Source: Granulicella sibirica (GTDB taxonomy: Bacteria > Acidobacteriota > Terriglobia > Terriglobales > Acidobacteriaceae). From it: 64,000 bases of DNA. Shown here in pieces: positions 1-64,000 of the stretch. The notes under the pieces were generated by a model. It ran no database searches, was not told the DNA's origin, and saw nothing but the letters and a program-made list of their open reading frames with translations. Every line of letters begins with the position of its first letter. Within the stretch, counting starts at the first letter, position 1. Position numbers and translations under genes: made by a program. Location of the stretch: NCBI RefSeq assembly GCF_004115155.1, contig NZ_RDSM01000001.1, positions 1,860,001 to 1,924,000 on the forward strand, in the 5' to 3' direction.

Positions 1-1
1 G

Positions 2-934
2 GAGAGCGGCCCCCTCTTCGTCGTGCCGGAAGCGAAAGGTCATCGCCTTGTACTCGTCGATCCCCGCCTCAAGACGATCGTCGGCTCGATTCCGGTTCCA
101 GGTTTTCCCCATGAAGTAGCCTTCTCAAAAGATGGTCGAACAGCATGGGTTCCCTCCTACAGCGACGCGATCGTAGGTAATCCGGGTGTGAACGGCCAAA
201 CCATCGACGTCATCAACATGCAGACCCGCTCCGTCACTCAATCCTGGGATCTGGGCAAGCCGCTCCGTCCCCACAAGGCCATGCTGCTGGGCAACGACAA
301 CCTGCTGGTCTCGACGGAACTGGCCCAGACCCTGTCGATCCTCGACACGACAACAGGAAAGATCACCGGCGAGATCCCCACCGGAGCGGCCGAATCGCAC
401 GTCTTCGTCATGAAGGCCGATGGTCGAAAGATCTACACCGCCAACCTGCACTCCGGCAGCGTGAGCGTTCTCGACCTCCCTTCGCGAAAGCTCCTGAAGG
501 TCATTCCCATCTCCGCCCTCGTGCAGCGGGTAGCCCTGTCGAAGGATGGCAGATGGCTCTTCGCAACCGACGGCAAATCCCACAACATCGTCGTGATCGA
601 CACGACAACCGACACGATCACCCGCACGATCCCCGTCGGTGGAACACCCTTCTCTGTAAAGGTCTCGCCCGACGGCAAATGGCTCCTGGTCGGCGAAGAC
701 GTGGAAGCCAAAGGAAAACTGGAAGCCGTAGACCTGATGGACCTCACCGTCCAGCACAGCTACGACGTCGACCGCCTGCCCTACGGCATCGAGTTCTATG
801 GCAACGAGGCCTTCGTCGCCTGCTATCTCAGCGGAAATCTCGAGGTCCTGGACATGTCCACCTGGACCCTTGAGGCCCCCATCACCGGCGTTGCCCATGG
901 AGACGGCATCACCCTATGGCCCGGCCTCAAATAG
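2..934 (+). CDS. YncE-like beta-propeller protein, 5' truncated
   Basis: The reading frame is open to the left window edge, so the true start lies outside. A GTG at 23 is only an internal candidate. The visible 310 residues contain repeated blade signatures such as FSKDGRTAWV, LSKDGRWLFATDG and VSPDGKWLLVGED, each followed by a strand rich in V/I and a VID or VLD turn. This is the pattern of YVTN/YncE-type seven-bladed propellers (lactonase-like fold). Such proteins are usually periplasmic or secreted and bind ligands or act as scaffolds; no catalytic residues can be assigned. The stop codon overlaps the 3' end of the convergent permease gene by 8 bp, leaving no terminator between them. The fold is well supported; the function is unknown. 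Confidence 0.8.
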   Translation, partial: ESGPLFVVPEAKGHRLVLVDPRLKTIVGSIPVPGFPHEVAFSKDGRTAWVPSYSDAIVGNPGVNGQTIDVINMQTRSVTQSWDLGKPLRPHKAMLLGNDNLLVSTELAQTLSILDTTTGKITGEIPTGAAESHVFVMKADGRKIYTANLHSGSVSVLDLPSRKLLKVIPISALVQRVALSKDGRWLFATDGKSHNIVVIDTTTDTITRTIPVGGTPFSVKVSPDGKWLLVGEDVEAKGKLEAVDLMDLTVQHSYDVDRLPYGIEFYGNEAFVACYLSGNLEVLDMSTWTLEAPITGVAHGDGITLWPGLK

Positions 935-2348
935 CTTCCGCACCCGCCGCCACCCGCTTCCCTCGCCAGTAAATCCCCACCCCCACCAAATTGATCACCA
1001 GCGCCGTAGCCGCCACCTTCCCCGCGAACCCCCAGGTACTCGTCACATCCACAATCGGCACCAGCGCAAGCACCACCTGCGCCACCGTAACCCCCAGCCC
1101 CAGCACCGCCGACAGCTTCAACCAGAACCCCGGCCGCGCTCCAAACCGGTCCCCCACCGCCAGCGGCACTGCGAACATCATGCAGTAATAAATCCCGAAC
1201 GAGATCTGGTTGCTCGTCTGCAGAAGCTGAAACGCCTCCTCCCGCCCCGCCCCCGAGCTGGCCAACACGCTCGCCACTCCCGCCAGCGCCACGATCACCA
1301 TCAAACTCCGAACCGGTGTCCCGAAACGCGGGTTCAGCTTCGTAAACCACGCCGGCAGCGCCTTATCCCACCCCGCCACCAGCGGCAGCCGGCTCGTCTC
1401 CGCCGTCACAATCGTGTACGACGCCACCATAAACAGCGTGAGCCCCAAAATCATCACCCGCCCCAGCCAAACCCCCGAGCTCGCCCCCAGCGCCGCTGCC
1501 AGCACCTGCGGAATCGGCCCCGCCAGGTCGATCTGTGCCGATGGCACATACGTCAGCATCGACCCCGTCGTCAGCACATACATCGCCACCACCGCCGGAG
1601 CCGCAATCCACGCCGACACCATCACCGCCCGCGCCGCGTCCTTCGTCTCCCCCGCGAACACCGCCACCTGCTCCAGCCCCGACAGCGCATTGAACGCCAC
1701 CTTGATATACAGGTTCAGCGTCAGCAGCGAAAACACAGGTAGCGCCAGCACAAACGGCCTCTGCGGACTCACATGCGGGTGCGCCGCCGTCGCCCCCGGG
1801 TGCCACACCAGCAACACCATCAGGGTGAACGTCACAATCAGCATCACCGCCGTCCCAAAGTGTGACACCCACCGCCCCAGCTTTAACCCAACAACATTCA
1901 CCCCAAGAATGAACGCGAACAACACCGCATCCATCGCAAACGTAAGCTTCCGGCTATCCGCCATCCAAGCCGCCGAGGGCCCAAGCGCATAACTCAAACT
2001 CGTGACTGCCTGTATCCCCATCCCGGAAACAAGCAGCACCGCATAGATCCCGTAGTTCCACGCACTCAGAAACCCAGCCAGCGGCCCCATCGCAAACTTC
2101 GCCCACTGATACACACCGCCTTCGAGCGGCCAAAGCCTCGCGCAGTACGTCACCACCGCCACCTGCGGCAGAAAGAAGAACAGCACTCCCATCATCCAAA
2201 CCACCGGATGCGTCGATCCCTGCCGCGCCGCAATCCCCGCCCACCCCACTCCCACCACAAGCAGAATCTGCATCGGCACTAGGTCCCGCAGCCGAAGCTC
2301 CTTCTTCAGCCCATGCGCCGCCGCGTCGGTCGTCGCGCTACTTGCCAT
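927..2348 (-). CDS. APC-superfamily amino acid permease
   Basis: The 473-residue protein is almost wholly hydrophobic with about 12 predicted membrane spans and no signal peptide. The first span carries the glycine-rich segment VVGVGWAGIAARQG and is followed by WMMGVLFFFLPQ and WPLEGGVYQWAKFAMGP, which match the early helices of amino acid/polyamine/organocation (APC) permeases. It should import an amino acid or amine across the inner membrane. The ATG lies inside the last codons of the upstream amidohydrolase (11-bp overlap), so the two genes are probably translationally coupled. One reading is that the hydrolase frees a compound that the permease imports. The substrate cannot be told from sequence. 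Confidence 0.85.
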   Translation of the reverse strand: MASSATTDAAAHGLKKELRLRDLVPMQILLVVGVGWAGIAARQGSTHPVVWMMGVLFFFLPQVAVVTYCARLWPLEGGVYQWAKFAMGPLAGFLSAWNYGIYAVLLVSGMGIQAVTSLSYALGPSAAWMADSRKLTFAMDAVLFAFILGVNVVGLKLGRWVSHFGTAVMLIVTFTLMVLLVWHPGATAAHPHVSPQRPFVLALPVFSLLTLNLYIKVAFNALSGLEQVAVFAGETKDAARAVMVSAWIAAPAVVAMYVLTTGSMLTYVPSAQIDLAGPIPQVLAAALGASSGVWLGRVMILGLTLFMVASYTIVTAETSRLPLVAGWDKALPAWFTKLNPRFGTPVRSLMVIVALAGVASVLASSGAGREEAFQLLQTSNQISFGIYYCMMFAVPLAVGDRFGARPGFWLKLSAVLGLGVTVAQVVLALVPIVDVTSTWGFAGKVAATALVINLVGVGIYWRGKRVAAGAEAI

Positions 2349-3693
2349 ACAGACCCTCCGCCGACCCGCGCATCACCATCGCCGCAATCGCCTCCGCCCG
2401 CGCCCGCGTCACCTCCCCATCCCGCATCATCCCCGTCAGCGCCAGCCCCAGAGCCTCCCGCCCGTTCTTACTCGCAATCCACGTCGACTCCTCCCAACCC
2501 ATCCCGTCCGAGTACGGATACCCATCCGTCCCAAACAACACCTTCTCCGGATACGTCTCCAACCACTCTCTTAGCCACCCGCTCAGCGTCCTCGGCGAAA
2601 ACGTCAGCGTCTCCTGCGAAAGGTCCAGATACACATTCGGCTTCTGCAGCAGAGCCCCCGCCTCCCGCACAAATGGCCACCCCCCATGCAGCAGAACAAA
2701 CTTCGTCTTCCTCAACCGCGCATCATCGAACAGCGGCTCCAGCAGCAAAGGATTCGCCCCCGCCACCCCGAAATACCCACCCCCACCCGCCATCGCGTGC
2801 AGATGCACCGCCATCCCCAGCCGCCCACACTCCCGCGCGATATACCGGAACAGGAAATCCTGCAGCACCTTGTAATCCGCCTCGTTCGGATAACTCTGGC
2901 CCCGCCACTTCGCATAAATCTTCTCGGCCTCCATCTGCGTGGGGTCGCTGAAATCGAATCCCCGCAGGTAAGCCACCTCGAACTTCTCCGCCACCGCCCC
3001 ACCCGCCTTCTGCGCCTTCAGCGTAGGCGTCACCACCTGCGACAGATACTCCTCCAGCGTCGCCGGAACGCCCCCCATCCCAACGGCCTTCAGATACCGC
3101 TCCCGAACCCGGTCCTCCATCGGAAAGAACAGCTTCTTATCCGGACTCTCCGCCGCAAGCTCCGCATTATCCAGCGGAAACAGCAGAGCATCCGCATAAG
3201 GCACCCACCGGAACCGAGCCTTATCGAGTGCCGCTCCCTCAGCCCCTGACATAGCCACCCGGTTCGCCACCATCACCCCGATCCCCGCCTGGTCCAGCAC
3301 CCACGCGTCGAACCCCGCACCCTCCCGAGCCTTCACCGCCGCCTTCGCCGCCGCCAGCTTCCCCACCCCAACCCCATCCAGCGGAGCAACCCCATCAAAC
3401 CCCCAAAGCGCCTTCCACGCTCCAACCAGTTGCGGATCATCCGCCCGCCAGGCCACCGTATCCGTCTCCGCCTCCATGTTGTCGACCGGCAGCGCATCGA
3501 ACTCCCGATCCGCCTTATCCGCCGGAGGCGGCAAAACCGGATGCGCATGATCGTCAAACGCCCTGATCGCCGCTATCTGAGCCGCCAGCCCCGCATCCAC
3601 ATCTCGCGACGCCGCCGTCTGCCCAAACGCCCGACACCCAAGCGCCATCCCAACCAGCGCCACCCGCCCCGAAAACCACAAGAAGTCGCTCAC
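2338..3693 (-). CDS. Exported metal-dependent amidohydrolase (amidohydrolase_2-like)
   Basis: The protein has 451 residues with a GTG start and a hydrophobic N-terminus ending near AFGQ-TAA, a likely signal peptide. Metal-site motifs are in family order: DDHAHP (His49, His51), VHLHAMAGGGGYFG, LLHGGWPF and finally LFGTDGYPYS, which supplies the last metal-binding Asp. This is the TIM-barrel amidohydrolase layout of the PF04909 type, which includes decarboxylases and lactone or amide hydrolases. The C-terminal part AALGLALTGMM-type helix is typical of the fold. It is the first gene of a two-gene operon with the overlapping permease, and is divergent from the toxin-antitoxin pair. The exact reaction is unknown. 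Confidence 0.8.
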   Translation of the reverse strand: MSDFLWFSGRVALVGMALGCRAFGQTAASRDVDAGLAAQIAAIRAFDDHAHPVLPPPADKADREFDALPVDNMEAETDTVAWRADDPQLVGAWKALWGFDGVAPLDGVGVGKLAAAKAAVKAREGAGFDAWVLDQAGIGVMVANRVAMSGAEGAALDKARFRWVPYADALLFPLDNAELAAESPDKKLFFPMEDRVRERYLKAVGMGGVPATLEEYLSQVVTPTLKAQKAGGAVAEKFEVAYLRGFDFSDPTQMEAEKIYAKWRGQSYPNEADYKVLQDFLFRYIARECGRLGMAVHLHAMAGGGGYFGVAGANPLLLEPLFDDARLRKTKFVLLHGGWPFVREAGALLQKPNVYLDLSQETLTFSPRTLSGWLREWLETYPEKVLFGTDGYPYSDGMGWEESTWIASKNGREALGLALTGMMRDGEVTRARAEAIAAMVMRGSAEGLYGK

Positions 3694-3724
3694 GCCCTGA
3701 AGTTAGCACGACATCTGCTCTCAG

Positions 3725-3741
3725 GTAGCACCAGGTGCTAC
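3725..3741. promoter_or_regulatory. Perfect palindrome, candidate antitoxin operator
   Basis: GTAGCACC-A-GGTGCTAC is a 17-bp perfect inverted repeat with 8-bp arms. It ends 8 bp before the toxin ATG at 3750, and TACGAT directly overlapping its right arm could be a -10 box. Toxin-antitoxin operons with XRE antitoxins are normally autoregulated through palindromes at this place. The assignment is by position and symmetry. Confidence 0.6.
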
Positions 3742-3749
3742 GATTAGAA

Positions 3750-4112
3750 ATGACGGTCGACTCGGAACGCATCTTCAAAACAGCTTGGTTTGCGAAAGCT
3801 TCAAGGAAAGCGCGTATCACCGACGACGAGCTTTGCTCAGCGATGCATCAGGTCATGTTGGGCCAGGCAGACGATCTTGGAGGTGGCGTGTTCAAGAAAC
3901 GTCTCGGCAGGAATCTGTTTCGATCTCTCATCGTAGCTAAAGGTCGCCAGTATTGGATCTATACCTATCTCTTTGCCAAGAAAGACCGCGCCAACATCGA
4001 CGAAGACGAACTCAGGAGTTTCAAGGCTTTAGCCGAACTTTATGCCCGTAAGACCGACAAGGATCTAACCCGCGAACTGCAGCTTCAAGAACTTGTGGAG
4101 ATATGCCAGTGA
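3750..4112 (+). CDS. RelE/HigB-family toxin
   Basis: The 120-residue protein begins RIFKTAWFAKASRKARITDDELC shortly after the start and contains DLGGGVFKKRLGR and YLFAKKDRANI, the conserved blocks of the PF06296 branch of RelE-like toxins. Members are ribosome-dependent mRNA endonucleases that stop translation. ATG 3750 is preferred over an upstream GTG at 3735 because the latter lies inside the palindromic operator and because homologues begin near the RIFKT block. There is no clear Shine-Dalgarno, so translation may be leaderless. The stop overlaps the antitoxin start by 10 bp in toxin-first (higBA) order. The family is firm; actual toxicity is inferred. Confidence 0.88.
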   Translation: MTVDSERIFKTAWFAKASRKARITDDELCSAMHQVMLGQADDLGGGVFKKRLGRNLFRSLIVAKGRQYWIYTYLFAKKDRANIDEDELRSFKALAELYARKTDKDLTRELQLQELVEICQ

Positions 4113-4432
4113 AAGCCAAGCAGAAGTACAAGAGCGATGCCTTCGAAGCAATACACAGCGCTGTCGATGGCATGTACAAGGCCGGAACCATCGATAAAGA
4201 AACGATGCGGAGCTTCGACGAGTCCTGTCTCACCGTGCCCAGCACCATCGAACCGGAGCAAATCAAGCAGATCCGGGAGAACCAGCAGGTCAGCCAGCCA
4301 GTCTTTGCCCGCTATCTCAACACCAGCGAGTCCACCATCGAGAAGTGGGAAGCTGGAGTCAAGCGACCCAGCGGCATGGCCATCAAGCTCCTCATGATCG
4401 TGCAGAAACACGGTCTGAAGATGCTGAGCTAA
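4103..4432 (+). CDS. XRE-family antitoxin (HigA/YgjM-like)
   Basis: This 109-residue protein has a charged N-terminal segment (residues 1-45) followed by a helix-turn-helix at about 53-88 with the pattern QIRENQQVSQPVFARYLN and STIEKWEAGVKRPSG, typical of XRE/Cro DNA-binding domains. It should neutralise the upstream RelE-like toxin and repress the operon, most simply through the palindrome at 3725-3741. The start lies 10 bp inside the toxin gene, so translation is coupled. No third gene follows: the next 30 bp lead into a dispersed repeat element. Confidence 0.88.
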   Translation: MPVKAKQKYKSDAFEAIHSAVDGMYKAGTIDKETMRSFDESCLTVPSTIEPEQIKQIRENQQVSQPVFARYLNTSESTIEKWEAGVKRPSGMAIKLLMIVQKHGLKMLS

Positions 4433-4460
4433 TCCAGCCGACGCCCCGCGAGCGCGTACG

Positions 4461-4764
4461 GAAATAAAGTTCCGCAGAGACCCGCGAATTCCCGGCCAAA
4501 TTCGCATGTCAAGCCCCTAAACCACGCAAATCCATCATTCCAAAGCACATACCAATGTCCTTTTAGTTTCGGTCACTCCGCTAAAATAGAACTAAAGAAG
4601 AAAAGCAGAGTTCCGAGGGATGCCTAGGGCCTCTAACCCCTTTCTTTACTGATATTTAGCATGTAAGTCCTTTCATTGCACTAACTTGCAAGCGAAGCCT
4701 CGTCGCAACATGAAGCAAACAAACAACTTACACCCCGCGTATGGGGAGGGGGGGTATCCCCTCC
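4461..4764 (+). repeat. Dispersed ~300-bp intergenic element, copy A
   Basis: This fills most of the 365-bp gap between the antitoxin and the beta-galactosidase. It shares ordered blocks with 21290-21609 and with the reverse strand of 26337-26646: ACGGAAATAAA at the 5' end, CGCATGTCAAGCCCC, ATGTCCTTTTAGTTTCGG, a TAAAATAGAA box, TGATATTTAGCATGTAAGTC, and a terminal TATGGGGAGGGGGGG. Here the G-run can pair with CCCCTCC just downstream. There is no coding frame. It could be a non-coding RNA or a non-autonomous mobile element; I do not recognise a named family. Confidence 0.75.
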
Positions 4765-4797
4765 AGAAGCTGAAAAGAAGCTAAAACAGGAGAGTTC

Positions 4798-6660
4798 ATG
4801 ACGTTTCGCGCAGCAGCCCTGGCCACAGCAGCCGTCCTCGCAACAGCCCTCGCCTGCGCGCCCGCCCAAACGACGTCCCAGACTCCCCACACCTTCACCA
4901 CCGGCCCCGACACCTTCCTCCTCGACGGCAAACCCTTCCTCATCCACGCCGGCGAGATGCACTACCCGCGCGTCCCTCGAGCCTACTGGCGCGACCGCAT
5001 GCGCAAGATGAAGGCCATGGGCCTCAACACCCTCACCACCTACGTCTTCTGGAACGAGCACGAAACCGCCCCCGGCACATACGACTTCACCGGCGACAAC
5101 GACCTCGCCGAGTACCTGAAAGAAGCCCAGCAGGAAGGCCTCTACGTCATCCTCCGCCCCGGCCCCTACGTCTGCGCCGAGTGGGAGTTCGCCGGCTATC
5201 CCGCCTGGCTCCTGAAAGACCACGACATCGTAGTCCGCTCCTCTGACCCTAAATACATGGAGCCAGTGAATAAGTGGTTCGCCCACCTCGGCCCGATCGT
5301 CCACCCCTTCCTCCTCTCGCAGGGTGGACCCATCCTCGCCGTCCAGATCGAAAACGAGTACGGCTCCTTCGGAGACGACCACGCCTACATGGAGCAGATG
5401 CGCCAGCTCTTGATCGCCACCGGCATGGGCGACGGCCTTCTCTACACCGCCGACGGTCCCGACGTCTTCGCCAAAGGCACCCTCCCCAACATCCCCGCCG
5501 TCGTCAACTTCGGCCCCGGCGACGCCGCCAAGGCCTTCCCCGCCCTCGCCGCCTTCCGCCCCAACGGCCCCCTCATGAGCGGCGAGTACTGGGACGGGTG
5601 GTTCGATCACTGGGGCGACAAGCACCAGCACCGCTCCAACAAGGTCCAGCTCGGCGAGATCGGCATGATGCTCGACAAGGGCTACAGCTTCAACCTCTAC
5701 ATGGCCGAGGGTGGCACCAGCTTCGGCTGGATGAACGGCTCCAACTCCGACGGCAAAAACTTCGAACCCGACACCACAAGTTACGACTACGACTCCGCCA
5801 TCGACGAACGTGGCGGTCTCCGCCCCAAGTTCTTCGCCATCCGCGACCTCATCGCTAAATCCACCGGCGTCACCCCGCCCGCGCCACCCGCCGAGATCCC
5901 TGCCACCACTTACCCCGTCCGCACCATCACCGAGTCCGCCTCCCTCTGGGCCAACCTCCCCAAGCTGATCAAGTCTGACAAGCCCCTCTCGATGGAAGAC
6001 ATCGGCCAGTCCTACGGCTACATCCTGTACACCACGCCTCTGACGGCCTCGCAGTCCGGAACCCTCACACTCGACGCCCTCCACGACTACGCCCAGGTCT
6101 ATCTCGATCACAAGCTCATCGGCATCCTCGACCGCCGCATCAGCCAGTCCAGCCTCGAGCTTCCCCCGCACCCTGCCGGAGAGCTCCAGATCCTGGTCGA
6201 AAACACCGGACGCGTGAACTACACAACCGTCATCCGCACCGAGCGCAAAGGCATCACCAAGTCCGTCACCCTCGCCGGAACCGAGCTGCACAACTTCCAG
6301 ATCTACCCGCTGCCAATGCAGGACACCACCAAGCTCAAGTACACGACCAAGCCCTGCGAAGGCCCATGCTTCTACCGCACCCACCTCACCACCACCGGCG
6401 ACCTCCGCGACACATATATCAACACCACCCAGATGACCAAGGGCTTCGTCTGGGTCAACGGTCGTCCCCTCGGACGCGCCTGGAGCATCGGCCCACAGGG
6501 CGCGCTCTACCTCCCCGCCCCGTGGCTGCACGCCGGTGAAAACGAGATCACCCTCTTCGAGCTCCAGTCTTCGACAAACCCAGACCAACTCGGCACCGTA
6601 GACCACCCCATCTACTTCGAACCCACACCTCCCTCAGCAACGGCGAGCACGAAGCAGTAA
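4798..6660 (+). CDS. Exported GH35 beta-galactosidase
   Basis: The 620-residue protein starts with a signal peptide (residues 1 to about 24, ending APAQ). The GH35 barrel follows: the N-terminal block LLDGKPFLIHAGEMHYPR, WNEHE, and RPGPYVCAEW, then QIENEYGSFG, in which Glu187 is the expected acid/base, and MSGEYWDGWFDHWG, in which Glu263 is the expected nucleophile. Beta-sandwich domains with GFVWVNGRPLGRAW occupy the C-terminus. It hydrolyses terminal beta-galactosyl residues, probably of plant polysaccharides, in the periplasm or outside the cell. The start is set by AGGAG six bases upstream of the ATG. The stop overlaps the tgt start by one base, an odd pairing for a housekeeping gene. Confidence 0.95.
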   Translation: MTFRAAALATAAVLATALACAPAQTTSQTPHTFTTGPDTFLLDGKPFLIHAGEMHYPRVPRAYWRDRMRKMKAMGLNTLTTYVFWNEHETAPGTYDFTGDNDLAEYLKEAQQEGLYVILRPGPYVCAEWEFAGYPAWLLKDHDIVVRSSDPKYMEPVNKWFAHLGPIVHPFLLSQGGPILAVQIENEYGSFGDDHAYMEQMRQLLIATGMGDGLLYTADGPDVFAKGTLPNIPAVVNFGPGDAAKAFPALAAFRPNGPLMSGEYWDGWFDHWGDKHQHRSNKVQLGEIGMMLDKGYSFNLYMAEGGTSFGWMNGSNSDGKNFEPDTTSYDYDSAIDERGGLRPKFFAIRDLIAKSTGVTPPAPPAEIPATTYPVRTITESASLWANLPKLIKSDKPLSMEDIGQSYGYILYTTPLTASQSGTLTLDALHDYAQVYLDHKLIGILDRRISQSSLELPPHPAGELQILVENTGRVNYTTVIRTERKGITKSVTLAGTELHNFQIYPLPMQDTTKLKYTTKPCEGPCFYRTHLTTTGDLRDTYINTTQMTKGFVWVNGRPLGRAWSIGPQGALYLPAPWLHAGENEITLFELQSSTNPDQLGTVDHPIYFEPTPPSATASTKQ

Positions 6661-7796
6661 TGAGCCTGACTTTCAACATTCAAAACACCACCCCCGAAGG
6701 GGGTCGGCGCGCGACTCTAAATCTCCCGCACGGCCCCGTCGAAACCCCCGTCTTCATGCCCGTCGGAACCGTAGCCTCGGTCAAGGCGGTCCCCCAGGAC
6801 ATCCTCGAAACCAACGGAGCCCAGGGCAAGGGCGCCCAGATCATCCTCGCCAACACCTATCACCTCTACCTCCGCCCTGGCCACGAGTTGGTCCGGCGCA
6901 TGGGTGGCGTCCACAAATTCATGAGCTGGAACCGCCCCATGCTCACCGACTCCGGCGGATTCCAGGTCTTCTCGCTCAAAGGCCTCCGCAAGATCACCCC
7001 CGAAGGCGTCGAGTTCCGCTCCCACCTCGACGGCAGCAAGCACTTCTTCTCCCCCGAACACTCGATCTCCGTCCAGATCGCCCTCGGCGCCGACATCATC
7101 ATGGCCTTCGACGAGTGCGTAGAAACCCCGGCAACCTGGGAACGCACCCGCGAATCCATGGGACTCACCCACGCCTGGGCCGCCCGCTCCAAGGACTACT
7201 TCGAAGCCCACAAGCACGAAGTCCCGTGGCACGAAGCCAAATCGGGCGCCACCCAGAACCTCTTCGGCATCGTCCAGGGCGGAATGTACGCCGATCTCCG
7301 CCGCGAATCCGCCGAGCGCCTCGTCGAAATCGGCTTCCCCGGTTACGCCATAGGAGGCCTCGCCGTAGGCGAACCCCGCGAAGTAACGCGCGAGATGATC
7401 GCCCGCACCCTCGAGCACCTCCCCGCCGATAAGCCCCGCTACGTTATGGGCGTCGGCTATCCTGACGAGATCGAGGAATACGCCCGCATGGGCGTCGACA
7501 TGATGGACTGCGTCCTCCCCACCCGCGCCGGCCGCCACGGCCTCCTCTTCGCCCGCAATCCCGAAACCGGGCTCATCGAACGGATGAACATCAAGAAAAA
7601 GGAGTACGCCGAGGATCAGGGCCCCATCGACCCAGCCTGCACCTGCCAGGTCTGCGCCCGCTACACCCGCGCCTACCTTCGCCACCTTTACTCCGCCCAG
7701 GAACCCCTAAGCGCCGTCCTCAACTCGATCCACAACCTCGCGTTCTACCTCGACACCATGGACCGCGTCCGAGCCGCCTGCAACAGCGGAAATTAG
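6660..7796 (+). CDS. tgt: Queuine tRNA-ribosyltransferase
   Basis: This 378-residue enzyme exchanges guanine-34 for the queuosine precursor preQ1 in tRNAs with GUN anticodons. Visible landmarks are ANTYHLYLRPG, MLTDSGGFQVFSL, ADIIMAFDEC, GIVQGG, and GGLAVGEP in the barrel, the VDMMDCVLPTRAGRHG segment, and the zinc site Cys327, Cys329, Cys332 (CTCQVC) with His358 in LNSIHN. Length and motif order are standard for bacterial Tgt. It is joined to the beta-galactosidase gene by a one-base overlap and runs 4 bp into the convergent gmhA. QueA, often adjacent, is not in this window. Confidence 0.97.
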   Translation: MSLTFNIQNTTPEGGRRATLNLPHGPVETPVFMPVGTVASVKAVPQDILETNGAQGKGAQIILANTYHLYLRPGHELVRRMGGVHKFMSWNRPMLTDSGGFQVFSLKGLRKITPEGVEFRSHLDGSKHFFSPEHSISVQIALGADIIMAFDECVETPATWERTRESMGLTHAWAARSKDYFEAHKHEVPWHEAKSGATQNLFGIVQGGMYADLRRESAERLVEIGFPGYAIGGLAVGEPREVTREMIARTLEHLPADKPRYVMGVGYPDEIEEYARMGVDMMDCVLPTRAGRHGLLFARNPETGLIERMNIKKKEYAEDQGPIDPACTCQVCARYTRAYLRHLYSAQEPLSAVLNSIHNLAFYLDTMDRVRAACNSGN

Positions 7797-8404
7797 AGGC
7801 CGAGTGCCTTGGCATATCCTCCGAAGTCGGGACCGAAGCAGCAGAGCTCCACCATGATGCAGAAGATGTGCTCCAGCGCTAAATGCGACTCCTGGATATT
7901 CATGGTTGTGCTGGACGGGATGATGACATTGATGTCGCAGAGCGCTGCCATCTGACCGCCACCATTCCCGGAGTACCCGATCGTTGTGATTCCCTTTTCA
8001 CGTGCCAGTTCGAGGGCTTTAACAATGTTCTTGGAATTGCCCGACGTCGAAATGCCTAAAAAGACGTCTCCCGTCTGCCCAAGGGCTTCGATCTGGCGCT
8101 CAAAGACATTGTGATACTCGAAATCATTACCGATTGCAGTCAGGATCGAGGTGTCCGTCGTCAGGGCAATTGCGCGTAACGCCGGGCGATTGACGGTAAG
8201 CCTGGACACAAATTCAGCAACGAGATGCTGTGCGTCAGCGGCCGATCCACCGTTTCCCGCAACCAGTAGCTTGCGGCCAGCCATCATGGCTTCCGCTGTG
8301 ACCGTACTGGCGCGGACGACTGCTTCCAGTAAGGTATCGTCCGCCCTGACTCTCTCCATCGTTTCGATACTTCGGGCGAGTTGCCTGCGAACAAGTTCTT
8401 TCAC
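7793..8404 (-). CDS. gmhA: Phosphoheptose isomerase (SIS domain)
   Basis: The 203-residue SIS-domain protein should convert sedoheptulose 7-phosphate into D-glycero-D-manno-heptose 7-phosphate for LPS core synthesis. Diagnostic segments are AGNGGSAADAQHLVAEFVSR, TDTSILTAIGNDF, GISTSGNSKNIVKAL and the C-terminal IQESHLALEHIFC with the catalytic His. I chose GTG 8404, preceded by AGAGGGA, because it gives the family length of about 195; the frame stays open to 8494. The gene is divergent from hldE, the next step of the pathway, about 150 bp away. Base composition here is more balanced than in flanking genes. DiaA is a related SIS alternative, but the neighbourhood favours GmhA. Confidence 0.92.
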   Translation of the reverse strand: MKELVRRQLARSIETMERVRADDTLLEAVVRASTVTAEAMMAGRKLLVAGNGGSAADAQHLVAEFVSRLTVNRPALRAIALTTDTSILTAIGNDFEYHNVFERQIEALGQTGDVFLGISTSGNSKNIVKALELAREKGITTIGYSGNGGGQMAALCDINVIIPSSTTMNIQESHLALEHIFCIMVELCCFGPDFGGYAKALGL

Positions 8405-8555
8405 TTCGATCCCTCTGGGTTGTAGCGAGCGTGCTCGTAGTGTACCGAAGCCTTCGCCGGTTGTGGGACGATAAATGGTTCGCGAGCAAGCCACGATGAT
8501 CGTACAAGGCTAAAATGAGGCAATCTCATCTCAGCTTGGAGAGGCCCGCGAACAA

Positions 8556-10025
8556 ATGATGACGGAAATTTCTGCCATTTTGAATATGCTGGAAGGGGGA
8601 TTCAGCCAGTTTCGTGTCCTCGTGGTTGGCGACCTGATGCTCGATCGTTACATTCTTGGCGAGGTCGAGCGCATCTCTCCTGAAGCTCCAGTTCCGGTCA
8701 TTCGTCATGCGGAGCGTTATGAGCGTCCAGGAGGAGCTGCGAACGTAGCGATGAATCTCGCAGGGCTTGGATGCAAGACCTTTCTGGCCGGGCTGTGGGG
8801 AGACGACAGCGATCAGGCTGAGCTTGCCAAGCTGATGGAGTCGGCGGAAATTGATACGACTGGGGTGCTCAAGGGCTCCCTGCCAACAATCTCCAAGACG
8901 CGCATCATCGGACGCACCCAGCAATTGCTTCGGCTCGACATCGAGAGCCGGGACAAGCCAGCACCGATCGACCTGGAGAGGCTCCGGGAACGCGCAGTAG
9001 CGCTCACCTCCAGGATGCATGCAGTGGTTTTGTCCGATTACGCCAAGGGTGCCTTGACCGGGGAGATCTGCCACGCGGTCATCGCCGCGGCACGGGCCGC
9101 AGGCATCCCCGTTCTGGTTGACCCAAAGACATCAGACTTCAGCAAGTATGCCGGCGCCACGACGGTTTGCCCCAACTTGAATGAACTCTCCATGGCAACA
9201 GGCGTTCCCGCGTACGAGACGACTCAATTGATTGCCGCTGGCGAGAAGCTGCTTGATCCCCACCAGATCGACTTCCTGACGGTCACCATGAGCGAAAAAG
9301 GCATTCGAATCCTCAGTCCCGGTGCCAGCTACCACTCCCCTGCTCGAGTACGCCAGGTCTTTGACGTCTCGGGTGCCGGAGATACGGTCATTGCGACACT
9401 GGCGGCTTGCCTTGCCAGCGGCCTGCAGCGTGAGACCGCGGTCGATCTTGCGAATGTGGCCGCGGGGATCGTTGTCGGCAAGCTGGGGACAGTCCCGATC
9501 GCTCATCATGAGCTGATCGCCGCGCTCACGCCAAGCTCCGGGACAGCCTCCGGCGAAAAGATCCTCGACTTCGATCGGGTCCAGCTCCGCGCGGCTGAGT
9601 GGCGCGCGGCAGGAGAGACGATCGTCTTCACCAACGGCTGTTTCGATCTTCTGCACGTCGGTCACATCACGCTCCTCGAACACTGCCGCAGCTTCGGCTC
9701 GAAGCTGATTCTCGGCCTCAACACCGATGCGTCTGTCAGTCGGCTCAAAGGGCCCAGCCGGCCCGTCGTCGGTGAGCGGGAACGTGCCCGTGTCATGGCC
9801 GCGCTGGCTGCGGTCGACGCCGTCGTTCTCTTTGATGAACCCACGCCTCTCGAGCTCATTCAAGCCCTGAAGCCAGGTGTGCTCGTCAAAGGTGGGGACT
9901 ACACGGTTGCATCCGTCGTCGGCCACGAAGACGTTTTGGCAAATGGAGGGCGGGTCGAGATCGTGCCAACTGTCGAGGGATTCTCCACAACCAACATCAT
10001 CAAGAAGCTAACTGTTTCCGCGTGA
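8556..10025 (+). CDS. hldE: Bifunctional heptose 7-phosphate kinase / heptose 1-phosphate adenylyltransferase
   Basis: The 489-residue protein has two domains. Residues 1 to about 320 are a PfkB-type sugar kinase with GDLMLDRYILGEVERISPEAP, RPGGAANVAMNLA and the catalytic GAGD motif (Asp276). From about 345 comes a nucleotidyltransferase with GCFDLLHVGH (residues 361-370) and LNTDASVSRLKGPSRP. It phosphorylates D,D-heptose 7-phosphate at C1 and, after a phosphatase step, adenylylates it to ADP-heptose in the cytoplasm. It is divergent from gmhA; the phosphatase GmhB is not identifiable here. Two adjacent ATGs (8556, 8559) follow a GGAGAGG. Confidence 0.96.
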   Translation: MMTEISAILNMLEGGFSQFRVLVVGDLMLDRYILGEVERISPEAPVPVIRHAERYERPGGAANVAMNLAGLGCKTFLAGLWGDDSDQAELAKLMESAEIDTTGVLKGSLPTISKTRIIGRTQQLLRLDIESRDKPAPIDLERLRERAVALTSRMHAVVLSDYAKGALTGEICHAVIAAARAAGIPVLVDPKTSDFSKYAGATTVCPNLNELSMATGVPAYETTQLIAAGEKLLDPHQIDFLTVTMSEKGIRILSPGASYHSPARVRQVFDVSGAGDTVIATLAACLASGLQRETAVDLANVAAGIVVGKLGTVPIAHHELIAALTPSSGTASGEKILDFDRVQLRAAEWRAAGETIVFTNGCFDLLHVGHITLLEHCRSFGSKLILGLNTDASVSRLKGPSRPVVGERERARVMAALAAVDAVVLFDEPTPLELIQALKPGVLVKGGDYTVASVVGHEDVLANGGRVEIVPTVEGFSTTNIIKKLTVSA

Positions 10026-10031
10026 CCTGCG

Positions 10032-10541
10032 CTACTTCAGCCTTAGATCTGAATAGGCGATCCCGAGGTGCTCACACAGCACCTCGACCGCCAGCTCATG
10101 ATCCTCGCGCGACGCAAGCCCCGAAAGGGTGATCGCCCCAATCACCCCACCCGCGCTCGGTACGTTGATCGGAAACGATCCGCCATCTGTCGTGTACTCC
10201 GCCGCCGGCAGCGCATACCGTTCCGCGATCGTCTGCCCAAGCCCGGCCATCTTCAGTCCGATCGCGTACGAACTCCGCTGCCACCGAGCCACGGTATTCG
10301 ACTTCCGCCGCACCCACCGCGCGTGATCGCCCGTAGTTCCCGGCAGCGCCGTATAAAAGAGAGGCTGCACCGGCCGCCCAAACCGCCGTATATCGATCAC
10401 CAGCGTGTGCCTCCGCTCGATCGCCTTCGCCCGCAGCATCGTGCCGAGCACCCATGCGGTCTCCGCCGTAAACTCCGGCAGCGTCAATGTTTTTTCTTGA
10501 AGAAGAATCTGGACAGCGTCTTGTTCCGGTGTAGGCGGCAT
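10032..10541 (-). CDS. UPF0303 / heme-degrading-domain family protein
   Basis: The 169-residue protein matches the UPF0303 (HbpS-like, GlcG-type fold) family. It has a helical N-terminus with FTAETAWVLGTMLRAKA, then VIDIRRFGRPVQPLFYTALPGTTGDHARWVRRKSNTV in sections, and the C-terminal GGSFPINV, GGVIGAITLSGL and REDHELAVEVLCEHLG. Relatives bind heme or other small ligands, but most members have no proven activity. It is cytoplasmic by lack of a signal. It is convergent with hldE with only 6 bp between stops, and lies 35 bp downstream of the deoxyribonucleotidase-like gene on the same strand. Confidence 0.85.
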   Translation of the reverse strand: MPPTPEQDAVQILLQEKTLTLPEFTAETAWVLGTMLRAKAIERRHTLVIDIRRFGRPVQPLFYTALPGTTGDHARWVRRKSNTVARWQRSSYAIGLKMAGLGQTIAERYALPAAEYTTDGGSFPINVPSAGGVIGAITLSGLASREDHELAVEVLCEHLGIAYSDLRLK

Positions 10542-10576
10542 GCCGATCAGTCTAACGCCCCGCCTTGCAATAGGTC

Positions 10577-11113
10577 CTATCCCAGAAACATCTTCTCAAC
10601 ATCCAGCCAGTCATTGACTCGCCGGTAGCCGTTCACATGGATGTTGTGCGGCGACGTGTAGATAATCCCCTCACCCTCAAACCGCTTCAACTGCCGCGGA
10701 TTGTCGTCGATCAGGTAGTCCGCCCGAAGAATGCTCTTATTCCCGCAGAACACAATATGCGACGCCGGAATAAACGGGAAGTGCTTCGCCAGCCAACGAT
10801 ATTTCGACATAAAGGATGTTGGCACCTCCATCGCTGCCGTGGCGATGAAGACGTCGTACCTGCTCTGCAGCGCCTCGATCACCCGTTGCGCCTCCGGCAT
10901 CACATGCAGTACATCGAAGAAGTCATCCGATCGCAAATACGATTCAAGCGCCGCATGCCGGTCCACCGAGACCACATCCCAAAGCCACTTCCCTTGCAGG
11001 TCGTCCTTGGTGATCCGCTCGTTATGATCCTGGTTATACCGCGCAAGGTGTTCCGTGACAGCGTCCGCCATCACCTCATCCATATCAATCGCAATCCTCT
11101 TCAAGGAACTCAC
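10577..11113 (-). CDS. 5'-nucleotidase, NT5C-type (HAD superfamily)
   Basis: The 178-residue protein has the HAD motif I RIAIDMDEVMADAV, where Asp10 is the nucleophile and Asp12 the acid/base. Motif II is ATAAM, motif III involves the Lys of the FCGNKSILRADY segment, and motif IV is LIDDNPRQL. This arrangement is that of the 5'(3')-deoxyribonucleotidase family (PF06941), which dephosphorylates nucleotides. The Glu in DMDEV replaces the more usual Gly. The frame is open to 11269, but GTG 11113 with GAGG just upstream places motif I at the normal distance from the N-terminus. The substrate is unproven. Confidence 0.8.
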   Translation of the reverse strand: MSSLKRIAIDMDEVMADAVTEHLARYNQDHNERITKDDLQGKWLWDVVSVDRHAALESYLRSDDFFDVLHVMPEAQRVIEALQSRYDVFIATAAMEVPTSFMSKYRWLAKHFPFIPASHIVFCGNKSILRADYLIDDNPRQLKRFEGEGIIYTSPHNIHVNGYRRVNDWLDVEKMFLG

Positions 11114-11189
11114 ACCCTCACAATACCCCAGACTCCTCACCGCTGGCAGCCGGAAGCACGCCATCCGTCCCTGAATGGGCGCAAACCTC

Positions 11190-11969
11190 TTACAGCGATC
11201 GAATAATCTGGGCCGCGATACTCTCCACCGCAACCGTCTTCCGCTGCGGAGCATCCCGCGCCGGGTCATAGAACAGCAACCTCCCGCACGTCTCGCACGT
11301 CATCATCTCGTCGCTATTCCCGCGATCCCGGATATCGTTCCACCTCTGCGGACGCAGCATCATCTGGCAGGCCGTGCACTTCTGGTTCAACGCCTCCGCC
11401 AACCCTGTCCCCTTGCCCTTCGCGATCCGGTCATAATTCGCCAGCGTCGCCTCGCCGATCTCAGGACGCAACGCACCCCGCAGACCCTCAACCTCCGCCA
11501 GCAGCAACTTATCCTTGTCGATCGTCTCCACCGCCCGCGTCCGTTCCCGCGTCAGCGTCGCCTTCGCATCGGCGATTGCCCCATCCGCGACCTTCCGCTG
11601 CGCCTCCATCTCCTCGGTCCGCAGCATGCTCTCAAGTTCCGCGTCTTCGAGCTTCGAGATCTCCTTCTCGGCAAATTGGATCTCATGCTCGAACGCCGTC
11701 ACCATCGCCGCCGTCGTCGCCGCATCGATCTTCTTCCTGCCCTTCTCGATCTTCAGCCGGAAGTCCTTCACATCCGATTCCTGCCTCCGCCGCAGTGCCT
11801 CTTCTTTCGCCAGCAGGTCGACCACCACCGCCCTCTGCCCTTCCAACGCCGCCAGCTTCGCCGTCAACCCCGCCACATGCTTCGGCAGAGCCACCATCTC
11901 TTCACGCAGGCGCTTCGCCTCAAGGTCATGCCTCTGCAGCACAATCAACTTCTCAAGATCCGGATGCAT
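11190..11969 (-). CDS. Coiled-coil C4 zinc-ribbon protein (CT398-like)
   Basis: In this 259-residue protein, residues 10-180 form a long charged heptad region (for example LRRRQESDVKDFRLKIEK), predicting an antiparallel coiled coil. A C-terminal C4 zinc ribbon follows with Cys198, Cys201 (CTAC), Cys225 and Cys228 (CETC). This is the layout of the PF02591 family (Chlamydia CT398, H. pylori HP0958/FlgZ). HP0958 links RpoN and flagellin mRNA; in non-flagellated or unstudied bacteria the role is open. It is followed by the nucleotidase on the same strand after 76 bp. No flagellar genes are visible here. Confidence 0.85.
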   Translation of the reverse strand: MHPDLEKLIVLQRHDLEAKRLREEMVALPKHVAGLTAKLAALEGQRAVVVDLLAKEEALRRRQESDVKDFRLKIEKGRKKIDAATTAAMVTAFEHEIQFAEKEISKLEDAELESMLRTEEMEAQRKVADGAIADAKATLTRERTRAVETIDKDKLLLAEVEGLRGALRPEIGEATLANYDRIAKGKGTGLAEALNQKCTACQMMLRPQRWNDIRDRGNSDEMMTCETCGRLLFYDPARDAPQRKTVAVESIAAQIIRSL

Positions 11970-12050
11970 CCCGCCTCCTCGTGCTCGTTACAGCCCGATT
12001 ACACGCCGCCCCGGCTCCGCACGCAACTCCAGGCGTCAGACGAGCGAAGC

Positions 12051-12092
12051 TTCGGTCCCGTCGTTCCCTATTTCGGTCCCGTCGTTGTCTAT
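12051..12092. repeat. Tandem 21-bp direct repeat, two copies
   Basis: TTCGGTCCCGTCGTT followed by CCCTAT (12051-12071) is repeated with GTCTAT (12072-12092), differing at two positions. It sits directly before a dispersed repeat in the gap between the zinc-ribbon and STAS genes. No function is evident. Confidence 0.8.
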
Positions 12093-12195
12093 TTTGTTGT
12101 CACTCCCGAAAGGAATCTGCGTCTGGACGTGCATTTGTCGTTGCCCGTTTCACGCCATCAGCCTCAACGAAGCGAAGGCCCCTGTACTTCGCCTC
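12093..12195 (+). repeat. Dispersed palindromic repeat R1, long form
   Basis: The core GTTGTCACTCCCGAAAGGAATC is a degenerate copy of the R1 core, whose consensus is TTGTCATTCCCGAAGGGAAT. It is followed by CTGCGT and, further on, by CAGCCTCAACGAAGCGAAGG, a degenerate form of the second module seen at 20425 and 50697. It is intergenic and non-coding. The symmetrical core could form a small hairpin in RNA or DNA. Confidence 0.75.
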
Positions 12196-12213
12196 GGCCC
12201 CTGTACTCCAGCT

Positions 12214-12570
12214 TCAGCTCTCGATACCCAGAGCCGTCAGACTAGCCGTCCGATCCGAATCGATCATCAAAAACCGATCCGTCGTCGTCAGCTTCAGCAT
12301 CGCCAGAACCCGCGGCCCCACGCCGCAAAGCCTGAGCAGTCCACCTCTGCTCTTTACCAGACCGTAGGTATGCACCAGCATGCCAAGCCCAGCCGAATCC
12401 GAATACGCCACCGACGTCAGATCCAGCACCAGGTTCTTCGCTCCTTGCTCAAGAGCTGTCTGCACCTGCTGATCCGCCGTTTTCAGATTTGTGCCAAGCG
12501 TGAGAAGACCCGTCAACGTGACGACTGCTGTCTCGGCTTGGATCATCTCTATTTTCACGTCCAGGGCCAT
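12214..12570 (-). CDS. STAS-domain anti-sigma-factor antagonist
   Basis: The 118-residue protein fits a single STAS domain. It shows the alternating strand pattern VVTLTGLLTLG, then NLVLDLTSVAYSDSAGLGML, where DSAG carries the serine (Ser59) phosphorylated in SpoIIAA/RsbV. It would bind an anti-sigma kinase when unphosphorylated and so release a sigma factor, or act in a similar partner switch. No partner kinase or phosphatase is adjacent. ATG 12570 is chosen because it begins directly before the first strand; the open frame to 12849 runs into the divergent exporter gene. The STAS fold is firm; the pathway is not. Confidence 0.85.
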   Translation of the reverse strand: MALDVKIEMIQAETAVVTLTGLLTLGTNLKTADQQVQTALEQGAKNLVLDLTSVAYSDSAGLGMLVHTYGLVKSRGGLLRLCGVGPRVLAMLKLTTTDRFLMIDSDRTASLTALGIES

Positions 12571-12646
12571 CCCAACAACTGTACCATTCCGGTTTCGCAG
12601 CCAAACATCGTGAATCCGCGCTCTTCCCGCGGAATCAAACAGGGAC

Positions 12647-14299
12647 ATGGCCACAGCCACAGCAACTCTTGACCAGGCGTCTCCAACCGTCAGTGCCCCC
12701 GCTGCACCCTGGCGTCCTCGGGCCAACCCATGGGCGATCGCCCTCACTGTCACCCTGGCGACCTTCATGGAGGTCCTCGACTCCTCCATCGCCAACGTCG
12801 CCCTGCCGCACATCGCGGGCTCCCTCGGAGCCAGCCAGGATGAGGCCACCTGGGTCCTTACCAGCTATCTCGTCTCGAACGCCGTGATCCTCCCGGCCTC
12901 GGCCTACCTCACCACCTTCATAGGCCGCAAGAAGTTCTACATGATCTGCGTGGTCATGTTCGGCATCTCCTCGATGCTCTGCGGACTCGCCCCGTCCCTC
13001 CCGATCCTCATCTTCTGCCGTGTCCTGCAAGGCGCAGGCGGAGGCGGTCTCGCCCCCTCCGAACAGGCCATCCTCGCCGACACCTTCACCCCCAAGCAGC
13101 GCGGGCAGGCCTTTGCTCTCTATGGTTTAGCGGTCGTGTGCGCCCCCGCCATCGGCCCGTCCCTAGGCGGCTGGATCACCGACAACTACAACTGGCGATG
13201 GATCTTCTTCATCAACGTCCCCATCGCTATCCTGTCGCTCTTCCTCACCAACCGTCTCGTCGAAGATCCACCGCACATCGTCAAAGAGGTGAAGGAAGCC
13301 GCCAAGCGTGGCCTCAACCTCGACTTCTTCGGCTTCGGCCTCCTCGCCACTGGCTTCGGCTCGCTCGAGTTCATCCTCGACAAGGGTCAGGAAGACGACT
13401 GGTTCGGCTCGCACATCATCACCTTCTTCACCGTGCTCTGCGTCGTCTCCCTCGTGACCCTGATCATCTGGGAACTCTACCAGCTCAAAATCAAGAACCG
13501 CCCCATCCTCAATCTCACCCTCTTCAAGCGCAAGACCTTCGCCATCCCCTTCGTCCTGATGTTCGTCCTCGGCTTCTCGCTCTACGGAACCACGGTCCTG
13601 ATCCCGCAGATGGTCCAGACCCTCCTCGGCTACACCGCCGAACTGGCCGGATTCGTGATCTCCCCCGGCGGAGTCTGCATCATGCTGATGATGCCCGTAG
13701 TCGGCTTCCTCATCGGCAAGGTCGACCCACGTTACCTCATCTCCGGTGGCTTCTTCATCCTCGCCAGCTCGATGATGCTGATGCATACCTTCTCTCTCGA
13801 CTCCAGCTTCAAATACATCATGTGGGTCCGGGTCTATCAGGCGTCCGGCCTCGCCTTCCTCTTCATCCCCATCAACACCATCAGCTACTCCGGCGTACCT
13901 CAGTCCCAGAACAACGACGTCGCCGGCCTTACCAACCTGGCCCGCAACATCGGCGGCTCGGTCGGAACTGCCTTTGTCGCCACCATGCTCTCGCGCGGAA
14001 CCCAGCGCCATGAGAGTCACATGGTCCGTGACCTCACCTCCGGCAACCAGGCTTTTGTCGACCAGGTCAATCACCTCAAGGGCGTCTTCGGGGGTTCGGC
14101 CCACGACGCCAACGCCATGATCGGTAAAGGCGCAAGCACCGCCCAGGCATACATCTATCAGCAGATGCACCGCCAGTCGTCGATGCTCGCCTACCTCGAC
14201 ATCATCTCGATCTTCTGCGTCTTCTGCTTCTGCATGATTCCCGTTGTCCTCGCCATCGGCAAAATCAAGCCGCCAAGCGGCGACGCCCCCATGCACTAG
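12647..14299 (+). CDS. DHA2-family MFS multidrug exporter (EmrB-like)
   Basis: The 550-residue integral membrane protein has about 14 predicted spans. After a Pro/Ala-rich N-terminus it has FMEVLDSSIANVALPHIAGSL, the DHA2 signature in helix 1. WVLTSYLVSNAVILP and FCRVLQGAGGGGLAPSEQ (motif C-like region) follow, then GPSLGGWITDNYNWRWIFFINVP. Such proteins export drugs or lipophilic compounds with proton influx, usually with an EmrA-type adaptor and an outer-membrane channel; neither is next to it. The start has AGGGA six bases upstream. It is divergent from the STAS gene and followed by an intrinsic terminator. Confidence 0.93.
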   Translation: MATATATLDQASPTVSAPAAPWRPRANPWAIALTVTLATFMEVLDSSIANVALPHIAGSLGASQDEATWVLTSYLVSNAVILPASAYLTTFIGRKKFYMICVVMFGISSMLCGLAPSLPILIFCRVLQGAGGGGLAPSEQAILADTFTPKQRGQAFALYGLAVVCAPAIGPSLGGWITDNYNWRWIFFINVPIAILSLFLTNRLVEDPPHIVKEVKEAAKRGLNLDFFGFGLLATGFGSLEFILDKGQEDDWFGSHIITFFTVLCVVSLVTLIIWELYQLKIKNRPILNLTLFKRKTFAIPFVLMFVLGFSLYGTTVLIPQMVQTLLGYTAELAGFVISPGGVCIMLMMPVVGFLIGKVDPRYLISGGFFILASSMMLMHTFSLDSSFKYIMWVRVYQASGLAFLFIPINTISYSGVPQSQNNDVAGLTNLARNIGGSVGTAFVATMLSRGTQRHESHMVRDLTSGNQAFVDQVNHLKGVFGGSAHDANAMIGKGASTAQAYIYQQMHRQSSMLAYLDIISIFCVFCFCMIPVVLAIGKIKPPSGDAPMH

Positions 14300-14308
14300 A
14301 GCGTTGCC

Positions 14309-14347
14309 GCCGCCTGATTGGTTGTCATGACCGGAGGCGGCCTGTTT
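14309..14347 (+). terminator. Intrinsic terminator after the DHA2 exporter
   Basis: GCCGCCT (14309-14315) pairs with AGGCGGC (14335-14341), followed by CTGTTTTAT. It lies 10 bp after the exporter stop codon. Confidence 0.75.
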
Positions 14348-14729
14348 TATCTTTACCGTGCGTCCCCATTTCGCGTTCGCTCCTTGCCCGTTCCAGGCCA
14401 ATCCCCCGCCAACCACCGGCGCTATCGGCCGGGAAATAGGGGCCGTAGGCAACGCACTTAGGATGTTCTGCGTCAATCTAGCACCTGATCGGTAGTTGGA
14501 ACGATCAGTCTCCAGCCCGAGGAATGGTTACTCCCCCCCCATTTCTCCAACGAAAGTTGTATAGCTGTACAGGTAAAGTCAGGTTAAGAAGGTAGATGGG
14601 TGTTCAGAAACGCTACCAAAATCGACATAAAGAAGAATTATTCCCAGGCATGGTCTTTGTCATTGAATTGATTCAACGTTCCGTCCCCCAGGATCGTGTG
14701 TTCCTTTCGTCGACCAACACGGGTGTACT
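14348..14729. other. 382-bp gap before the GGDEF-EAL gene
   Basis: No coding frame is convincing. It holds a short inverted repeat TTGAAT-TG-ATTCAA (14663-14676), an imperfect GATCG...CGATC pair near 14491-14510, and an AT-richer tract at 14560-14670 that could hold the promoter of the next gene. None of the hairpin repeat families or the 300-bp element is present. Confidence 0.5.
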
Positions 14730-17000
14730 ATGCATATTTCCCTCGAGCAACGTGGTCTAAGGAGCGCCGCCATCGCCTCCGCCTCTCTCCTGCCCGCCTG
14801 GACCGGGCGTCTCATCACGCTCGCCCGGCGGCGCCTCGCTGGTTCTTCGAACGAAACCCGCCTAAGCGCCGCCATGGACATCTCGCCCACGGCCGTATTT
14901 CTCCATGATGCGGTCCGCGACGACTCCGGCCGCCTTACCGGGTTCCGCTTCAACTACCTCAATTCCGCCGCCGAACGTCTCATCGGCCACCCTCGCGCCT
15001 ACCTCAAGGGCAAGCTCGTCACCGAGGTCCATCCCGCCAGCGACCTGCCCCTCTACCAGCGAGTCCTGGACTCGAATGAACCCACCCTCGTCGAGCGGGA
15101 GTGCTCTCTCCCCGGACGTCCCAAAACTGTCCTCCGCATGCATCTTTCTCCTCTCCCCAATGGCCTCCTCCTCACCTGCGAGGACATCACAGCCGAGCGC
15201 CGCCTCGCCCGTTCCCTCGCCTTCAACAAGTCCCTCGTCACTTCCACGACATCCAGCATCCTCGTCCTCGAACTCGACGGATCGATCTCCTCCCTCAATC
15301 CCGCCGCCGAATACATGCTCGGCTACACCCAGCCCGACCTCGTCGGAAAATCCATCACCCTCCTCCACGATCCCATTGAGCTTCTAGAGCGCTCCCGCCA
15401 GCTCTCCAGCTACTTCGAGCGCGAGATCTCCCCTGACAGCAACGTACTCTTCGCCCGCCCGCAAGCCGGCCTCCACGAAGCCGGCGAGTGGACCTGGATC
15501 TGCCGCAACGGCGTCCGCATCCCAGTCCAGCTCACCATCAACCCCGTCCACGACGAGGACGGCGTCATCATCGCCTTCATGGGCACCTCCTTCGACCTCA
15601 CCGACCGCAAGCAGACCGACCAGTACATCTACCACATCGCCCACCACGACCCGCTCACCGGCCTCGCCGGCCGAACCCTCCTCCGCGAGCAGATCCAGCT
15701 CGCCGCCGAGCGCAGCGAACGCACCCATGCCCTCTTCAGCGTCCTGATGGTCGACCTCGACCACTTCAAGCGCGTCAACGACTCCCTCGGCCACGAGACC
15801 GGCGACATGGTCCTCCGCGAAGTCGCCTTCCGCCTCCGTGACTCCGTCCGCAAGTCCGACACCGTCGCCCGTTTCTCCGGCGACCAGTTCGTCATACTTC
15901 TCGACGGCGTCTCCGGCCGGATCGAAGCCGAAGCGATCGCCCACAAGGTCACGGAGGCCTTCGCCCGCCCCATCCACGTCGGCGGCCAGCAGGTCATCCT
16001 CACCGCCAGCATCGGCCTCAGCATGTATCCCGAGAGCGCCTCGCCCGAAGAGCTCCTCAAGCACGCCGACATCGCCCTCCACCACGGCAAGACCACCGGC
16101 CGCAACGGCCTCGCCGTCTTCACCCCCGAGCTCGGCCGTCTCCTCCACGACCGTCTCCGCCTCGAATCAGCCCTCCGCACCGCCCTCGAGCGCCACGAGC
16201 TCTTCCTCGTCTACCAGCCCCAGATCTCCCTCTCCACCCACCGCCTCGTCGGCGTCGAAGCCCTCCTCCGCTGGCGCAGCCCCGAATTCGGCCTCGTCAT
16301 GCCCAACACCTTCATCCCCCTCGCCGAGGAAACCGGCCTCATCGTCGCCATCGGAGCCTGGTGTCTCGAGTGCGCCTGCCAGGAGATCGCAGCCCTCCAG
16401 CGTCAGGTCGGCAACACCATCTCCGTCGCCGTCAACCTCTCTCCCAGCCAGCTCCACGAAGAACACTTCCTCGAAACTGTCGAGCGCGCTCTCACCGTCA
16501 GCGGCCTCATCCCCTCCAGCCTCGAGGTCGAGATCACCGAGCGCCTCCTCATGAGCGACTCCGAAGAATCCCTCCAGATCGTCGAGCGCGTCCAGTCCCT
16601 CGGCGTCACCACCGCCATCGACGACTTCGGCACCGGCTTCTCCAACATGTCCTACATCACCCGTTTCAAGGTCGACCGCCTCAAGATCGACCGCTCCTTC
16701 GTCTCCCGCTGCCTCTCCGACGCCAACTCCCTCGCTGTCACCACCGCCATCATCGCCCTCGCCCACTCCCTCAACATGGAGGTCATCGCCGAAGGCGTCG
16801 AGTCCGTCGAACAGGCCGTCATGCTCCGCGCCCTCGAGTGCGACTCCGCCCAGGGCTACCTTTTCGCCCACCCCCTCACCCTCCCCGAGATCACCTCCTA
16901 CTCCCGCTCCATGCACGACTTCGACGAAAACACCGAAGCCCCCGGACTCTGGATGTACCGAACCCCCGCCTCCCCAGGCCCCGTCACGTTCGACGCCTGA
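14730..17000 (+). CDS. PAS-PAS-GGDEF-EAL cyclic-di-GMP protein
   Basis: The 756-residue protein has two PAS-like sensor regions (about 45-150 and 165-290, the second ending MGTSFDLTDRKQ), a diguanylate cyclase-like domain (about 300-460) and an EAL phosphodiesterase domain (about 475-735). In the cyclase domain the signature is SGDQF (383-387) instead of GGDEF, so cyclase activity is doubtful. The EAL domain looks active: GVEALLRW (Glu510), NLSPSQL, EITERLL, IDDFGTGFSNMSY and IAEGVES are intact. The likely net role is degradation of cyclic-di-GMP in response to an internal cue. No signal peptide or strong membrane span is seen. The ATG lacks an obvious Shine-Dalgarno; a Met at 14874 is an alternative. 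Confidence 0.92.
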   Translation: MHISLEQRGLRSAAIASASLLPAWTGRLITLARRRLAGSSNETRLSAAMDISPTAVFLHDAVRDDSGRLTGFRFNYLNSAAERLIGHPRAYLKGKLVTEVHPASDLPLYQRVLDSNEPTLVERECSLPGRPKTVLRMHLSPLPNGLLLTCEDITAERRLARSLAFNKSLVTSTTSSILVLELDGSISSLNPAAEYMLGYTQPDLVGKSITLLHDPIELLERSRQLSSYFEREISPDSNVLFARPQAGLHEAGEWTWICRNGVRIPVQLTINPVHDEDGVIIAFMGTSFDLTDRKQTDQYIYHIAHHDPLTGLAGRTLLREQIQLAAERSERTHALFSVLMVDLDHFKRVNDSLGHETGDMVLREVAFRLRDSVRKSDTVARFSGDQFVILLDGVSGRIEAEAIAHKVTEAFARPIHVGGQQVILTASIGLSMYPESASPEELLKHADIALHHGKTTGRNGLAVFTPELGRLLHDRLRLESALRTALERHELFLVYQPQISLSTHRLVGVEALLRWRSPEFGLVMPNTFIPLAEETGLIVAIGAWCLECACQEIAALQRQVGNTISVAVNLSPSQLHEEHFLETVERALTVSGLIPSSLEVEITERLLMSDSEESLQIVERVQSLGVTTAIDDFGTGFSNMSYITRFKVDRLKIDRSFVSRCLSDANSLAVTTAIIALAHSLNMEVIAEGVESVEQAVMLRALECDSAQGYLFAHPLTLPEITSYSRSMHDFDENTEAPGLWMYRTPASPGPVTFDA

Positions 17001-17030
17001 GCCCTCGCATCACCGTTGCCTCCCAAGCTT

Positions 17031-17083
17031 TTGCCGTTGTCTTTCTGGTTATCATTCCCGCAGGAAATCTGCGTTTGCCGTTA
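17031..17083 (+). repeat. Dispersed palindromic repeat R1, short form
   Basis: TTTCTGGTTATCATTCCCGC with AGGAAATCTGCGTTTGCCG is a degenerate R1 core between two convergent genes, ending 3 bp before the stop of the FAD oxidoreductase. Confidence 0.75.
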
Positions 17084-17085
17084 GC

Positions 17086-18501
17086 TCAACCCCGCAAATC
17101 CCTCAACGCCACTGACGCCGCCCCATACCCACACATCCCATGGACCCCACCCCCCGGCCCGGTAGACGACCCGCACAGATAAACCCCCTTCACCCCCGTC
17201 CGATACCCCGAAACCGTAGGCCGCGCCACAATCTGCCCCACCGTCATGGCCCCTCCTGAGAGATCCCCACCAACAAGATTTGCATTCCACCCTTCGAGTT
17301 CGCCGGTGGTCCAAGTCTTCCGAGCCAGCACACAATCCCGAAACCCCGGCGCAAACCGCTCGATCTGCCTCTCGATCGCCTCCGTCCGATCCCCCGCGTA
17401 CCCCTGGGGTACATGGCAGTAAGCCCACGCCGTATGCCGTCCTCCCGGAGCGCGACCCGGATCGAACAAACTCGGCTGCACCAGCAGCACAAACGGAGCA
17501 ACATCCGTCCGTCCCTCCCAGCAAGCCGCCTCCGAAGCCACAATCTCCTCGATCGTCCCCCCAAGATGCACCGTAGCCGCCCTCCGGCACTCCGGAGCCC
17601 TCCAAGGGATCGCCTCCGAGAGCGCGTAGTCGATCTTGAAAGCCCCCGGCCCGTACCGGAATCCCGCAAGCCGCCCCTTCGTCCCCGCCCCCAGCCGATC
17701 TCCCAGAATCCGCACCGCCTGACGCGGAGTCAGATCGAACATCGTGATATCTGCCGCAGGCAGATCCTCCAAACGCTCCACCCGCATCCCCAGCCGGATC
17801 TCTCCCCCAACCCCTCGCAAAATGCCCGCCAGCGCATCACTCAGGCTCTGCGCCCCACCCGCCGCAACCGGCCACCCCGTCGCGTGCCCAGCCGCCTGCA
17901 ACACCAGCCCCACCGCCGAACTCAACGGAGACGTCAGCGGCATCACCGAGTGGGCCGCATTGCCGGCAAACAACGCCTTCGCCCGCACCCCCCGAAAACG
18001 CATCCCCGCCAGCGTGGTCGCCGGCATCACCGCCCCCATCCCAAACCGCCCAAGCACAACCGGATGCAGCGGAACATGCAGGACAGGCTGCAGAATCTCC
18101 CCCACAAGATCCTCCCACCCATCCACCAGCGGCCCAATCAATCCCCGATAAGCCGCACCATCGCTCCGCCCAAGGCTCGCCGCCGTCGACGCCAACCCAT
18201 GCTCCATCATCACGGCGGAGCCATCATCCAGCGGATGAGCCAGCGGAGCCTCCGGCTCAACCCACCGAAACCCATACTCCGCCAGCGGAAGTGACCGGAA
18301 AAAGGGCGAGGCCACCCCCATCGGATAAACGGACGACCCAAGGTCGTGCCGAAATAAAGGCAAAGTCACTTCCCTCGTAGAAGCCGCCCCACCCACCCAC
18401 TCCAGCGCCTCGTAAACCGTGACCGCCACCCCAGCCCGCGCCAGCGTAATCGCCGCCGCCAACCCATTCGGCCCTGCCCCGATCACATTGGCCCTTGCCA
18501 T
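17086..18501 (-). CDS. FAD-dependent oxidoreductase, phytoene-dehydrogenase-like
   Basis: The 471-residue flavoprotein has the N-terminal dinucleotide fold VIGAGPNGLAAAITLARAG followed by the acidic residue of VYEALEWVGGAAST and the family segment FRHDLGSSVYPMGVASPFF. Near the C-terminus GVYLCGSSTGPGGGVHGMCG completes the FAD site, as in NAD(P)/FAD-dependent oxidoreductases related to carotenoid desaturases and PYROXD2. There are no carotenoid genes nearby, so the substrate is unknown. The start is preceded by GAGGGAG. It is convergent with the GGDEF-EAL gene and co-directional with the HAD gene upstream, from which it is separated by a hairpin repeat. Confidence 0.88.
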   Translation of the reverse strand: MARANVIGAGPNGLAAAITLARAGVAVTVYEALEWVGGAASTREVTLPLFRHDLGSSVYPMGVASPFFRSLPLAEYGFRWVEPEAPLAHPLDDGSAVMMEHGLASTAASLGRSDGAAYRGLIGPLVDGWEDLVGEILQPVLHVPLHPVVLGRFGMGAVMPATTLAGMRFRGVRAKALFAGNAAHSVMPLTSPLSSAVGLVLQAAGHATGWPVAAGGAQSLSDALAGILRGVGGEIRLGMRVERLEDLPAADITMFDLTPRQAVRILGDRLGAGTKGRLAGFRYGPGAFKIDYALSEAIPWRAPECRRAATVHLGGTIEEIVASEAACWEGRTDVAPFVLLVQPSLFDPGRAPGGRHTAWAYCHVPQGYAGDRTEAIERQIERFAPGFRDCVLARKTWTTGELEGWNANLVGGDLSGGAMTVGQIVARPTVSGYRTGVKGVYLCGSSTGPGGGVHGMCGYGAASVALRDLRG

Positions 18502-18532
18502 CCCGCTCCCTCAGATTCCCCGCACCAGCTTG

Positions 18533-18574
18533 GGTGCCCCACCTTCGGCAGTCCTATCGCCTAAGGTGGGTTCC
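18533..18574 (-). repeat. Hairpin repeat R2
   Basis: Read on the reverse strand, this copy has arm CCCACCTTAGGC and arm GCCGAAGGTGGG around a short loop, followed by GGCACC. It differs from a perfect stem only by the A/G mismatch seen in other copies. It lies between the HAD and FAD oxidoreductase genes. Confidence 0.85.
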
Positions 18575-18589
18575 CACGAACGCCAGCAA

Positions 18590-19255
18590 CTAACCCTTCA
18601 TCATCCTCGACCCCTTTAGCCCCTCCAGCAACCCCGCCGGATCCCGATAAATCTCGACGCACCCAGCCTTCCTCAAATCCTCCTCCCGCCACCCACCACA
18701 CTCCACCCCGATCGTCTTTACCCCCGCCCGTCCAGCCGCCTGCGCATCCCAGGGCGTATCCCCCAGCGCGATCGTCTCCTCCGGCGCAAGCCCGAGCTTG
18801 CCTAACGCAGCGAGAAAGATATCCGGTTCCGGCTTCGAGTCTTCGGCGTCGTCGCTCGAGGTCTTCTCGTCGACCAGGGCCGAAATCCCCACAATCTCCA
18901 GATACTTGTCCAGTTCGCCCTTCGCCGCCGAAGAAGCCATGGCAATTCGAATCCCATGCCCCGTTATCGCCTCCATCAACTCCCGAGCCTGCGGAAACGG
19001 CTTCACCTGGCTCATATACTCCGCCTCAAAGAGCTTCTTCTTACACTCATTCAGCGGCTTCTCAATCTCCTTCAGCCGTTCTCTATCGACAAACAACGGC
19101 AGCATCTGGTCCCCACCCTTCCCGATCTGCCGTTGAATCTCCCCAACGGTCGCCGTAATCCCAAACGTCGCAAGACACCTCTGCCAACACTCCGCATGAA
19201 GTGTGTTGCTATCCACCAGCGTCCCATCCATGTCACAAAGAACAGCCTTCACCAT
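18590..19255 (-). CDS. HAD-superfamily phosphatase (phosphoglycolate/phosphoglucomutase-like)
   Basis: The 221-residue protein has motif I VLCDMDGTLVDS (Asp8 nucleophile, Asp10), motif II MASSAAK, motif III Lys in EDSKPEPDIFLAAL and motif IV ALGDTPWDAQAAGRAG. The helical cap inserted after motif I places it in subfamily I with phosphoglycolate phosphatases and beta-phosphoglucomutases. It is a cytoplasmic enzyme with no strict substrate clue. ATG 19255 is chosen because it puts motif I six residues from the N-terminus; the frame is open to 19324. It might supply the GmhB phosphatase step missing from the heptose genes, but nothing in the motifs favours that. Confidence 0.88.
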   Translation of the reverse strand: MVKAVLCDMDGTLVDSNTLHAECWQRCLATFGITATVGEIQRQIGKGGDQMLPLFVDRERLKEIEKPLNECKKKLFEAEYMSQVKPFPQARELMEAITGHGIRIAMASSAAKGELDKYLEIVGISALVDEKTSSDDAEDSKPEPDIFLAALGKLGLAPEETIALGDTPWDAQAAGRAGVKTIGVECGGWREEDLRKAGCVEIYRDPAGLLEGLKGSRMMKG

Positions 19256-19351
19256 CCCAACACCTCGCAGCACATACGGATGCCGTTTCCGCCCTACAAG
19301 TGCTCTCGTTCCCTCTGTTAACATGGGTCAAGCTGAGCCGTCGCGCTGAAG

Positions 19352-19371
19352 GGCACGGCATCAGCCGTGCC
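19352..19371. repeat. Small perfect hairpin R3
   Basis: GGCACGGC-ATCA-GCCGTGCC has 8-bp arms and is followed by AAAAG. A close relative with loop ATGAGG lies at 48696-48717. It sits in the gap between the divergent HAD and isoaspartyl peptidase genes. Confidence 0.7.
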
Positions 19372-19445
19372 AAAAGTCCCCGCGTGCAAGGCAGCTTGAG
19401 CCGCTGAGGTACGATTTCAGCCAAAGAGACCATCGAAGAGCCCCA

Positions 19446-20369
19446 ATGACCCCACACCCCCGCCCAATTCTTGTCGTCCACGGCGGAGCCTGGGACATGC
19501 CCGACAACGCCATCCAGTCCCACGAGCGCGGCATAGCCAACGCCCTGCGCGCCGGCTACACTCTTCTCGAACGCGGAGCCACCTCCGTCGAAGCCGTCGA
19601 AGCCGCCATCACCGTCATGGAAGACGACGACACCTTCGACGCCGGTCGCGGATCCTTCCTCACCCGCGACGGTCGCGTCCAGCTTGACGCCCTCCTCATG
19701 GATGGAGCCACCCTCCGCGCCGGTGGCGTAGCCTGCGTCGAGCGACTCCGCAACCCCATCCAGGCCGCTCGACTTGTTCTCGACCAGAGCCCCCACGTTT
19801 ACTTCGTCGCCACCGGGGCCGAGCGCTTCGCCCGCCAGTACGGCATGGCCCTCTGCGACAACACCGACCTCATCGTCCCCCGCGAGCGCGAACGCCTAAT
19901 CGCCTTCCAGAAAGCCGAGCTCGAGGGCGCCGTCGACACCACCTTCTCCGGTCAGTCCCACGACACAGTAGGAGCCGTCGCCCTCGACATCCACGGCAAC
20001 CTCGCCGCCGGAACCTCCACCGGTGGCACCCTCTCCAAGGCTCCCGGCCGCGTCGGAGACTCCAGCCTCATCGGCTGCGGCTGCTACGCCGACAACGACT
20101 CCGCCGCAGTCTCCCTCACGGGCTGGGGTGAGCCCATCATGAAACTCGTCCTCGGCAAATGGGCCGTCGATCGCATCGCCCGAGGCGAGCACGCTGAACC
20201 AACCGCCCAGGCCGCAATCCAATACCTCTATAACCGCCTCGGCGGTCACGGAGGCATCATCCTCCTCACCCCCGGCGGCGACATCGGCATAGCCCACAAC
20301 ACGCCCCGCATCGCCTGGGGCATCCACGACGCGAACGGCCCCCGCCTGGGCGTCACCGTCAACAACTAA
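19446..20369 (+). CDS. Isoaspartyl peptidase / L-asparaginase (Ntn hydrolase)
   Basis: The 307-residue protein starts ILVVHGGAWDM and continues GATSVEAVEAAITVMEDDDTFDAGRGSFL in pieces, as in plant-type asparaginases. Autocleavage is expected before Thr174 in HDTVGAVALD, which becomes the N-terminal nucleophile of the beta subunit; GTSTGG and GCGCYAD complete the active site. It removes isoaspartyl dipeptides from damaged proteins or hydrolyses asparagine, in the cytoplasm because no signal peptide is present. GAAGAG precedes the ATG. It is divergent from the HAD gene, with a dispersed R1 repeat following. Confidence 0.93.
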   Translation: MTPHPRPILVVHGGAWDMPDNAIQSHERGIANALRAGYTLLERGATSVEAVEAAITVMEDDDTFDAGRGSFLTRDGRVQLDALLMDGATLRAGGVACVERLRNPIQAARLVLDQSPHVYFVATGAERFARQYGMALCDNTDLIVPRERERLIAFQKAELEGAVDTTFSGQSHDTVGAVALDIHGNLAAGTSTGGTLSKAPGRVGDSSLIGCGCYADNDSAAVSLTGWGEPIMKLVLGKWAVDRIARGEHAEPTAQAAIQYLYNRLGGHGGIILLTPGGDIGIAHNTPRIAWGIHDANGPRLGVTVNN

Positions 20370-20424
20370 CTCGGAGGACTGCCTTCGAAGGACGAGCCGT
20401 CGCTCTCGCAGTCGTAGTCGTTCT

Positions 20425-20531
20425 TGCTTTTCTGGTTGTCATTCCCGAAGGGAATCTGCGTCTGCTGTTGCCGTTGCCTGTTTTACGCCGTCATCCTGAG
20501 CGAAGCGAAGACCCTTGTAGTTCGCCCTTGT
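20425..20531 (+). repeat. Dispersed palindromic repeat R1, long form
   Basis: TTTTCTGGTTGTCATTCCCG with AAGGGAATCTGCGT, then TTTTACGCCGTCATCCTGAG and CGAAGCGAAGACCCTTGTAG. This is the best-preserved two-module copy in the window. It occupies the gap between the isoaspartyl peptidase and nth genes. Confidence 0.85.
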
Positions 20532-20577
20532 TCTCCCACAAACCACCCCACCCAACCATCAGGAACCCGCTCTCAAA

Positions 20578-21294
20578 TTGCCCGACTCAACCGAACCCCT
20601 CTTCCCCACAAAACCCGACCCACGCCTCCCCGAAATCCACGCCATCCTCCTCGAGCGTTACGGTCGCCCCGCGCCCCGCGTCCCTTGGGATCCCCTCACC
20701 CAGCTCATCTACTCCATGCTCACCAGCAGGACCAAGACCGCCGAATCCGAACAGGTCATGCGCGATCTTCACGCCCGCTTCCCTACCTGGGACGACCTCC
20801 GCGACGCCTCCGTCGACGAGATCGAGCGGACCATCGCCATCGTCACCTTCCCCGAAGTCAAAGCTCCCCGTCTCAAGGCCGCCCTGATGGGCATCACCTC
20901 CCGCTATGGCTCCCTCACCCTCGACTTCCTTGCCAAATACCGCACTGAGAAAATCCGAAGCTGGCTCGAGCAGTTCGAAGGCGTCGGCAACCAGGTCTCC
21001 GCTGCCGTCGCGAACTTCTCCACCCTCCGCCGCCGCGCGATCTGCGTCGACGCGCATCATCTCCGCGTCACCCAGCGGTTAGCTCTCACCCCCAGAGCCG
21101 ACGCCGCCATCACCGAAGAGCGCCTCATGCGCCTCGTCCCGCTCGACTGGACCGCCGAGATACTCGACGAGCATCATTCCCTCTTCAAGATCCACGGCCA
21201 GACCCTTTGCACCTTCTCCGATCCCCAGTGCCGCCGCTGCCCACTCCTTGAGCGATGCCCCTTCGGAACCCGCGCCGCAGGCCCCGAAAAATAA
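20578..21294 (+). CDS. nth: Endonuclease III-like DNA glycosylase
   Basis: The 238-residue HhH-GPD protein removes oxidised pyrimidines and cuts the abasic strand. SMLTSRTKTAESEQVM corresponds to the N-terminal core (the usual Q in LSxQT is R here, as in several divergent members). QFEGVGNQVSAAVANF is the helix-hairpin-helix, and the region VDAHHLRVTQRL gives the catalytic Asp (VDAH). The 4Fe-4S cluster ligands are C-x6-C-x2-C-x5-C in CTFSDPQCRRCPLLERC. The expected catalytic Lys is not seen in the hairpin, so activity may be closer to a monofunctional glycosylase. TTG is the likely start. Copy B of the dispersed element begins at its stop codon. Confidence 0.88.
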   Translation: MPDSTEPLFPTKPDPRLPEIHAILLERYGRPAPRVPWDPLTQLIYSMLTSRTKTAESEQVMRDLHARFPTWDDLRDASVDEIERTIAIVTFPEVKAPRLKAALMGITSRYGSLTLDFLAKYRTEKIRSWLEQFEGVGNQVSAAVANFSTLRRRAICVDAHHLRVTQRLALTPRADAAITEERLMRLVPLDWTAEILDEHHSLFKIHGQTLCTFSDPQCRRCPLLERCPFGTRAAGPEK

Positions 21295-21609
21295 AGTTCG
21301 CCGGAAGCATTCGTTTTTACAGGCAAATTCGCATGTCAAGCCCCGAAATGACTCATCTCACTCATATCAAAAGAGATAGCGATGTCCTTTTAGTTTCGGT
21401 CGCTTCGATACGATTGATCTAGGAATAAGACTAGTCCTAAGGGGAATCGAACCACATTCTCGCGGATCTGAAAGACAGCTAAGTCCTTTATCTACTAATA
21501 TTTGCAGGTAAGTCTTTTGTTTACAGTAATTTCGCGGCGATGGGATGCCGCAACTTACTGTAAAGAAAAGACTTGGGCCCGGGCTATGGGAGGGGGGGGG
21601 TAGGGCCCC
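21290..21609 (+). repeat. Dispersed ~320-bp intergenic element, copy B
   Basis: This fills the whole gap between the convergent nth and dnaB genes. It has the same ordered blocks as copy A: AAATAAAGTTCG, CGCATGTCAAGCCCC, GATGTCCTTTTAGTTTCGG, GATACGATTGA at the promoter-like place, an internal pair AAGTCCTTTATCTACTAATA and AAGTCTTTTGTTTACAGTAA, then AAAAGACTTGGGCCCGGGC and CTATGGGAGGGGGGGGG. GGGGG can pair with CCCCC just after the G-run. Because dnaB is antisense here, this copy cannot be a leader of the next gene. Confidence 0.75.
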
Positions 21610-23010
21610 CTAGTACCCTCCGGAATCGCCGCCGCCACCCTGAAGATTCTCGAACCGCGTGTAATCGGCCAGGTAAGCCAGGTGAACGCTTCCAGTCGGC
21701 CCATTGCGCTGCTTCGCGATGATGATCTCGGCCTTGCCCTTCGACTCCGGATCTTCCTCGCCGTTCTCGTCCTTGTTGTAGTAGCTGTCGCGATGAATAA
21801 AGGCCACGACGTCCGCATCCTGCTCGATCGACCCTGACTCCCGCAAATCGGAAAGCAAGGGCTTCTTATCCCCGCCACGCTGCTCGCTCGAACGCGAAAG
21901 CTGCGAAAGCGCCACGACAGGAACCTTCATCTCCTTCGCCAGCGCCTTCAACCCGCGCGACACAGCAGAAACCTCCTGCGTCCGGTTCTCGAACTTCTTC
22001 TGAGCGCCAGTCGTCGAACCAGTCATCAGCTGCAGATAGTCGATCACGATGAGGTCAAGTGATCCTTCCTGCTGCTTCAACCGCCGCGCCTTTGCCCTCA
22101 TCTCGGCGAGCGTGATTCCCGGAGTGTCGTCAATGAACATCTTCGATTCCATCAACCGCTCAAGCGCCGCCAGCAACTTTCCCTTGTCCTCACGTGGCAA
22201 AAAACCCGTCTGAATCTTCCGCGAATTCACCAGGGCCTCCGAAGCAAGCATGCGTCGAAGAAGCGATTCTTTCGACATTTCCAGCGAAAAAACCGCAACT
22301 ACCTTCCCATCCTTCACGGCGGCATTCTGAGCGATGTTGATGGCCCACGCAGTTTTTCCCATTGAAGGACGAGCCGCAATGATGATCAACTCCGAATCCT
22401 GCAAGCCCGAAGTCATCCGGTCGAACTCCGTGTAATGCGTCGCAAGTCCGGTAATCTCGCGACCTTGCTCATAAAGCTTGTCGATCGATCCAAATGAAGA
22501 AGCAACAATCTCGGCAATCCCCGAGAAAGAGCGCGTTATCGCCTGATCCGCAACCTCAACCAGTCTCATCTCGATGTCAGAAAGGACACTAATCGCCTCA
22601 TCCGACTGATCCGCCGATCGACTGACTCCATCGTTGAAGATGGACATCATCTGCCGCAGAAGGCTCTTGTCCTTGACGATCCGAACATAGCTCTCGATGT
22701 TCAGGTTCCGCGGAATGCCTTCCGTCAGATACGCGAGATAAGCTGGTCCTCCGATCGCATCGAGTTCCTTCTTCCGCGCAAGCGCCTCGCGAACCGTGAT
22801 GAAGTCGATCGCGTGCCCGGAGACCATGAGCTCCAGAATCGCCGCATAGATCCTGCGGTGCGAGTCGAGCGAGAAGTCTTCGGAGCGCAGACGCCCAGTC
22901 GCGTCCGAGATTGCGACTGCATCAAGGAGCATCGCTCCGAGAATCGCGACTTCAGCGTGAACCGAGGCTGGAAGGCCCTGAATGTCCTGTATCTGGGCAA
23001 AGGTTGCCAT
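21610..23010 (-). CDS. dnaB: Replicative DNA helicase
   Basis: This 466-residue protein has the full DnaB layout. The N-terminal helical domain (about 1-110) contains PASVHAEVAILGAML, followed by a linker and a RecA-like ATPase domain with Walker A ARPSMGKTAWA (Lys219). Walker B is LIVIDYLQLM; the VVALSQLSR and DLRESGSIEQDADVV segments include the arginine-finger region. It unwinds DNA at the replication fork as a hexamer. No intein is present. The gene is divergent from DUF5076 across 91 bp. It lies where the strand composition of the window switches. Confidence 0.97.
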   Translation of the reverse strand: MATFAQIQDIQGLPASVHAEVAILGAMLLDAVAISDATGRLRSEDFSLDSHRRIYAAILELMVSGHAIDFITVREALARKKELDAIGGPAYLAYLTEGIPRNLNIESYVRIVKDKSLLRQMMSIFNDGVSRSADQSDEAISVLSDIEMRLVEVADQAITRSFSGIAEIVASSFGSIDKLYEQGREITGLATHYTEFDRMTSGLQDSELIIIAARPSMGKTAWAINIAQNAAVKDGKVVAVFSLEMSKESLLRRMLASEALVNSRKIQTGFLPREDKGKLLAALERLMESKMFIDDTPGITLAEMRAKARRLKQQEGSLDLIVIDYLQLMTGSTTGAQKKFENRTQEVSAVSRGLKALAKEMKVPVVALSQLSRSSEQRGGDKKPLLSDLRESGSIEQDADVVAFIHRDSYYNKDENGEEDPESKGKAEIIIAKQRNGPTGSVHLAYLADYTRFENLQGGGGDSGGY

Positions 23011-23101
23011 GCCTTATTGTGGGCTATCGCAGAAGCGCGCAGATGTGGATTGTGTGGAGAAGTTGGACATTGAGTGTGAGAATGACTTTAAGAGGTGAGC
23101 G
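23011..23101. promoter_or_regulatory. dnaB/DUF5076 divergent promoter region with two adjacent DnaA-box-like 9-mers
   Basis: TGTGGATTG (23044-23052) and TGTGGAGAA (23053-23061) are directly adjacent. Against the reverse DnaA-box consensus TGTGNATAA they have two and one mismatches. The window-wide change from C-rich to G-rich + strand falls close to here. At 91 bp the gap is small for an origin, so this is only a candidate site or a simple promoter region. Confidence 0.3.
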
Positions 23102-23401
23102 ATGGGGGCAGATAAGGTATTGGCGATTCCACCAGCTGCGGTGAGGGACCGGGCTTCGTTTGAAGTTTTGCGGGTTTGGATCGCGGAGAAGGGCCAGCAT
23201 GTGAGCATCCAGAGCGGGGCCTGGGATGATCCGTTTGCGTGGGGAATTGTCCTGGCCGATCTGGCGCGCCATATTGCGCTGGCGCACCAGATGCAGGATA
23301 AGAAGGTCGATACAGAAAAGTTTATGGAGCGGCTGCTCGAAGGTTTTCAGGCGGAGATCGAAGATCCTACCGATGAACCCGAAGGCGAAGTGACGCAGTA
23401 G
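23102..23401 (+). CDS. DUF5076 family protein
   Basis: The 99-residue protein resembles the DUF5076 family. It begins LAIPPAAVRDRASFEVLRVWI and has AEKGQHVSIQSGAWDDPFAWG and VLADLARHIALAHQMQ, followed by an acidic tail (EIEDPTDEPEGE). No function is known to me for the family. There is no signal peptide or membrane span. GAGGTGA upstream of the ATG is a strong ribosome-binding site, which supports expression. Its stop abuts the stop of the convergent msrA gene with no gap. Confidence 0.8.
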   Translation: MGADKVLAIPPAAVRDRASFEVLRVWIAEKGQHVSIQSGAWDDPFAWGIVLADLARHIALAHQMQDKKVDTEKFMERLLEGFQAEIEDPTDEPEGEVTQ

Positions 23402-24121
23402 TTATTTGCCTTTGTAGGTCTGGAAGAGATCAGGAAACTCGGCTTTGAGAGCTTCGATCTTTGGGCGGTCGCAGACCTGGATGTACGGGTTGTTCGGGTT
23501 GTTGGTTGCGTAGTCCTGGTGATAGGCCTCGGCGTCGTAGAAGCCCTTGAGTGGCGTGACTTCGGTGACGATTTTTGCCTTGAAGATGTGTGCCTCTTCG
23601 AGCTGGGCGATGTAAGCCGAAGCGACTTTCTTCTGCTCTTCGTTCGAGTAGAAGATGGCGGAGCGATAGCTTGTGCCCTGGTCGGGTCCCTGGCGGTTGA
23701 GGGTGGTGGGATCGTGGCCGACGGTGAAGAAGATGCGGAGAAGCTGACCGTACGTGATCTTCGACGGATCGTAGGTAATCTCGACCGACTCGGCGTGGCC
23801 TGTCGTTTCCGTTGTCACCTGATCGTAGGTGGCGGTATTTGCGTTGCCTCCGGAATATCCGGCTTCGGTGTGGATGACGCCCTTGACGCGCTGGAAGACG
23901 GACTGCGTTCCCCAGAAGCAGCCTCCGGCGAAGACTGCCTTTTCGCGGCCTGCGTGAGGCTGCTCGTCGACCTGCGGGACAGGTGCTGGCGTCCTGAGGA
24001 GGGCTGCGCCCTGGGCGTGGGAGACGCCGCGCCAGCCAAAGGCGACCGCGGCGAGGATGACGAGAGCGAATGCTCCGGCGCGGAGCGTTCCGGAGAGATC
24101 GAATTTGCTGGTTGCTGACAT
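23402..24121 (-). CDS. msrA: Membrane-anchored or exported peptide-methionine (S)-S-oxide reductase
   Basis: The 239-residue protein carries an N-terminal hydrophobic segment (about 14-32, AGAFALVILAAVAFGW) and a proline-rich linker, followed by an MsrA domain from about 60. The catalytic GGCFWGTQSVF has Cys68; EAGYSGG, TGHAESVEI, GTSYRSAIFY and AEAYHQDY are standard. It reduces methionine S-sulfoxide in proteins, and the anchor places it in the periplasm, where it would protect envelope proteins from oxidation. No MsrB is visible nearby. The C-terminal VCDRPKIEALKAEFP may supply a resolving cysteine. Confidence 0.95.
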   Translation of the reverse strand: MSATSKFDLSGTLRAGAFALVILAAVAFGWRGVSHAQGAALLRTPAPVPQVDEQPHAGREKAVFAGGCFWGTQSVFQRVKGVIHTEAGYSGGNANTATYDQVTTETTGHAESVEITYDPSKITYGQLLRIFFTVGHDPTTLNRQGPDQGTSYRSAIFYSNEEQKKVASAYIAQLEEAHIFKAKIVTEVTPLKGFYDAEAYHQDYATNNPNNPYIQVCDRPKIEALKAEFPDLFQTYKGK

Positions 24122-24200
24122 GCTGTGGCCCTTTCTTGAGCCGGTATTCGGAACTGCACTTCTATAGGACGCGAATCAGACTCAAGAGATACAGAGCAGG

Positions 24201-26330
24201 CTAGCTAGCGCGGGCTTTCGCTTGAATTTCGAGGAAGCAGTTGACGAGGGCTACGGCGGCGGGAGTAACGCCGGGGATGCCGCTGGCCTGGCCGAGCGTC
24301 ATGGGACGGACGCGGGTGAGGGTTTCGACCATCTCGCGAGAGAGACCGGAGCAGGCTTTGTAGTCGAACCAGAGGGGGATCTGGCGGTTTTCGGCGCGCT
24401 TGAGCTTGTCGATGGAACGCTTCTGCTGAACGAGGTAGCCGGAGTACTTGATCTCGGTTTCGACCGTCTTCATCTCGTTGCGGACCCAGGCGGGAAGGTG
24501 ATCAGGAGTCTCGGCGATGGCTTCGAGCCATGGATACAACGGATGAGTCATTTGATCCCACATCTCAGAGGCGAGGTGTGGGGCACCCGTCTTTGCGGCG
24601 AGCCTGGCTAGGAACATGGGGGCCAGAAGGTCGATTGTCAGTTCGGGGCGCTTGAGGAGTTGGGCGTAGGTTTGTCCCTTGAGCGTATGCGGGTCTTCGG
24701 GGGCGATCGCTTCGACGATCGCGACGGTCGGCTGCTCGGTGGTGACGCGGGTAGTCTCAAGGAGCTTCGCGAAGGCGGCGGAGCGTGCCTGGCGGGCCTC
24801 GTAGGCGGCCCAGGTGGCGTCGTCGATGAGGCCGAGACGGCGGCCGTACGGGGTGAGGCGAAGGTCCGCATTGTCGATGCGAAGGTGGAGGCGGAACTCG
24901 GCGCGGCTGGTGAACATGCGGTAGGGCTCGTTGGTGCCCTTGGCGATGAGGTCGTCGATGAGGATGCCGGTGTAGGCCTCGGAACGGTCGAGGGTGAAGG
25001 TTGGGCAGGGAGGCCGGGCGTCCTCGTCTCCCACCTTAGGCGATGAAGCCGCCGAAGGTGGGGCACCCTCATCTTTTCTCCACGTTGCGTAGAGGGCGGC
25101 GTTGATTCCGGCCATGATGCCCTGGCACGCGGCCTCTTCGTAGCCTGAAGTTCCGTTGATCTGGCCGGCGAGATAGAGGCCTTCGAAACGCTTCACCTTG
25201 AGAGTACGGTCGAGTTCGGTGGGGTCAATAGCGTCGTACTCGATGGCGTAACCGGGGCGGAGCATCTCGGCGTTCTCGAGGCCGGGGATGGAATGGACCA
25301 TCGCGGCCTGAACCTCCATGGGGAGCGAGGTCGACATGCCGTTGATGTAGACCTCGTGGGTGGTGAGGCCTTCGGGCTCGAGGAAGAACTGGTGCTGGGT
25401 CTTGTCCGGGAAGCGGACGATCTTGTCTTCGATGGACGGGCAGTAGCGCGGGCCGATGGCTTCGATCTGGCCGGTGTACATGGGGGAGCGATGTACGTTC
25501 TCGCGGATGAGACGGATGGTCTCGGGCGTCGTGGTCGCGATGTGGCAGGAGATCTGGCGGAGGGGGATCTTTTTCGTGCTGAAGGAGAACGGGGTGGGGT
25601 CGGAGTCGCCGGGCTGCTCGGTGAAGCGGGACCAGTCGATGGTGCGGCCATCGAGACGCGGAGGCGTTCCGGTCTTGAGGCGGCACTCGCGGAGGCCGAG
25701 GCGCTTGAGGGCTTCGCCGAGGAGGACGGAGGCGGGTTCGCCGGAGCGGCCGGCAGTGTACTGCTGCTCGCCGCAGTGGATGAGGCCGTTGAGGAAGGTT
25801 CCGGTGGTGACGATGGTGGCGTGGGCGTAGATGGTTCGGCCGTCGCGGAGTTTTACGCCTCGGATGGTTTGGGGTTCCGTGGATCCCACCTTAGGCGATG
25901 CAGCCGCCGAAGGTGGGGCACCCTCGGTTTCGACTGGACCGATTTCGAGGTCGATGACTTCGGCTTGCTTGATGAAGAGGTTGGACTGGGATTCGAGGAC
26001 TTCGCGCATCTTGACGCGATAGAGGGCCTTGTCGCACTGGGCGCGAGGGCTCCAGACGGCGGGGCCTCTTGAGGTATTGAGGAGGCGGAACTGGATGCCG
26101 GTGGCGTCGGCGACCTGGCCCATGATGCCGCCCAATGCGTCGATTTCGCGGACGAGATGGCCCTTGGCGATACCGCCGATGGCGGGGTTGCAGGACATCT
26201 GGGCGATGAGGTCGAGGTTCAGGGTGAAGAGGGCGGTGCGGAGACCCATGCGAGCGGCGGCCATGGCCGCTTCGCAGCCGGCGTGACCGGCTCCGACTAC
26301 CAAAACGTCGTATTGTTCGGTGTACGGCAT
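24201..26330 (-). CDS. mnmG: tRNA uridine-5-carboxymethylaminomethyl modification enzyme with two inserted peptides
   Basis: The 709-residue FAD enzyme (usual length near 630) works with MnmE to modify U34 of tRNAs. Landmarks are [12 protein letters not shown] (residues 12-22), [25 protein letters not shown] in parts, [33 protein letters not shown], and [15 protein letters not shown] with [13 protein letters not shown]. Two segments do not belong to the family: [15 protein letters not shown] at about 136-148 and [15 protein letters not shown] at about 421-434. Both are encoded by a 39-bp hairpin repeat found elsewhere as intergenic DNA. They lie in loops away from the FAD site, so the protein is probably functional. 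ATG 26330 is used; the frame extends nine residues further upstream through the G-run of element C. Confidence 0.97.
25030..25068 (-). repeat. Hairpin repeat R2 inserted in frame in mnmG (site 2)
   Basis: A 39-bp unit with arms CCCACCTTAGGCG and CGCCGAAGGTGGG, loop ATGAAGC and tail GGCACCC. It encodes [13 protein letters not shown] within MnmG, between the FAD-domain segment ending YATWRKDE and LDRSEAYTG. Confidence 0.92.
25885..25923 (-). repeat. Hairpin repeat R2 inserted in frame in mnmG (site 1)
   Basis: This differs from the 25030 copy at one base in 39 and is read in the same frame, giving [13 protein letters not shown]. It interrupts the loop between EVIDLEIG and [12 protein letters not shown] of MnmG. 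Confidence 0.92.
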
Positions 26331-26336
26331 AGTTTC

Positions 26337-26646
26337 GACCCCCTCCCCCCTCCCCATAGCCCGGGTACAAGTCTTTCATTTTGTAGCACTTACGAAGAAG
26401 TTACGGCTGTAAATGATAGTAAACAAATGGCTTACGCCTAAATATTAGCAAATAAAGAGCTTACGCCGACATGAGAGCTCGCAGCTAAAGAAAGGCCTCT
26501 TCTCGTATCTTTCTGCTTCTATTTTATCGAGTTCACCGTAACTCGCAGGACATCGACTTTTCCTTTTCCTTTGTTGAACTTACGCTCTTCGAGGGCTTGA
26601 CAAGCGAGTTTACGGGCAAATACGCGAAAAATAAATTTCCGTGCGA
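26337..26646 (-). repeat. Dispersed ~310-bp intergenic element, copy C
   Basis: Read on the reverse strand it starts ACGGAAATTTATTTTTCGCG, then CGCTTGTCAAGCCC, GATGTCCTGCGAGTTACGG, GATAAAATAGAAG and a run of three related units each starting CGTAAG or CGTAAC. One of these contains GCTAATATTTAGG. It ends AAAGACTTGTACCCGGGC and CTATGGGGAGGGGGGAGGGG. The G-run ends about 7 bp before the mnmG ATG and could act as its ribosome-binding site. The element lies 35 bp after the GH43-like gene, in the same orientation. Confidence 0.75.
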
Positions 26647-26680
26647 TTTAACCGGGTTTCTTGCCGATTTCGAATGCCTG

Positions 26681-27688
26681 CTATTCGTCGAGGAAAGAGG
26701 CTCCAGGATCAAGGTGGATGTGGGTGGGAATATCGCGGTCGGCGATGATGGTGTCGCCTTCGAGGTGAAGCTCGGCTACCTGGAGGACGGTGCGTTGTTT
26801 TGAATTCGGGATGTTCGGGTCAAGGTCGGGGCCGGACTGGTGAGTGAAGTAGAAGATGTAGGCGCGGCCTCCGCTCACGATGACGTCGCAGTGGTGGCCG
26901 AGCGTGCGATCGGTCGGGTGGGTTCCGGGGATTGCAAGGATGCGGCTGGGCTGGGACTGCCAGTGGTCGAGTGTGGCGGAGTGGTAGACGGCGAGGCCGT
27001 CCCAGGCGTCGACGATGAGCCAGTTCTGGCCTTTCCAACGGAAGACCTTAGGACCCTCGCTGTGGATGTCGGAGATGGCGACGCCGGACGGGGTCCAGTG
27101 GGAGAGGTCGGTGGAGTCAGCCTGGTGGATGTAGCTGTGGTCGGCCTCGTCCTTGTACCACATGCGCCATTTGCCGTTGCCGAGGGGAAAGACGCAGGGG
27201 TCGATGACGCGGCCGGAGGCGAGGTCGAGCTTGCGGTCGAAGGTCCAGTGAACGAGGTCGGGGCTGGTGAGGTGATCGATCTCGCGGGGGGCGTTCCAGT
27301 CCTTGAAGATGCCGGGAACGAGGGTGAGGTACATGTGGTATTCGCCATTTGCGTCGATGATCTCTGGCGCCCAGTGGGTGGAGTCGGGCCTGGTGTTGGG
27401 GATCTCGGCGATGCCTTTGTAGGTCCAATGGGCTCCGTCAGGCGAGGTGGCGATGCCGAGACGGGTGCCGTGGAGCCAGGAGACGTCTTTCGGAGGAAGA
27501 GTCATGTCGGCGCGGCGGTTGGTGTAGAACATCCACCACTGTTTCGTGGCGCGGTTCCAGATGATCGTGGGGTCGGCGGCACCGTCGTGGATGGGGTCGC
27601 GGAAGAGGGGTTTGGGGGCTTCGGAGCCCTGGGCTTGGAGGGTTATCGGGAGGGCCAGGAGGAGCAGGAGGAGGAGTTTGGAGGGCAT
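26681..27688 (-). CDS. Exported GH43-like glycosidase
   Basis: The 335-residue protein has a clear signal peptide (LLLLLLLALPITLQAQ). The mature part has five-bladed-propeller signatures of the GH43/GH32/DUF377 group: DGAADPTIIWN near the N-terminus (catalytic base Asp candidate), WWMFYTNRRA, THWAPEIIDANGEYHMYLTL (middle Asp/Glu region), RVIDPCVFPLGNGKWRMWYKDE, and SEGPKVFRWKGQNWLIVDAWDG, with the Glu of SEGPKVF a likely acid. HHCDVIVSGGRAYIFYFTH closes the propeller. It probably cleaves arabinosyl or xylosyl side chains in the periplasm or outside. The substrate is not determined. Element C follows its stop on the same strand. Confidence 0.82.
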   Translation of the reverse strand: MPSKLLLLLLLALPITLQAQGSEAPKPLFRDPIHDGAADPTIIWNRATKQWWMFYTNRRADMTLPPKDVSWLHGTRLGIATSPDGAHWTYKGIAEIPNTRPDSTHWAPEIIDANGEYHMYLTLVPGIFKDWNAPREIDHLTSPDLVHWTFDRKLDLASGRVIDPCVFPLGNGKWRMWYKDEADHSYIHQADSTDLSHWTPSGVAISDIHSEGPKVFRWKGQNWLIVDAWDGLAVYHSATLDHWQSQPSRILAIPGTHPTDRTLGHHCDVIVSGGRAYIFYFTHQSGPDLDPNIPNSKQRTVLQVAELHLEGDTIIADRDIPTHIHLDPGASFLDE

Positions 27689-27705
27689 GGGGCTCCGGTG
27701 AGAAC

Positions 27706-27820
27706 AGACAGACGCAGATTCCCTTCGGGAATGACAACCAGAAAAGCAACGGCAGGTGCGATTGAGCGTTTACGTTCCCACCTTCGCCGACGATGAGACC
27801 GTCGGAAGATGGGGCATCCC
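27706..27820 (-). repeat. Composite repeat: R1 core plus R2 hairpin
   Basis: An R1 core (27706-27754, reverse strand) is joined through TTGAGCGTTTACGTT to an R2 hairpin (27777-27820) with loop ATGAGAC and tail GGGGCATCC. The same R1-spacer-R2 order occurs at 54267-54384, so this is a composite unit. Confidence 0.8.
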
Positions 27821-27864
27821 TTTTCGTGGCCTTCAGAGTGAAAGCGGTCTCGCTTCGCTCGATA

Positions 27865-27910
27865 CCCCACCCTATCCGACGATGAGACCGTCGGAAAGGA
27901 TGGTGCACCC
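27865..27910. repeat. Hairpin repeat R2, variant stem
   Basis: The arms include CTATCCGACG and CGTCGGAAAGGATGG around loop ATGAGAC, with tail GTGCACCC. Stem bases differ from the mnmG copies while the loop and tail are kept. It lies 13 bp from the stop of the DedA-rhodanese gene. Confidence 0.8.
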
Positions 27911-27922
27911 ATTGTTGGCTCT

Positions 27923-28903
27923 TTATTCGAAGCGGGGCAGGTGCTCAATGTCGCTGGAGGGAACCATTTCTACGGCTCCGCCGGCTTTGATCCAGGCTTT
28001 CAGGCCGCCTTCGATGACGGAGGTCTTGCAATTTTCCTGCTCGAGCATGTGGGCGATACGGACGCTGGTGGTGTCCTTGATGCAGGAGCAGTAGAGATAG
28101 ATTTCGCACTCGGGGGCCATGAACTCGCGGAGGGCTACGAGTTCCTCTTTCAGGCGGCTGGGTTCGACGCGGATGGAGTTCTTGATGCGCTGCCCGCCTG
28201 GGTCGTAGTAGCCGTGGCTGCGGACGTCGGCGATGATGACGAGCTTGCCGGGGTCTTCGGACTGGAGGCGCTGGTGAAGGCTGGCGGCGCTGACACGCTC
28301 GATACGGCGGTACTTGCGGGCGCGGAGTTTGCTGATGCAGTACATGGCCCCGTAAAGGAGGAGGAGGCAGATGACGACAACGGTGACGGCGTGGCCGAGC
28401 TCGTTGACCCAACGGACAATATCGTTGATGAAGGCGCTGAAGAGATAGCCGCCGAGCATCCAGGAGCCGACGTAGCCGAGGACGCCGAGAGCATCCATGC
28501 GCAGGAAGCGGGTGAAGCGCATGTTCAACGAGCCGGCGAGGGGCGCGGCCATGGAGGCGAGGCCGGGGACGAACTTGGCGAAGAGGAGGGTCTTGGGGCC
28601 GCGGCGGTAGAAGTACTCGGCGGAGCGGAAGATGCAGTTTTCGGGGTTGGGCGACATGCGGCAGAGGCCGGAGAGGAGCCACCAACCGGTGTACTTTCCA
28701 CCGAAGTAGAGGAGCGAGTCTCCCAAGACAGCGGCGCCCCATGCGAGAGGGAGGACGAGCCAGAGCTTCAGGACGGTGTGGGAGGCAGCGCCGGCGCCGA
28801 GGAGGACGACCGAGCAGGGGAGTGGGAGACCGCTGGCGGCGGCGAAGAGGACGATTGCTGTGACGGCATACCCGTGATGCGCGATGATGCCGAGGATTCC
28901 CAT
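27923..28903 (-). CDS. DedA-family membrane protein fused to a rhodanese-like domain
   Basis: The 326-residue protein has an N-terminal DedA (SNARE-associated/VTT) domain with several membrane spans. It includes AASGLPLPCSVVLLGAGA, WGAAVLGDSLLYFGGKYTGWWLL and the conserved FAKFVPGLASMAAPLAGSLNM. From about residue 210 a cytoplasmic rhodanese-like domain follows (VIIADVRSHGYYDPGGQRI, EIYLYCSCIKDTTSVRIAHML, VIEGGLKAWIKAGG). The active-site loop is C272-SCIKDTTS, retaining the cysteine but lacking the usual arginine. DedA proteins help lipid carrier translocation and envelope homeostasis; the fused domain could handle sulfur or sense redox. TAGGAG precedes the ATG. Confidence 0.9.
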   Translation of the reverse strand: MGILGIIAHHGYAVTAIVLFAAASGLPLPCSVVLLGAGAASHTVLKLWLVLPLAWGAAVLGDSLLYFGGKYTGWWLLSGLCRMSPNPENCIFRSAEYFYRRGPKTLLFAKFVPGLASMAAPLAGSLNMRFTRFLRMDALGVLGYVGSWMLGGYLFSAFINDIVRWVNELGHAVTVVVICLLLLYGAMYCISKLRARKYRRIERVSAASLHQRLQSEDPGKLVIIADVRSHGYYDPGGQRIKNSIRVEPSRLKEELVALREFMAPECEIYLYCSCIKDTTSVRIAHMLEQENCKTSVIEGGLKAWIKAGGAVEMVPSSDIEHLPRFE

Positions 28904-28986
28904 GAAGCTCCTACGCTGTCGTTCTGCGGTTTGATGCGAACTCTGACGATAGCAGCTTGCGTTGGAGGTGGGAATCGGATGGAGGG

Positions 28987-31900
28987 CTAGAACTCAAGGC
29001 GGAGGGTGAACTGGAGCTGGCGGGACCGGGAGGTGGAGGTTCCGGAGTCGGTGTAGGACCCGAATGGGCGAGAGGTGATGCCTTCGGCTGCGATGGTGGG
29101 GGCGTCCTGATAGGTGAGGGGCGTGATGGGGGCGGCGGGGGTTCCGAGGGAGTTGAGGTCGCCGACGAGGTAAGCGCGCTGGGTGACGCCGGCGATGTTG
29201 ACGTGGTTGGCGAGGTTGTAGGCCTCGGCGGAGGCGGTGAGGATGAGGGATTCGCAAAGGCGGACGGCGCGGGCGAGGCGGAGGTCGAGTGTGGTGGCGG
29301 TGGGGAGCTGGAGGGTGTTGCGGCCTACGGTGGGGAGGTAGAGGGCTCCGCCGGAGCCGTTGAGACTCTCGTGGCCGCCGGGAAGGTAGGTGCCGCCGAA
29401 GAGGGTGTAGGTGTACGGAGAGCCGCTGCGGCGTAAGAAGATGGGGGTCAGGGCCCAGCCGTTGAGGGCGAGGCGGAGGGTGCGATTCGGGGTCGTGAGA
29501 CGGGGGCGGAGGGTGGCGGTCGCGACGAAGCGGAAGGGGAAGTTGAGGGTAGAGAGGCCCTTGTCGTAGCGGTTGGTGAAGGGGTCGAGCTGGTTGTTCT
29601 GGCGGGGGATGGCGCCCTGGGTGGGGTTGTCGTCGATGGCGCGGGACCAGGTGAGGCTGGTGATGAAGGAGAAGGTCTGGGAGGCGCGGCGGGCTTCTAC
29701 CGTTAGGGCGTGGTAGGTGGCGTTGGCAGTCGAGGTAATGGCGGTGACGGGGCCTACGGTGGGCGTGAGGCGGGCGGTGTAGAGGGGCAGGGCGAAGGTT
29801 TCGCCGTCCATAGCTCCGAGGACGCCGGGGCCACCCTGGAGCTGGTAGATGGTTTTGGTAGTGCTCGGGGCTATGTTGAGGTCGGTGGTGCTGGGGAGCT
29901 GGCGGTCCACGTTGACGCGGTAGGTGGCGAGAGCGGTGAGGCCGAGAGGGAGTTCGCGCTCGGCCGTGAAGGATGCCTGCTGGACCATGGGGAGACGGAA
30001 ACGGTTGGAGAAGAGGGTGGCGGCGGTTGTGTCCTGGAGCGCGGCGGCGGGTGAGGCGAGGTATGCGCAGGGATAGCCGAAGCCCTGGTTCTGTACCTGG
30101 GGGCAGGCGGTGGTAGTGCTCGGGGTAATGCGGATGCGGGTGGTGCTGGTGGGGAGGTCAGTGTTGAGGAGGGCGGCGCGGATGGTGGCGCCGGGGAGGC
30201 GTCCGTAGAAGAGACCGTAGCCAGCGTGGAAGGTGAAGCCGATGGCCTGGAGGGAGAGGCCGAGGCGGGGGGCGATGTTGTTTCGATCCTGGGGGAACAG
30301 GCGAGTGGAGGCCTGGGGGAAGAGGGCGTCGAGGGCGGAGTTGGGGTTTTGAGCAGGTGGGAGGCGATCGTAGTCGTAGCGGGCACCGACGTGGAGGGTG
30401 AGTCGGGGGATGATGCGGATGTCGTTCTGGAGGAAGCCGGCCCATTGCTGGGTGTTGAAGACAACCTGCTGCTGGCCAAAGCTCTGAGTAAAGGTCCGGA
30501 AGCAGAAGAGGTGGTCGGCGGCGGTGATGGAGGGGCAGCCGCCGTTGGGGTAGGCGTTGACGTTGAAGGTATAGTCGGTGATCCAGTCGACGAGGCCTCC
30601 GGCGCGGCCGTGGGTGGCTCCGCTGTCGTACTGGAAGGTTCCTTCCTGATTGTTGAGGGCGGAGACGCGGGTGTGGACGGCGGCGAAGTCGATGCCGGCC
30701 TGGAGGTGCTGGCGGCCGTGGGCGAAGGAGACGAGGTCGGCGAACTGGAGGCGGCGCTCGTCGGGGTAGGCGGCGCGGCCGAGGTTGGCAGGGGTTCCGA
30801 AGATGAGGCCCTGGGGGCTGATGGCGACTTCGGGAGCGAGGCCGTTGGGGGCGATGGCGGGCTCCTGGGGGAGTGGCGTTTGCGGGGTCTGGGTCTGGAG
30901 CTCGCGGCCGTACTGGAGGCGGAGGTCGTTGGCCAGGCTCTCGGTTGGCCGGACGAGGATGCGGGCCAGGGCGGTGTCGACCTTGTCTCCGGTATTGCCG
31001 ATGCTGGCGCGGGCGCGGGAGACGACAGGTGTGCTGAGGGCGGCGGCGGGCTGGTTCCAGCGGGCTCGGTTGTATTGCAGGCTGCCGTTGAGACGTTCTG
31101 CCGGGCGGAGGTCGAGCTTGGCGAAGGCTACGTCGCCGTCAGAACGGCGGGGAGTTGAGCCGGTGAGGCTATCGAGATAGTTGAGGGCGGTGTTGGTCTT
31201 CGCGGTGGATACGCCTCGGTTGGCGAGGAGGGCGCGTTGGGTGGCGGATAGGGTGTAGAAGCTGGGGTCTTCGGGTGACGAGATGGCAGGGAAGCCTCGA
31301 CGCTGACCTTCGTAGGCTCCGAAAAAAAAGATGCGGCGGGGAACGATGGGGCCGGAGGCGGTGGCTCCGAACTGCTGGCGAGCGTCGTGGGGCTTTACGG
31401 CGGCGCTGGTGATTGCGCCGCTGTTGTAGGTGGTGGCCTCGGCGTAGGGGTTGGTAGCGGCGAAGGCGCTATCGCGGACGGCGCCGAAGGCTGAGCCGTG
31501 GAAACGCACGGTACCGCTGCGGGTGGTCGTGGTGAGAATGCCTCCGGCGGCGTGTCCATAGAGCGCGGAGTAGGTGTTCCCGGTGAGGTGGAACTCGCGG
31601 ATGGCGGCGTGAGCGAAGGTGAAGGGCGTGGCGGCGTTGCGGATAGAGCGGGCGGAGGCATTGCGGCTTGTGGCGCTGATGTCGGAGAGGCCCTGGCCGG
31701 ACTCGTCGGAGAGCTCTGGATCGACCGGTGTGCCGGAGCCCTGGGGGGTGGAAGAGAAGCCCTGCGTCTGGTCGCCACCGTCGAGATGGAGGGAGTTCTG
31801 GGTGGCAGGAAGGCCGGCGTAGGTGGGGAGGGATTCGTCCTGGGAGTTGGAGTCGGGGACGGCGGCTTCGGGGGCTTCGGCCTGGCTCTCGGCACTCGGA

Positions 31901-32256
31901 CGGGAGTGTTCGGTCGTTTGCAGGAGGGGAGTGACGAGGCCCAGATGGACGGGGATGTGAGTGCGGCGTTGCGGAGGACCGTCCGGACTGGTCAGCTCGA
32001 TCGTATAGTCTCCGGGCGGGAGGTGGGCGAGGAGAAAGTAGCCGGTGCGGGAGCAATGCGTACTCATGCTGAGCCCGGTTTCGGTTTCGCGGGCGATGAT
32101 CGTTACGCTGCCGGGAATGCGGCCGGAGATCGCGCCGTCGGTTGCGGACTGGGCGGAAAGCCGTTGTAGCTGCGCGGCGAGGAGGACGCCCAAGACGAGG
32201 GTGGAATACGGGCGAACTCCCGGTGTGGCCGGGGCGATGCGGAGTGGTGTTGGCAC
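28987..32256 (-). CDS. TonB-dependent receptor with carboxypeptidase-regulatory domain
   Basis: GTG 32256, with GGGGAG seven bases upstream, starts a 1089-residue protein; the longer open frame to 32829 reads through intergenic DNA. An N-terminal hydrophobic segment (STLVLGVLLAAQLQRLSAQ) is a signal peptide. Next comes a shortened CarboxypepD_reg-like domain (GYFLLAHLPPGDYTIELTSP), a low-complexity linker, plug-like segments (LTGNTYSALYGHAAGGILTTTTRSGTVRFHG in parts) and a long beta-barrel ending in an aromatic residue. It should sit in the outer membrane and import large substrates such as glycans or iron complexes. It is 186 bp downstream of a second receptor on the same strand. Confidence 0.9.
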   Translation of the reverse strand: MPTPLRIAPATPGVRPYSTLVLGVLLAAQLQRLSAQSATDGAISGRIPGSVTIIARETETGLSMSTHCSRTGYFLLAHLPPGDYTIELTSPDGPPQRRTHIPVHLGLVTPLLQTTEHSRPSAESQAEAPEAAVPDSNSQDESLPTYAGLPATQNSLHLDGGDQTQGFSSTPQGSGTPVDPELSDESGQGLSDISATSRNASARSIRNAATPFTFAHAAIREFHLTGNTYSALYGHAAGGILTTTTRSGTVRFHGSAFGAVRDSAFAATNPYAEATTYNSGAITSAAVKPHDARQQFGATASGPIVPRRIFFFGAYEGQRRGFPAISSPEDPSFYTLSATQRALLANRGVSTAKTNTALNYLDSLTGSTPRRSDGDVAFAKLDLRPAERLNGSLQYNRARWNQPAAALSTPVVSRARASIGNTGDKVDTALARILVRPTESLANDLRLQYGRELQTQTPQTPLPQEPAIAPNGLAPEVAISPQGLIFGTPANLGRAAYPDERRLQFADLVSFAHGRQHLQAGIDFAAVHTRVSALNNQEGTFQYDSGATHGRAGGLVDWITDYTFNVNAYPNGGCPSITAADHLFCFRTFTQSFGQQQVVFNTQQWAGFLQNDIRIIPRLTLHVGARYDYDRLPPAQNPNSALDALFPQASTRLFPQDRNNIAPRLGLSLQAIGFTFHAGYGLFYGRLPGATIRAALLNTDLPTSTTRIRITPSTTTACPQVQNQGFGYPCAYLASPAAALQDTTAATLFSNRFRLPMVQQASFTAERELPLGLTALATYRVNVDRQLPSTTDLNIAPSTTKTIYQLQGGPGVLGAMDGETFALPLYTARLTPTVGPVTAITSTANATYHALTVEARRASQTFSFITSLTWSRAIDDNPTQGAIPRQNNQLDPFTNRYDKGLSTLNFPFRFVATATLRPRLTTPNRTLRLALNGWALTPIFLRRSGSPYTYTLFGGTYLPGGHESLNGSGGALYLPTVGRNTLQLPTATTLDLRLARAVRLCESLILTASAEAYNLANHVNIAGVTQRAYLVGDLNSLGTPAAPITPLTYQDAPTIAAEGITSRPFGSYTDSGTSTSRSRQLQFTLRLEF

Positions 32257-32390
32257 GATGACTCCCCTAGTACTGCTCTGCGGTGAGGGGGAAGGGTCTT
32301 GTGGTGAACCGGGTAAGGCAACGACAGATACGCCGGGCGGAATCCTGGTGAGAGGAATTCTACGACGCGGGTTCCCTTTTGGAACGCTAA

Positions 32391-32418
32391 ATAAAAAGCG
32401 GCAGCCGAAGCTGCCGCT
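32391..32418 (-). terminator. Intrinsic terminator between two receptor genes
   Basis: On the reverse strand GCGGCAGC-TTCGG-CTGCCGC is followed by TTTTTAT. It lies 24 bp after the stop of the 32442-35750 receptor. Confidence 0.88.
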
Positions 32419-32441
32419 CGTTCGGACGCAATGGTTGTTGT

Positions 32442-35400
32442 CTAGAAGAACAATCGCGCTCCAGCCTGAATGTTGCGCGGGCTGTAGGCGAAGTTGCTGT
32501 TGACGGAGTTGACGTAGCCAAAGCCGCCGGTTGCGGTGCGGGGCTGATAGGTGAGGGTTCCCGAGGAACTCGTTGCGTTCGATGTTGAGGCGACATTGTA
32601 AGCGGTCGTCACGAGGCTGGTAATGTTCTGGAAATTGGCGACGTTGAAGGCTTCGCCGACGAACTGAAGATTGAAGCGGTCCGTGAGCTTGAAGTCCTTC
32701 TGGATGCGGACGTCGATCACGAGGTCGCGTGGGTAGGTGTTGGTATTGCGACCGACCGCTGGGAGATACGTGACGGCAAGACCGGAGAGACCGCTGTTGA
32801 CGGCCTGGAGGCAGCCGGTTGCGGTGCATTGCGCAGGGGCCGTGGTGCCGTTGACGGATGCGCTGTACGGAAGACCGGATTGCACCTGCAATGCGGGTTT
32901 GATCGACCAGCCGTTGGTGGCTCCGTCCACGAAGCGGTGCCCCCTGGTGCCGGGGAGGTTGAGGATAGCCCAGCCGACGGCCCGATGGCGCACGTTGAGG
33001 TACGAGTTTCCGTAGTTCGCCTTGGCGTTGCCGTAGGGGTCAAAGAAGTTGTTGCTGCTGAAGCCGGTGACGGAGGTCTGGTTGTAGTCGAGCGCGTGCG
33101 ACCAGGTGTAGTTGATGTCAAAGCTCAGGAAGTTGTTGGCGCGTTTCGTAACGCCGACGGTGGCTCCATGGTAGTTCGAGTTGACGTTGCTGACCCCGGC
33201 ATAGACGGCACCGTACGCGGGGTTAAGGTTTACGCTGGCGCTCGACCCGGCGCGACGCTGGCCATAGACCTTGACCGGGATGACGGCACCGCACGTCAAC
33301 GTTCCGCAGGTGCCATCCGTGCCCGCAAGCACGGTGTAGTTGACGGTGTAGGCGTTGGCCGGGTTGATGTTGAGGTTGAGGCTGTTGGGGAGCTCACGGC
33401 CGAGGGCACCGAGGTAGCTGAGCGAAAGCACGGTGCCCCAGCCGAGATCCTGCTGCACAGCAAGGTCGAACTGTTCGGTGTAGGGATTCTGAAAGTGCGA
33501 ATCGATGTACTGAATATCGGGTGTCTGCCCGACGAAGCTGGAGGGGAGCGCCGGTAACAGGGGAGCGCCGGCGGAAGTGGGGGACGGGATGTTGTAGCTC
33601 AACTGACCCGCGGCAGCACCTGAGGCAAACCGGGCGCCGAGGATGTTGACGTTGGGAATCCGGCCATAGTAGATGCCAAAGCCGCCACGGACGACGGTCT
33701 TGCCGAGGCCGAAGGGGTCGTAGGCGAAGCCGAGGCGCGGGGCAATGTTGTTCTTGTCACTGATCTGGTTTGCGCTGGGGGCGAAGCTGGAGACCACGAG
33801 GTTCGCCTGCTGTCCGGGGATGGACTCGTAGTCGTAGCGAACACCCAGATTGAGCGTGAGGCGGGGCGTGAGTTTCCAGTCATCCTGCGCGAAGAAGCCG
33901 TAGTCGACGGTGGCGAGATCGAAGGTCGTTCCACCGACCGTCTGGTGGAAGTAGCTGTAGCAGCCAGCCGGTGTGTAGACACCCCCAGCGGTCGTGCCGC
34001 AGCCTCCGCCGACCCCGCTCAGCGCATCCTGCGCGAAAGCGAGGATCGATGTGTAGTTATAGGTTCCATTCGGCGAGTAGCCGGAGTAACCGAGAGTGTT
34101 CTGCAGATCGTAGTTGTGCACGATGTCGAGGCCGAATTTGACGGCGTGCCGGCCAATCTGGGCAAGGGCGGTGTCGCCGATCTGCCACTTGCGCTCATCA
34201 GGAAGCGCGGGGCGGAAGGCGTAGTAGGGCTGGCCGGCGATGAATCCCTGTGATCCGTTGTTGAGGTTGACCTGCGGGGTATTGCCGTTGAAGGTGAGGT
34301 ACTTGTTGACGAAGCTGCCGTTCGGCAGGGCGCTCTCATCGTTGAGCTCGCGACCATACTGATACCGTGCTTCATTGGTGAGGTTGGAGTTGATGGTCGT
34401 ATCGAGCTTGGCCAGGGTGTAATCCAGCTTCACGAAATCCTGGGCGAAGCCTTCCTTGCCGTAGAAGACGTTCGACTGCGTCTGAACGCCGCCAGGGGAA
34501 TCCCAGCGGAGGCGGTGATAGAGGAGGCTGACCGTGTTCTTCGCGTTGATCTGGTAGTCGAGTTTGGGGGTGTTGATGATCTGGAAGCCGATGCGCGGCG
34601 TGGTCCCGAGGTCGGTGTTGGCGGCAGCGATGAGGTTGTTATAGGCCGCGGATGCCGTCGTGGCGCTCGTCGCAACGCCAGTGCCGTTCTGAATGCTGGT
34701 AGCCAGCGTGGCAGACTGCGCAGCGGTGAGCGGGGTGTAGAAGGAGGCGGAGGCAGCGGAGCCGGTCCCCGGGAAGACGCGCTGGAAGCGGTCGAAGGCA
34801 TAGAAGAAGAAGAGCTTATCCTTGATCAGCGGGCCGCCGACCCCGAAGCCATACTGGTTGCGCTTGTCCTTGGGCTTGAAGAAGACCTTGCTTGCGGTAC
34901 CGGCGACTGGATCGTAGGCGATGGTGCTGGTGAACTGGTTGGATGCGCTCCACTGCTGATCGCGGTGATAGAAGTACAGTTCGCCGTGAAACTGGTTGGT
35001 GCCGCTCTTGGTGACCGAGTTGATGACCCCGCCCACGGCGCGTCCGAATTCGGCCGAGTAGACGCCGGTGTTGATCTGGAACTCGCGAATCGCGGTCTGG
35101 GCGGTGGAGTAGCCGGCGCGAGTGCGGCCACGCTCTTCGCCGTAGAAGACCTGGTTGTCGTCGGCGCCGTCGATCTCGACGTTGTTGAGCTGAGGCTGGA
35201 TGGCGCGGAAGGAGATGAGTCCGAAGCCCTGAGCGTCATTGGTCACGCCGGGAGTGAGCAGCGAAAGGCTCGACCAGCGGCGGTTGTTGATGGGGATGTT
35301 CTCGATCTCCTGGTTCGAGAGCTGACCACCATAGGCCGGGGTATCGAACTTGAGGACGGGAGCCTGCGCAGTGACTTCAACGACCTGGGTCTCACCGCCG

Positions 35401-35750
35401 GCCTTGAGATGTGGGCTGACTTCCGTGACGAAGTTAACCTGAACGCTTACGTCCGAGGAACGCTGGGTGTTGAAGCCGGGGAAGGTGAAGGTCACCGTGT
35501 AGGTGCCGGGGGGGAGTTGCGGCGCTTTGTAGAAACCGCTGCCGTCACTCTTCAGGACAACTTCAGCGTTCGTTCCGTCGTTATGAATCGCGACCTCAAC
35601 ACCGGGGACGGCTGCGTCCGATGAGTCGAACACTGTGCCGGAGATGGCTCCCTGGGTGGTCGATTGGGCGGATGCGAGAGCAGTCAAGCCGAAGAGGACG
35701 AGGGGGGCGAAACACCCTCGCAGCTTTCTATTGAGTACGTTGTTGGTCAT
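32442..35750 (-). CDS. TonB-dependent receptor with carboxypeptidase-regulatory domain (Oar-like)
   Basis: The 1102-residue protein has a signal peptide ending ALASAQ, then a CarboxypepD_reg domain (about 32-120) with GAISGTVFDSSDAAVPGVEV and GFYKAPQLPPGTYTVTFTFPGF. The plug follows: VEVTAQAPVLKFDT, IENIPINNRRWSSLSLLTPGV, AEFGRAVGGVINSVTKSGTNQFHG. The barrel ends NIQAGARLFF with a terminal Phe. It is an outer-membrane receptor of the Oar-like type that is abundant in soil acidobacteria. AGGAGA precedes the ATG. A strong terminator separates it from the next receptor, so the two are probably separate units. Confidence 0.93.
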   Translation of the reverse strand: MTNNVLNRKLRGCFAPLVLFGLTALASAQSTTQGAISGTVFDSSDAAVPGVEVAIHNDGTNAEVVLKSDGSGFYKAPQLPPGTYTVTFTFPGFNTQRSSDVSVQVNFVTEVSPHLKAGGETQVVEVTAQAPVLKFDTPAYGGQLSNQEIENIPINNRRWSSLSLLTPGVTNDAQGFGLISFRAIQPQLNNVEIDGADDNQVFYGEERGRTRAGYSTAQTAIREFQINTGVYSAEFGRAVGGVINSVTKSGTNQFHGELYFYHRDQQWSASNQFTSTIAYDPVAGTASKVFFKPKDKRNQYGFGVGGPLIKDKLFFFYAFDRFQRVFPGTGSAASASFYTPLTAAQSATLATSIQNGTGVATSATTASAAYNNLIAAANTDLGTTPRIGFQIINTPKLDYQINAKNTVSLLYHRLRWDSPGGVQTQSNVFYGKEGFAQDFVKLDYTLAKLDTTINSNLTNEARYQYGRELNDESALPNGSFVNKYLTFNGNTPQVNLNNGSQGFIAGQPYYAFRPALPDERKWQIGDTALAQIGRHAVKFGLDIVHNYDLQNTLGYSGYSPNGTYNYTSILAFAQDALSGVGGGCGTTAGGVYTPAGCYSYFHQTVGGTTFDLATVDYGFFAQDDWKLTPRLTLNLGVRYDYESIPGQQANLVVSSFAPSANQISDKNNIAPRLGFAYDPFGLGKTVVRGGFGIYYGRIPNVNILGARFASGAAAGQLSYNIPSPTSAGAPLLPALPSSFVGQTPDIQYIDSHFQNPYTEQFDLAVQQDLGWGTVLSLSYLGALGRELPNSLNLNINPANAYTVNYTVLAGTDGTCGTLTCGAVIPVKVYGQRRAGSSASVNLNPAYGAVYAGVSNVNSNYHGATVGVTKRANNFLSFDINYTWSHALDYNQTSVTGFSSNNFFDPYGNAKANYGNSYLNVRHRAVGWAILNLPGTRGHRFVDGATNGWSIKPALQVQSGLPYSASVNGTTAPAQCTATGCLQAVNSGLSGLAVTYLPAVGRNTNTYPRDLVIDVRIQKDFKLTDRFNLQFVGEAFNVANFQNITSLVTTAYNVASTSNATSSSGTLTYQPRTATGGFGYVNSVNSNFAYSPRNIQAGARLFF

Positions 35751-36047
35751 CTGGATCTCCTAGAGTAAGAGGGGGAACTTCCGGTTCACTGCTGAATTCG
35801 GCGCGTAGCCTTTCCAGGTCCTGCGAACTGGTGAGTGGTGTAGGTCAAAAGTTACATACTCCGGTTAACGGGAGATGACGGAGCGCCTAGTGGGCACGAG
35901 CGTGTGATCGGATCACAGGGCTTCGGCGGATCCTTTGCTCCGGTCGCTCCAGGGGAGGTACCAGGCTATAAGTGCTTTGGGTGAGGGGTTAGTGTAGCGT
36001 GGTCTCCGGAGCGATGTCCAGCCTCTTCCGTTACACTAGAGATTGCG
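35751..36047. other. 297-bp divergent gap between a receptor gene and obgE
   Basis: No gene is visible. It must hold promoters for both directions. It contains a short symmetrical CTCCGGTTAACGGGAG near 35860 and the palindrome listed separately at 35903-35917. TACACT about 15 bp before the obgE ATG could be a -10 box. Confidence 0.5.
35903..35917. promoter_or_regulatory. Perfect inverted repeat resembling a CRP/FNR-type operator
   Basis: TGTGATC-G-GATCACA has 7-bp arms. The half-site TGTGA is that of CRP/FNR proteins, but the spacing is one base shorter than the classical 6-bp spacer. It is about 150 bp upstream of both the receptor and obgE starts. Confidence 0.45.
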
Positions 36048-37148
36048 ATGTTTATTGATGAAGCAAGAATTCGAGTAAAAGCCGGAGACGGTGGAAACGG
36101 CTGCATGGCGTTCCGGCGGGAGAAGTTCGTGCCGCGCGGGGGGCCGTCGGGCGGGGACGGCGGGCACGGCGGAGACGTCGTCATGTCGGCGTCGTTGAGC
36201 CACAATACGCTGGTGCACTTCCGGTTCAATCCGGAGCATAAGTCACAGCGCGGCGGGCACGGGTTGGGGTCGAACTGCTCAGGGTACTCGGGCGAGCATA
36301 CGGTGCTGCAGGTGCCACTGGGCACGCTGCTCTTCGACGACGATACCGGCGAGCTGATCCATGACTTTACCCGGCTGAATGATCAGATCGTGATCGCCAA
36401 GGGCGGGCGCGGCGGGCGCGGGAATCAACACTTTGCGACCAGTACGCACCAGGCTCCGCGAGAGCATGAGCTTGGGCGAGCGGGTGAGGAGCGGAACTAT
36501 CGGCTGGAGTTGCGGCTGCTGGCAGATGCCGGGTTGGTCGGGTACCCGAATGTCGGGAAGTCGACGTTGATTTCGAGGATTTCGGCGGCGAAGCCGAAGG
36601 TGGCGGATTATGCGTTTACGACGCTTGAGCCGAACCTTGGGGTCGTGTCGGTGGGGGATTGGCCGCATACGCAGTCGTTTACCGTGGCGGATCTGCCGGG
36701 GCTGATCGAAGGGGCGCACCTTGGGGCGGGGCTGGGGATCCAGTTTCTGAAGCATATCGAACGGACGAGCGTGATCGTGCACCTTGTCGATGTGTCGGAT
36801 GGGTCGGGGCGCGAGGATCCTGTCGAGGACTACAAGGTGATCACCGAGGAGTTGAAGAGCTTCGATCCCGAGCTGGTGAAGAAGCCAACCGTGCTTGTGG
36901 CGGCGAAGATTGATGTCGCGAACCCGGAGAAGCTCAAGAAGCTGACGGCGATGGCGAAAAGGCGGAAGCTTCCCTTCTATGCGATGTCGGCAGTGACGGG
37001 CGAGGGGATTGAGCCACTGAAGTTCGCTCTGGCGGAACTGGTGGCGACGCATCGGCCGATCTCGCTCGAGGAAGAGGCGCCTGCCCCGGAGAAGACGAAG
37101 CCCGCGTATCCGCCACCGCCGAGTTCGGCGAGGCGGCGGTCCAGCTAG
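36048..37148 (+). CDS. obgE: Obg-family GTPase
   Basis: The 366-residue GTPase of ribosome assembly has the glycine-rich Obg fold in residues 1-158 ([21 protein letters not shown] and [21 protein letters not shown] in parts). The G domain has G1 GYPNVGKST (Lys171), switch region [13 protein letters not shown] and G3 DLPGLIEGA. The base-specificity loop is atypical: VLVAAKIDV replaces the usual NKxD. The tail is short and charged ([16 protein letters not shown]). It binds the large ribosomal subunit and couples growth to GTP supply. It opens an operon with nadD (5-bp gap) and rsfS. Confidence 0.95.
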
Positions 37149-37152
37149 GCGG

Positions 37153-37737
37153 ATGCGGGTCGCGCTGTTCGGTGGAAGCTTCGACCCGCCGCACCGGGGG
37201 CATGTGGCGATCGCCAAGGCTGCGGCCGATGCGTTTCGGCTTGATCGGGTGCTGTTTGCGCCGGTGGGGCGGCAGCCTCTGAAGCGGGATGCGCTGATTG
37301 CTTCGTTCGAGGATCGGCTTGCGATGGTACGGCTTGCTTGTGAGGGGGACTCACGGCTGGTGGCGTCGGATATGGATGCGCCGACTGGGGATGGAACTCC
37401 CAATTACACCGTGGATACGCTTGTCCGGCTCGGCGCGAGGTTTCCGGGCGCTGAGCTTTTTTGCGTCGTCGGCGTGGATGCGTTCAAGGATATGCCGCGG
37501 TGGCGGGAGCCGGACAGGCTGAGGTCGCTCGCGGAGTGGATCGTGGTGACTCGCCCGGGATATTCAGTGGAGATTGCCGAAGCTGGGGGGGGGAAGCACC
37601 TGCTCGAGACGGTGCATGAGGACGTGTCGGCGACGGATGTGCGCGAACGGCTGCGTGAAGGGCTGCGGTGCCAGGATCTCGTTCCGGTCCAGGTGCTGCG
37701 GTATATCGAGGAGCACGGCCTCTATCGACGGCAATAA
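37153..37737 (+). CDS. nadD: Nicotinate-nucleotide adenylyltransferase
   Basis: The 194-residue enzyme makes deamido-NAD from nicotinate mononucleotide and ATP. The nucleotidyltransferase signature GGSFDPPHRGHVAIA is at residues 6-20. Further blocks are RVLFAPVGRQPLK, PNYTVDTLVRL, CVVGVDAFKDMPRW and the C-terminal SATDVRERLREGL, which holds the ISSTxIR-like ATP contact. It lies between obgE and rsfS in a conserved bacterial gene order, five bases after the obgE stop. Confidence 0.95.
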   Translation: MRVALFGGSFDPPHRGHVAIAKAAADAFRLDRVLFAPVGRQPLKRDALIASFEDRLAMVRLACEGDSRLVASDMDAPTGDGTPNYTVDTLVRLGARFPGAELFCVVGVDAFKDMPRWREPDRLRSLAEWIVVTRPGYSVEIAEAGGGKHLLETVHEDVSATDVRERLREGLRCQDLVPVQVLRYIEEHGLYRRQ

Positions 37738-37785
37738 GACGGTTTGACGCTGGTTTGTGGGGCGACAACCCGATACCATAGAGGG

Positions 37786-38358
37786 ATGGCCTCTACCGAA
37801 AGCTACCAGCTCTTGCTCACCGCGGCGGCCGCCTGCGAAGACAAGAAAGCCGAAGATATCCGGATCCTCAAGCTCGACCCGTCGGAGAGTGGACTCACCG
37901 ACTACTTCCTGATCTGCAACGGCACCAACGACCGCCAGAACGTCGCGATCACCGACGAGATCGAGATCCGGCTCAAGCGGGACTTCGGCGTGTATCCGAA
38001 CTCGGTTGAGGGACGCCGACAGGGAGAATGGGTGCTGATGGATTACGTGGACTTCATCGTCCATGTGTTCTCGCCAGAGAAGCGGGCGTTCTATGGGCTG
38101 GAACGGCTGAGGAAGTCGGCGACCACGATCAGTGTCGACGACCTCAATGAGGAGTTGAAGGCGTCGATTGCGGCGGCGCGGGTGAAGACGCCGAAGAAGC
38201 CGCTGTCGGGAGAACGGGCCGAGGAAGAACCGGTTGCTCCGAAGGCCAAGGCGAAGAAGGCTGCGAAGAAAGTCGCTGCAAAGGTTGCGGCGAAGAAGAG
38301 TGCCGCGAAGAAGGTTCCGGCGAAGAAGACAGCAGCAAAGAAGAAGTCCACGAAGTAG
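37786..38358 (+). CDS. rsfS: Ribosomal silencing factor RsfS with a lysine-rich histone-like tail
   Basis: Residues 1-132 of this 190-residue protein are the RsfS/Iojap domain: DKKAEDIRILKLDPSESGLTDYFLICNGTNDRQNVAITDEIE in pieces, GRRQGEWVLMDYVDFIVHVFSPEKRAFYGLE. It binds uL14 and blocks subunit joining in starvation. From about 134 to the end comes a tail of Lys/Ala repeats (KAKAKKAAKKVAAK, KKTAAKKKSTK) resembling histone H1-like bacterial proteins; most RsfS proteins end near 110-130. ATG 37786 is chosen with GAGGG next to it and for fit to the family N-terminus. The usual partner rlmH lies 4 kb further on, beyond an opposing receptor gene. Confidence 0.93.
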   Translation: MASTESYQLLLTAAAACEDKKAEDIRILKLDPSESGLTDYFLICNGTNDRQNVAITDEIEIRLKRDFGVYPNSVEGRRQGEWVLMDYVDFIVHVFSPEKRAFYGLERLRKSATTISVDDLNEELKASIAAARVKTPKKPLSGERAEEEPVAPKAKAKKAAKKVAAKVAAKKSAAKKVPAKKTAAKKKSTK

Positions 38359-38415
38359 TGTTCCGCCGTCTGTCGGCTGACTCGGATTGCGCCTTCCCTG
38401 GCTACTGGAAATAGA

Positions 38416-38448
38416 AATGCGGAGAGCCGAAGCTCTCCGCATTTCGTT
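38416..38448. terminator. Bidirectional intrinsic terminator
   Basis: AATGCGGAGAG and CTCTCCGCATT pair around CCGAAG, with TTTCGTTTT on the + side and TTTCTATTT on the - side. It lies between the convergent rsfS and receptor genes. Confidence 0.88.
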
Positions 38449-38462
38449 TTACTGGGTGAGGG

Positions 38463-41400
38463 TTAGAAGTTCAGCTTGAGCTGGAACTCGGTAGAGCGAG
38501 GACCGCCCTGATCGAAGGTACCGGATCCACGACCGACACGGTATGCCTCGATTGCTCCCGGACCAGCCAAGCCGTTGACATTCCCCGTCAAGGTGTTGAC
38601 CGTACCGCCATTCCCGTCACCCCCGTCCGCGACATTCTGCAGAGTACCTGAGGGGCCCTTGCTGGGATCGAAGTTGCTGAAGTTTCCGACGTTGTAGAAG
38701 GCGATCGCAGGCTCGAGGCTCATTCCTTCCCGGAACCGATTGAGACGAATCGGATAGGAGAAGTTCAGATCCATGCCACGAATGGATGGATTGCCAAGGG
38801 CACGCGCCTGGGGAAGGGTGGCGATAGGTTGAATGGCTGCACCGATCGCGACCAACTGCTGCTGAGTGAAGAGGCCGGCGGCTACGAGCGCCTGTCCTGC
38901 CGGGGTGAGCTGGTTGGCATGGGTGTTGTTGAAGTTCTGGATGAAGGCACCAAGATTGGTTGGCTTGACGCGATGCATGTAATCGCCCGGGAGGGTTCCG
39001 GGAACCAGATCAGCCACTGTACCGTCACCGGTGACGTCGGTCTGGAAGATGTTGCCGGTGGTGAGCGGGTTGTCGAGGAGCAGGGTCGTCGGCGCAGCCG
39101 AGCTGAAGTGGCCGACGATGCCGATCTGCGGTCCGTACTTCATGGTGAAGGAGCCGCCGAAGGATACCTGGTGCTTGTGGTCGAGGTTCGCGCGACCGAT
39201 GTAGGCGTTCGGGTTGTCGTTATCGTAGGAGAGACCGCTGAAGAACTGGTCACCCGTGGAGTTGTTGCTGCTGCTCACGATACGAGACAGGTTATAGGAC
39301 ACCTGGATATTGCCGCGATCGACGAATTTGAACGGATGCGACTTGGCCTGACGGAAGACGACCTGGAGAGCGTCGTAGCCAGAACGGCCGATGGGCTGAA
39401 GGAATGCACCTGAACCGAGCAGCTGATTCTGACCAGGGAAGGCAGCACCGGTGTTTGGGGTCACACCATTGAAACCAGCTGACAGCCCGCCATTGAAGTT
39501 CGCACCGGAGTCAAGACCGTTGCCGGCGAAAGACTGCAGTATTCCGTTGCCGCCCAGGATGTTGGCGCCACCGGCACCCTCGCCAGCTGCTGCAATGGTG
39601 CAATTGATGGCAGCCTGAGAAGAGCCACCCGCGCAACCCGCAGCCGCCGTTGTTGCGGCAATGGCATTCTTGGCCGCAGTGACGTTCAAGTAGCGGGAGG
39701 CCCCAAGATGGTTCAGATCGGTCTCTTGCGAGATCTTGATGGTGCTGTTGTGGATGTAGTCCGCACGAAGGATCGCGCCCTTGGCGATCTCATGCTGGAT
39801 GCCGAAGTTCCACTGCTGCGAGTAAGGGGTTTTGTAGTTGGGGGCGTAGATGCCGGCGGCATCGAGCGTCTGCCCGATATAGGCGCCGTTTGCCGAGGTA
39901 GCGTTTGCAGCGCTGTTCTGCTGGTAGAGCTGCTGAAGGGCGATTGCATACGGAGCGGCTGAGGCAACTGAACCGGAGCAGATCGATGCGATGGAGCGAG
40001 TGACCCCGCCGACCGTCGCGCTGTTTACTACGGTTCCGTCGGGCTGCACGAAGTTTCCCGACGCGCAGATCGATTTGTCGTTGAAGAAGGCGCCTTGCTT
40101 GATGACGCCGGTGCGGGCGTTGGTGGTGTTGTTGAATACGTCTCCCTCGAAGAAGATGCCGTAAGCGCCGGTGAGCACGGTCTTGTGGTTACCCGGGGCG
40201 TACGCGAAGCCAATTTGAGGAGCGAAGTTTCCGTAGGGCTGGTGGACGTGACTCTGGGTGAAGCTGGGGTTATAGGCCGAGAAGAGTGGCGTACTGCCAG
40301 TGCAGGGAAGAAGGCTGGGATCCAACGTACTGCTGATATCCGAGCAGTTGGGGGTGGCAAGGTCCTGGTTGGCGCGACCGGTGTCGACGCTCCAGCGGAC
40401 GCCGGCGTTGAGGGTAAAATTCGACGTGAGCTTGATGGTGTCACTGATGTAAGCGCCTTCACGCCAGTCGCCCACTCCACCACCGATGAGCCCGAAGCCC
40501 GAGTGCTCGGTGAAGAATCCCAAGCCGTTTCCAAGTACGATCGAGCTGGCATGGTAGCCGTTGATGGCATCGGTCGGATCGCCAATGGCGGTTCCGGAGG
40601 TCTCGCGGATGCGCGGCGCGAGTCCGAAGAAGGCCGCGAAGCCGCCACCCTGGATACGGTTGAGGCTGTAGCCATACTTGAAGCTTTGACGGCCCTTAGT
40701 CCAGCTTCCGTCATAACGGAACTGCTTGTCGGACTGGAAGGTGCCTTGTGGGGCGAGGTCGTTCGGCCCGGTGTAAAGGTTCTGAACGACGTTCTCGAAC
40801 GTGATTCCAGGCAGAAGGTTGAAGATACCACCGCTCGCGTCGGAGATCAGGTTGTGGAACTTCTCATAGGAGCCGCGGAAGGAGTGGGTAAAGCGACCGG
40901 TCTGGAAGTCGGCACCACCGGCGATGCCCGGGGTATTGTCACGATTCGCATAGCGCTGGAAGCCGTCGCCGAAGGCGCTGGCGACCGAGTTTACGTTGTA
41001 GTTGCCACGTACGAAGTAGTGACCGCCGAGGGGACCGTTATAGTCCAAGCGGACAACCGAATAGGTTTCCTTGTAGGGAGTGGTAAGGGATAGGCCCTGA
41101 TACTGCGGAAACTGGGATCCGATCGAGATCGGCGTGGCGCTGTCCTGCTTGATGCGTTCGATGTTGCCGAAGAAGAAGAGCTTGTCCTTGAAGATGGGGC
41201 CGCCGGCACTTCCACCAAACTGGTTGCGCTGGAAGGGGGCCTTCTGGCCCTGAACATCCGCGAACACGGCGCGGTAATCCTGGAAGTTGTAGAAGGCCTG
41301 GCCGTGGATGCGGTTGGTTCCGCTCTGGCTGGCGACGAGAACCTGCCCGGTCGAAGTGATATCGCCCGAGACGTCCTGCGTCGAGCGGTTGAGCTGGAAC

Positions 41401-42077
41401 TCGGAGATGGAACCCTGCGAGACGTTGAAGATGGTCGTGCCGACGGTTTCGTCCGTGATGTCCTGACCATCGAGGAGGATACGGGTGGTACGTCCAGAGA
41501 CGCCGCCGACCGAGATAGCGGAATAGCCGGCCTTGGTGGGATCGAAGCTCTCACCCGACTGGAGGATGACGCCCGGCTCGATTTGCGCGATGTCGAGGAA
41601 GTTGCGTCCATTGATCGGCAGGTGCTGAATCTGCTCGTTGGTGAGGACGTCGGAGACTCCTGCCTGCTCGGTGTTCACCTGAAGCTCGCCGGCGGTGACC
41701 TCGATGGTCTCGCTCGACTGTCCGACGGACAGCTTGAAGTTACCGCTGGTCGCCGTACCGGTACGAACCACGGTGGTGACGACGAGCTTCTGGAAGCCAG
41801 GCGTGCTGACGGAGACTTCATAGGTGCCAGGGTTCAGCGGTCCGATGCTGTAAAAGCCCGCCGAGTCGGTGGTGATAGACCGGGTGAACCCGGTATCGAT
41901 ACCGCGAATATCGATGGACGCTTTGCTAAGAACCGCATTGCTGGGGTCGGTGATCGTACCCTGGATCGATCCGCCGTTCGTCGATACCGCCTGGGCGAAG
42001 CTTATCGGCGCTGCTGGCCCGAAGCTGACGCCAAAACTCATTGCTGCCGCTAAGGCCAGAGGAAAGAACTTCTTCAT
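38463..42077 (-). CDS. TonB-dependent receptor with carboxypeptidase-regulatory domain
   Basis: This is the largest receptor here, 1204 residues. A signal peptide precedes SFAQAVSTNGGS. The regulatory domain (about 38-115) has GSIQGTITDPSNAVLSKASI and GFYSIGPLNPGTYEVSVSTPGF, and the plug has IEVTAGELQVNTEQAGVSDVL, QIQHLPINGRNFLDIAQIEPGV and GQVLVASQSGTNRIHGQAFYN. The barrel ends STEFQLKLNF with the terminal Phe needed for outer-membrane insertion. The substrate is unknown. The gene lies on the opposite strand between rsfS and rlmH, which are usually neighbours, so it was probably inserted there. Confidence 0.92.
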   Translation of the reverse strand: MKKFFPLALAAAMSFGVSFGPAAPISFAQAVSTNGGSIQGTITDPSNAVLSKASIDIRGIDTGFTRSITTDSAGFYSIGPLNPGTYEVSVSTPGFQKLVVTTVVRTGTATSGNFKLSVGQSSETIEVTAGELQVNTEQAGVSDVLTNEQIQHLPINGRNFLDIAQIEPGVILQSGESFDPTKAGYSAISVGGVSGRTTRILLDGQDITDETVGTTIFNVSQGSISEFQLNRSTQDVSGDITSTGQVLVASQSGTNRIHGQAFYNFQDYRAVFADVQGQKAPFQRNQFGGSAGGPIFKDKLFFFGNIERIKQDSATPISIGSQFPQYQGLSLTTPYKETYSVVRLDYNGPLGGHYFVRGNYNVNSVASAFGDGFQRYANRDNTPGIAGGADFQTGRFTHSFRGSYEKFHNLISDASGGIFNLLPGITFENVVQNLYTGPNDLAPQGTFQSDKQFRYDGSWTKGRQSFKYGYSLNRIQGGGFAAFFGLAPRIRETSGTAIGDPTDAINGYHASSIVLGNGLGFFTEHSGFGLIGGGVGDWREGAYISDTIKLTSNFTLNAGVRWSVDTGRANQDLATPNCSDISSTLDPSLLPCTGSTPLFSAYNPSFTQSHVHQPYGNFAPQIGFAYAPGNHKTVLTGAYGIFFEGDVFNNTTNARTGVIKQGAFFNDKSICASGNFVQPDGTVVNSATVGGVTRSIASICSGSVASAAPYAIALQQLYQQNSAANATSANGAYIGQTLDAAGIYAPNYKTPYSQQWNFGIQHEIAKGAILRADYIHNSTIKISQETDLNHLGASRYLNVTAAKNAIAATTAAAGCAGGSSQAAINCTIAAAGEGAGGANILGGNGILQSFAGNGLDSGANFNGGLSAGFNGVTPNTGAAFPGQNQLLGSGAFLQPIGRSGYDALQVVFRQAKSHPFKFVDRGNIQVSYNLSRIVSSSNNSTGDQFFSGLSYDNDNPNAYIGRANLDHKHQVSFGGSFTMKYGPQIGIVGHFSSAAPTTLLLDNPLTTGNIFQTDVTGDGTVADLVPGTLPGDYMHRVKPTNLGAFIQNFNNTHANQLTPAGQALVAAGLFTQQQLVAIGAAIQPIATLPQARALGNPSIRGMDLNFSYPIRLNRFREGMSLEPAIAFYNVGNFSNFDPSKGPSGTLQNVADGGDGNGGTVNTLTGNVNGLAGPGAIEAYRVGRGSGTFDQGGPRSTEFQLKLNF

Positions 42078-42339
42078 CCTATGTTTCTCCGTGTGAGCAC
42101 CGGCGCTCGTGATGCGGTGCTTCGGTTATGTTTCCGGTAGGCCCGCGTATGGTAACCCCGAAAAGTTTGTGGATTGTCTGTAGTTGGACTTGCAACTTTC
42201 GTGCCATTCTCCAAACTGTCACAAACGGCTTGTTTTCAGGTTTATTGCAGCCACGCGATGCGTCGGATATGAATTTCTGTAGAAAAACGGGAAAAGTGAC
42301 TTTAGTGCTACGTTTGTATGGATTTTGGCGGAGACGGAG
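42078..42339. other. 262-bp divergent gap between the receptor and rlmH
   Basis: No gene seen. The region is AT-richer than its surroundings and should carry both promoters. A 71-residue frame here (42128-42343) has no family features and overlaps the likely rlmH start. None of the repeat families occurs in it. Confidence 0.5.
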
Positions 42340-42795
42340 ATGATGGAGATCGTTCAGAGCTGGATTGCGCCACGCACCACGGAACGGGCGGCGGCGGGGG
42401 GCGATCTGATCGCGGATTATCACCAGCGGAGCGCGCGCTATTGCCCGTGCGAGCGGGAGTCGTTTTTGGATGAGGGGGCGTTCTGGGGCTGGGTGGAGAA
42501 GCAGGGCGGCCGGGGAAGGACGTTTATCGTGCTGCTGGATTCGCGGGGGAAACAGATGTCGTCGGAGGCCTTTGCCGAGAGGCTTGGGCGGCTTCGGGAT
42601 GACGGGGTGAGGCGGCTGGTGCTGGCGATCGGGCCGGCGGACGGGTGGACAGCGGCTTCGCGGGAGAGGGCGGATCTACTGCTGTCGTTTGGGCTGATGA
42701 CGCTTCCGCATCAATTAGCGCGGGTGGTTCTGGCGGAACAGGTGTACCGGGCGCTCACGATCCTGGCGGGGCATCCCTATCATTGTGGGCATTAG
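42340..42795 (+). CDS. rlmH: 23S rRNA pseudouridine-1915 N3-methyltransferase
   Basis: The 151-residue SPOUT methyltransferase has VLLDSRGKQMSSEAFAERL, LVLAIGPADGWT (the SAM-binding knot region, where the usual GGPEG is replaced by GPADG), LLLSFGLMTLPHQLARVVLAEQVYRALTILAGHPYH. The C-terminal HPYH is the RlmH hallmark. Two adjacent ATGs (42340, 42343) follow GGAG; a TTG at 42325 gives a longer, less likely form. It modifies a base in helix 69 of 70S ribosomes. It is 6 bp from the stop of a small convergent gene. Confidence 0.92.
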   Translation: MMEIVQSWIAPRTTERAAAGGDLIADYHQRSARYCPCERESFLDEGAFWGWVEKQGGRGRTFIVLLDSRGKQMSSEAFAERLGRLRDDGVRRLVLAIGPADGWTAASRERADLLLSFGLMTLPHQLARVVLAEQVYRALTILAGHPYHCGH

Positions 42796-42800
42796 GCGAA

Positions 42801-43037
42801 TCAGTCTGCCGCCGGTTTGCGGCCCTTGTTGTGGCGGACGGTGTGCTCTTCCACACATTTGTCGGAGACGAAGACAGGGTTTGGGCACTTTCCGGCGGCG
42901 GCGCGGGTGAAGGACCGATAGAGCTTGGAGACGTCGACGCGGCCGTTGTGCAGTTCGCGGTCCATGGCCGCGTGCATGGCGGAGATGAGTTCCTCGCGGA
43001 GTTCGTTGAAGACTTTGTCTATATAGATGTAGGGCAC
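42801..43037 (-). CDS. Small protein of unknown function, 78 aa
   Basis: GTG 43037 is preceded by CGGAG at a proper distance, which supports translation. The protein begins MPYIYIDKVFNELREELISAMHAAMDRELHNG, an amphipathic helical stretch, then has VSKLYRSFTRAAAGKCPNPVFVSDKCVEEH and ends in basic residues. Two cysteines in KCPNP and DKCVEEH could bind a metal or form a disulfide, but there is no complete motif. It lies between rlmH (convergent) and accD (divergent). No family is recognised. Confidence 0.6.
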   Translation of the reverse strand: MPYIYIDKVFNELREELISAMHAAMDRELHNGRVDVSKLYRSFTRAAAGKCPNPVFVSDKCVEEHTVRHNKGRKPAAD

Positions 43038-43154
43038 GAGTTCTCCGCGTCCTCAAGGAAGGAACGCTCTGCCTAAGCCTACCAGTGAGGTGATCGGGCG
43101 CGGGAGGCGGCGCGCCGGTACAATGGTTGGAGCTTTGCGGAAGGCAATGAAGCA

Positions 43155-44000
43155 ATGACCTGGTTCAAACGAGAAGATCACGAGATCATCAACGACTCCG
43201 AGAAGACGGTACGGACGGAGGGTCTCTGGATCAAGTGCGACAACTGCCGGAAGATCCTGTGGAAGGCCGATTTAGAAGCGAACCTTCAGGTCTGCATGTA
43301 CTGTGGGAAGCACTTCCGGATCGACGCGCGGAGCCGGATCGAGATCCTGATGGAACCGGGTTTTGAACTGGTTGACCTGGAGCTGAAGTCGACGGACCCC
43401 CTGAACTTCTGCGATCTGAAGCCTTACAAGAGAAGGCTGGCGGAGGCGCAGGAGAAAACCGGGTTAAATGATGCGATCGTGAATGCAATCGGGCAGATTG
43501 GCTCCCACGACGTTGTGATGAGCGTGATGGAGTATGGGTTCATCGGCGGAAGCATGGGAGCGGTCGTTGGGGAGACGATTGCCCGGGCTATCGATCGGTC
43601 GCTGGCGACGTCGAATCCGCTGATCATCGTTGCAGCCTCAGGCGGAGCGAGGATGATGGAGGGGATCGCGTCGCTGATGCAGTTGGCGAAGATCTCGAGC
43701 GGGCTTGCCCGGCTGGATGACGCGAAGATTCCCTATATCTCGGTGATGACGGATCCGACTACCGGTGGCGTTACAGCGAGTTTTGCGATGCTTGGGGATT
43801 TGAATATCGCGGAACCGGGTGCGCTGATTGGGTTTGCGGGGCCGCGGGTGATCGAGCAGACGATCCGGCAGAAGCTCCCGGAGGGGTTCCAGCGGTCGGA
43901 GTTTCTGCTGCAGCATGGGTTTCTGGATGCAATCGTGCCGCGCAAAGAGATGAAGGGGTACCTCGCGCAGGCGCTGGACTGGATGGCTCCGAAGGCTTAG
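43155..44000 (+). CDS. accD: Acetyl-CoA carboxylase carboxyltransferase subunit beta
   Basis: The 281-residue subunit makes malonyl-CoA with AccA in the first step of fatty acid synthesis. The N-terminal zinc ribbon is Cys28, Cys31, Cys47 and Cys50 (CDNC and CMYC), which also lets the protein bind mRNA in E. coli. The crotonase-fold part has GFIGGSMGAVVGE, IIVAASGGARMMEGI, SVMTDPTTGGVTASFAMLGD and GFAGPRVIEQTIRQKLPEGFQ. TACAAT at 43118-43123 could be its -10 box, and GGAAGG precedes the start. A strong terminator follows. accA is not in the window. Confidence 0.97.
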   Translation: MTWFKREDHEIINDSEKTVRTEGLWIKCDNCRKILWKADLEANLQVCMYCGKHFRIDARSRIEILMEPGFELVDLELKSTDPLNFCDLKPYKRRLAEAQEKTGLNDAIVNAIGQIGSHDVVMSVMEYGFIGGSMGAVVGETIARAIDRSLATSNPLIIVAASGGARMMEGIASLMQLAKISSGLARLDDAKIPYISVMTDPTTGGVTASFAMLGDLNIAEPGALIGFAGPRVIEQTIRQKLPEGFQRSEFLLQHGFLDAIVPRKEMKGYLAQALDWMAPKA

Positions 44001-44016
44001 GCATGATTTAGGGCGC

Positions 44017-44054
44017 AAAAGGAGGCGAGAGCTTATGCTCCCGCCTCCTTTTGT
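44017..44054. terminator. Bidirectional intrinsic terminator after accD
   Basis: AAAAGGAGGCG and CGCCTCCTTTT pair around an inner GAGC-TTAT-GCTC hairpin with one A/C mismatch. The T-runs on both sides allow use by accD and by the convergent peptidase gene. Confidence 0.88.
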
Positions 44055-44067
44055 TTGTAACGGATTG

Positions 44068-45843
44068 CTAGTGGGTGGTATCCGCAGGGCCGGTGGCGTT
44101 TGGGTAGATCCCTTCGATGGGCGCGGAGAGCTGCTTCTCGTTTTCGGGATGCGGAAAGGGCTTGCGGGGCATCATGGCTTCGCGTTCGGAGGTGTTGTAG
44201 AGGAAGATGGCTTCGACGACGGCTGCCTCCTCAAGATCGGTGGCGTGGAGACGGTCGACGGTATCCATGTTGGAGTGGTGGGTGCGGGTAGCGTAGTCCA
44301 TCGGATCCTGGATGAACTGGAAGCCGGGGAGGCCGACGGCGTCGAAGGCGAGGTGATCGGTGCCGCCGGTGTCGCGCGTGGTGATCGTGGAGACCCCGAG
44401 GTCGGCGAGCGGGGCGATCCACTGCTTGAAGATGGGCGCGATGGCGAAGTTGCCCTGGGTGTAGACGCCGCGGACCATGCCTGTGCCGTTATCGAGATTG
44501 TAGTAGGCATCGAGAGTCTCCCACTCTTTTGTCGTCTTGAGCGGGCCGTGGTTGCGGCTCATGAAAGAGGGTGTTCCTGCCGGATCGGGGGTCCTGGAGG
44601 GCTCGAAGTCACCGAAGTGAGTCTTCACATAGCCCAGGGAGCCGTAGAGGCCCTGCTCTTCACCGGACCAGAGAGCGATGCGGATGGTCCGGCGGGGCTT
44701 GATGCCGAGCGTCTTGAGGATGCGGACGGCCTCCATCGCTACGACGGAGCCGGCTCCATTATCAGTAGCGCCGGTGCCGGAGATCCAGCTATCGAGATGG
44801 CCGCCGACCATGACGACCTCATCCTTCAGCTTGGGATCGGTACCGGGGATCTCGGCCACGGTATTGAAGCCGTGCTCGTGGTCACCGGTGGTCTTGGTCT
44901 CGATGTTGAGCTCGAGGGTGACTGGAACCTTGTTCTGGAGGAGACGGCCGAGGCGGTTGTACTGCTCGACGACCATGACGGCGTTGGGGATGGTGACGGC
45001 GTTCTCGCGGGTCTGGGCCCCACGGATGAGGTTGGCGCCGTTGTCGTCGAAGATGATGCCGGTTCCGCCGCCGCTTGAACCATCGCGGGAGGGAGTGATG
45101 ATGGCCACGACACCTTCATCGACCATGAGCTTGAGGGCCTTTGTGCGTAGGGCGGCGAGGCGGAGACGTTCTGCGATGGGATAGGCTCCGGCACGCGAAG
45201 CCTGGGGGCCCTCCATCTCCTTGAGCTGCTCGGGGGTATAGCGGGTGAAGAGCGGATCGGTAATGTCGGGCGTGGCGCGCATGGCGCCGAGAAGAACGAT
45301 TTTGCCGGAGAGCTTGCCCTTGAACTTGTCGAGCGAGGCTTCGTCCTGAAGCTCGACGTAGACGGCGTCGGCGGTGATTGGACCCTTGGTGGGCGGCGAC
45401 CATGGGGCGGCCTGGGCCCAGAGCGGTTCGGGATCGGGCGAGACCATACGGACCCAGGTGTTGATCTGCTGCCAGCCCATGCCGAACTCGCCCCAGTCTT
45501 CAAGGTGCGCGTTTTCGAGGCCGATCTTAGTCAAGGTGTCGCGGGTCCAGGCGTTGGCCTTGGCCATATTCGGCGAGCCGGTGAGGCGCGGACCGATGCC
45601 GTCATTAAGAGCTCCGGCGAATTCCATTACGTGCGAGTGGCGGAGGCCTTCTTCGCGTATGCGCTGGTACATGGTGAGGTCGAGGCTTTCCTGCGCGGGC
45701 TGCGGGCCGTAGGCGCTTTCAGCCTTCTTTTCGGCCTTGGCGTCGAGCGACTTTTTCTGGGCGGGGAGAAGCGTGGGGAGGGTGAGGCAGGCGAGCGTGG
45801 CGAAGCAGATGCTCCGATGCACGGCGGAGCGGGCGATGGACAT
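44068..45843 (-). CDS. Exported M28-family metallopeptidase (carboxypeptidase Q-like)
   Basis: The 591-residue protein has a signal peptide (ICFATLACLTLPTLLPAQ). A PA-like domain is inserted at about 150-290 (KLSGKIVLLGAM). The M28 zinc site reads MVGGHLDSWISGTGATDNGAG (first His, bridging Asp), then LWSGEEQGLYGS (catalytic Glu pair), YNLDNGTG (Asp) and the final His in TRTHHSNMDTVDRL. It is a dizinc exopeptidase acting outside the cytoplasm, likely on dipeptides or peptide C-termini. ATG 45843 is preferred over 45891 because it starts the signal peptide and follows GGAGG. Confidence 0.92.
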   Translation of the reverse strand: MSIARSAVHRSICFATLACLTLPTLLPAQKKSLDAKAEKKAESAYGPQPAQESLDLTMYQRIREEGLRHSHVMEFAGALNDGIGPRLTGSPNMAKANAWTRDTLTKIGLENAHLEDWGEFGMGWQQINTWVRMVSPDPEPLWAQAAPWSPPTKGPITADAVYVELQDEASLDKFKGKLSGKIVLLGAMRATPDITDPLFTRYTPEQLKEMEGPQASRAGAYPIAERLRLAALRTKALKLMVDEGVVAIITPSRDGSSGGGTGIIFDDNGANLIRGAQTRENAVTIPNAVMVVEQYNRLGRLLQNKVPVTLELNIETKTTGDHEHGFNTVAEIPGTDPKLKDEVVMVGGHLDSWISGTGATDNGAGSVVAMEAVRILKTLGIKPRRTIRIALWSGEEQGLYGSLGYVKTHFGDFEPSRTPDPAGTPSFMSRNHGPLKTTKEWETLDAYYNLDNGTGMVRGVYTQGNFAIAPIFKQWIAPLADLGVSTITTRDTGGTDHLAFDAVGLPGFQFIQDPMDYATRTHHSNMDTVDRLHATDLEEAAVVEAIFLYNTSEREAMMPRKPFPHPENEKQLSAPIEGIYPNATGPADTTH

Positions 45844-45920
45844 TTCGGGTCGAGCCTCCAGGCAGATGTCGTGGAGGCTTGAGGATAACAAAAGAACGTG
45901 GGGTGAATATCCGGTTTGAA

Positions 45921-46250
45921 TCAGGCGCGTCGAAGCTGGCGGCGTGCCCAGAGGGTTCCCAGGTAAGCGTAGGCGATGAAGAGAACGACGACGCCGATGG
46001 GGAGGCCGAAGCGCTTGTAGGCGAAGGAGTAGTCGATCGCGTGGCTGCCTGCGGTGTTGTACACAAGAAGCGAGATGATGCCGACGAAGGTCGCGGCGAA
46101 GAAGGCGGCGAAGCCTGTTGCGGTTGCCATGAGGAGGCTGGTGAACCAGCCGAGATCGCCGACGGGAACACCGAAGAAGTATCCCTGGCCGGAGAGACGG
46201 GGTGTGGGAGAAGCGGGTCGGGTTTGCTTGCTCGTCTGAGTCGGGGTCAT
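45921..46250 (-). CDS. Small membrane protein, 109 aa
   Basis: The N-terminus (TPTQTSKQTRPASPTPR) is polar and Pro/Thr-rich. Two hydrophobic segments follow: about 35-63 (FTSLLMATATGFAAFFAATF with VGIISLLVYN) and about 82-100 (LPIGVVVLFIAYAYLG), ending in a basic tail RRQLRRA. This predicts a two-span inner-membrane protein with cytoplasmic ends. ATG 46250 has AGGTAG upstream. It is divergent from the 252-residue protein (35 bp) and lies 78 bp upstream of the M28 peptidase gene on the same strand. No family is recognised. Confidence 0.7.
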   Translation of the reverse strand: MTPTQTSKQTRPASPTPRLSGQGYFFGVPVGDLGWFTSLLMATATGFAAFFAATFVGIISLLVYNTAGSHAIDYSFAYKRFGLPIGVVVLFIAYAYLGTLWARRQLRRA

Positions 46251-46284
46251 AGGGCTACCTTCTTCTACAGATAGAATACCGCTC

Positions 46285-47043
46285 ATGGCAGAGGGTTTGG
46301 ACAACGGGTTGGTGCGCGCGATCGACGTGGCGCGGGATGTGATTTTGCGGCACGCGCCGAATGGCGTGGCTTTTGGTGTGTACGGCGATTCGGGGCTCTC
46401 CGACCAGGAGCTCGAGAGGCTTGTTCAGGCAGTGCCGCTTGAAGTCGCCGGGAAGCTGGGGTTGAAACAATACTTTTTCGTGCCGCTTGCGATGAATGCC
46501 GGGCGGAGGGGTGGGGATGCCGAGACGATGATCGCGCCCACCTATACGACTGAGCTTGCGGATGATGCGATCTGCCATCGGAATGTGAAGCTTGGGCCTT
46601 CGGTGGATGGGGTTTTTCTCTCGACACGGCTGCTTGGGGACAAGTTTGCCATTGCTTTCGAGCTTTTTATCAACGTGGGACATGGGTTTGTTGAGGTTGC
46701 GGGGGTTCCGGCGGCGTTTGCGGAGCTTTGCTGGTCTCAGGCATTGGCGGATGTAAGGGGCGAGACTAGCCAGGATTCGTGGGAGAGCCGGGGGCTTGCG
46801 CTCGCCGAAAAAGGCAAGGTGGACGAGAAGGCCAAGGGCGAGTACATCGAGGCGGCGTTCTCGGATGGGCTCGCGATTTACCTGCTTTCGCTTTCTGTCG
46901 ACTTCGACTATTCGGAACTGCGGGAGAGAGAGTACCCGCTGCTTGCGCCGCAGGCTCTGGCGGAGCGGCTGCGGCTTGTGGCGAAGCTGTTTCCTCCGAA
47001 TCCTGGGTATGAGTTCGCGATCAAATATCGGCGGCGGGCGTAA
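46285..47043 (+). CDS. Protein of unknown function, 252 aa
   Basis: I do not recognise a family. The protein is soluble, acidic, and without signal peptide. Notable segments are HAPNGVAFGVYGDSGLSDQE near residue 22, LGLKQYFFVPLAMNAGRR, FELFINVGHGFVEVAGVPAAF and a C-terminal SVDFDYSELREREYPLLAPQ. No catalytic pattern is visible. The stop is 3 bp from the ruvA stop (convergent). Codon use is like its neighbours, so it is a real resident gene. Confidence 0.75.
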   Translation: MAEGLDNGLVRAIDVARDVILRHAPNGVAFGVYGDSGLSDQELERLVQAVPLEVAGKLGLKQYFFVPLAMNAGRRGGDAETMIAPTYTTELADDAICHRNVKLGPSVDGVFLSTRLLGDKFAIAFELFINVGHGFVEVAGVPAAFAELCWSQALADVRGETSQDSWESRGLALAEKGKVDEKAKGEYIEAAFSDGLAIYLLSLSVDFDYSELREREYPLLAPQALAERLRLVAKLFPPNPGYEFAIKYRRRA

Positions 47044-47046
47044 GCC

Positions 47047-47652
47047 TCAGCGAATGCTGGACATGGCTGCGCGGAAGAGAGACTCGAAGTCGGCGGCGGA
47101 TTCGGGGTGGCGGGCGATGGCACCTTCGATGGCCTTCTGGGCGGCGGGGCGCGGGTAGCCTAGGTTGACCAATGCCGAGAGGGCGTCTTCGGCGGCGGGG
47201 CCGTAGTGGGTCGTGGTGGTGGTTTGTGGAGTGGCGGAGGGGTAGGCAAGGTCGTCCAGTTTATCTTTCAGCTCCAGGACGACTCTTTCGGCAGTTTTCT
47301 TGCCGATTCCGGGGATTTTTGTAAGGGTTGCGTGATCGGAGCCTCGGATGGCGTTGACGAGGCGTTCGGGGGCTATGCCGCTCAGGACCGTAATTGCCAG
47401 CTTCGGGCCTATGCCTGTGATCGTCAAGAGCTTCTCGAAGAGGCGTTTTTCGTGCAGTTCGGCGAAGCCGAAGAGGGCTAGCTGATCCTCGGCCACCCTG
47501 GTGTAGATGTGGAGAGCTATCTCGCTCCCCTCGTTGGGGATTGAGGTAAAAGTCGTGACGGAGATGGCCACTTCGTAACCTACGCCGGCGCATTCGACGA
47601 TTGCCTGGTTGGGGGATTTGGTGAGAAGGCGGCCGCGCAGGTGGGCAATCAT
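47047..47652 (-). CDS. ruvA: Holliday junction branch-migration protein RuvA
   Basis: The 201-residue protein has the three RuvA domains: the N-terminal OB-fold (MIAHLRGRLLTKSPNQAIVECAGVGYEVAIS), tandem helix-hairpin-helix motifs (LLTITGIGPKLAITVLSGI and LTKIPGIGKKTAERVVLELKDKL), and the C-terminal domain (DALSALVNLGYPRPAAQKAIEGA) that contacts RuvB. It recognises four-way junctions and loads RuvB. Neither ruvB nor ruvC is adjacent. It is downstream of DUF1059 on the same strand with a 57-bp gap. Confidence 0.97.
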   Translation of the reverse strand: MIAHLRGRLLTKSPNQAIVECAGVGYEVAISVTTFTSIPNEGSEIALHIYTRVAEDQLALFGFAELHEKRLFEKLLTITGIGPKLAITVLSGIAPERLVNAIRGSDHATLTKIPGIGKKTAERVVLELKDKLDDLAYPSATPQTTTTTHYGPAAEDALSALVNLGYPRPAAQKAIEGAIARHPESAADFESLFRAAMSSIR

Positions 47653-47709
47653 GCGTCTTAGTGTACGTTTTGGTTCGGCAGGATGTGGGCCATTGTGCGG
47701 TAAACGTGG

Positions 47710-47895
47710 TTAGCCGTTGCGACGAATGGCTTCGAGGACGTGCTCGACGGCCTGGTCCTTGAAGTGGGTCAGGTTGTGGACCTCGGCCGCGTGCTTCTCG
47801 ATGACGGGGAGCATCTCGTCTTCGGAGTTTCCTTCGAGCTGCCAATTGCAGTCGTAGCCTACGTCCTTGCAGTGGAAGTGCTTCTTCGCGGCCAT
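47710..47895 (-). CDS. DUF1059 family small protein
   Basis: The 61-residue protein has HFHCKDVGYDCNWQLEGNSEDEML and KHAAEVHNLT, the Cys/His pattern of the DUF1059 family (C12, C19 and a C-terminal His pair), suggesting a small metal-binding fold. The function is not known. GAGGTGA precedes the ATG. It lies downstream of pspA by 82 bp and could be the last gene of the membrane-stress cluster, or travel with ruvA. Confidence 0.85.
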   Translation of the reverse strand: MAAKKHFHCKDVGYDCNWQLEGNSEDEMLPVIEKHAAEVHNLTHFKDQAVEHVLEAIRRNG

Positions 47896-47977
47896 GGATC
47901 ACCTCTTTGCGGGTGAGATGCCGGGTGGGGCGAACGTCTCCGCGATGATGTTGATGGGCCGGTAATGTGGGCTGGCG

Positions 47978-48640
47978 CTATTGGAGTAGGCGGTTCTGGT
48001 TTCGGTTTTTCAGGTCCTGGAGGAGGGCTTCGACCTTGTCTTCGCGCTCCATGTTCTGGAACTGGTCTTCGAGGGTGGGCTCGGTGAGGAGGGCGTTGTG
48101 GGCGGCGTTGGTGGATTCGGTCTGGGTGATGGTGGTGCGGAGGCGGTTGAGGGTGGTGGTGGGGTCTTGAGCGCCTGACGGGGTAGCCTTCTGGATGGCG
48201 CGGGCGCGGCGGGCGCGGGCGATCAGGAGGTCGGTCTCGGTGCGGGTCTCGGCTAGTTTTTGCTGGAGGCGGTTGTAGGCGGCGCGGAGGTTTTCGGTCT
48301 CGGTGGTTTGATCCTCCAACTGCTGGGTGAAGCCCTCGGCTAGCTGCTGGCTGGCGAGGGAACGCTCGAGGGCGGCACGGGCGAGGTCGTCCTGCTGGCG
48401 GGTGACGGCAAGCTCGGCCTTGTGATGCCACTCCTGGGCAGAGGCTTCGTGGTCTTTGCGCTTCTTCTGGAGGAGGTGCTGGTCGGCGATGGCGATGGCT
48501 ACCTGGGTCTTCACCTGAAGGAGCTGGTTTTCCATGTCCAGGACTAACTGGCGGGCCAGTTTTTCGGGGTCCTCGGCGCGCTCAATGAGGTCGTTGATGT
48601 TGGCGCGGAGGAGGGTGGCTACGCGTTCGAGGAGGGCCAT
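47978..48640 (-). CDS. PspA/IM30 family membrane-stress protein
   Basis: The 220-residue protein is almost entirely helical coiled coil. The N-terminal MALLERVATLLRANINDLIERAEDPEKLARQLVLDME (positions 1-37) is the amphipathic membrane-binding helix and PspA signature, followed by long Glu/Gln/Arg-rich helices to about 200. Such proteins polymerise on damaged inner membrane (ESCRT-III-like) and limit proton leakage. ATG 48640 is chosen for the family N-terminus; AGGA lies upstream. It belongs to the same-strand series with the flotillin and NfeD-like genes, a known functional set. No PspF or PspC is present. Confidence 0.92.
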   Translation of the reverse strand: MALLERVATLLRANINDLIERAEDPEKLARQLVLDMENQLLQVKTQVAIAIADQHLLQKKRKDHEASAQEWHHKAELAVTRQQDDLARAALERSLASQQLAEGFTQQLEDQTTETENLRAAYNRLQQKLAETRTETDLLIARARRARAIQKATPSGAQDPTTTLNRLRTTITQTESTNAAHNALLTEPTLEDQFQNMEREDKVEALLQDLKNRNQNRLLQ

Positions 48641-48695
48641 GATGGTTCCTTTCGGGGCTTCCGGGGCTGACGCCCTTTGGCTTGGCTGATGGTGA

Positions 48696-48717
48696 TGGCA
48701 CGGATGAGGCCGTGCCA
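48696..48717. repeat. Small hairpin R3, second copy
   Basis: TGGCACGG and CCGTGCCA pair around ATGAGG. This resembles 19352-19371, with a loop similar to that of R2. It lies in the upstream region of pspA. Confidence 0.7.
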
Positions 48718-48750
48718 ATAAGCAGGACAGTTGGACGGTGGTGCATTACT

Positions 48751-48812
48751 GCAACGACAACAGAAGACGCAGATTCTCTTCGGGAATGACAACCAGAAAG
48801 GCAACGGCAACG
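48751..48812 (-). repeat. Dispersed palindromic repeat R1, short form
   Basis: On the reverse strand: TTTCTGGTTGTCATTCCCGA with AGAGAATCTGCGTC. It fills most of the gap between the 75-residue membrane protein and pspA. Confidence 0.85.
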
Positions 48813-48815
48813 GCT

Positions 48816-49043
48816 TTAGAAGCGGCGGTCGAATAGGCGCTCTAGGGCTACGAGGGCGAGGATGGTCATGAGGCCTCCGCCGAAGCGGGGGCGGCCGTAG
48901 CCTCCGCAGTTGTTGTAGCCGTAGCCGTTTCCATAGCCCCAGTGGCGGCGGTGGTGATGGTGGTGTCCGAAGACGATGCGGCGGACGACGTGGACGATGA
49001 AGAAGATTATGAGGGCGGGGGCGATGAGCAGGAGGGTGATCAT
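48816..49043 (-). CDS. Small His- and Gly/Tyr-rich membrane protein, 75 aa
   Basis: A hydrophobic segment (ITLLLIAPALIIFFIVHVV, about 2-20) is followed by RRIVFGHHHHHRRHW with five consecutive histidines and a Gly/Tyr/Asn-rich stretch (GYGNGYGYNNCGGYGRP). A second short hydrophobic helix (LMTILALVALERL) ends the protein. The histidine cluster may bind metal or lipid head groups. AGGAAA lies upstream of the ATG. The gene sits between the flotillin and pspA genes in the same orientation, so a role in the same membrane-stress unit is plausible. No named family is recognised. Confidence 0.7.
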   Translation of the reverse strand: MITLLLIAPALIIFFIVHVVRRIVFGHHHHHRRHWGYGNGYGYNNCGGYGRPRFGGGLMTILALVALERLFDRRF

Positions 49044-49109
49044 GGGTCGTTTCCTTTGGAACGATCGGATGAAGGTGGTGGGTTTGCCTTGGACGTTGTT
49101 GCCGGTTCT

Positions 49110-49153
49110 CCCACCTTCGGCACGATGGAACCGTGCCTAAGGTGGGGCACCCC
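49110..49153. repeat. Hairpin repeat R2, extended stem
   Basis: CCCACCTTCGGCACG and CGTGCCTAAGGTGGG pair with the same single mismatch as other copies, loop ATGGAAC, tail GGCACCCC. It lies between the flotillin and small membrane protein genes. Confidence 0.88.
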
Positions 49154-49178
49154 GGTGTAGATGGGCGAGGGGCCCGGG

Positions 49179-50642
49179 TTAGTTGGGCTTGATTTCGCTG
49201 CTGGTTTCGGAGCGGGGCTCCATGGGTTTGATCTGGCCCATGAGGTCGGACATCTTCATGCCGGTGAGGGACTCGAGAAGGGCTGGGACCTGTGCGGCGA
49301 TCTTGGTGACCTCGCCGGTGACGCGGCTAGCTCCCATGCCTCCACCGCTCTCTTCGCCGGTTGAGATGATGGTGATCTTGTCGACCTTCGAGAGAGGCTC
49401 GGCCATGGCGCGGACGACTTCGGCCATGTTGGTGATGAGCTTGTCGACGATGGCGGCCTGTGTCCACTCCTGGTAGGCTTCGGCCTTGACGTTCATGGCC
49501 TTGGCTTCGGCTTCGCCCTTCTGGAAGATGACGTCGGCTTCGGCCTGACCCTGGAGGCGTGTGATCGCGGCCTGCGCCTCACCCTGAACGCGGGCGGCGG
49601 CGGCGAGACCTTCGGCCTGGATGGTGGCGCGGGATTTCTCGGCCGTGGCGATATTGGTGATGCGGCGGGCTTCGATCTCAGAGGCCTTGAGGACGGTGGA
49701 GATGAGCTCGTTCTCGTGGCGTGCGATTTCAGCTTCCTGGACCTTGATCTGGGCTTCCTTCTCGACCTGGAGGATCTTTTGCTGCTCGGCGACGACCTGC
49801 TGCTGCATGACGTTCGTCTGGAGTTCGTAGGCCTTGTCGGCCTGGGCTTCTTGACGACGCGACTGCTCGGTGAACTGGGCCTTCTGGATGTCGAGGTCGC
49901 GCTGGGCCTGGGCCTGCTTGGCTAACGACGCGGTCTCGGCGATGACGCGATCCTGATCGGACGCGGCCTTGGCGATGGCAGCTTCGCGAAGAGCGTTGGC
50001 GCGACGGATAGCGGTGTCGCGTTCGGCTTCGGCGGCGGCGATTTCGGCGTCGCGCTTGATGCGGGCTACGTCGGGGCGGCCCATGTTGGTGATGTACTCG
50101 TTCTTGTCGCGGACCTCGCGGATGGTGAACGACACGACTTCGAGGCCCATCTTCGAGAGGTCATCGAGACACGTGGCGCGCATGCGCTCGGCGACCATCT
50201 CGGGCTCCTTCACGATCTGCTCGACGGTCAACTGGCCGATGATGCCGCGGAGATGGCCTTCCATGACGAGGCGGATGAGGGCCTCCTTCTGGTCGGGGGT
50301 CTTCGAGAGGAACTGCTCGGCGGCGGTGAGGATGGACTCGTGGTCCGAGCGGACCTTGATCTGGGCGACGGCTTCGACGGTGACGGCGACGCCCTGCTTG
50401 GTGTAGAGGTCCTGCTGGGGCGCGACGTCGAAGCTCATGAGCTCGAGGGTGAGGGCGCGGTAGGTTTCGACGACCGGGAAGATGACGGCGCCGCCCTTGG
50501 TGATGACGCGCGCGGCACGGTAGCCGTAGACGATGATGGCTTCGTTGGGGCCGGCCTTGCGGTAGAGGCGGCCTATGGACGAGAAGAGGATGAGCGTGGC
50601 GAGAATGACGAGGCCGACGACGACGATGACGGAGGTGGACAT
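49179..50642 (-). CDS. Flotillin-family SPFH protein (YqiK/FloT-like)
   Basis: The 487-residue protein has one N-terminal membrane segment (VIVVVGLVILATLILF), then an SPFH/PHB domain (about 30-190) containing GPNEAIIVYGYRAARVITKGGAVIFPVVETYRALTLELMSFDV in pieces. A long flotillin coiled coil (about 200-400) with many AEA/EAE repeats (AAAEAERDTAIRRANALREA) follows, then a C-terminal VDKITIISTGEESGGGMGASRVTGEV. It should form membrane microdomains. AGGAG precedes the ATG. The upstream NfeD/YqiJ-like gene matches the yqiJ-yqiK pairing. Confidence 0.95.
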   Translation of the reverse strand: MSTSVIVVVGLVILATLILFSSIGRLYRKAGPNEAIIVYGYRAARVITKGGAVIFPVVETYRALTLELMSFDVAPQQDLYTKQGVAVTVEAVAQIKVRSDHESILTAAEQFLSKTPDQKEALIRLVMEGHLRGIIGQLTVEQIVKEPEMVAERMRATCLDDLSKMGLEVVSFTIREVRDKNEYITNMGRPDVARIKRDAEIAAAEAERDTAIRRANALREAAIAKAASDQDRVIAETASLAKQAQAQRDLDIQKAQFTEQSRRQEAQADKAYELQTNVMQQQVVAEQQKILQVEKEAQIKVQEAEIARHENELISTVLKASEIEARRITNIATAEKSRATIQAEGLAAAARVQGEAQAAITRLQGQAEADVIFQKGEAEAKAMNVKAEAYQEWTQAAIVDKLITNMAEVVRAMAEPLSKVDKITIISTGEESGGGMGASRVTGEVTKIAAQVPALLESLTGMKMSDLMGQIKPMEPRSETSSEIKPN

Positions 50643-50696
50643 GACTTCCTGGCTCCTTTGGAGCTGAAGCGGTTATAGGTTCGGATGGAGCAAGAG

Positions 50697-50800
50697 CGAG
50701 ATACAGGGGTCCTTCGCTTTGCTCAGGATGACGGCGTAAAACTTGCAGCGGCGAAGATAAACGCAGATTCCCTTCGGGAATGACAACCAGAAAGGCAACT
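50697..50800 (-). repeat. Dispersed palindromic repeat R1, long form
   Basis: On the reverse strand: TTTCTGGTTGTCATTCCCGA with AGGGAATCTGCGT, then TTTTACGCCGTCATCCTGAG and CAAAGCGAAGGACCCCTGTA. It occupies the gap between the NfeD-like and flotillin genes, inside the presumed operon. Confidence 0.85.
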
Positions 50801-50806
50801 GCCCGC

Positions 50807-51403
50807 TCAATCGCTGAGGGCGGCTTGCACGGGCCGGTCCGTAGGGAGGGATTCTTCCCAGAGGCGGACGTAGGCAATGCCACGTTCGTACCGCAGGACG
50901 ACGACCTCGGTGTCGCGTGCGATGGGCAGGCCATCCTCCGAGCGGGCGGCGGCGGCGCGGCGGGTTCCGAGCTGGGTGAAGAGGATCTCGCCGGTTTCGC
51001 CGGAGCGGATCTGGCTGGAGACGCGGGCGATGACGCCGTACATGTCCGTGTCTCCGGGGGCAAGGACGCGCTCGCGGGGCATGAGGACCTTGAAGAGGAG
51101 AGCGTAGATCAGCGACGAACCGGCGATGCCACTGAGGGACGCGAGCAGGAGGACGATGGCCGCTGGCAGGATGTGAGCGCGGGCCATCAGGTAGCCGGCT
51201 CCGCCGAACCAGCAGAGGAACGCAGGGATGGTGAAGCCGTTGAGGGCGTGGAGGAAGCCGTGGGTGTGGGGCGTGATGGTTTTGCCGGTGTGGATGTGGC
51301 CGATGTGCAGATGGCCGATGTGCAGGTGGCCGGAGCCGGTGAGGACGGCGAGGAGGGTGAAGGTGAGTCCGACGCCGAAGCAGATGAGGAAGATGGATTC
51401 CAT
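50807..51403 (-). CDS. NfeD/YqiJ-like membrane protein with His-rich repeat
   Basis: The 198-residue protein has an N-terminal membrane span (FLICFGVGLTFTLLAVLTG), then a repeat HLHIGHLHIGHIHTG with seven histidines in about 20 residues. Two or three further spans follow (about 50-110) and a C-terminal OB-fold-like soluble domain (about 115-190, GVIARVSSQIRSGETGEILF and AYVRLWEES). NfeD-type proteins bind flotillins through such OB-folds, and the flotillin gene follows directly. The ATG is 5 bp after the regulator's stop, so translation is probably coupled. The His repeat is not a standard NfeD feature and suggests metal binding. Confidence 0.82.
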   Translation of the reverse strand: MESIFLICFGVGLTFTLLAVLTGSGHLHIGHLHIGHIHTGKTITPHTHGFLHALNGFTIPAFLCWFGGAGYLMARAHILPAAIVLLLASLSGIAGSSLIYALLFKVLMPRERVLAPGDTDMYGVIARVSSQIRSGETGEILFTQLGTRRAAAARSEDGLPIARDTEVVVLRYERGIAYVRLWEESLPTDRPVQAALSD

Positions 51404-51408
51404 GGCGG

Positions 51409-51996
51409 TTAGGCCTTACGGGGTTTGCGTGGTTTAGGGGTGAGGGTGGACTCGGCAGTGAGGGCGGGTAGATCAGCCGAGAGTGGTGGGCAGGGTGGTT
51501 CGGCACTGGCGTTGGTCTCGAGGGCTTCCGGACGGAGAACGTTTAGGAGGCGGTCGAGAAGGTTGGGAGTGTCGAGGATGGACTCGAGGAGGAGGAGGCA
51601 GCGGCGCGAGTCGTCGTGCCGGGCGAGGGTCAGGAGGGCCTGTCCGAGGCATGGATCGCGACGGAAACGCTCGGCTCCGCTGACGAGCCAGAGGTCGAGC
51701 TTGTCTTCGACGGACGAGAGGTCGCTCATAAGCTGCGCGTTGTAGCCTTCCGGGTCGTCGACGAGGTAGCCGGGGTGGACCTTGAAGAAGCGGGCGAGGA
51801 GAAGCCGGGTGGTGTTGGTGAGGTGAGGGCGGGCGCCGGACTCGATCTGCGAGAGGTATGACTGGCTGATCGTGCGGCCGCCGGGTTCCGACGTGTGGAT
51901 GGCCTGCACGACTTCCTGCTGAGTCATCGCGCGGTCGAGCCCGCGGATGCTTCCTTCGACTTCGCGGAGGTAACGGATCTTGTCGGAGAGCTTCAT
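51409..51996 (-). CDS. XRE-family transcriptional regulator
   Basis: The 195-residue protein has a helix-turn-helix at about 8-65 (SDKIRYLREVEGSIRGLDRAMTQQEVV in parts, TISQSYLSQIESGARPHLTNTTRLLLARFF). A middle region (DLSSVEDKLDLWLVSGAERFRRDPCLGQALLTLAR) resembles the dimerisation helices of some XRE regulators. A Pro/Lys-rich tail ends PKPRKPRKA. As the first gene before the NfeD-like and flotillin genes it is likely the operon's own regulator, acting at the TATTGC half-sites upstream. ATG 51996 fits the family N-terminus. Confidence 0.85.
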   Translation of the reverse strand: MKLSDKIRYLREVEGSIRGLDRAMTQQEVVQAIHTSEPGGRTISQSYLSQIESGARPHLTNTTRLLLARFFKVHPGYLVDDPEGYNAQLMSDLSSVEDKLDLWLVSGAERFRRDPCLGQALLTLARHDDSRRCLLLLESILDTPNLLDRLLNVLRPEALETNASAEPPCPPLSADLPALTAESTLTPKPRKPRKA

Positions 51997-52011
51997 GCTG
52001 GATCGCCTCTT

Positions 52012-52052
52012 ATTGCGATCTGTAATAATTGTATTGCTGATTGCAATATTAC
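52012..52052. promoter_or_regulatory. Cluster of TATTGC half-sites upstream of the XRE gene
   Basis: TATTGC occurs at 52012-52017 and 52032-52037, and its reverse complement GCAATA at 52043-52048. The last two form TTGTATTGC-TGATT-GCAATATTA, an inverted repeat with 7 of 9 matched pairs. The AT-rich tract lies between the divergent XRE and amidohydrolase genes and is a candidate operator for autoregulation. Confidence 0.45.
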
Positions 52053-52119
52053 GCACAGAAATATTTTGGGTTGGATTTCAGCAGGTTCCGGGTAGGTTTG
52101 GATACATCGAGGTGCGGGA

Positions 52120-53394
52120 ATGCGCGTTGTGCGTTGGCTGGTGGGGTTCGTGGTCGCGGTGGTGGTTTTGCTTGGGGTGGCGGTTTATCTGCTGGGGCTC
52201 TATCCGCTGCGGGAGTTGCACCCGTCTCCAATGCAGGCCCGTGGGGTGCTGGCGATAACGGGGGCGAATGTGTACGTGTCGCCCGACGCTCCGGTGATGG
52301 CGCGGGCGACTGTGGTGGTGCGGGATGGGAAGATCGCGGCGGTTGGGGAGGGTGTAGAGGTTCCGGCGGGGGCGGAGGTGATTGCGTGCGATGGGTGCGT
52401 GGTGACGGCGGGGTTCTGGAATGCGCACGTTCACTTCACCGAGGCCAAGTGGATAGGAGCCGAGTGGAAGCCAAAGGGCGTGCTTGAGGCACAGGTGGAG
52501 GACATGCTGACGAGCCGGGGGTTTACGACCGTCGTCGATACGGGGTCGAACCTGCGGGATACGGTGCCGCTGCGGCGGCGGATTGAGCATGGAGAGATCC
52601 TTGGGCCGAAGATCTATACGGCTGGCGGGGCGCTGTATCCGCCGAAGGGGATTCCGTATTATCTGCGGGGGAGCTTGCCGGGATGGATGCTGCGCCTGAT
52701 GGCGCAGCCTGCGACTCCGGCGGCGGCGGTGAAAGATGTCGACCGGAATATCGCGGATGGGGCGGATATTTTGAAGCTGTTTACGGGGTCGTATGTCGAA
52801 CGGGGGACGGTGCTGCCGATGCCGGTCGAGATTGCGACGGCTGCTGTCGAGGCGGCCAGGGCGCATGGGCAGATTGCGTTCGCGCATGAGTCCGACCTGG
52901 CGGGCGTGAAGGTTGCGATGGCGAGCGGGGTGAGTGTGCTGGCGCATGCGGTGGATACGACGGAGGGTGTCGATGATGCGGTCCTCAGGGACATCATTGC
53001 GAGGAAGATGGCGATGGTGCCTACGTTGAAGATGTTTCGGACGACGGTGACGACAAAGGCTTCGTACCTGGATCCGATCTATGCGCAGGTGAGGCGGTTT
53101 CATGAGCTTGGCGGGGATCTGATCTTTGGGACCGACGTCGGGTATATGACGGACTACGACACGGCGGATGAGTTTCAGGCGCTGGCGAAGTCGGGACTGA
53201 ATGGGCGGGATATGCTGCGGATGTTGACGGTGACTCCGGCGACGCGGTTTGGAGTGTCCGCCGAGAAGGGGACGTTGGAGGTGGGGAAGGATGGGGATCT
53301 GGTGGTGATGAATGGGGATCCGATGACGGATGTGGGAGCGTTTGCGAGGCCGAAGATGACAGTGCGGGGTGGGCGGGTGATCTGGCGGCGTTAG
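52120..53394 (+). CDS. Membrane-anchored metal-dependent amidohydrolase (imidazolonepropionase-like)
   Basis: The 424-residue protein has an N-terminal membrane anchor (VVRWLVGFVVAVVVLLGVAVYLLG). Then comes the amidohydrolase core with AHVHF (His103, His105), ADILKLFTG (the Lys often carbamylated), IAFAHESDL and SVLAHAVDT (metal or catalytic histidines), and LIFGTDVGYMTD (catalytic Asp). The C-terminal GTLEVGKDGDLVVMNGDPM is typical of the imidazolonepropionase/prolidase-like branch. The protein faces the periplasm. GAGGTG precedes the ATG. The next gene (VOC) begins within 11 bp, so they are co-transcribed. The substrate is unknown. Confidence 0.9.
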   Translation: MRVVRWLVGFVVAVVVLLGVAVYLLGLYPLRELHPSPMQARGVLAITGANVYVSPDAPVMARATVVVRDGKIAAVGEGVEVPAGAEVIACDGCVVTAGFWNAHVHFTEAKWIGAEWKPKGVLEAQVEDMLTSRGFTTVVDTGSNLRDTVPLRRRIEHGEILGPKIYTAGGALYPPKGIPYYLRGSLPGWMLRLMAQPATPAAAVKDVDRNIADGADILKLFTGSYVERGTVLPMPVEIATAAVEAARAHGQIAFAHESDLAGVKVAMASGVSVLAHAVDTTEGVDDAVLRDIIARKMAMVPTLKMFRTTVTTKASYLDPIYAQVRRFHELGGDLIFGTDVGYMTDYDTADEFQALAKSGLNGRDMLRMLTVTPATRFGVSAEKGTLEVGKDGDLVVMNGDPMTDVGAFARPKMTVRGGRVIWRR

Positions 53395-53404
53395 GATGTT
53401 GGCT

Positions 53405-54262
53405 ATGAGTTTGTGCGATGGTTTGAAGGTTGCGATGGTTATGGTCGCGCTTGCCGGTGCGGCGTGGGGGCAGGTGCAGAATAATCCGGATGGGGCGGAT
53501 CCGAAGGCGTTTATGGGGCTGGCGCATATGGCGATCCGGGTGAAGGACCTGGCGGCGTCGGAGGCGTTCTACGAGAAGCTGGGGTTTCAGAAGGCGTTCT
53601 CAGCAGAGAAGAACGGGGTGGTGACGCAGGCGTTTTACAAGATCAACGACCGCGAGTTTCTGGAGATCTATCCGCAATTGCCGGGGGCTACGGGGTTGAA
53701 TGGGGAGCATGAGCCGGTGGGGTTTCTGCACCTTTGCTTCGATGGGAAGGATCTTGAGGCGCTGCATACGCACTATCTGAACGAGGGGCTACGGCCGAAT
53801 GAGCTGCGCAAGGCGGGGATGGGGAATTTGCTGTTCACGATGCGTGGGCCAGAGGGGCAGAACATCGAGTACACGCAGTACATGCCGGAGTCGAAACATA
53901 CGCTCGATAAGGGGCAGCACCTGGGGGCTTCGCGGATTTCGACGGAGATGTTCGGGGTGGCGCTGCCGATGCGGGATCTTCCGGCGGCGATGAAGTTCTA
54001 TGAGCAGGAGCTTGGGTTTCCGACGCTCGTGGGGCGCGCGGATATTCTTGTGATTCCCGGGAGTACGCAGGAGATTTATCTGTTCTCGTCTGAGAACGGG
54101 GATCCTCGGGCACGAACCTACTTTTCCGTGGCGGATGTGGGGAAAACGGCTTCGGAGTTGAAGCGGCGTGGGGTTGCGGCGAAGAAGACTAAGGGTGGGG
54201 TGACGGCTACCGATCCGGATGGGAATTTGTTGATTTTCCGGGCAGATCGGGTGGCGGATTAG
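53405..54262 (+). CDS. Exported two-domain VOC-fold protein
   Basis: The 285-residue protein has a signal peptide (LKVAMVMVALAGAAWGQ), rare for this family. Two glyoxalase/VOC domains follow at about 37-160 (FMGLAHMAIRVKDLAASEAFYEKLGFQ) and 172-285 (RISTEMFGVALPMRDLPAAMKFYEQELGFP). The first His and Glu of each domain may bind a metal, as in dioxygenases or glyoxalase I. No reaction can be assigned. ATG 53405 after TAGGA is chosen over 53396. It probably works with the preceding membrane-anchored amidohydrolase outside the cytoplasm. Confidence 0.85.
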   Translation: MSLCDGLKVAMVMVALAGAAWGQVQNNPDGADPKAFMGLAHMAIRVKDLAASEAFYEKLGFQKAFSAEKNGVVTQAFYKINDREFLEIYPQLPGATGLNGEHEPVGFLHLCFDGKDLEALHTHYLNEGLRPNELRKAGMGNLLFTMRGPEGQNIEYTQYMPESKHTLDKGQHLGASRISTEMFGVALPMRDLPAAMKFYEQELGFPTLVGRADILVIPGSTQEIYLFSSENGDPRARTYFSVADVGKTASELKRRGVAAKKTKGGVTATDPDGNLLIFRADRVAD

Positions 54263-54266
54263 CCAG

Positions 54267-54384
54267 CGGCAGGCGCAGGTTCCCTTGGGGAATGACAACC
54301 AAGGAGGCAACGGCAAGAGCACTATTGAGCGGTTTACGTTCCTATCCTAACCGGCGATGAAACCGCCGGTTAGGATAGGGCACC
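54267..54384. repeat. Composite repeat: R1 core plus R2 hairpin with a fully different stem
   Basis: The R1 core (54267-54315, reverse strand) is joined by ATTGAGCGGTTTACGTT to an R2 hairpin (54341-54384). The arms CCTATCCTAACCGGCG and CGCCGGTTAGGATAGG are perfectly paired over 16 bp, with loop ATGAAAC and tail GCACCC. The stem sequence is unlike other R2 copies but the pairing is kept. Confidence 0.88.
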
Positions 54385-54399
54385 CGAGCGCGGGGCGGA

Positions 54400-55335
54400 T
54401 CAGGCGGGCCAGAGCCAGGCGGCTCCGCGGACTCCGCTGGCGTCGCCGTACTTGGCGGGGACTAGGGGGGTGGTGAACTCTCCGCCGAAGATGTAGGGGG
54501 CAATGCGGGCGGGGAGATGCTCGTAGAGGTTGTCGATGCGGGAGAGGCCTCCCCCGAAGACGATGACGTCGGGGTCGAGGACGTGGATGACGGAGGCGAG
54601 TCCGCGGGCAAGGCGGTCTTCGAAGCGCTCGAGGGTGGCTACGGCTTCGGGGTCTCCGGCCTGGGCGGCGGCTACGATCTCGCGCGTGGTGATCGGCTTG
54701 CCATCGGGCGGAAAGTGGCCGGCGAGAGCCATCTTATCGTGGGCGACCTGGGCGTGATCGCGGGCGACGCCGGTTCCGGAGACCCAGGTCTCCATGCATC
54801 CGTGCTTACCGCAATAGCAGGCGGGGCCGGGGGTTTCAGACTGCGTGGCCCAAGGGAGGGGATTGTGGCCCCACTCGCCGGCGATGCCGTTGGGGCCGCC
54901 GTGGACGTGGCCGGTGAAGGCGACGCCACCACCGCAGCCGGTGCCGAGGATGACGCCGAAGACTACTGGGGCTCCAGCGGCGGCACCGTCGGTGGCTTCG
55001 GAGACGGCGAGGCAGTTGGCGTCGTTGGCGATGCGGGCTTCGCGGCCGAGGGCGGCGCTGAAATCGCGCTGGAGCGGTTGGCCGTTGAGCCAGGTGGAGT
55101 TGGCGTTCTTGACGAGGCCGGTGCGGGCGGAGACGGTTCCGGGGATGCCGGCGCCGACGGTGGCCTTCTGGCCGACCTTGCCTTCGAGGAGGTGGACGAG
55201 ATCGACCATGGCTTGCACGGTGGCGCGATAATCGTCGCGCGGAGTGTCGACGCGGTGCTTGGCGAGCTCTTTGCCTTCGTGGTCGAGAAGGACCGCCTCA
55301 ATTTTGGTTCCACCCAGATCGATGCCGATGCGCAT
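54400..55335 (-). CDS. ROK-family sugar kinase (fructokinase/glucokinase-like)
   Basis: The 311-residue cytoplasmic kinase begins MRIGIDLGGTKIEAVLLDHEG (phosphate 1 motif). It has IANDANCLAVSEATDGAAAG with the catalytic Asp, VILGTGCGGGVAF (phosphate 2) and the ROK zinc site with GHNPLPW and CYCGKHGCMETWVSG. VIVFGGGLS near the C-terminus completes the nucleotide site. It phosphorylates a hexose, most likely fructose or glucose (Mak-like), fitting the saccharolytic gene content. AGGGAG lies upstream. It is divergent from the NAD(P)-binding protein gene. Confidence 0.93.
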   Translation of the reverse strand: MRIGIDLGGTKIEAVLLDHEGKELAKHRVDTPRDDYRATVQAMVDLVHLLEGKVGQKATVGAGIPGTVSARTGLVKNANSTWLNGQPLQRDFSAALGREARIANDANCLAVSEATDGAAAGAPVVFGVILGTGCGGGVAFTGHVHGGPNGIAGEWGHNPLPWATQSETPGPACYCGKHGCMETWVSGTGVARDHAQVAHDKMALAGHFPPDGKPITTREIVAAAQAGDPEAVATLERFEDRLARGLASVIHVLDPDVIVFGGGLSRIDNLYEHLPARIAPYIFGGEFTTPLVPAKYGDASGVRGAAWLWPA

Positions 55336-55453
55336 TGCGTGCTGCTCCCTGCGAAGTATGGTCCTGAAACGTTGAAACGTCCACCGTGATGGTACAGCAG
55401 CCGTGTGGTGGACGCTTGCGCGCTATGGCGCATCCCACCGAGTGAGGTGAGCG

Positions 55454-56092
55454 ATGAAGGTTCTGGTGATTGGAGCGGCGGGAAAGACGGGCAGGCTGGT
55501 AGCGGAACGGGCGCTGGCGGCAGGACACCAGGTAACGGGACTCGTCCACAGCGACGATCCGAAGGAGGAAGAGAAGCATCCTTATCCGGCGGGGATGGAG
55601 GTCGTGCATGGGGATGTCAGGAACCCGTCGCGGCTTGAGACGGCGATGGAAGGTCACAATGCAGTGATTGACACGCTGGGTGGGAAGACGCCGTTCAAGG
55701 AGACGGACCTAGAGTCGAGTGCAGCCAGGGTGGTGATCGAGGTGATGGGCAAGGTAGGAGCGAAGCGGCTGATCGTGATCTCAGTGCTTGGGGTTGGTGA
55801 CAGCAAGGAGCAGGCGGGATTCTTCTACGAGCACCTGATGATGCCGACGTTCCTGCGTGGGGCTCTGAAAGACAAGGAAGCGATGGAAGAAGAGGTCAAA
55901 AGGAGCGGGCTGGAGTGGGTGCTGGTGCGACCGCCGGTGTTGAGCGACTCGGACGCGACCGGGTCGGTGAAGGTCGTTCCGGCGGGAGAGATGGCCCATA
56001 AGATCACGCGTGGGGATCTGGCGCAGTTTCTCGTGGAACAACTGACGAGTGATGTGTATCTGGAACAGGCCGTCACGGTTGCAAACAGCTAG
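55454..56092 (+). CDS. NAD(P)H-binding SDR-like protein
   Basis: The 212-residue protein starts MKVLVIGAAGKTGRLVAERALAAGHQV, an extended-SDR dinucleotide motif (GAAGKTG) of the NmrA/NAD(P)-binding_10 type. GMEVVHGDVRNPSRL, KRLIVISVLGVGDS and GLEWVLVRPPVLSD follow. There is no full SDR catalytic Tyr-x3-Lys, so it may be a sensor, reductase or epimerase-like protein. GAGGTGA precedes the ATG. The 3' end overlaps the convergent antiporter gene by 4 bp. Confidence 0.88.
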   Translation: MKVLVIGAAGKTGRLVAERALAAGHQVTGLVHSDDPKEEEKHPYPAGMEVVHGDVRNPSRLETAMEGHNAVIDTLGGKTPFKETDLESSAARVVIEVMGKVGAKRLIVISVLGVGDSKEQAGFFYEHLMMPTFLRGALKDKEAMEEEVKRSGLEWVLVRPPVLSDSDATGSVKVVPAGEMAHKITRGDLAQFLVEQLTSDVYLEQAVTVANS

Positions 56093-57369
56093 CGGGCGGC
56101 CGTCTTCCCTGGCTGTGCGAGTTGGTGGGGTTTCTCTTTGAGGTGAGTGATGAGGGGTCCCAGGGTGAGGCCCTGCACCAAGATTGAGAAGACCACGACG
56201 ACGAAGGTGGCGACCAGGAGGAGATTGCGGCTTCCGTGGGTATCTGTCGGAAGAGCCAGCGCAAGAGCGACGGCCAGGGCTCCGCGGAGGCCGCCCCAGG
56301 TGAGGACTACGATACCGTGGGGCACCTTGCGGCGAACGCGTGCGATGAGACGGACTACGATTCCGACGCTGGCGAAGCGTGCGACGAGGACTACGGGAAT
56401 GGCTATGAGGCCAGCGATGAAGTAGAGGCGGGCAAAGGGCAGCACGAGAAGCTGCAGGCCGAGCAGAAGGAAGAGGACGATGTTCATGAACTCGTCGATG
56501 AGCTCCCAGAAGCGTTCGAGGTGCTCACGGGTCTCGCGTGACATCACGGTACCTCGGGTGTGGCCGCCGATGAGCAAACCGGCGGTGACGACCTCAAGCG
56601 GTGCGGAGAGGTGCAGCGCGTCAGCGAGGGCGTAGCCACCCATGCAGAGGGCAAGCGATAGCAGGACCTCGACACGGTAGCTGTTGACAAGGGAGATGAT
56701 GCGGTAGGTGAGGTAGCCGAGCACCATGCCGAGGAGGATCCCTCCGCCGGCTTCGAGCGCGAGAAGCGTCCCGAAGACCTGCGGCGAGGGGAGTTTCCCG
56801 GTTCCGGAGGCTCCGAGCAGTGCGAGAAAGACAACTGCTCCGAAACCGTCGTTGAAGAGGGATTCGCCGGCGAGTTGGACTTCAAGCTGCGGGGTCGCAC
56901 CGGCGCGATGGAGGACGTCGAGCACGGCGATGGGGTCAGTGGGGGAGATGAGGGCGCCGAAGAGGAGGCAGCTTATGGCGCTGAGGTGAATGCCAATGAG
57001 GGCCAGGGCGTAGTGGAGGAGAGCCGCGACGAGAATGGTGGAGATTGCCGTGGCTCCGACGGCGAGTGCCGTGACGGGGAGCCTTTCCTGCGAGAGGCGA
57101 GTGAGATCGAGTTGCAGGGCTCCGGCGAAGAGCAGGAAGGCGAGCATGCCGTGGAGGACGACTCCGTTGAAGTCGATGCCGGCTACGAGGTGCTCGGCCG
57201 AGGCGTGCAGCGAGGGCGCGGCGTGGCCTGCGAAGATAAGGGCCGCGGCTGCGGCGAGGGAGAGCATCATGGTTCCGATGGTGGTCGGCAGGCGCAGGAA
57301 GCGGTAGCTCACGAAGCTGAAGAGAGCGCCGACCGTAACGATGATGCTCAGGAGCGCGAAGGTAGACAT
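56089..57369 (-). CDS. CPA1-family Na+/H+ antiporter (NhaP-like)
   Basis: The 426-residue protein has about 12 spans. Key motifs are FNGVVLHGMLAFLLFAGALQLDL in early helices, GALISPTDPIAVLDVL (unwound helix of the ion site) and LAGESLFNDGFGAVVFLAL with the Asn-Asp pair typical of electroneutral CPA1 exchangers. FMNIVLFLLLGLQLL and LTWGGLRGALAVALALALP follow, the conserved arginine helix. It exchanges sodium for protons at the inner membrane and helps pH and salt balance. There is no C-terminal regulatory domain. It is convergent with the SDR gene. Confidence 0.94.
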   Translation of the reverse strand: MSTFALLSIIVTVGALFSFVSYRFLRLPTTIGTMMLSLAAAAALIFAGHAAPSLHASAEHLVAGIDFNGVVLHGMLAFLLFAGALQLDLTRLSQERLPVTALAVGATAISTILVAALLHYALALIGIHLSAISCLLFGALISPTDPIAVLDVLHRAGATPQLEVQLAGESLFNDGFGAVVFLALLGASGTGKLPSPQVFGTLLALEAGGGILLGMVLGYLTYRIISLVNSYRVEVLLSLALCMGGYALADALHLSAPLEVVTAGLLIGGHTRGTVMSRETREHLERFWELIDEFMNIVLFLLLGLQLLVLPFARLYFIAGLIAIPVVLVARFASVGIVVRLIARVRRKVPHGIVVLTWGGLRGALAVALALALPTDTHGSRNLLLVATFVVVVFSILVQGLTLGPLITHLKEKPHQLAQPGKTAAR

Positions 57370-57530
57370 TCCTCTTAGTGTGAAGGCTGGACTCGGCTAT
57401 TGGACACAGATCGTAGCGGGAATCGGATTTTGCATTTGGAGATCGACCGCAGATTGCAGTGCGGGGTGATATATCTGGCGAGACGCTTTGCAGTTTTTAG
57501 CGAGTGCACGAACCTCTGGAGGACGGCAGG

Positions 57531-58289
57531 ATGAGTGGTTGGACGAAAGGGATGCAGCTTCTTCTTTTGACGGTTCTGACGGCTTCGGCACAGGAGACGG
57601 CGGGTCCTACTCCGAAGACGTACGAGTGCCTCAAGGCGACGAAGCCGATTGCGATTGACGGAAAGCTGGATGATCCGGCGTGGGCGAAGGCGGCGTGGAC
57701 TACGGATTTCGTCGATATCGAGGGGTCGGCTAAGCCTTTGCCGCGGTTCAAGACGCGAGCGAAGATCACGTGGGATGACAACTATCTGTACGTCGGAGCC
57801 GAGTTGGAAGAGCCGGATGTGAAGGCGAAGCTGACGGAGCATGACTCGGTGATCTTCCATGACAACGACTTCGAAGTCTTTCTGAAGCCGCCGGGAGGTA
57901 ATCCGGGATACTACGAGTTTGAGATCAATGCGCTGAATACGTCGTGGGACCTGTTTCTTAACAAGCCTTATCGCGAAGGCGGGAAAGCGGACAATTCGTG
58001 GGATATCCCGGGGCTGAAGACGGCGGTCGCGGTGCGTGGGACGCTGAATGCTTCGGAGGATAAGGACCAGGGATGGACGGTAGAGATGGCGTTTCCGTGG
58101 AGCGCCTTCGGGTCGCGGCTCCCAGTGACGAAGCCGGAGGTGGGTAGCGAGTGGCGCATCAACTTCAGCCGGGTGGAATGGAAGGCCGGGCAACCGCATG
58201 AAGACAACTGGGTGTGGTCGCCGCAAGGGGTGATCAACATGCACGTGCCGGACCAGTGGGGTTACCTGACGTTTCGTGGGCCGAAGTAG
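57531..58289 (+). CDS. Exported CBM9-like carbohydrate-binding protein
   Basis: The 252-residue protein starts with a hydrophobic segment (MQLLLLTVLTASAQ), a signal peptide. The rest is one family-9-like domain: KPIAIDGKLDDPAWAKAAWTTDFVDI, ITWDDNYLYVGAELEEPDV, HDSVIFHDNDFEVFLKPPG, YYEFEINALNTSWDL, WTVEMAFPWSAFG, and EWRINFSRVEW. Such domains bind the reducing ends of glycans; stand-alone forms are common in acidobacteria. ATG 57531 with GGAGG upstream fits best; the frame is open to 57504. It precedes the dehydrogenase gene by 72 bp. Confidence 0.88.
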   Translation: MSGWTKGMQLLLLTVLTASAQETAGPTPKTYECLKATKPIAIDGKLDDPAWAKAAWTTDFVDIEGSAKPLPRFKTRAKITWDDNYLYVGAELEEPDVKAKLTEHDSVIFHDNDFEVFLKPPGGNPGYYEFEINALNTSWDLFLNKPYREGGKADNSWDIPGLKTAVAVRGTLNASEDKDQGWTVEMAFPWSAFGSRLPVTKPEVGSEWRINFSRVEWKAGQPHEDNWVWSPQGVINMHVPDQWGYLTFRGPK

Positions 58290-58361
58290 GGCGGCCGGGA
58301 AACGTTTGCATGTTCGCCGGGGCTGGGTCATGCTGGATGGGGCATAAGGAGCTCATCGATC

Positions 58362-59969
58362 ATGGCCGTGGACACGTTGGGATTGGCTGGCTTGTCGCTG
58401 GTGGGGGACGGGGTCGCCGCAGGAGGCGCGAAGGCGTTTCGGGCGGTTAGCCCGGCTACGGGCGCGGAGCTGGAGACGGAGTTCTTTTCTTCCTCGGCTG
58501 ACCAGATCGAGCTTGCCGCAACGCTTGCCGAGGCTGCTTTTCCTGCGTATGCGGCGATCAGCGGGAAGGAACGCGCCGCGTTTCTGCGGCGGATCGCGGA
58601 TGAGTTGAATAGCGTTGGGCCCGCACTCGTGGATCGGGCTCACCTTGAGACGGGACTGCCTCTGGCGCGGCTGAATGGTGAGCTTGGACGGACGATGGGG
58701 CAGCTCAAGCTGTTTGCCGATGTGCTGGACGAGGGGTCGTGGGCGAACCTGCGGATCGATGAGGCGATGCCGGAGCGGAAGCCTTTGCCGCGGGCGGATC
58801 TGCGGTCGATGTTGCGGCCGATCGGGCCTGTTGCGGTGTTTGGGGCGAGCAACTTTCCGCTGGCGTTCTCGGTTGCGGGTGGAGATACGGCTTCGGCGCT
58901 GGCGGCGGGGAATCCGGTGATTGTAAAGGCACACCCGGCGCATCCGGGGACGAGCGAGATAGCGGGACGGGCGATTCGCAAGGCTGTGCTCGAGAGCGGC
59001 CTGCCGGTTGGGGTGTTCTCGCTGCTGTTCGACTCTGGGATCGAGGTTGGGGTCGCGCTGGTGAAGCATCCGGTGGTGAAGGCCGTTGCCTTTACCGGGT
59101 CGGCGGCTGGAGGGCAGGCGCTGATGAAGCTTGCGGCGGATCGGCCTGAGCCGATTCCATGCTACGCCGAGATGGGCAGTACGAACCCGCTCTTCATCCT
59201 GGCGGGCGCGATGCGAGAACGTGGGATCGCCCTTGCGCAGGGATTGCAAGGGTCCTTCACGCTTGGGTCGGGGCAGTTCTGTACCAAGCCCGGGATCGTG
59301 TTTGTACCTGAGGCCGAGAGCGGTGAGTTCCTGCAAACTCTGAAGACGGGTGTGGGTGCGCTTGGGAGTGCCGGCATGCTGACGCATGGGATTGCGGCGA
59401 AGTACGGGAAGGCAATCCGGGAGAGAGTGGCGAAGGGGAAGGCGGAGTTGATCGCTGGGAATCCGGGTGCGGCGGAGACCGAGACAGCGGCGGGTGCTCC
59501 GGCTGTGTTTGGGATCGGATTAGGGGAGTTTCTGGAGCACCCGGAGCTTGGCGAAGAGGTGTTCGGACCCACTACGCTTCTGGTTCATTACGGGGCCGAG
59601 GGGAGCCTGGTAGAGGCTGCCAAGGGGATGCATGGGCATCTGACGGCTACGATCCATGGGACTGACGATGACCTTATGAAGGCTGGAGCACTGATTCGGG
59701 TGCTCGAGACGAAGGTCGGCAGGATCCTGTTTAACGGCTTTCCGACTGGTGTCGAGGTAAGCCATGCGATGGTGCATGGCGGCCCGTACCCGGCGACGTC
59801 GGATGGGCGATCGACTTCGGTGGGTACCCAGGCAATCTTCCGGTTTGTGCGGCCAATCTGCTATCAGGACTTCGTGGATGCGGCGCTGCCGGATGAGTTG
59901 AAGCGGGGAAATCCGCTTGGAGTGATGCGGCTGGTGAATGGGAGTTTGACGCGCGAAGCACAAGGCTAG
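58362..59969 (+). CDS. Alpha-ketoglutaric semialdehyde dehydrogenase (2,5-dioxovalerate dehydrogenase)
   Basis: The 535-residue aldehyde dehydrogenase belongs to the KGSADH class, as shown by FRAVSPATGAELE near the N-terminus, GPVAVFGASNFPLAFSVAGGDTASALAAGNPVIVKAHPAHPGTSE in pieces, and FTGSAAGGQAL. Glu270 in CYAEMGSTNPLF and catalytic Cys307 in GSGQFCTKPG are present. The NAD(P)-dependent reaction oxidises 2,5-dioxovalerate to 2-oxoglutarate, the last step of sugar-acid (arabinose, xylose, glucarate) degradation. The other pathway genes are not in this window. AGGAG precedes the ATG. Confidence 0.92.
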   Translation: MAVDTLGLAGLSLVGDGVAAGGAKAFRAVSPATGAELETEFFSSSADQIELAATLAEAAFPAYAAISGKERAAFLRRIADELNSVGPALVDRAHLETGLPLARLNGELGRTMGQLKLFADVLDEGSWANLRIDEAMPERKPLPRADLRSMLRPIGPVAVFGASNFPLAFSVAGGDTASALAAGNPVIVKAHPAHPGTSEIAGRAIRKAVLESGLPVGVFSLLFDSGIEVGVALVKHPVVKAVAFTGSAAGGQALMKLAADRPEPIPCYAEMGSTNPLFILAGAMRERGIALAQGLQGSFTLGSGQFCTKPGIVFVPEAESGEFLQTLKTGVGALGSAGMLTHGIAAKYGKAIRERVAKGKAELIAGNPGAAETETAAGAPAVFGIGLGEFLEHPELGEEVFGPTTLLVHYGAEGSLVEAAKGMHGHLTATIHGTDDDLMKAGALIRVLETKVGRILFNGFPTGVEVSHAMVHGGPYPATSDGRSTSVGTQAIFRFVRPICYQDFVDAALPDELKRGNPLGVMRLVNGSLTREAQG

Positions 59970-60197
59970 TGGGTGGAGTCCTCCATTCTGGAGAAACTGC
60001 TTGCCGGAGTCTCGTTTTGCAAATGGACGCGTGTGGTTCCCGCTACTGATGAGCGGCGACCCAGGACGTCTCTCGTCGCGAGAACTGGAGAGATTCTCCA
60101 GGGCAGAAACCTGCCTTGTATAATGGACTGATACGCCAGCATTTCGCCTATAGAACAAGTTGTTGAGTTCTTCTCTGAACAGGAGGCACCTCAAACC
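59970..60197. promoter_or_regulatory. Gap with probable promoter of the acyltransferase gene
   Basis: TATAAT at 60119-60124 is a perfect -10 box, about 75 bp before the GTG start; the -35 is poor. AGGAGG at 60181-60186 is a strong ribosome-binding site 11 bp before the start. No coding frame was seen. Confidence 0.5.
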
Positions 60198-61409
60198 GTG
60201 CATGGAACCCTACCAGTGCGCACAGCGTCTACTCCCCCTGAGATGCCTGGCTTGTCGTCCTCTTCGGCTGACTCTGCTGGAAGCGATCGATTGTCGAAGC
60301 CTTCGATTCCGCGGTTCTACAGGCCAGAACTCGATGCCCTCCGTGCCTTCGCCTTCATCCTCGTTTTCAATCACCACATTCTCGGCGCCCCGATAGACAG
60401 CACCTTCAGAATCAGTTCCGTGATTCAAGAATCGGGAGCAGCAGGAGTGTGTATCTTCTTCATGCTTAGCTCCTTCCTCATCACGGAGTTACTGCTGCGG
60501 GAAAAGGAACGAACCGGAACTATCCACATCAAGAACTTTTATATAAGAAGAGTTCTCCGGATTCAGCCTCTCTATCTGCTAGCGGTGGGCATCGCCTTCT
60601 TCTTGCCTCACGTCTTGCACACCGGGACCTTCATCGGAAATCAGCTAGCACCCTATCTGCTCTTGTGCGGAAACTGGGCTACCGCAGCCCATGGATGGGC
60701 TCGTAATCCGGGCCTGGAGCCGCTTTGGAGCATATCCGTTGAGGAGCAGTTTTACCTGATCTGGCCAGCCCTAGCTTTGTACCGAGGGAAGAAGGGCATG
60801 ATTTACGCATCCCTCTTCGTGCTCCCTGTGGCCTGGGCTGTCGATTACCTTCTGCCCATGTCTGGTGTAGCCAAGTCGCCGGCTCTTTGGGTAAACAGCG
60901 TAAGCCAATTTCAATTCTTTGTTATCGGTGCTCTCCTTGCGATTTACCTCCATCATCGTTCCTATCGGCTTGCGACCGGATTGCGAATCGTGGCCTTTAT
61001 TTCGGGAATGATGCTCCTTGCATTTGCGGCCTTCCCACTCAATTTCATCGATGTGAAGATTCCTAGCACCCCAATGCAAGTTCTCCTCGGATACCTTTGT
61101 CTCGATGCGGGCTGCCTGCTGATCTTCTTTTCCGTCCTGGGCGCGGAGGTTCCGCTGATCGCGCGGCCCCTGATTTATCTCGGCAAGATCTCTTATGGCC
61201 TCTACATCTTTCATATGCTGGTGCGGTCAGTTGTGGGTGAGGCGATCGGCAGAGTCACCCATTCTGTCGGTCACCATCAACTTCTACCCTTCTATCTGCT
61301 GACTGCCGCCGGTTCGATCGTGATCGCCGCTGCATCCTATCGCTTCTACGAAAAACCTTTTCTACGGCTCAAGGACCGGTTCACCTTCGTTCCATCCCGG
61401 GCCGCGTGA
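60198..61409 (+). CDS. OafA/YrhL-type membrane acyltransferase
   Basis: The 403-residue protein has about 10 spans and belongs to the acyltransferase-3 family. RPELDALRAFAFILVFNHHI carries the Arg and the catalytic His pair region. FFMLSSFLITELLL, NFYIRRVLRIQPLYLL, and PLWSISVEEQFYLIWP are the conserved blocks. It transfers acetyl or similar groups onto exported sugars such as O-antigen or exopolysaccharide. GTG 60198 follows AGGAGG. Base composition is less skewed than in the genes just before, consistent with a transferred surface-polysaccharide region beginning here. Confidence 0.92.
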   Translation: MHGTLPVRTASTPPEMPGLSSSSADSAGSDRLSKPSIPRFYRPELDALRAFAFILVFNHHILGAPIDSTFRISSVIQESGAAGVCIFFMLSSFLITELLLREKERTGTIHIKNFYIRRVLRIQPLYLLAVGIAFFLPHVLHTGTFIGNQLAPYLLLCGNWATAAHGWARNPGLEPLWSISVEEQFYLIWPALALYRGKKGMIYASLFVLPVAWAVDYLLPMSGVAKSPALWVNSVSQFQFFVIGALLAIYLHHRSYRLATGLRIVAFISGMMLLAFAAFPLNFIDVKIPSTPMQVLLGYLCLDAGCLLIFFSVLGAEVPLIARPLIYLGKISYGLYIFHMLVRSVVGEAIGRVTHSVGHHQLLPFYLLTAAGSIVIAAASYRFYEKPFLRLKDRFTFVPSRAA

Positions 61410-61582
61410 AGTGGGCCTTTCCCAACCTCCGCCGCCCGGTTTAGAGACTCGCGTAGGTACGTTTTCGGAATAAGTCCGGAGGGAGTCCTAGCCAAGTTAG
61501 CGGCAGTTTCGACTCAGGCCCCCTCCGTAACGAATTTTGCCGCGTGGAGGCGGGTGGGCCATCCATAGAACAGATGTCAAAG

Positions 61583-63040
61583 CTAGATAGGCGCATAAGC
61601 CTTTTGCAATCTCTTGTTAGTACTAGTTGCCTGGGTCGTGAAGAACTTGAGCATCAGACTTGCTGGCACCCAGAAGAAAACTCCCAAAGCAGTGTTGAGG
61701 GGATTTGTATTTGCAAATAAAAAGATGATGTAGAGCATGCCTAAGGCCAACATCAGAATCTCCCCATTCGAGCGAATCCCCTTCCATAGCGGACCGAAAA
61801 GAAGCATTGCGATCGCAATGCCGTAGAGAGTCACTCCAAGGTACCCAAGCTCCATTGGCATTGTCACGACACCTTGATCGGTGATGGCGAAACTAGCCGT
61901 CTTCTCAAACGACGTCACATACCCAATTCCCAGGCCAAACGGCTCGTTCCCAATGACCTTTGCGATAGCTTTCCGACCGATCTCTCGTTCGCGGTAAGAG
62001 GTGTCATTCTTGACGGAGCCAAATGATGTAAGCCGGTCGGCGATCGTGCTTCCAGCGGGTGTACTCGCCGCCGCGACCCCCAACACAAGTAGAATCCCTA
62101 GAACAAAAACTGTCTGGATCTTTGCTTTCGTGCCGGCGCGAATAAACAGCACCACGCCTGCACATGCACACGCTACCCAGGCAGAACGCACAGAGGTTAG
62201 CGCCAAGGCCAGTATTGGCGACACGATAGCAACCAGCTTCCAACGAAATCGAAGGACACATGTAACCAAGATGTCGTAACCCAAAAGCGACCCGGCAGCT
62301 TGAGAGTTATTGCATGTTGAGAAAACTCGGATATGGAGCGCCTCTGGAGTTCCCATTGAAATAGCCTGGCCTTGCGCTTGCAGCTGAGCCAACCAGTAGG
62401 TGTCCCAGGCGAAGGGAGCAAAGAACTGCAAGACGCCATAGACCGCGACGATTCCGCCGACCACCATGACCGCCCTATTGAACATCCTCGCCAGACTTTG
62501 CTGCGAATCCTCCTGAAGATAGCAAAACATGCCGATCATGAGAGGACATAACCAGCCAAGCAAAGGAACGGCCGCCGCAGCGACTCCGTTTCTCAAGAAG
62601 CCGACAAACGCCCCGTAGAGAACTCCTAACAGGGCTAGAACATACACCAGATTCTGGGGATCCAGTAGTCGAAACTTACCGATTCGCAATACGCTCAGGA
62701 AGGTCACCAAGATGGGTGCAGCGAGCATCGGACTGTGTTCTACGATCGTCCCGCCATTGTCTGCGACCCGATGAACAAAGGGGGTGCAGCAAAGCAAGAT
62801 CACAGTATGAACCAGATAGATCCTCTCGTAGCGAAAGAGAAGATACACTCCGACGACGATAGCCAGCGGCGTGAATGCGACTTCTACCACGCGGCCCCTT
62901 ATAGCGATCAATAGGAGAGCCGTGATCCCCAAAAATGCCGCAAGAGCAAGCCACCCATTTTTCTCGGAGGGGCGTTCGCTAAGGCTTGAATCCTTCCTGC
63001 CTATAGTCTTCGTTGGCAGTACGACAGCTGTTTCTCTCAT
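61583..63040 (-). CDS. O-antigen ligase/polymerase-like membrane protein
   Basis: The 485-residue protein has about 12-13 predicted spans and a large periplasmic loop (about 320-400) between the late spans. The loop region has SFGSVKNDTSYREREIGRKAIAK and GNEPFGLGIGYVTSFE, the R-x3-E-type and GxGxG pattern common in O-antigen ligase (Wzy/WaaL-like) proteins. It probably joins or polymerises glycan repeat units on the periplasmic face. The start region is soluble and charged. It lies opposite to the acyltransferase gene (convergent). Confidence 0.82.
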   Translation of the reverse strand: MRETAVVLPTKTIGRKDSSLSERPSEKNGWLALAAFLGITALLLIAIRGRVVEVAFTPLAIVVGVYLLFRYERIYLVHTVILLCCTPFVHRVADNGGTIVEHSPMLAAPILVTFLSVLRIGKFRLLDPQNLVYVLALLGVLYGAFVGFLRNGVAAAAVPLLGWLCPLMIGMFCYLQEDSQQSLARMFNRAVMVVGGIVAVYGVLQFFAPFAWDTYWLAQLQAQGQAISMGTPEALHIRVFSTCNNSQAAGSLLGYDILVTCVLRFRWKLVAIVSPILALALTSVRSAWVACACAGVVLFIRAGTKAKIQTVFVLGILLVLGVAAASTPAGSTIADRLTSFGSVKNDTSYREREIGRKAIAKVIGNEPFGLGIGYVTSFEKTASFAITDQGVVTMPMELGYLGVTLYGIAIAMLLFGPLWKGIRSNGEILMLALGMLYIIFLFANTNPLNTALGVFFWVPASLMLKFFTTQATSTNKRLQKAYAPI

Positions 63041-63604
63041 CGAAACCTCTTATTGGCGGGCGGTAAAACGATGCAGGTATAACGTGGCAATAACCAGAGG
63101 TGCCCAGGCTTGGTTGGATAGCAGAGATGAAAAATACGAGGCTCCCCAGCCTTGAGTCGATGCGCTAGTGAAGACCCGAGAGGCACCGAGCGAAGTTGGC
63201 GACACTGCAACCACACCAAGGTGACGGGCATCTTCACGGCGGAAAGACTTTTTCACTCATCCCCCTGGAGTACGCCAGAATTCAAAATATACTTCTATAC
63301 TAGTGCAGGAAACACAATTCGAGTGAGACCTCCGGTTGCGACCGGAGGGTTTTGGGCCCGCACTCGAACCAACGCCTTGGTCCCATGGTGGTACGAAGAG
63401 GTGGGACACGGCGACGACGAACATTGGTCCGGACGACGACTCACCTGGTGAGCAGCTGGGCTCTAAAAGATCAGGTTCCCTCCAGATCTACCGACTCATG
63501 GTCGCCTGTGACTTCTATCCTCGATTTTGCTCCTTATCGCAAAAGGGTCAATTTATCAGCAGGACAGTATATTCTTGGACAGAATCTGTTCTCAAGGCGG
63601 TCAT
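63041..63604. other. 564-bp gap upstream of a truncated gene
   Basis: No convincing gene is present; a 99-residue frame (63152-63451) has no family features. It contains the nested hairpin at 63318-63368, TATACT at 63296-63301 as a possible -10 box before it, and otherwise unremarkable sequence. Confidence 0.5.
63329..63353 (+). terminator. Terminator-like hairpin inside a larger inverted repeat
   Basis: CCTCCGGT-TGCG-ACCGGAGG (8-bp arms) is followed by GTTTTG. It is enclosed by TTCGAGTG (63318-63325) and CACTCGAA (63361-63368), which can pair with each other. It could be an attenuator or a terminator far upstream of the gene at 63605. Confidence 0.6.
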
Positions 63605-64000
63605 GTGATCTCAAGTCTGAACGCTCGTCGTACGGATCGGTATGCCTCTCTTATAATCGCGTTTCTGATCTTTTGCTCTGCTGCGATTTCCGTTGGCATG
63701 GTCTGGGCTCCCACACACCAGGAAAGACTCCAATCGATTTTTGATCTGGGTTATTTTGTTGGCCCGACTACGCAAAGCCTTCTGCAGGATCATGGCCTGC
63801 TCGTGTGCTTTGATCAACTACGTGGACCCACGGACGCACTGTGTTTTCATAGCGCCCGCATGCCGGTTGCTTCGATTGTTCTGGCCACAGGGGTAAAGCT
63901 TTTTGGAGATGATCCCAAGAGGATCGACGTCGCGAAGACGCTCGTATTCCTGATCCCCCTCTGGATCTCTTTCTTCTTCATTTTGAGGTTCGTTTCAAAG
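63605..64000 (+). CDS. Membrane protein, 3' truncated by the window end
   Basis: GTG 63605 begins a frame that stays open to the window end (132 residues visible). A first span (YASLIIAFLIFCSAAISVGMVW) is followed by a soluble loop (THQERLQSIFDLGYFVGPTTQSLLQDHGLL, with CFDQLRGPTDALCFHSARMP) and a second span (LVFLIPLWISFFFIL). The loop after span 1 with HSARMP recalls the first extracytoplasmic loop of glycosyltransferase-39-like or DUF-type polysaccharide membrane proteins. The family is not certain. It fits the surface-polysaccharide context. Confidence 0.7.
   Translation, partial: MISSLNARRTDRYASLIIAFLIFCSAAISVGMVWAPTHQERLQSIFDLGYFVGPTTQSLLQDHGLLVCFDQLRGPTDALCFHSARMPVASIVLATGVKLFGDDPKRIDVAKTLVFLIPLWISFFFILRFVSK

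Follow-up and report, generated by a model that had tools for sequence, protein, structure and literature searches.

The window, by which we mean the whole 64,000-nt stretch of Granulicella sibirica DNA analysed here, contains the mnmG (gidA) gene on its minus strand at 24201..26330. The gene starts with an ATG at 26330 and codes for a protein of 709 aa, which matches TIGR00136 with 775.7 bits (cut-off 524.85) in an unbroken frame and has relatives of known structure, among them 3ces_A and 3cp2_A. Two copies of a 39-bp hairpin lie within it, both on the minus strand and in the same phase: one at 25885..25923, corresponding to residues 136-149 (loop 1), and one at 25030..25068, corresponding to residues 421-434 (loop 2). 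The gene strand of each copy reads GGGTGC-CCCACCTTCGGCGGC..GCCTAAGGTGGG, abbreviated for the loop 1 copy as GGGTGC-CCCACC..GGTGGG, and the rest of MnmG is normal. The copies agree at 38/39 bases and both are in frame; the account of this pair in the initial annotation—its coordinates, shared strand and phase, the single base difference and the normal flanking protein—stands in full. A chance repeat is ruled out as the origin of the 39-mers by the finding that none of 100 dinucleotide shuffles of the window had two matches at ≤3 mismatches. In isolation, each 39-mer is predicted to fold at -21.3 kcal/mol (z -3.35 and -2.45) into a hairpin of 13 pairs with one internal mismatch, and in the minimum-energy fold of a 121-nt context the hairpin is kept by one of the two copies.

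Both insertions fall at variable loops, as had been proposed from the letters of the gene. Related MnmG proteins vary in length at both positions, and both loops are short in the solved 3ces and 3cp2, which we take to be MnmG of E. coli. In the AlphaFold model, whose mean pLDDT of 64 supports the loop positions only roughly, the loop 1 copy lies between predicted strands 125-132 and 154-161, with residues 136-148 at pLDDT <50, and the loop 2 copy comes immediately past the predicted helix 397-420; residues 423-477, conserved ones included, also have pLDDT <50. The nearest relative (L004/L085; 81-85% identity) is without both inserts, and hence the window copies look young.

The same unit recurs in the window at five places that the gene finder calls intergenic: 18532..18570 on the minus strand (39 bp, 51.5 bits, 5 mismatches) and, on the plus strand, 27777..27819 (43 bp, 49.7 bits), 27866..27910 (45 bp, 62 bits), 49110..49152 (43 bp, 53.4 bits) and 54341..54385 (45 bp, 63.8 bits). 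All of these had been reported initially and are real, although two starts shift by a base (18533 to 18532, 27865 to 27866) and the copy at 49110 is a 43-bp variant. A covariance model built from 30 copies and then run over the G. sibirica genome (G000; 6.14 Mb, 16 contigs) at E ≤0.01 gives at least 126 matches, amounting to at least 107 separate non-overlapping places once 19 of the 126 that overlap a better match are left out. The 107 listed places are mostly 45 bp (58 copies) or 43 bp (22) long, followed by 44 (nine), 42 (nine) and 39 bp (five), with 46, 37, 47 and 33 bp represented once each. The unit is an imperfect hairpin, mostly of 33-39 nt, with an unpaired GGGTGC tail, and mostly measures 39-45 bp overall; the tail or a near variant of it is found in the tabulated copies. 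Seventeen of 25 genomes of the genus, G. sibirica included, carry family matches at E ≤1e-7.

By location, 95 of the 107 listed places are intergenic, three are at gene edges and nine are within called genes; these are home-made calls from a gene finder trained on the 516 kb of own-genome stretches examined, 81% of which is coding, and they would score broken genes as intergenic. The intergenic copies lie between co-directed genes in 52 cases, convergent ones in 40 and divergent ones in three, a pattern of gene orientation that is also described for REPs in passages of PMC3733652. A target-site duplication, sought around the own-genome copies, gave no signal, and the ends of the inserted unit are thus not fixed. 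The family hence resembles REPs in being a short imperfect palindrome of many copies that is mostly intergenic. The GTAG/GTGG (or CGTC) tag is absent from the foot of the hairpin, and canonical REPs, as far as the text seen of PMC6006769 goes, are tied to a GT[AG]G tag.

The link to RAYT transposases comes from relatives. Of 52 Y1_Tnp matches, 42 were checked for flanking hairpins, two own-genome and eight same-order ones being left out. Hairpins occur within 350 bp on both sides at 17/42 places in nine same-genus genomes, some of them resting on matches of about 20 bits (L376, L378, L384, L396), and on one side at two more; by hand count, the other loci hold 24 matches over 420 kb, a density at which about 0.02 two-sided cases are expected. 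At 14 of the 17 bracketed places the antisense copy is upstream and the sense copy downstream. The two bracketed ORFs that were tested score 100.5 and 114.7 bits against REP_Tyr_transpos (NF047646), for which the cut-off is 80, and the RAYT-flanking copies of L149 and L150 have the GGGTGC tail. REPs that flank a RAYT gene are therefore present in same-genus relatives, and this bracketing suggests that the family is probably RAYT-mobilised. The G. sibirica genome has only two partial Y1_Tnp matches. At L210 (C3:1035792-1036239) there is a decayed RAYT remnant with a REP hairpin at each end (1035792 and 1036197); this remnant, at C3:1036043, has one internal TAA and, at 30.4 bits, falls short of the cut-off (80). 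The arrangement is that of REPtrons, RAYT genes flanked by REPs, from which it differs in that the hairpin foot has no GT[AG]G guide tetranucleotide and the own genome retains only RAYT remnants. In the nearest relative, G005, no hairpin-flanked RAYT was found: its sole Y1_Tnp match (L144) has no family hairpin within the 2.1-kb locus.

Among the matches listed for G. sibirica, eight of the nine copies within called genes are truly internal; the ninth (L232, 30 bits), on the other strand and close to a C-terminus, is left out of this count. The hosts are mnmG (two copies), alaS, gyrA, smc, polX, a PMT/ArnT-like glycosyltransferase and an M1-family peptidase, which adds six genes of this genome to the one initially noted. 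All eight copies have one strand and one phase, four being 45 bp and four 39 bp long. In every case the frame in use reads GAPPSxxxxSxKVG or a close variant, rich in Gly, Ala, Pro and Ser. As each internal copy has three to five stop-free frames, an even draw from these would give such agreement with a probability of 1.2e-4. The 52 intergenic copies between co-directed genes comprise 32 in the orientation of the internal copies and 20 in the opposite one, so that orientation alone is not so one-sided. The 39-bp form makes up 4/8 of the internal copies versus 1/99 elsewhere (p 6.6e-5, among the matches listed); put otherwise, four of the five 39-bp copies are in genes, including the three near-identical ones. 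A length of 3n by itself separates the two sets weakly in this genome (8/8 internal versus 65/99 others, p 0.053), and a AACGTAAACCGCC-like right-hand flank is seen in 0/8 internal copies versus 39/99 others. Selection for the GAPPS frame at the level of the element itself was considered and rejected: the frame is open in 76/99 non-internal copies, fewer than the sense frame s0 (95) and a2 (87). As a separate observation, the REP at the 3' end of a frame in L219 (3957-4001), which we named TonB-receptor-like by eye, seemingly supplies its stop codon; the end of this frame looks shifted.

We compared these genes with up to 30 relatives each, some of whose rows are too short to cover the site. 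No row that spans the site has the gyrA or polX insert, a single relative has an insert at the alaS position (G016, 38.4 bits), and the smc insert is common to G. sibirica and, again as the single case, its nearest relative G005 (68.7 bits). Several relatives' rows have unrelated length variation at the insert positions. The shared SMC insert differs at 9/45 bases and 6/15 residues, and the SMC proteins of the same pair at 205/1299 aligned residues; the insert has thus diverged faster than its protein (9/15 residues kept versus 1094/1299, or 84%), which argues against a conserved peptide, and functional conservation of the SMC insert peptide is rejected on this count.

G005, most likely the same assembly as L004 (JAMFSC010000033.1), provides a replicate. 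It has at least 150 family matches, of which 113 places were read, plus one in G007; six of 120 matches in these two genomes were dropped as overlapping or present in two loci, and six of 30 loci are covered by larger stretches. Its 44-bp form represents a very recent burst, 73 of the 93 copies read being letter-identical (e.g. L422-L490). Only one of these 93 is in a called gene, close to the 3' end, versus 6/12 of the 45-bp copies read (Fisher 3.8e-6), a contrast in which copy length cannot be separated from copy age, as the 44-bp form is young. The 45-bp hosts are smc, a class I tRNA synthetase, uvrA and one PMT glycosyltransferase gene with three copies, and all six internal 45-bp copies are read in the GAPPS/GAPSS frame. 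The three in-frame REPs of the glycosyltransferase gene (L405, 745-1545) include two that are a likely tandem duplicate; the PMT-domain gene of G. sibirica (L202) likewise carries one copy. A 43-bp copy in G005 uses another frame in a long ORF that combines symporter and beta-lactamase-family domains, possibly at the point where two genes join. When both genomes are pooled, 14/86 copies of length 3n are internal versus 2/134 of the others (Fisher 5.3e-5, among the matches listed), the events not all being independent, as smc is counted in both genomes and the tandem pair of L405 twice.

Beyond the window, the model has 18 matches inside mnmG frames at 14 other loci (13 of the 80 named loci, together with L092), representing 13 assemblies, as L015 and L054 are both from palsa_287. 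In the numbering of the window protein, nine are in loop 1, four in loop 2, two around residue 260 and three around residue 619; L034 has four copies, one per loop. G007 has one further 43-bp copy in mnmG, just before a PAWVRNEMK stretch, as in the group around residue 619. The inserts of these relatives are read in several ways: on the sense strand as PTHRDEAAMDGAP-like and IPPFAMEPQRMGHP-like peptides, in L011 in the antisense frame of the window copies (GAPSSPTVLSSAKVG) and in L020 in a third frame, VPHASHSEGW. Fourteen of the 18 are of length 3n, and in the remaining ones (41 bp in L008, L012 and L092, 37 bp in L013) the flanks make up the frame. With 18 in-frame hairpins at 14 loci, in four loops and in other frames, the mnmG loops are recurrent landing sites rather than bearers of a family feature. 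On a quick 82-row tree, with the window copies included, the minimum numbers of presence changes for the four loops are 7, 4, 2 and 1, counts that mix gains with losses and rest partly on weak matches of 21-24 bits (L020, L067 and L034 at 4522). If the decayed copies of one clade are counted as a single gain, we infer about ten independent gains in mnmG.

Two further observations concern these mnmG genes. The metagenome assembly palsa_287 (G017) contributes two distinct mnmG genes, L015 and L054, both of them bearing REP inserts; this assembly is possibly a mixed bin. In L023, L028, L034, L046, L048, L053 and L073, MnmG loop 1 has other in-frame repeat-like inserts, which read HPERSxxESKDLRF, LRNDKQ, DQRSAFSVQE and CHSEERSDEE; loop 1 may collect repeats of several families.

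The explanation that we hold to be very probable is REP insertion filtered by selection, which would leave frame-neutral, linker-like copies in tolerant loops. A REP-like element with a non-canonical tail would spread to many places, presumably moved by a RAYT acting on single-stranded DNA. A copy arriving in a gene would survive if the net insertion keeps the frame, brings no stop and yields a peptide that is harmless in a surface loop, and the surviving peptide, presumably translated, would be small and linker-like. The loops of MnmG would tolerate such inserts, which would account for the pair found here and for the differing copies, orientations and frames of relatives; most likely the inserts are near-neutral. 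Rarity in genes would reflect purging rather than targeting: only 9/107 listed places are in genes though 81% of the DNA read is coding, and insertion with selection against damage is the simplest account of this, while an intergenic targeting preference could also be behind it. The exceptions to the 3n rule are the 41- and 37-bp mnmG copies, the 43-bp copy in the mnmG of G007 and the 43-bp and 44-bp copies in other genes of G005.

The initial annotation went further in calling the inserts domesticated, which would mean that the GAPPS..KVG peptide has a selected job as a linker or in binding or regulation in several core proteins. One frame and strand in 8/8 internal copies here and in 6/8 in G005, the choice of core genes and the retention of the smc insert in two species could be read in this way, yet the host proteins are unrelated, most relatives are without the inserts and the MnmG loops of relatives use other frames. 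The faster divergence of the shared SMC insert makes the term too strong, and we regard a selected peptide as highly improbable. That the hairpin itself works, in mRNA through translation pausing or RNA decay or else as a DNA site, with the peptide as a by-product, is improbable as well. Its strong isolated fold and the prevalence of co-directed and convergent intergenic neighborhoods, as for REPs, would fit such a role, but the minimum-energy fold in context loses one of the two mnmG hairpins, and the mnmG positions track variable protein loops under constraint on frame and length.

The remaining alternatives bear on mnmG alone. The near-identity of its two copies raises the question of whether there was one landing and not two, with the second copy arising from the first by local duplication or gene conversion. 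The two copies have different flanks, and their closeness does not single out mnmG, because the glycosyltransferase-gene copy at C1:2043630 likewise differs from each of them only in the loop; a local origin has some chance of being right but appears doubtful. An old origin of both peptides within the MnmG family is hardly conceivable: relatives too vary in length at both loops, but GAPPSA is present in 1/110 MnmG rows, the window's own (some rows being partial and some the same gene twice), and this together with the short loops of 3ces/3cp2 refutes the idea. Insertion with selection against damage is the reading that we retain. A bolder extension of it, which we offer tentatively and think unlikely to hold as a whole, is that a RAYT-driven REP in Acidobacteriaceae keeps seeding segments of 13-15 residues into the same core-protein loops, with genes as refuges in which in-frame copies outlast, and may feed, intergenic ones. 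If true, the element would spend part of its life cycle in protein loops, which would steadily supply new protein sequence.

In-frame REPs are not new as such. Passages of a 2013 study (PMC3733652) report GTAG and CGTC REPs lying within genes in several phyla: uvrA and uvrB are each hit twice, recB is hit at approximately the same site in two Xanthomonas, and genes for DNA repair, for tRNA synthetases and for tRNA pseudouridine synthase are among the hosts; in the passages found, Acidobacteria figure only with transposases flanked by terminal inverted repeats. Those repeats are, like the present ones, short palindromes, mostly intergenic and in some cases in-frame in genes, with a RAYT link for the GTAG repeats. 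The present family differs in its hairpin with an unpaired GGGTGC tail, its acidobacterial host, the hits to four mnmG loops across a family and the dominance of one frame in two genomes. The likeness to Rickettsia palindromic elements (RPEs) drawn in the initial annotation is borne out by in-frame palindromic inserts in unrelated genes, with eight copies in seven genes sharing a reading frame; RPEs, too, are palindromic repeats that sit in frame in genes unrelated to one another, each RPE family having its conserved peptide, and they measure about 150 bp according to the portion seen of a review (PMC10969869). Compared by description, the present elements differ in their length of 39-45 bp, their tail, the RAYT link and the free-living large-genome lineage, although intragenic RPE-4 and RPE-6 are equated with short REPs in PMC3733652, in the passages seen. 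The literature searched, which has most subscription journals outside it, contained no description of in-frame REPs for Acidobacteria or for mnmG, in keeping with the earlier statement that none was known; the portions found of two further papers list Granulicella aggregans in a table (PMC12306157) and mention short repeats in Solibacter (PMC3174227). The entry into mnmG had been called unusual, a word that needs qualifying: intragenic REPs, double hits and copies in tRNA synthetase and tRNA-modification genes among them, have been known since 2013 (PMC3733652, in the part seen).

The family matters as a natural experiment on the passage of a mobile element from intergenic sequence into proteins, with related species showing the same protein loops struck repeatedly. 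Because one family comes in 3n and non-3n lengths (14/86 versus 2/134 internal), genomes allow an estimate of how strongly the reading frame filters insertions. Because a conserved enzyme, MnmG, is hit repeatedly in four loops across a bacterial family, one can test directly whether the inserts are junk or serve as raw material.

The window also contains a second repeat family, with the core ATTCCCGAAGGGAAT or close to it, at seven places: 12073-12125, 17033-17076, 20424-20464, 27709-27749, 48751-48804, 50759-50802 and 54264-54310. At 27709 and 54264 it comes approximately 30 bp ahead of a REP-family hairpin, in the manner of a mosaic element.
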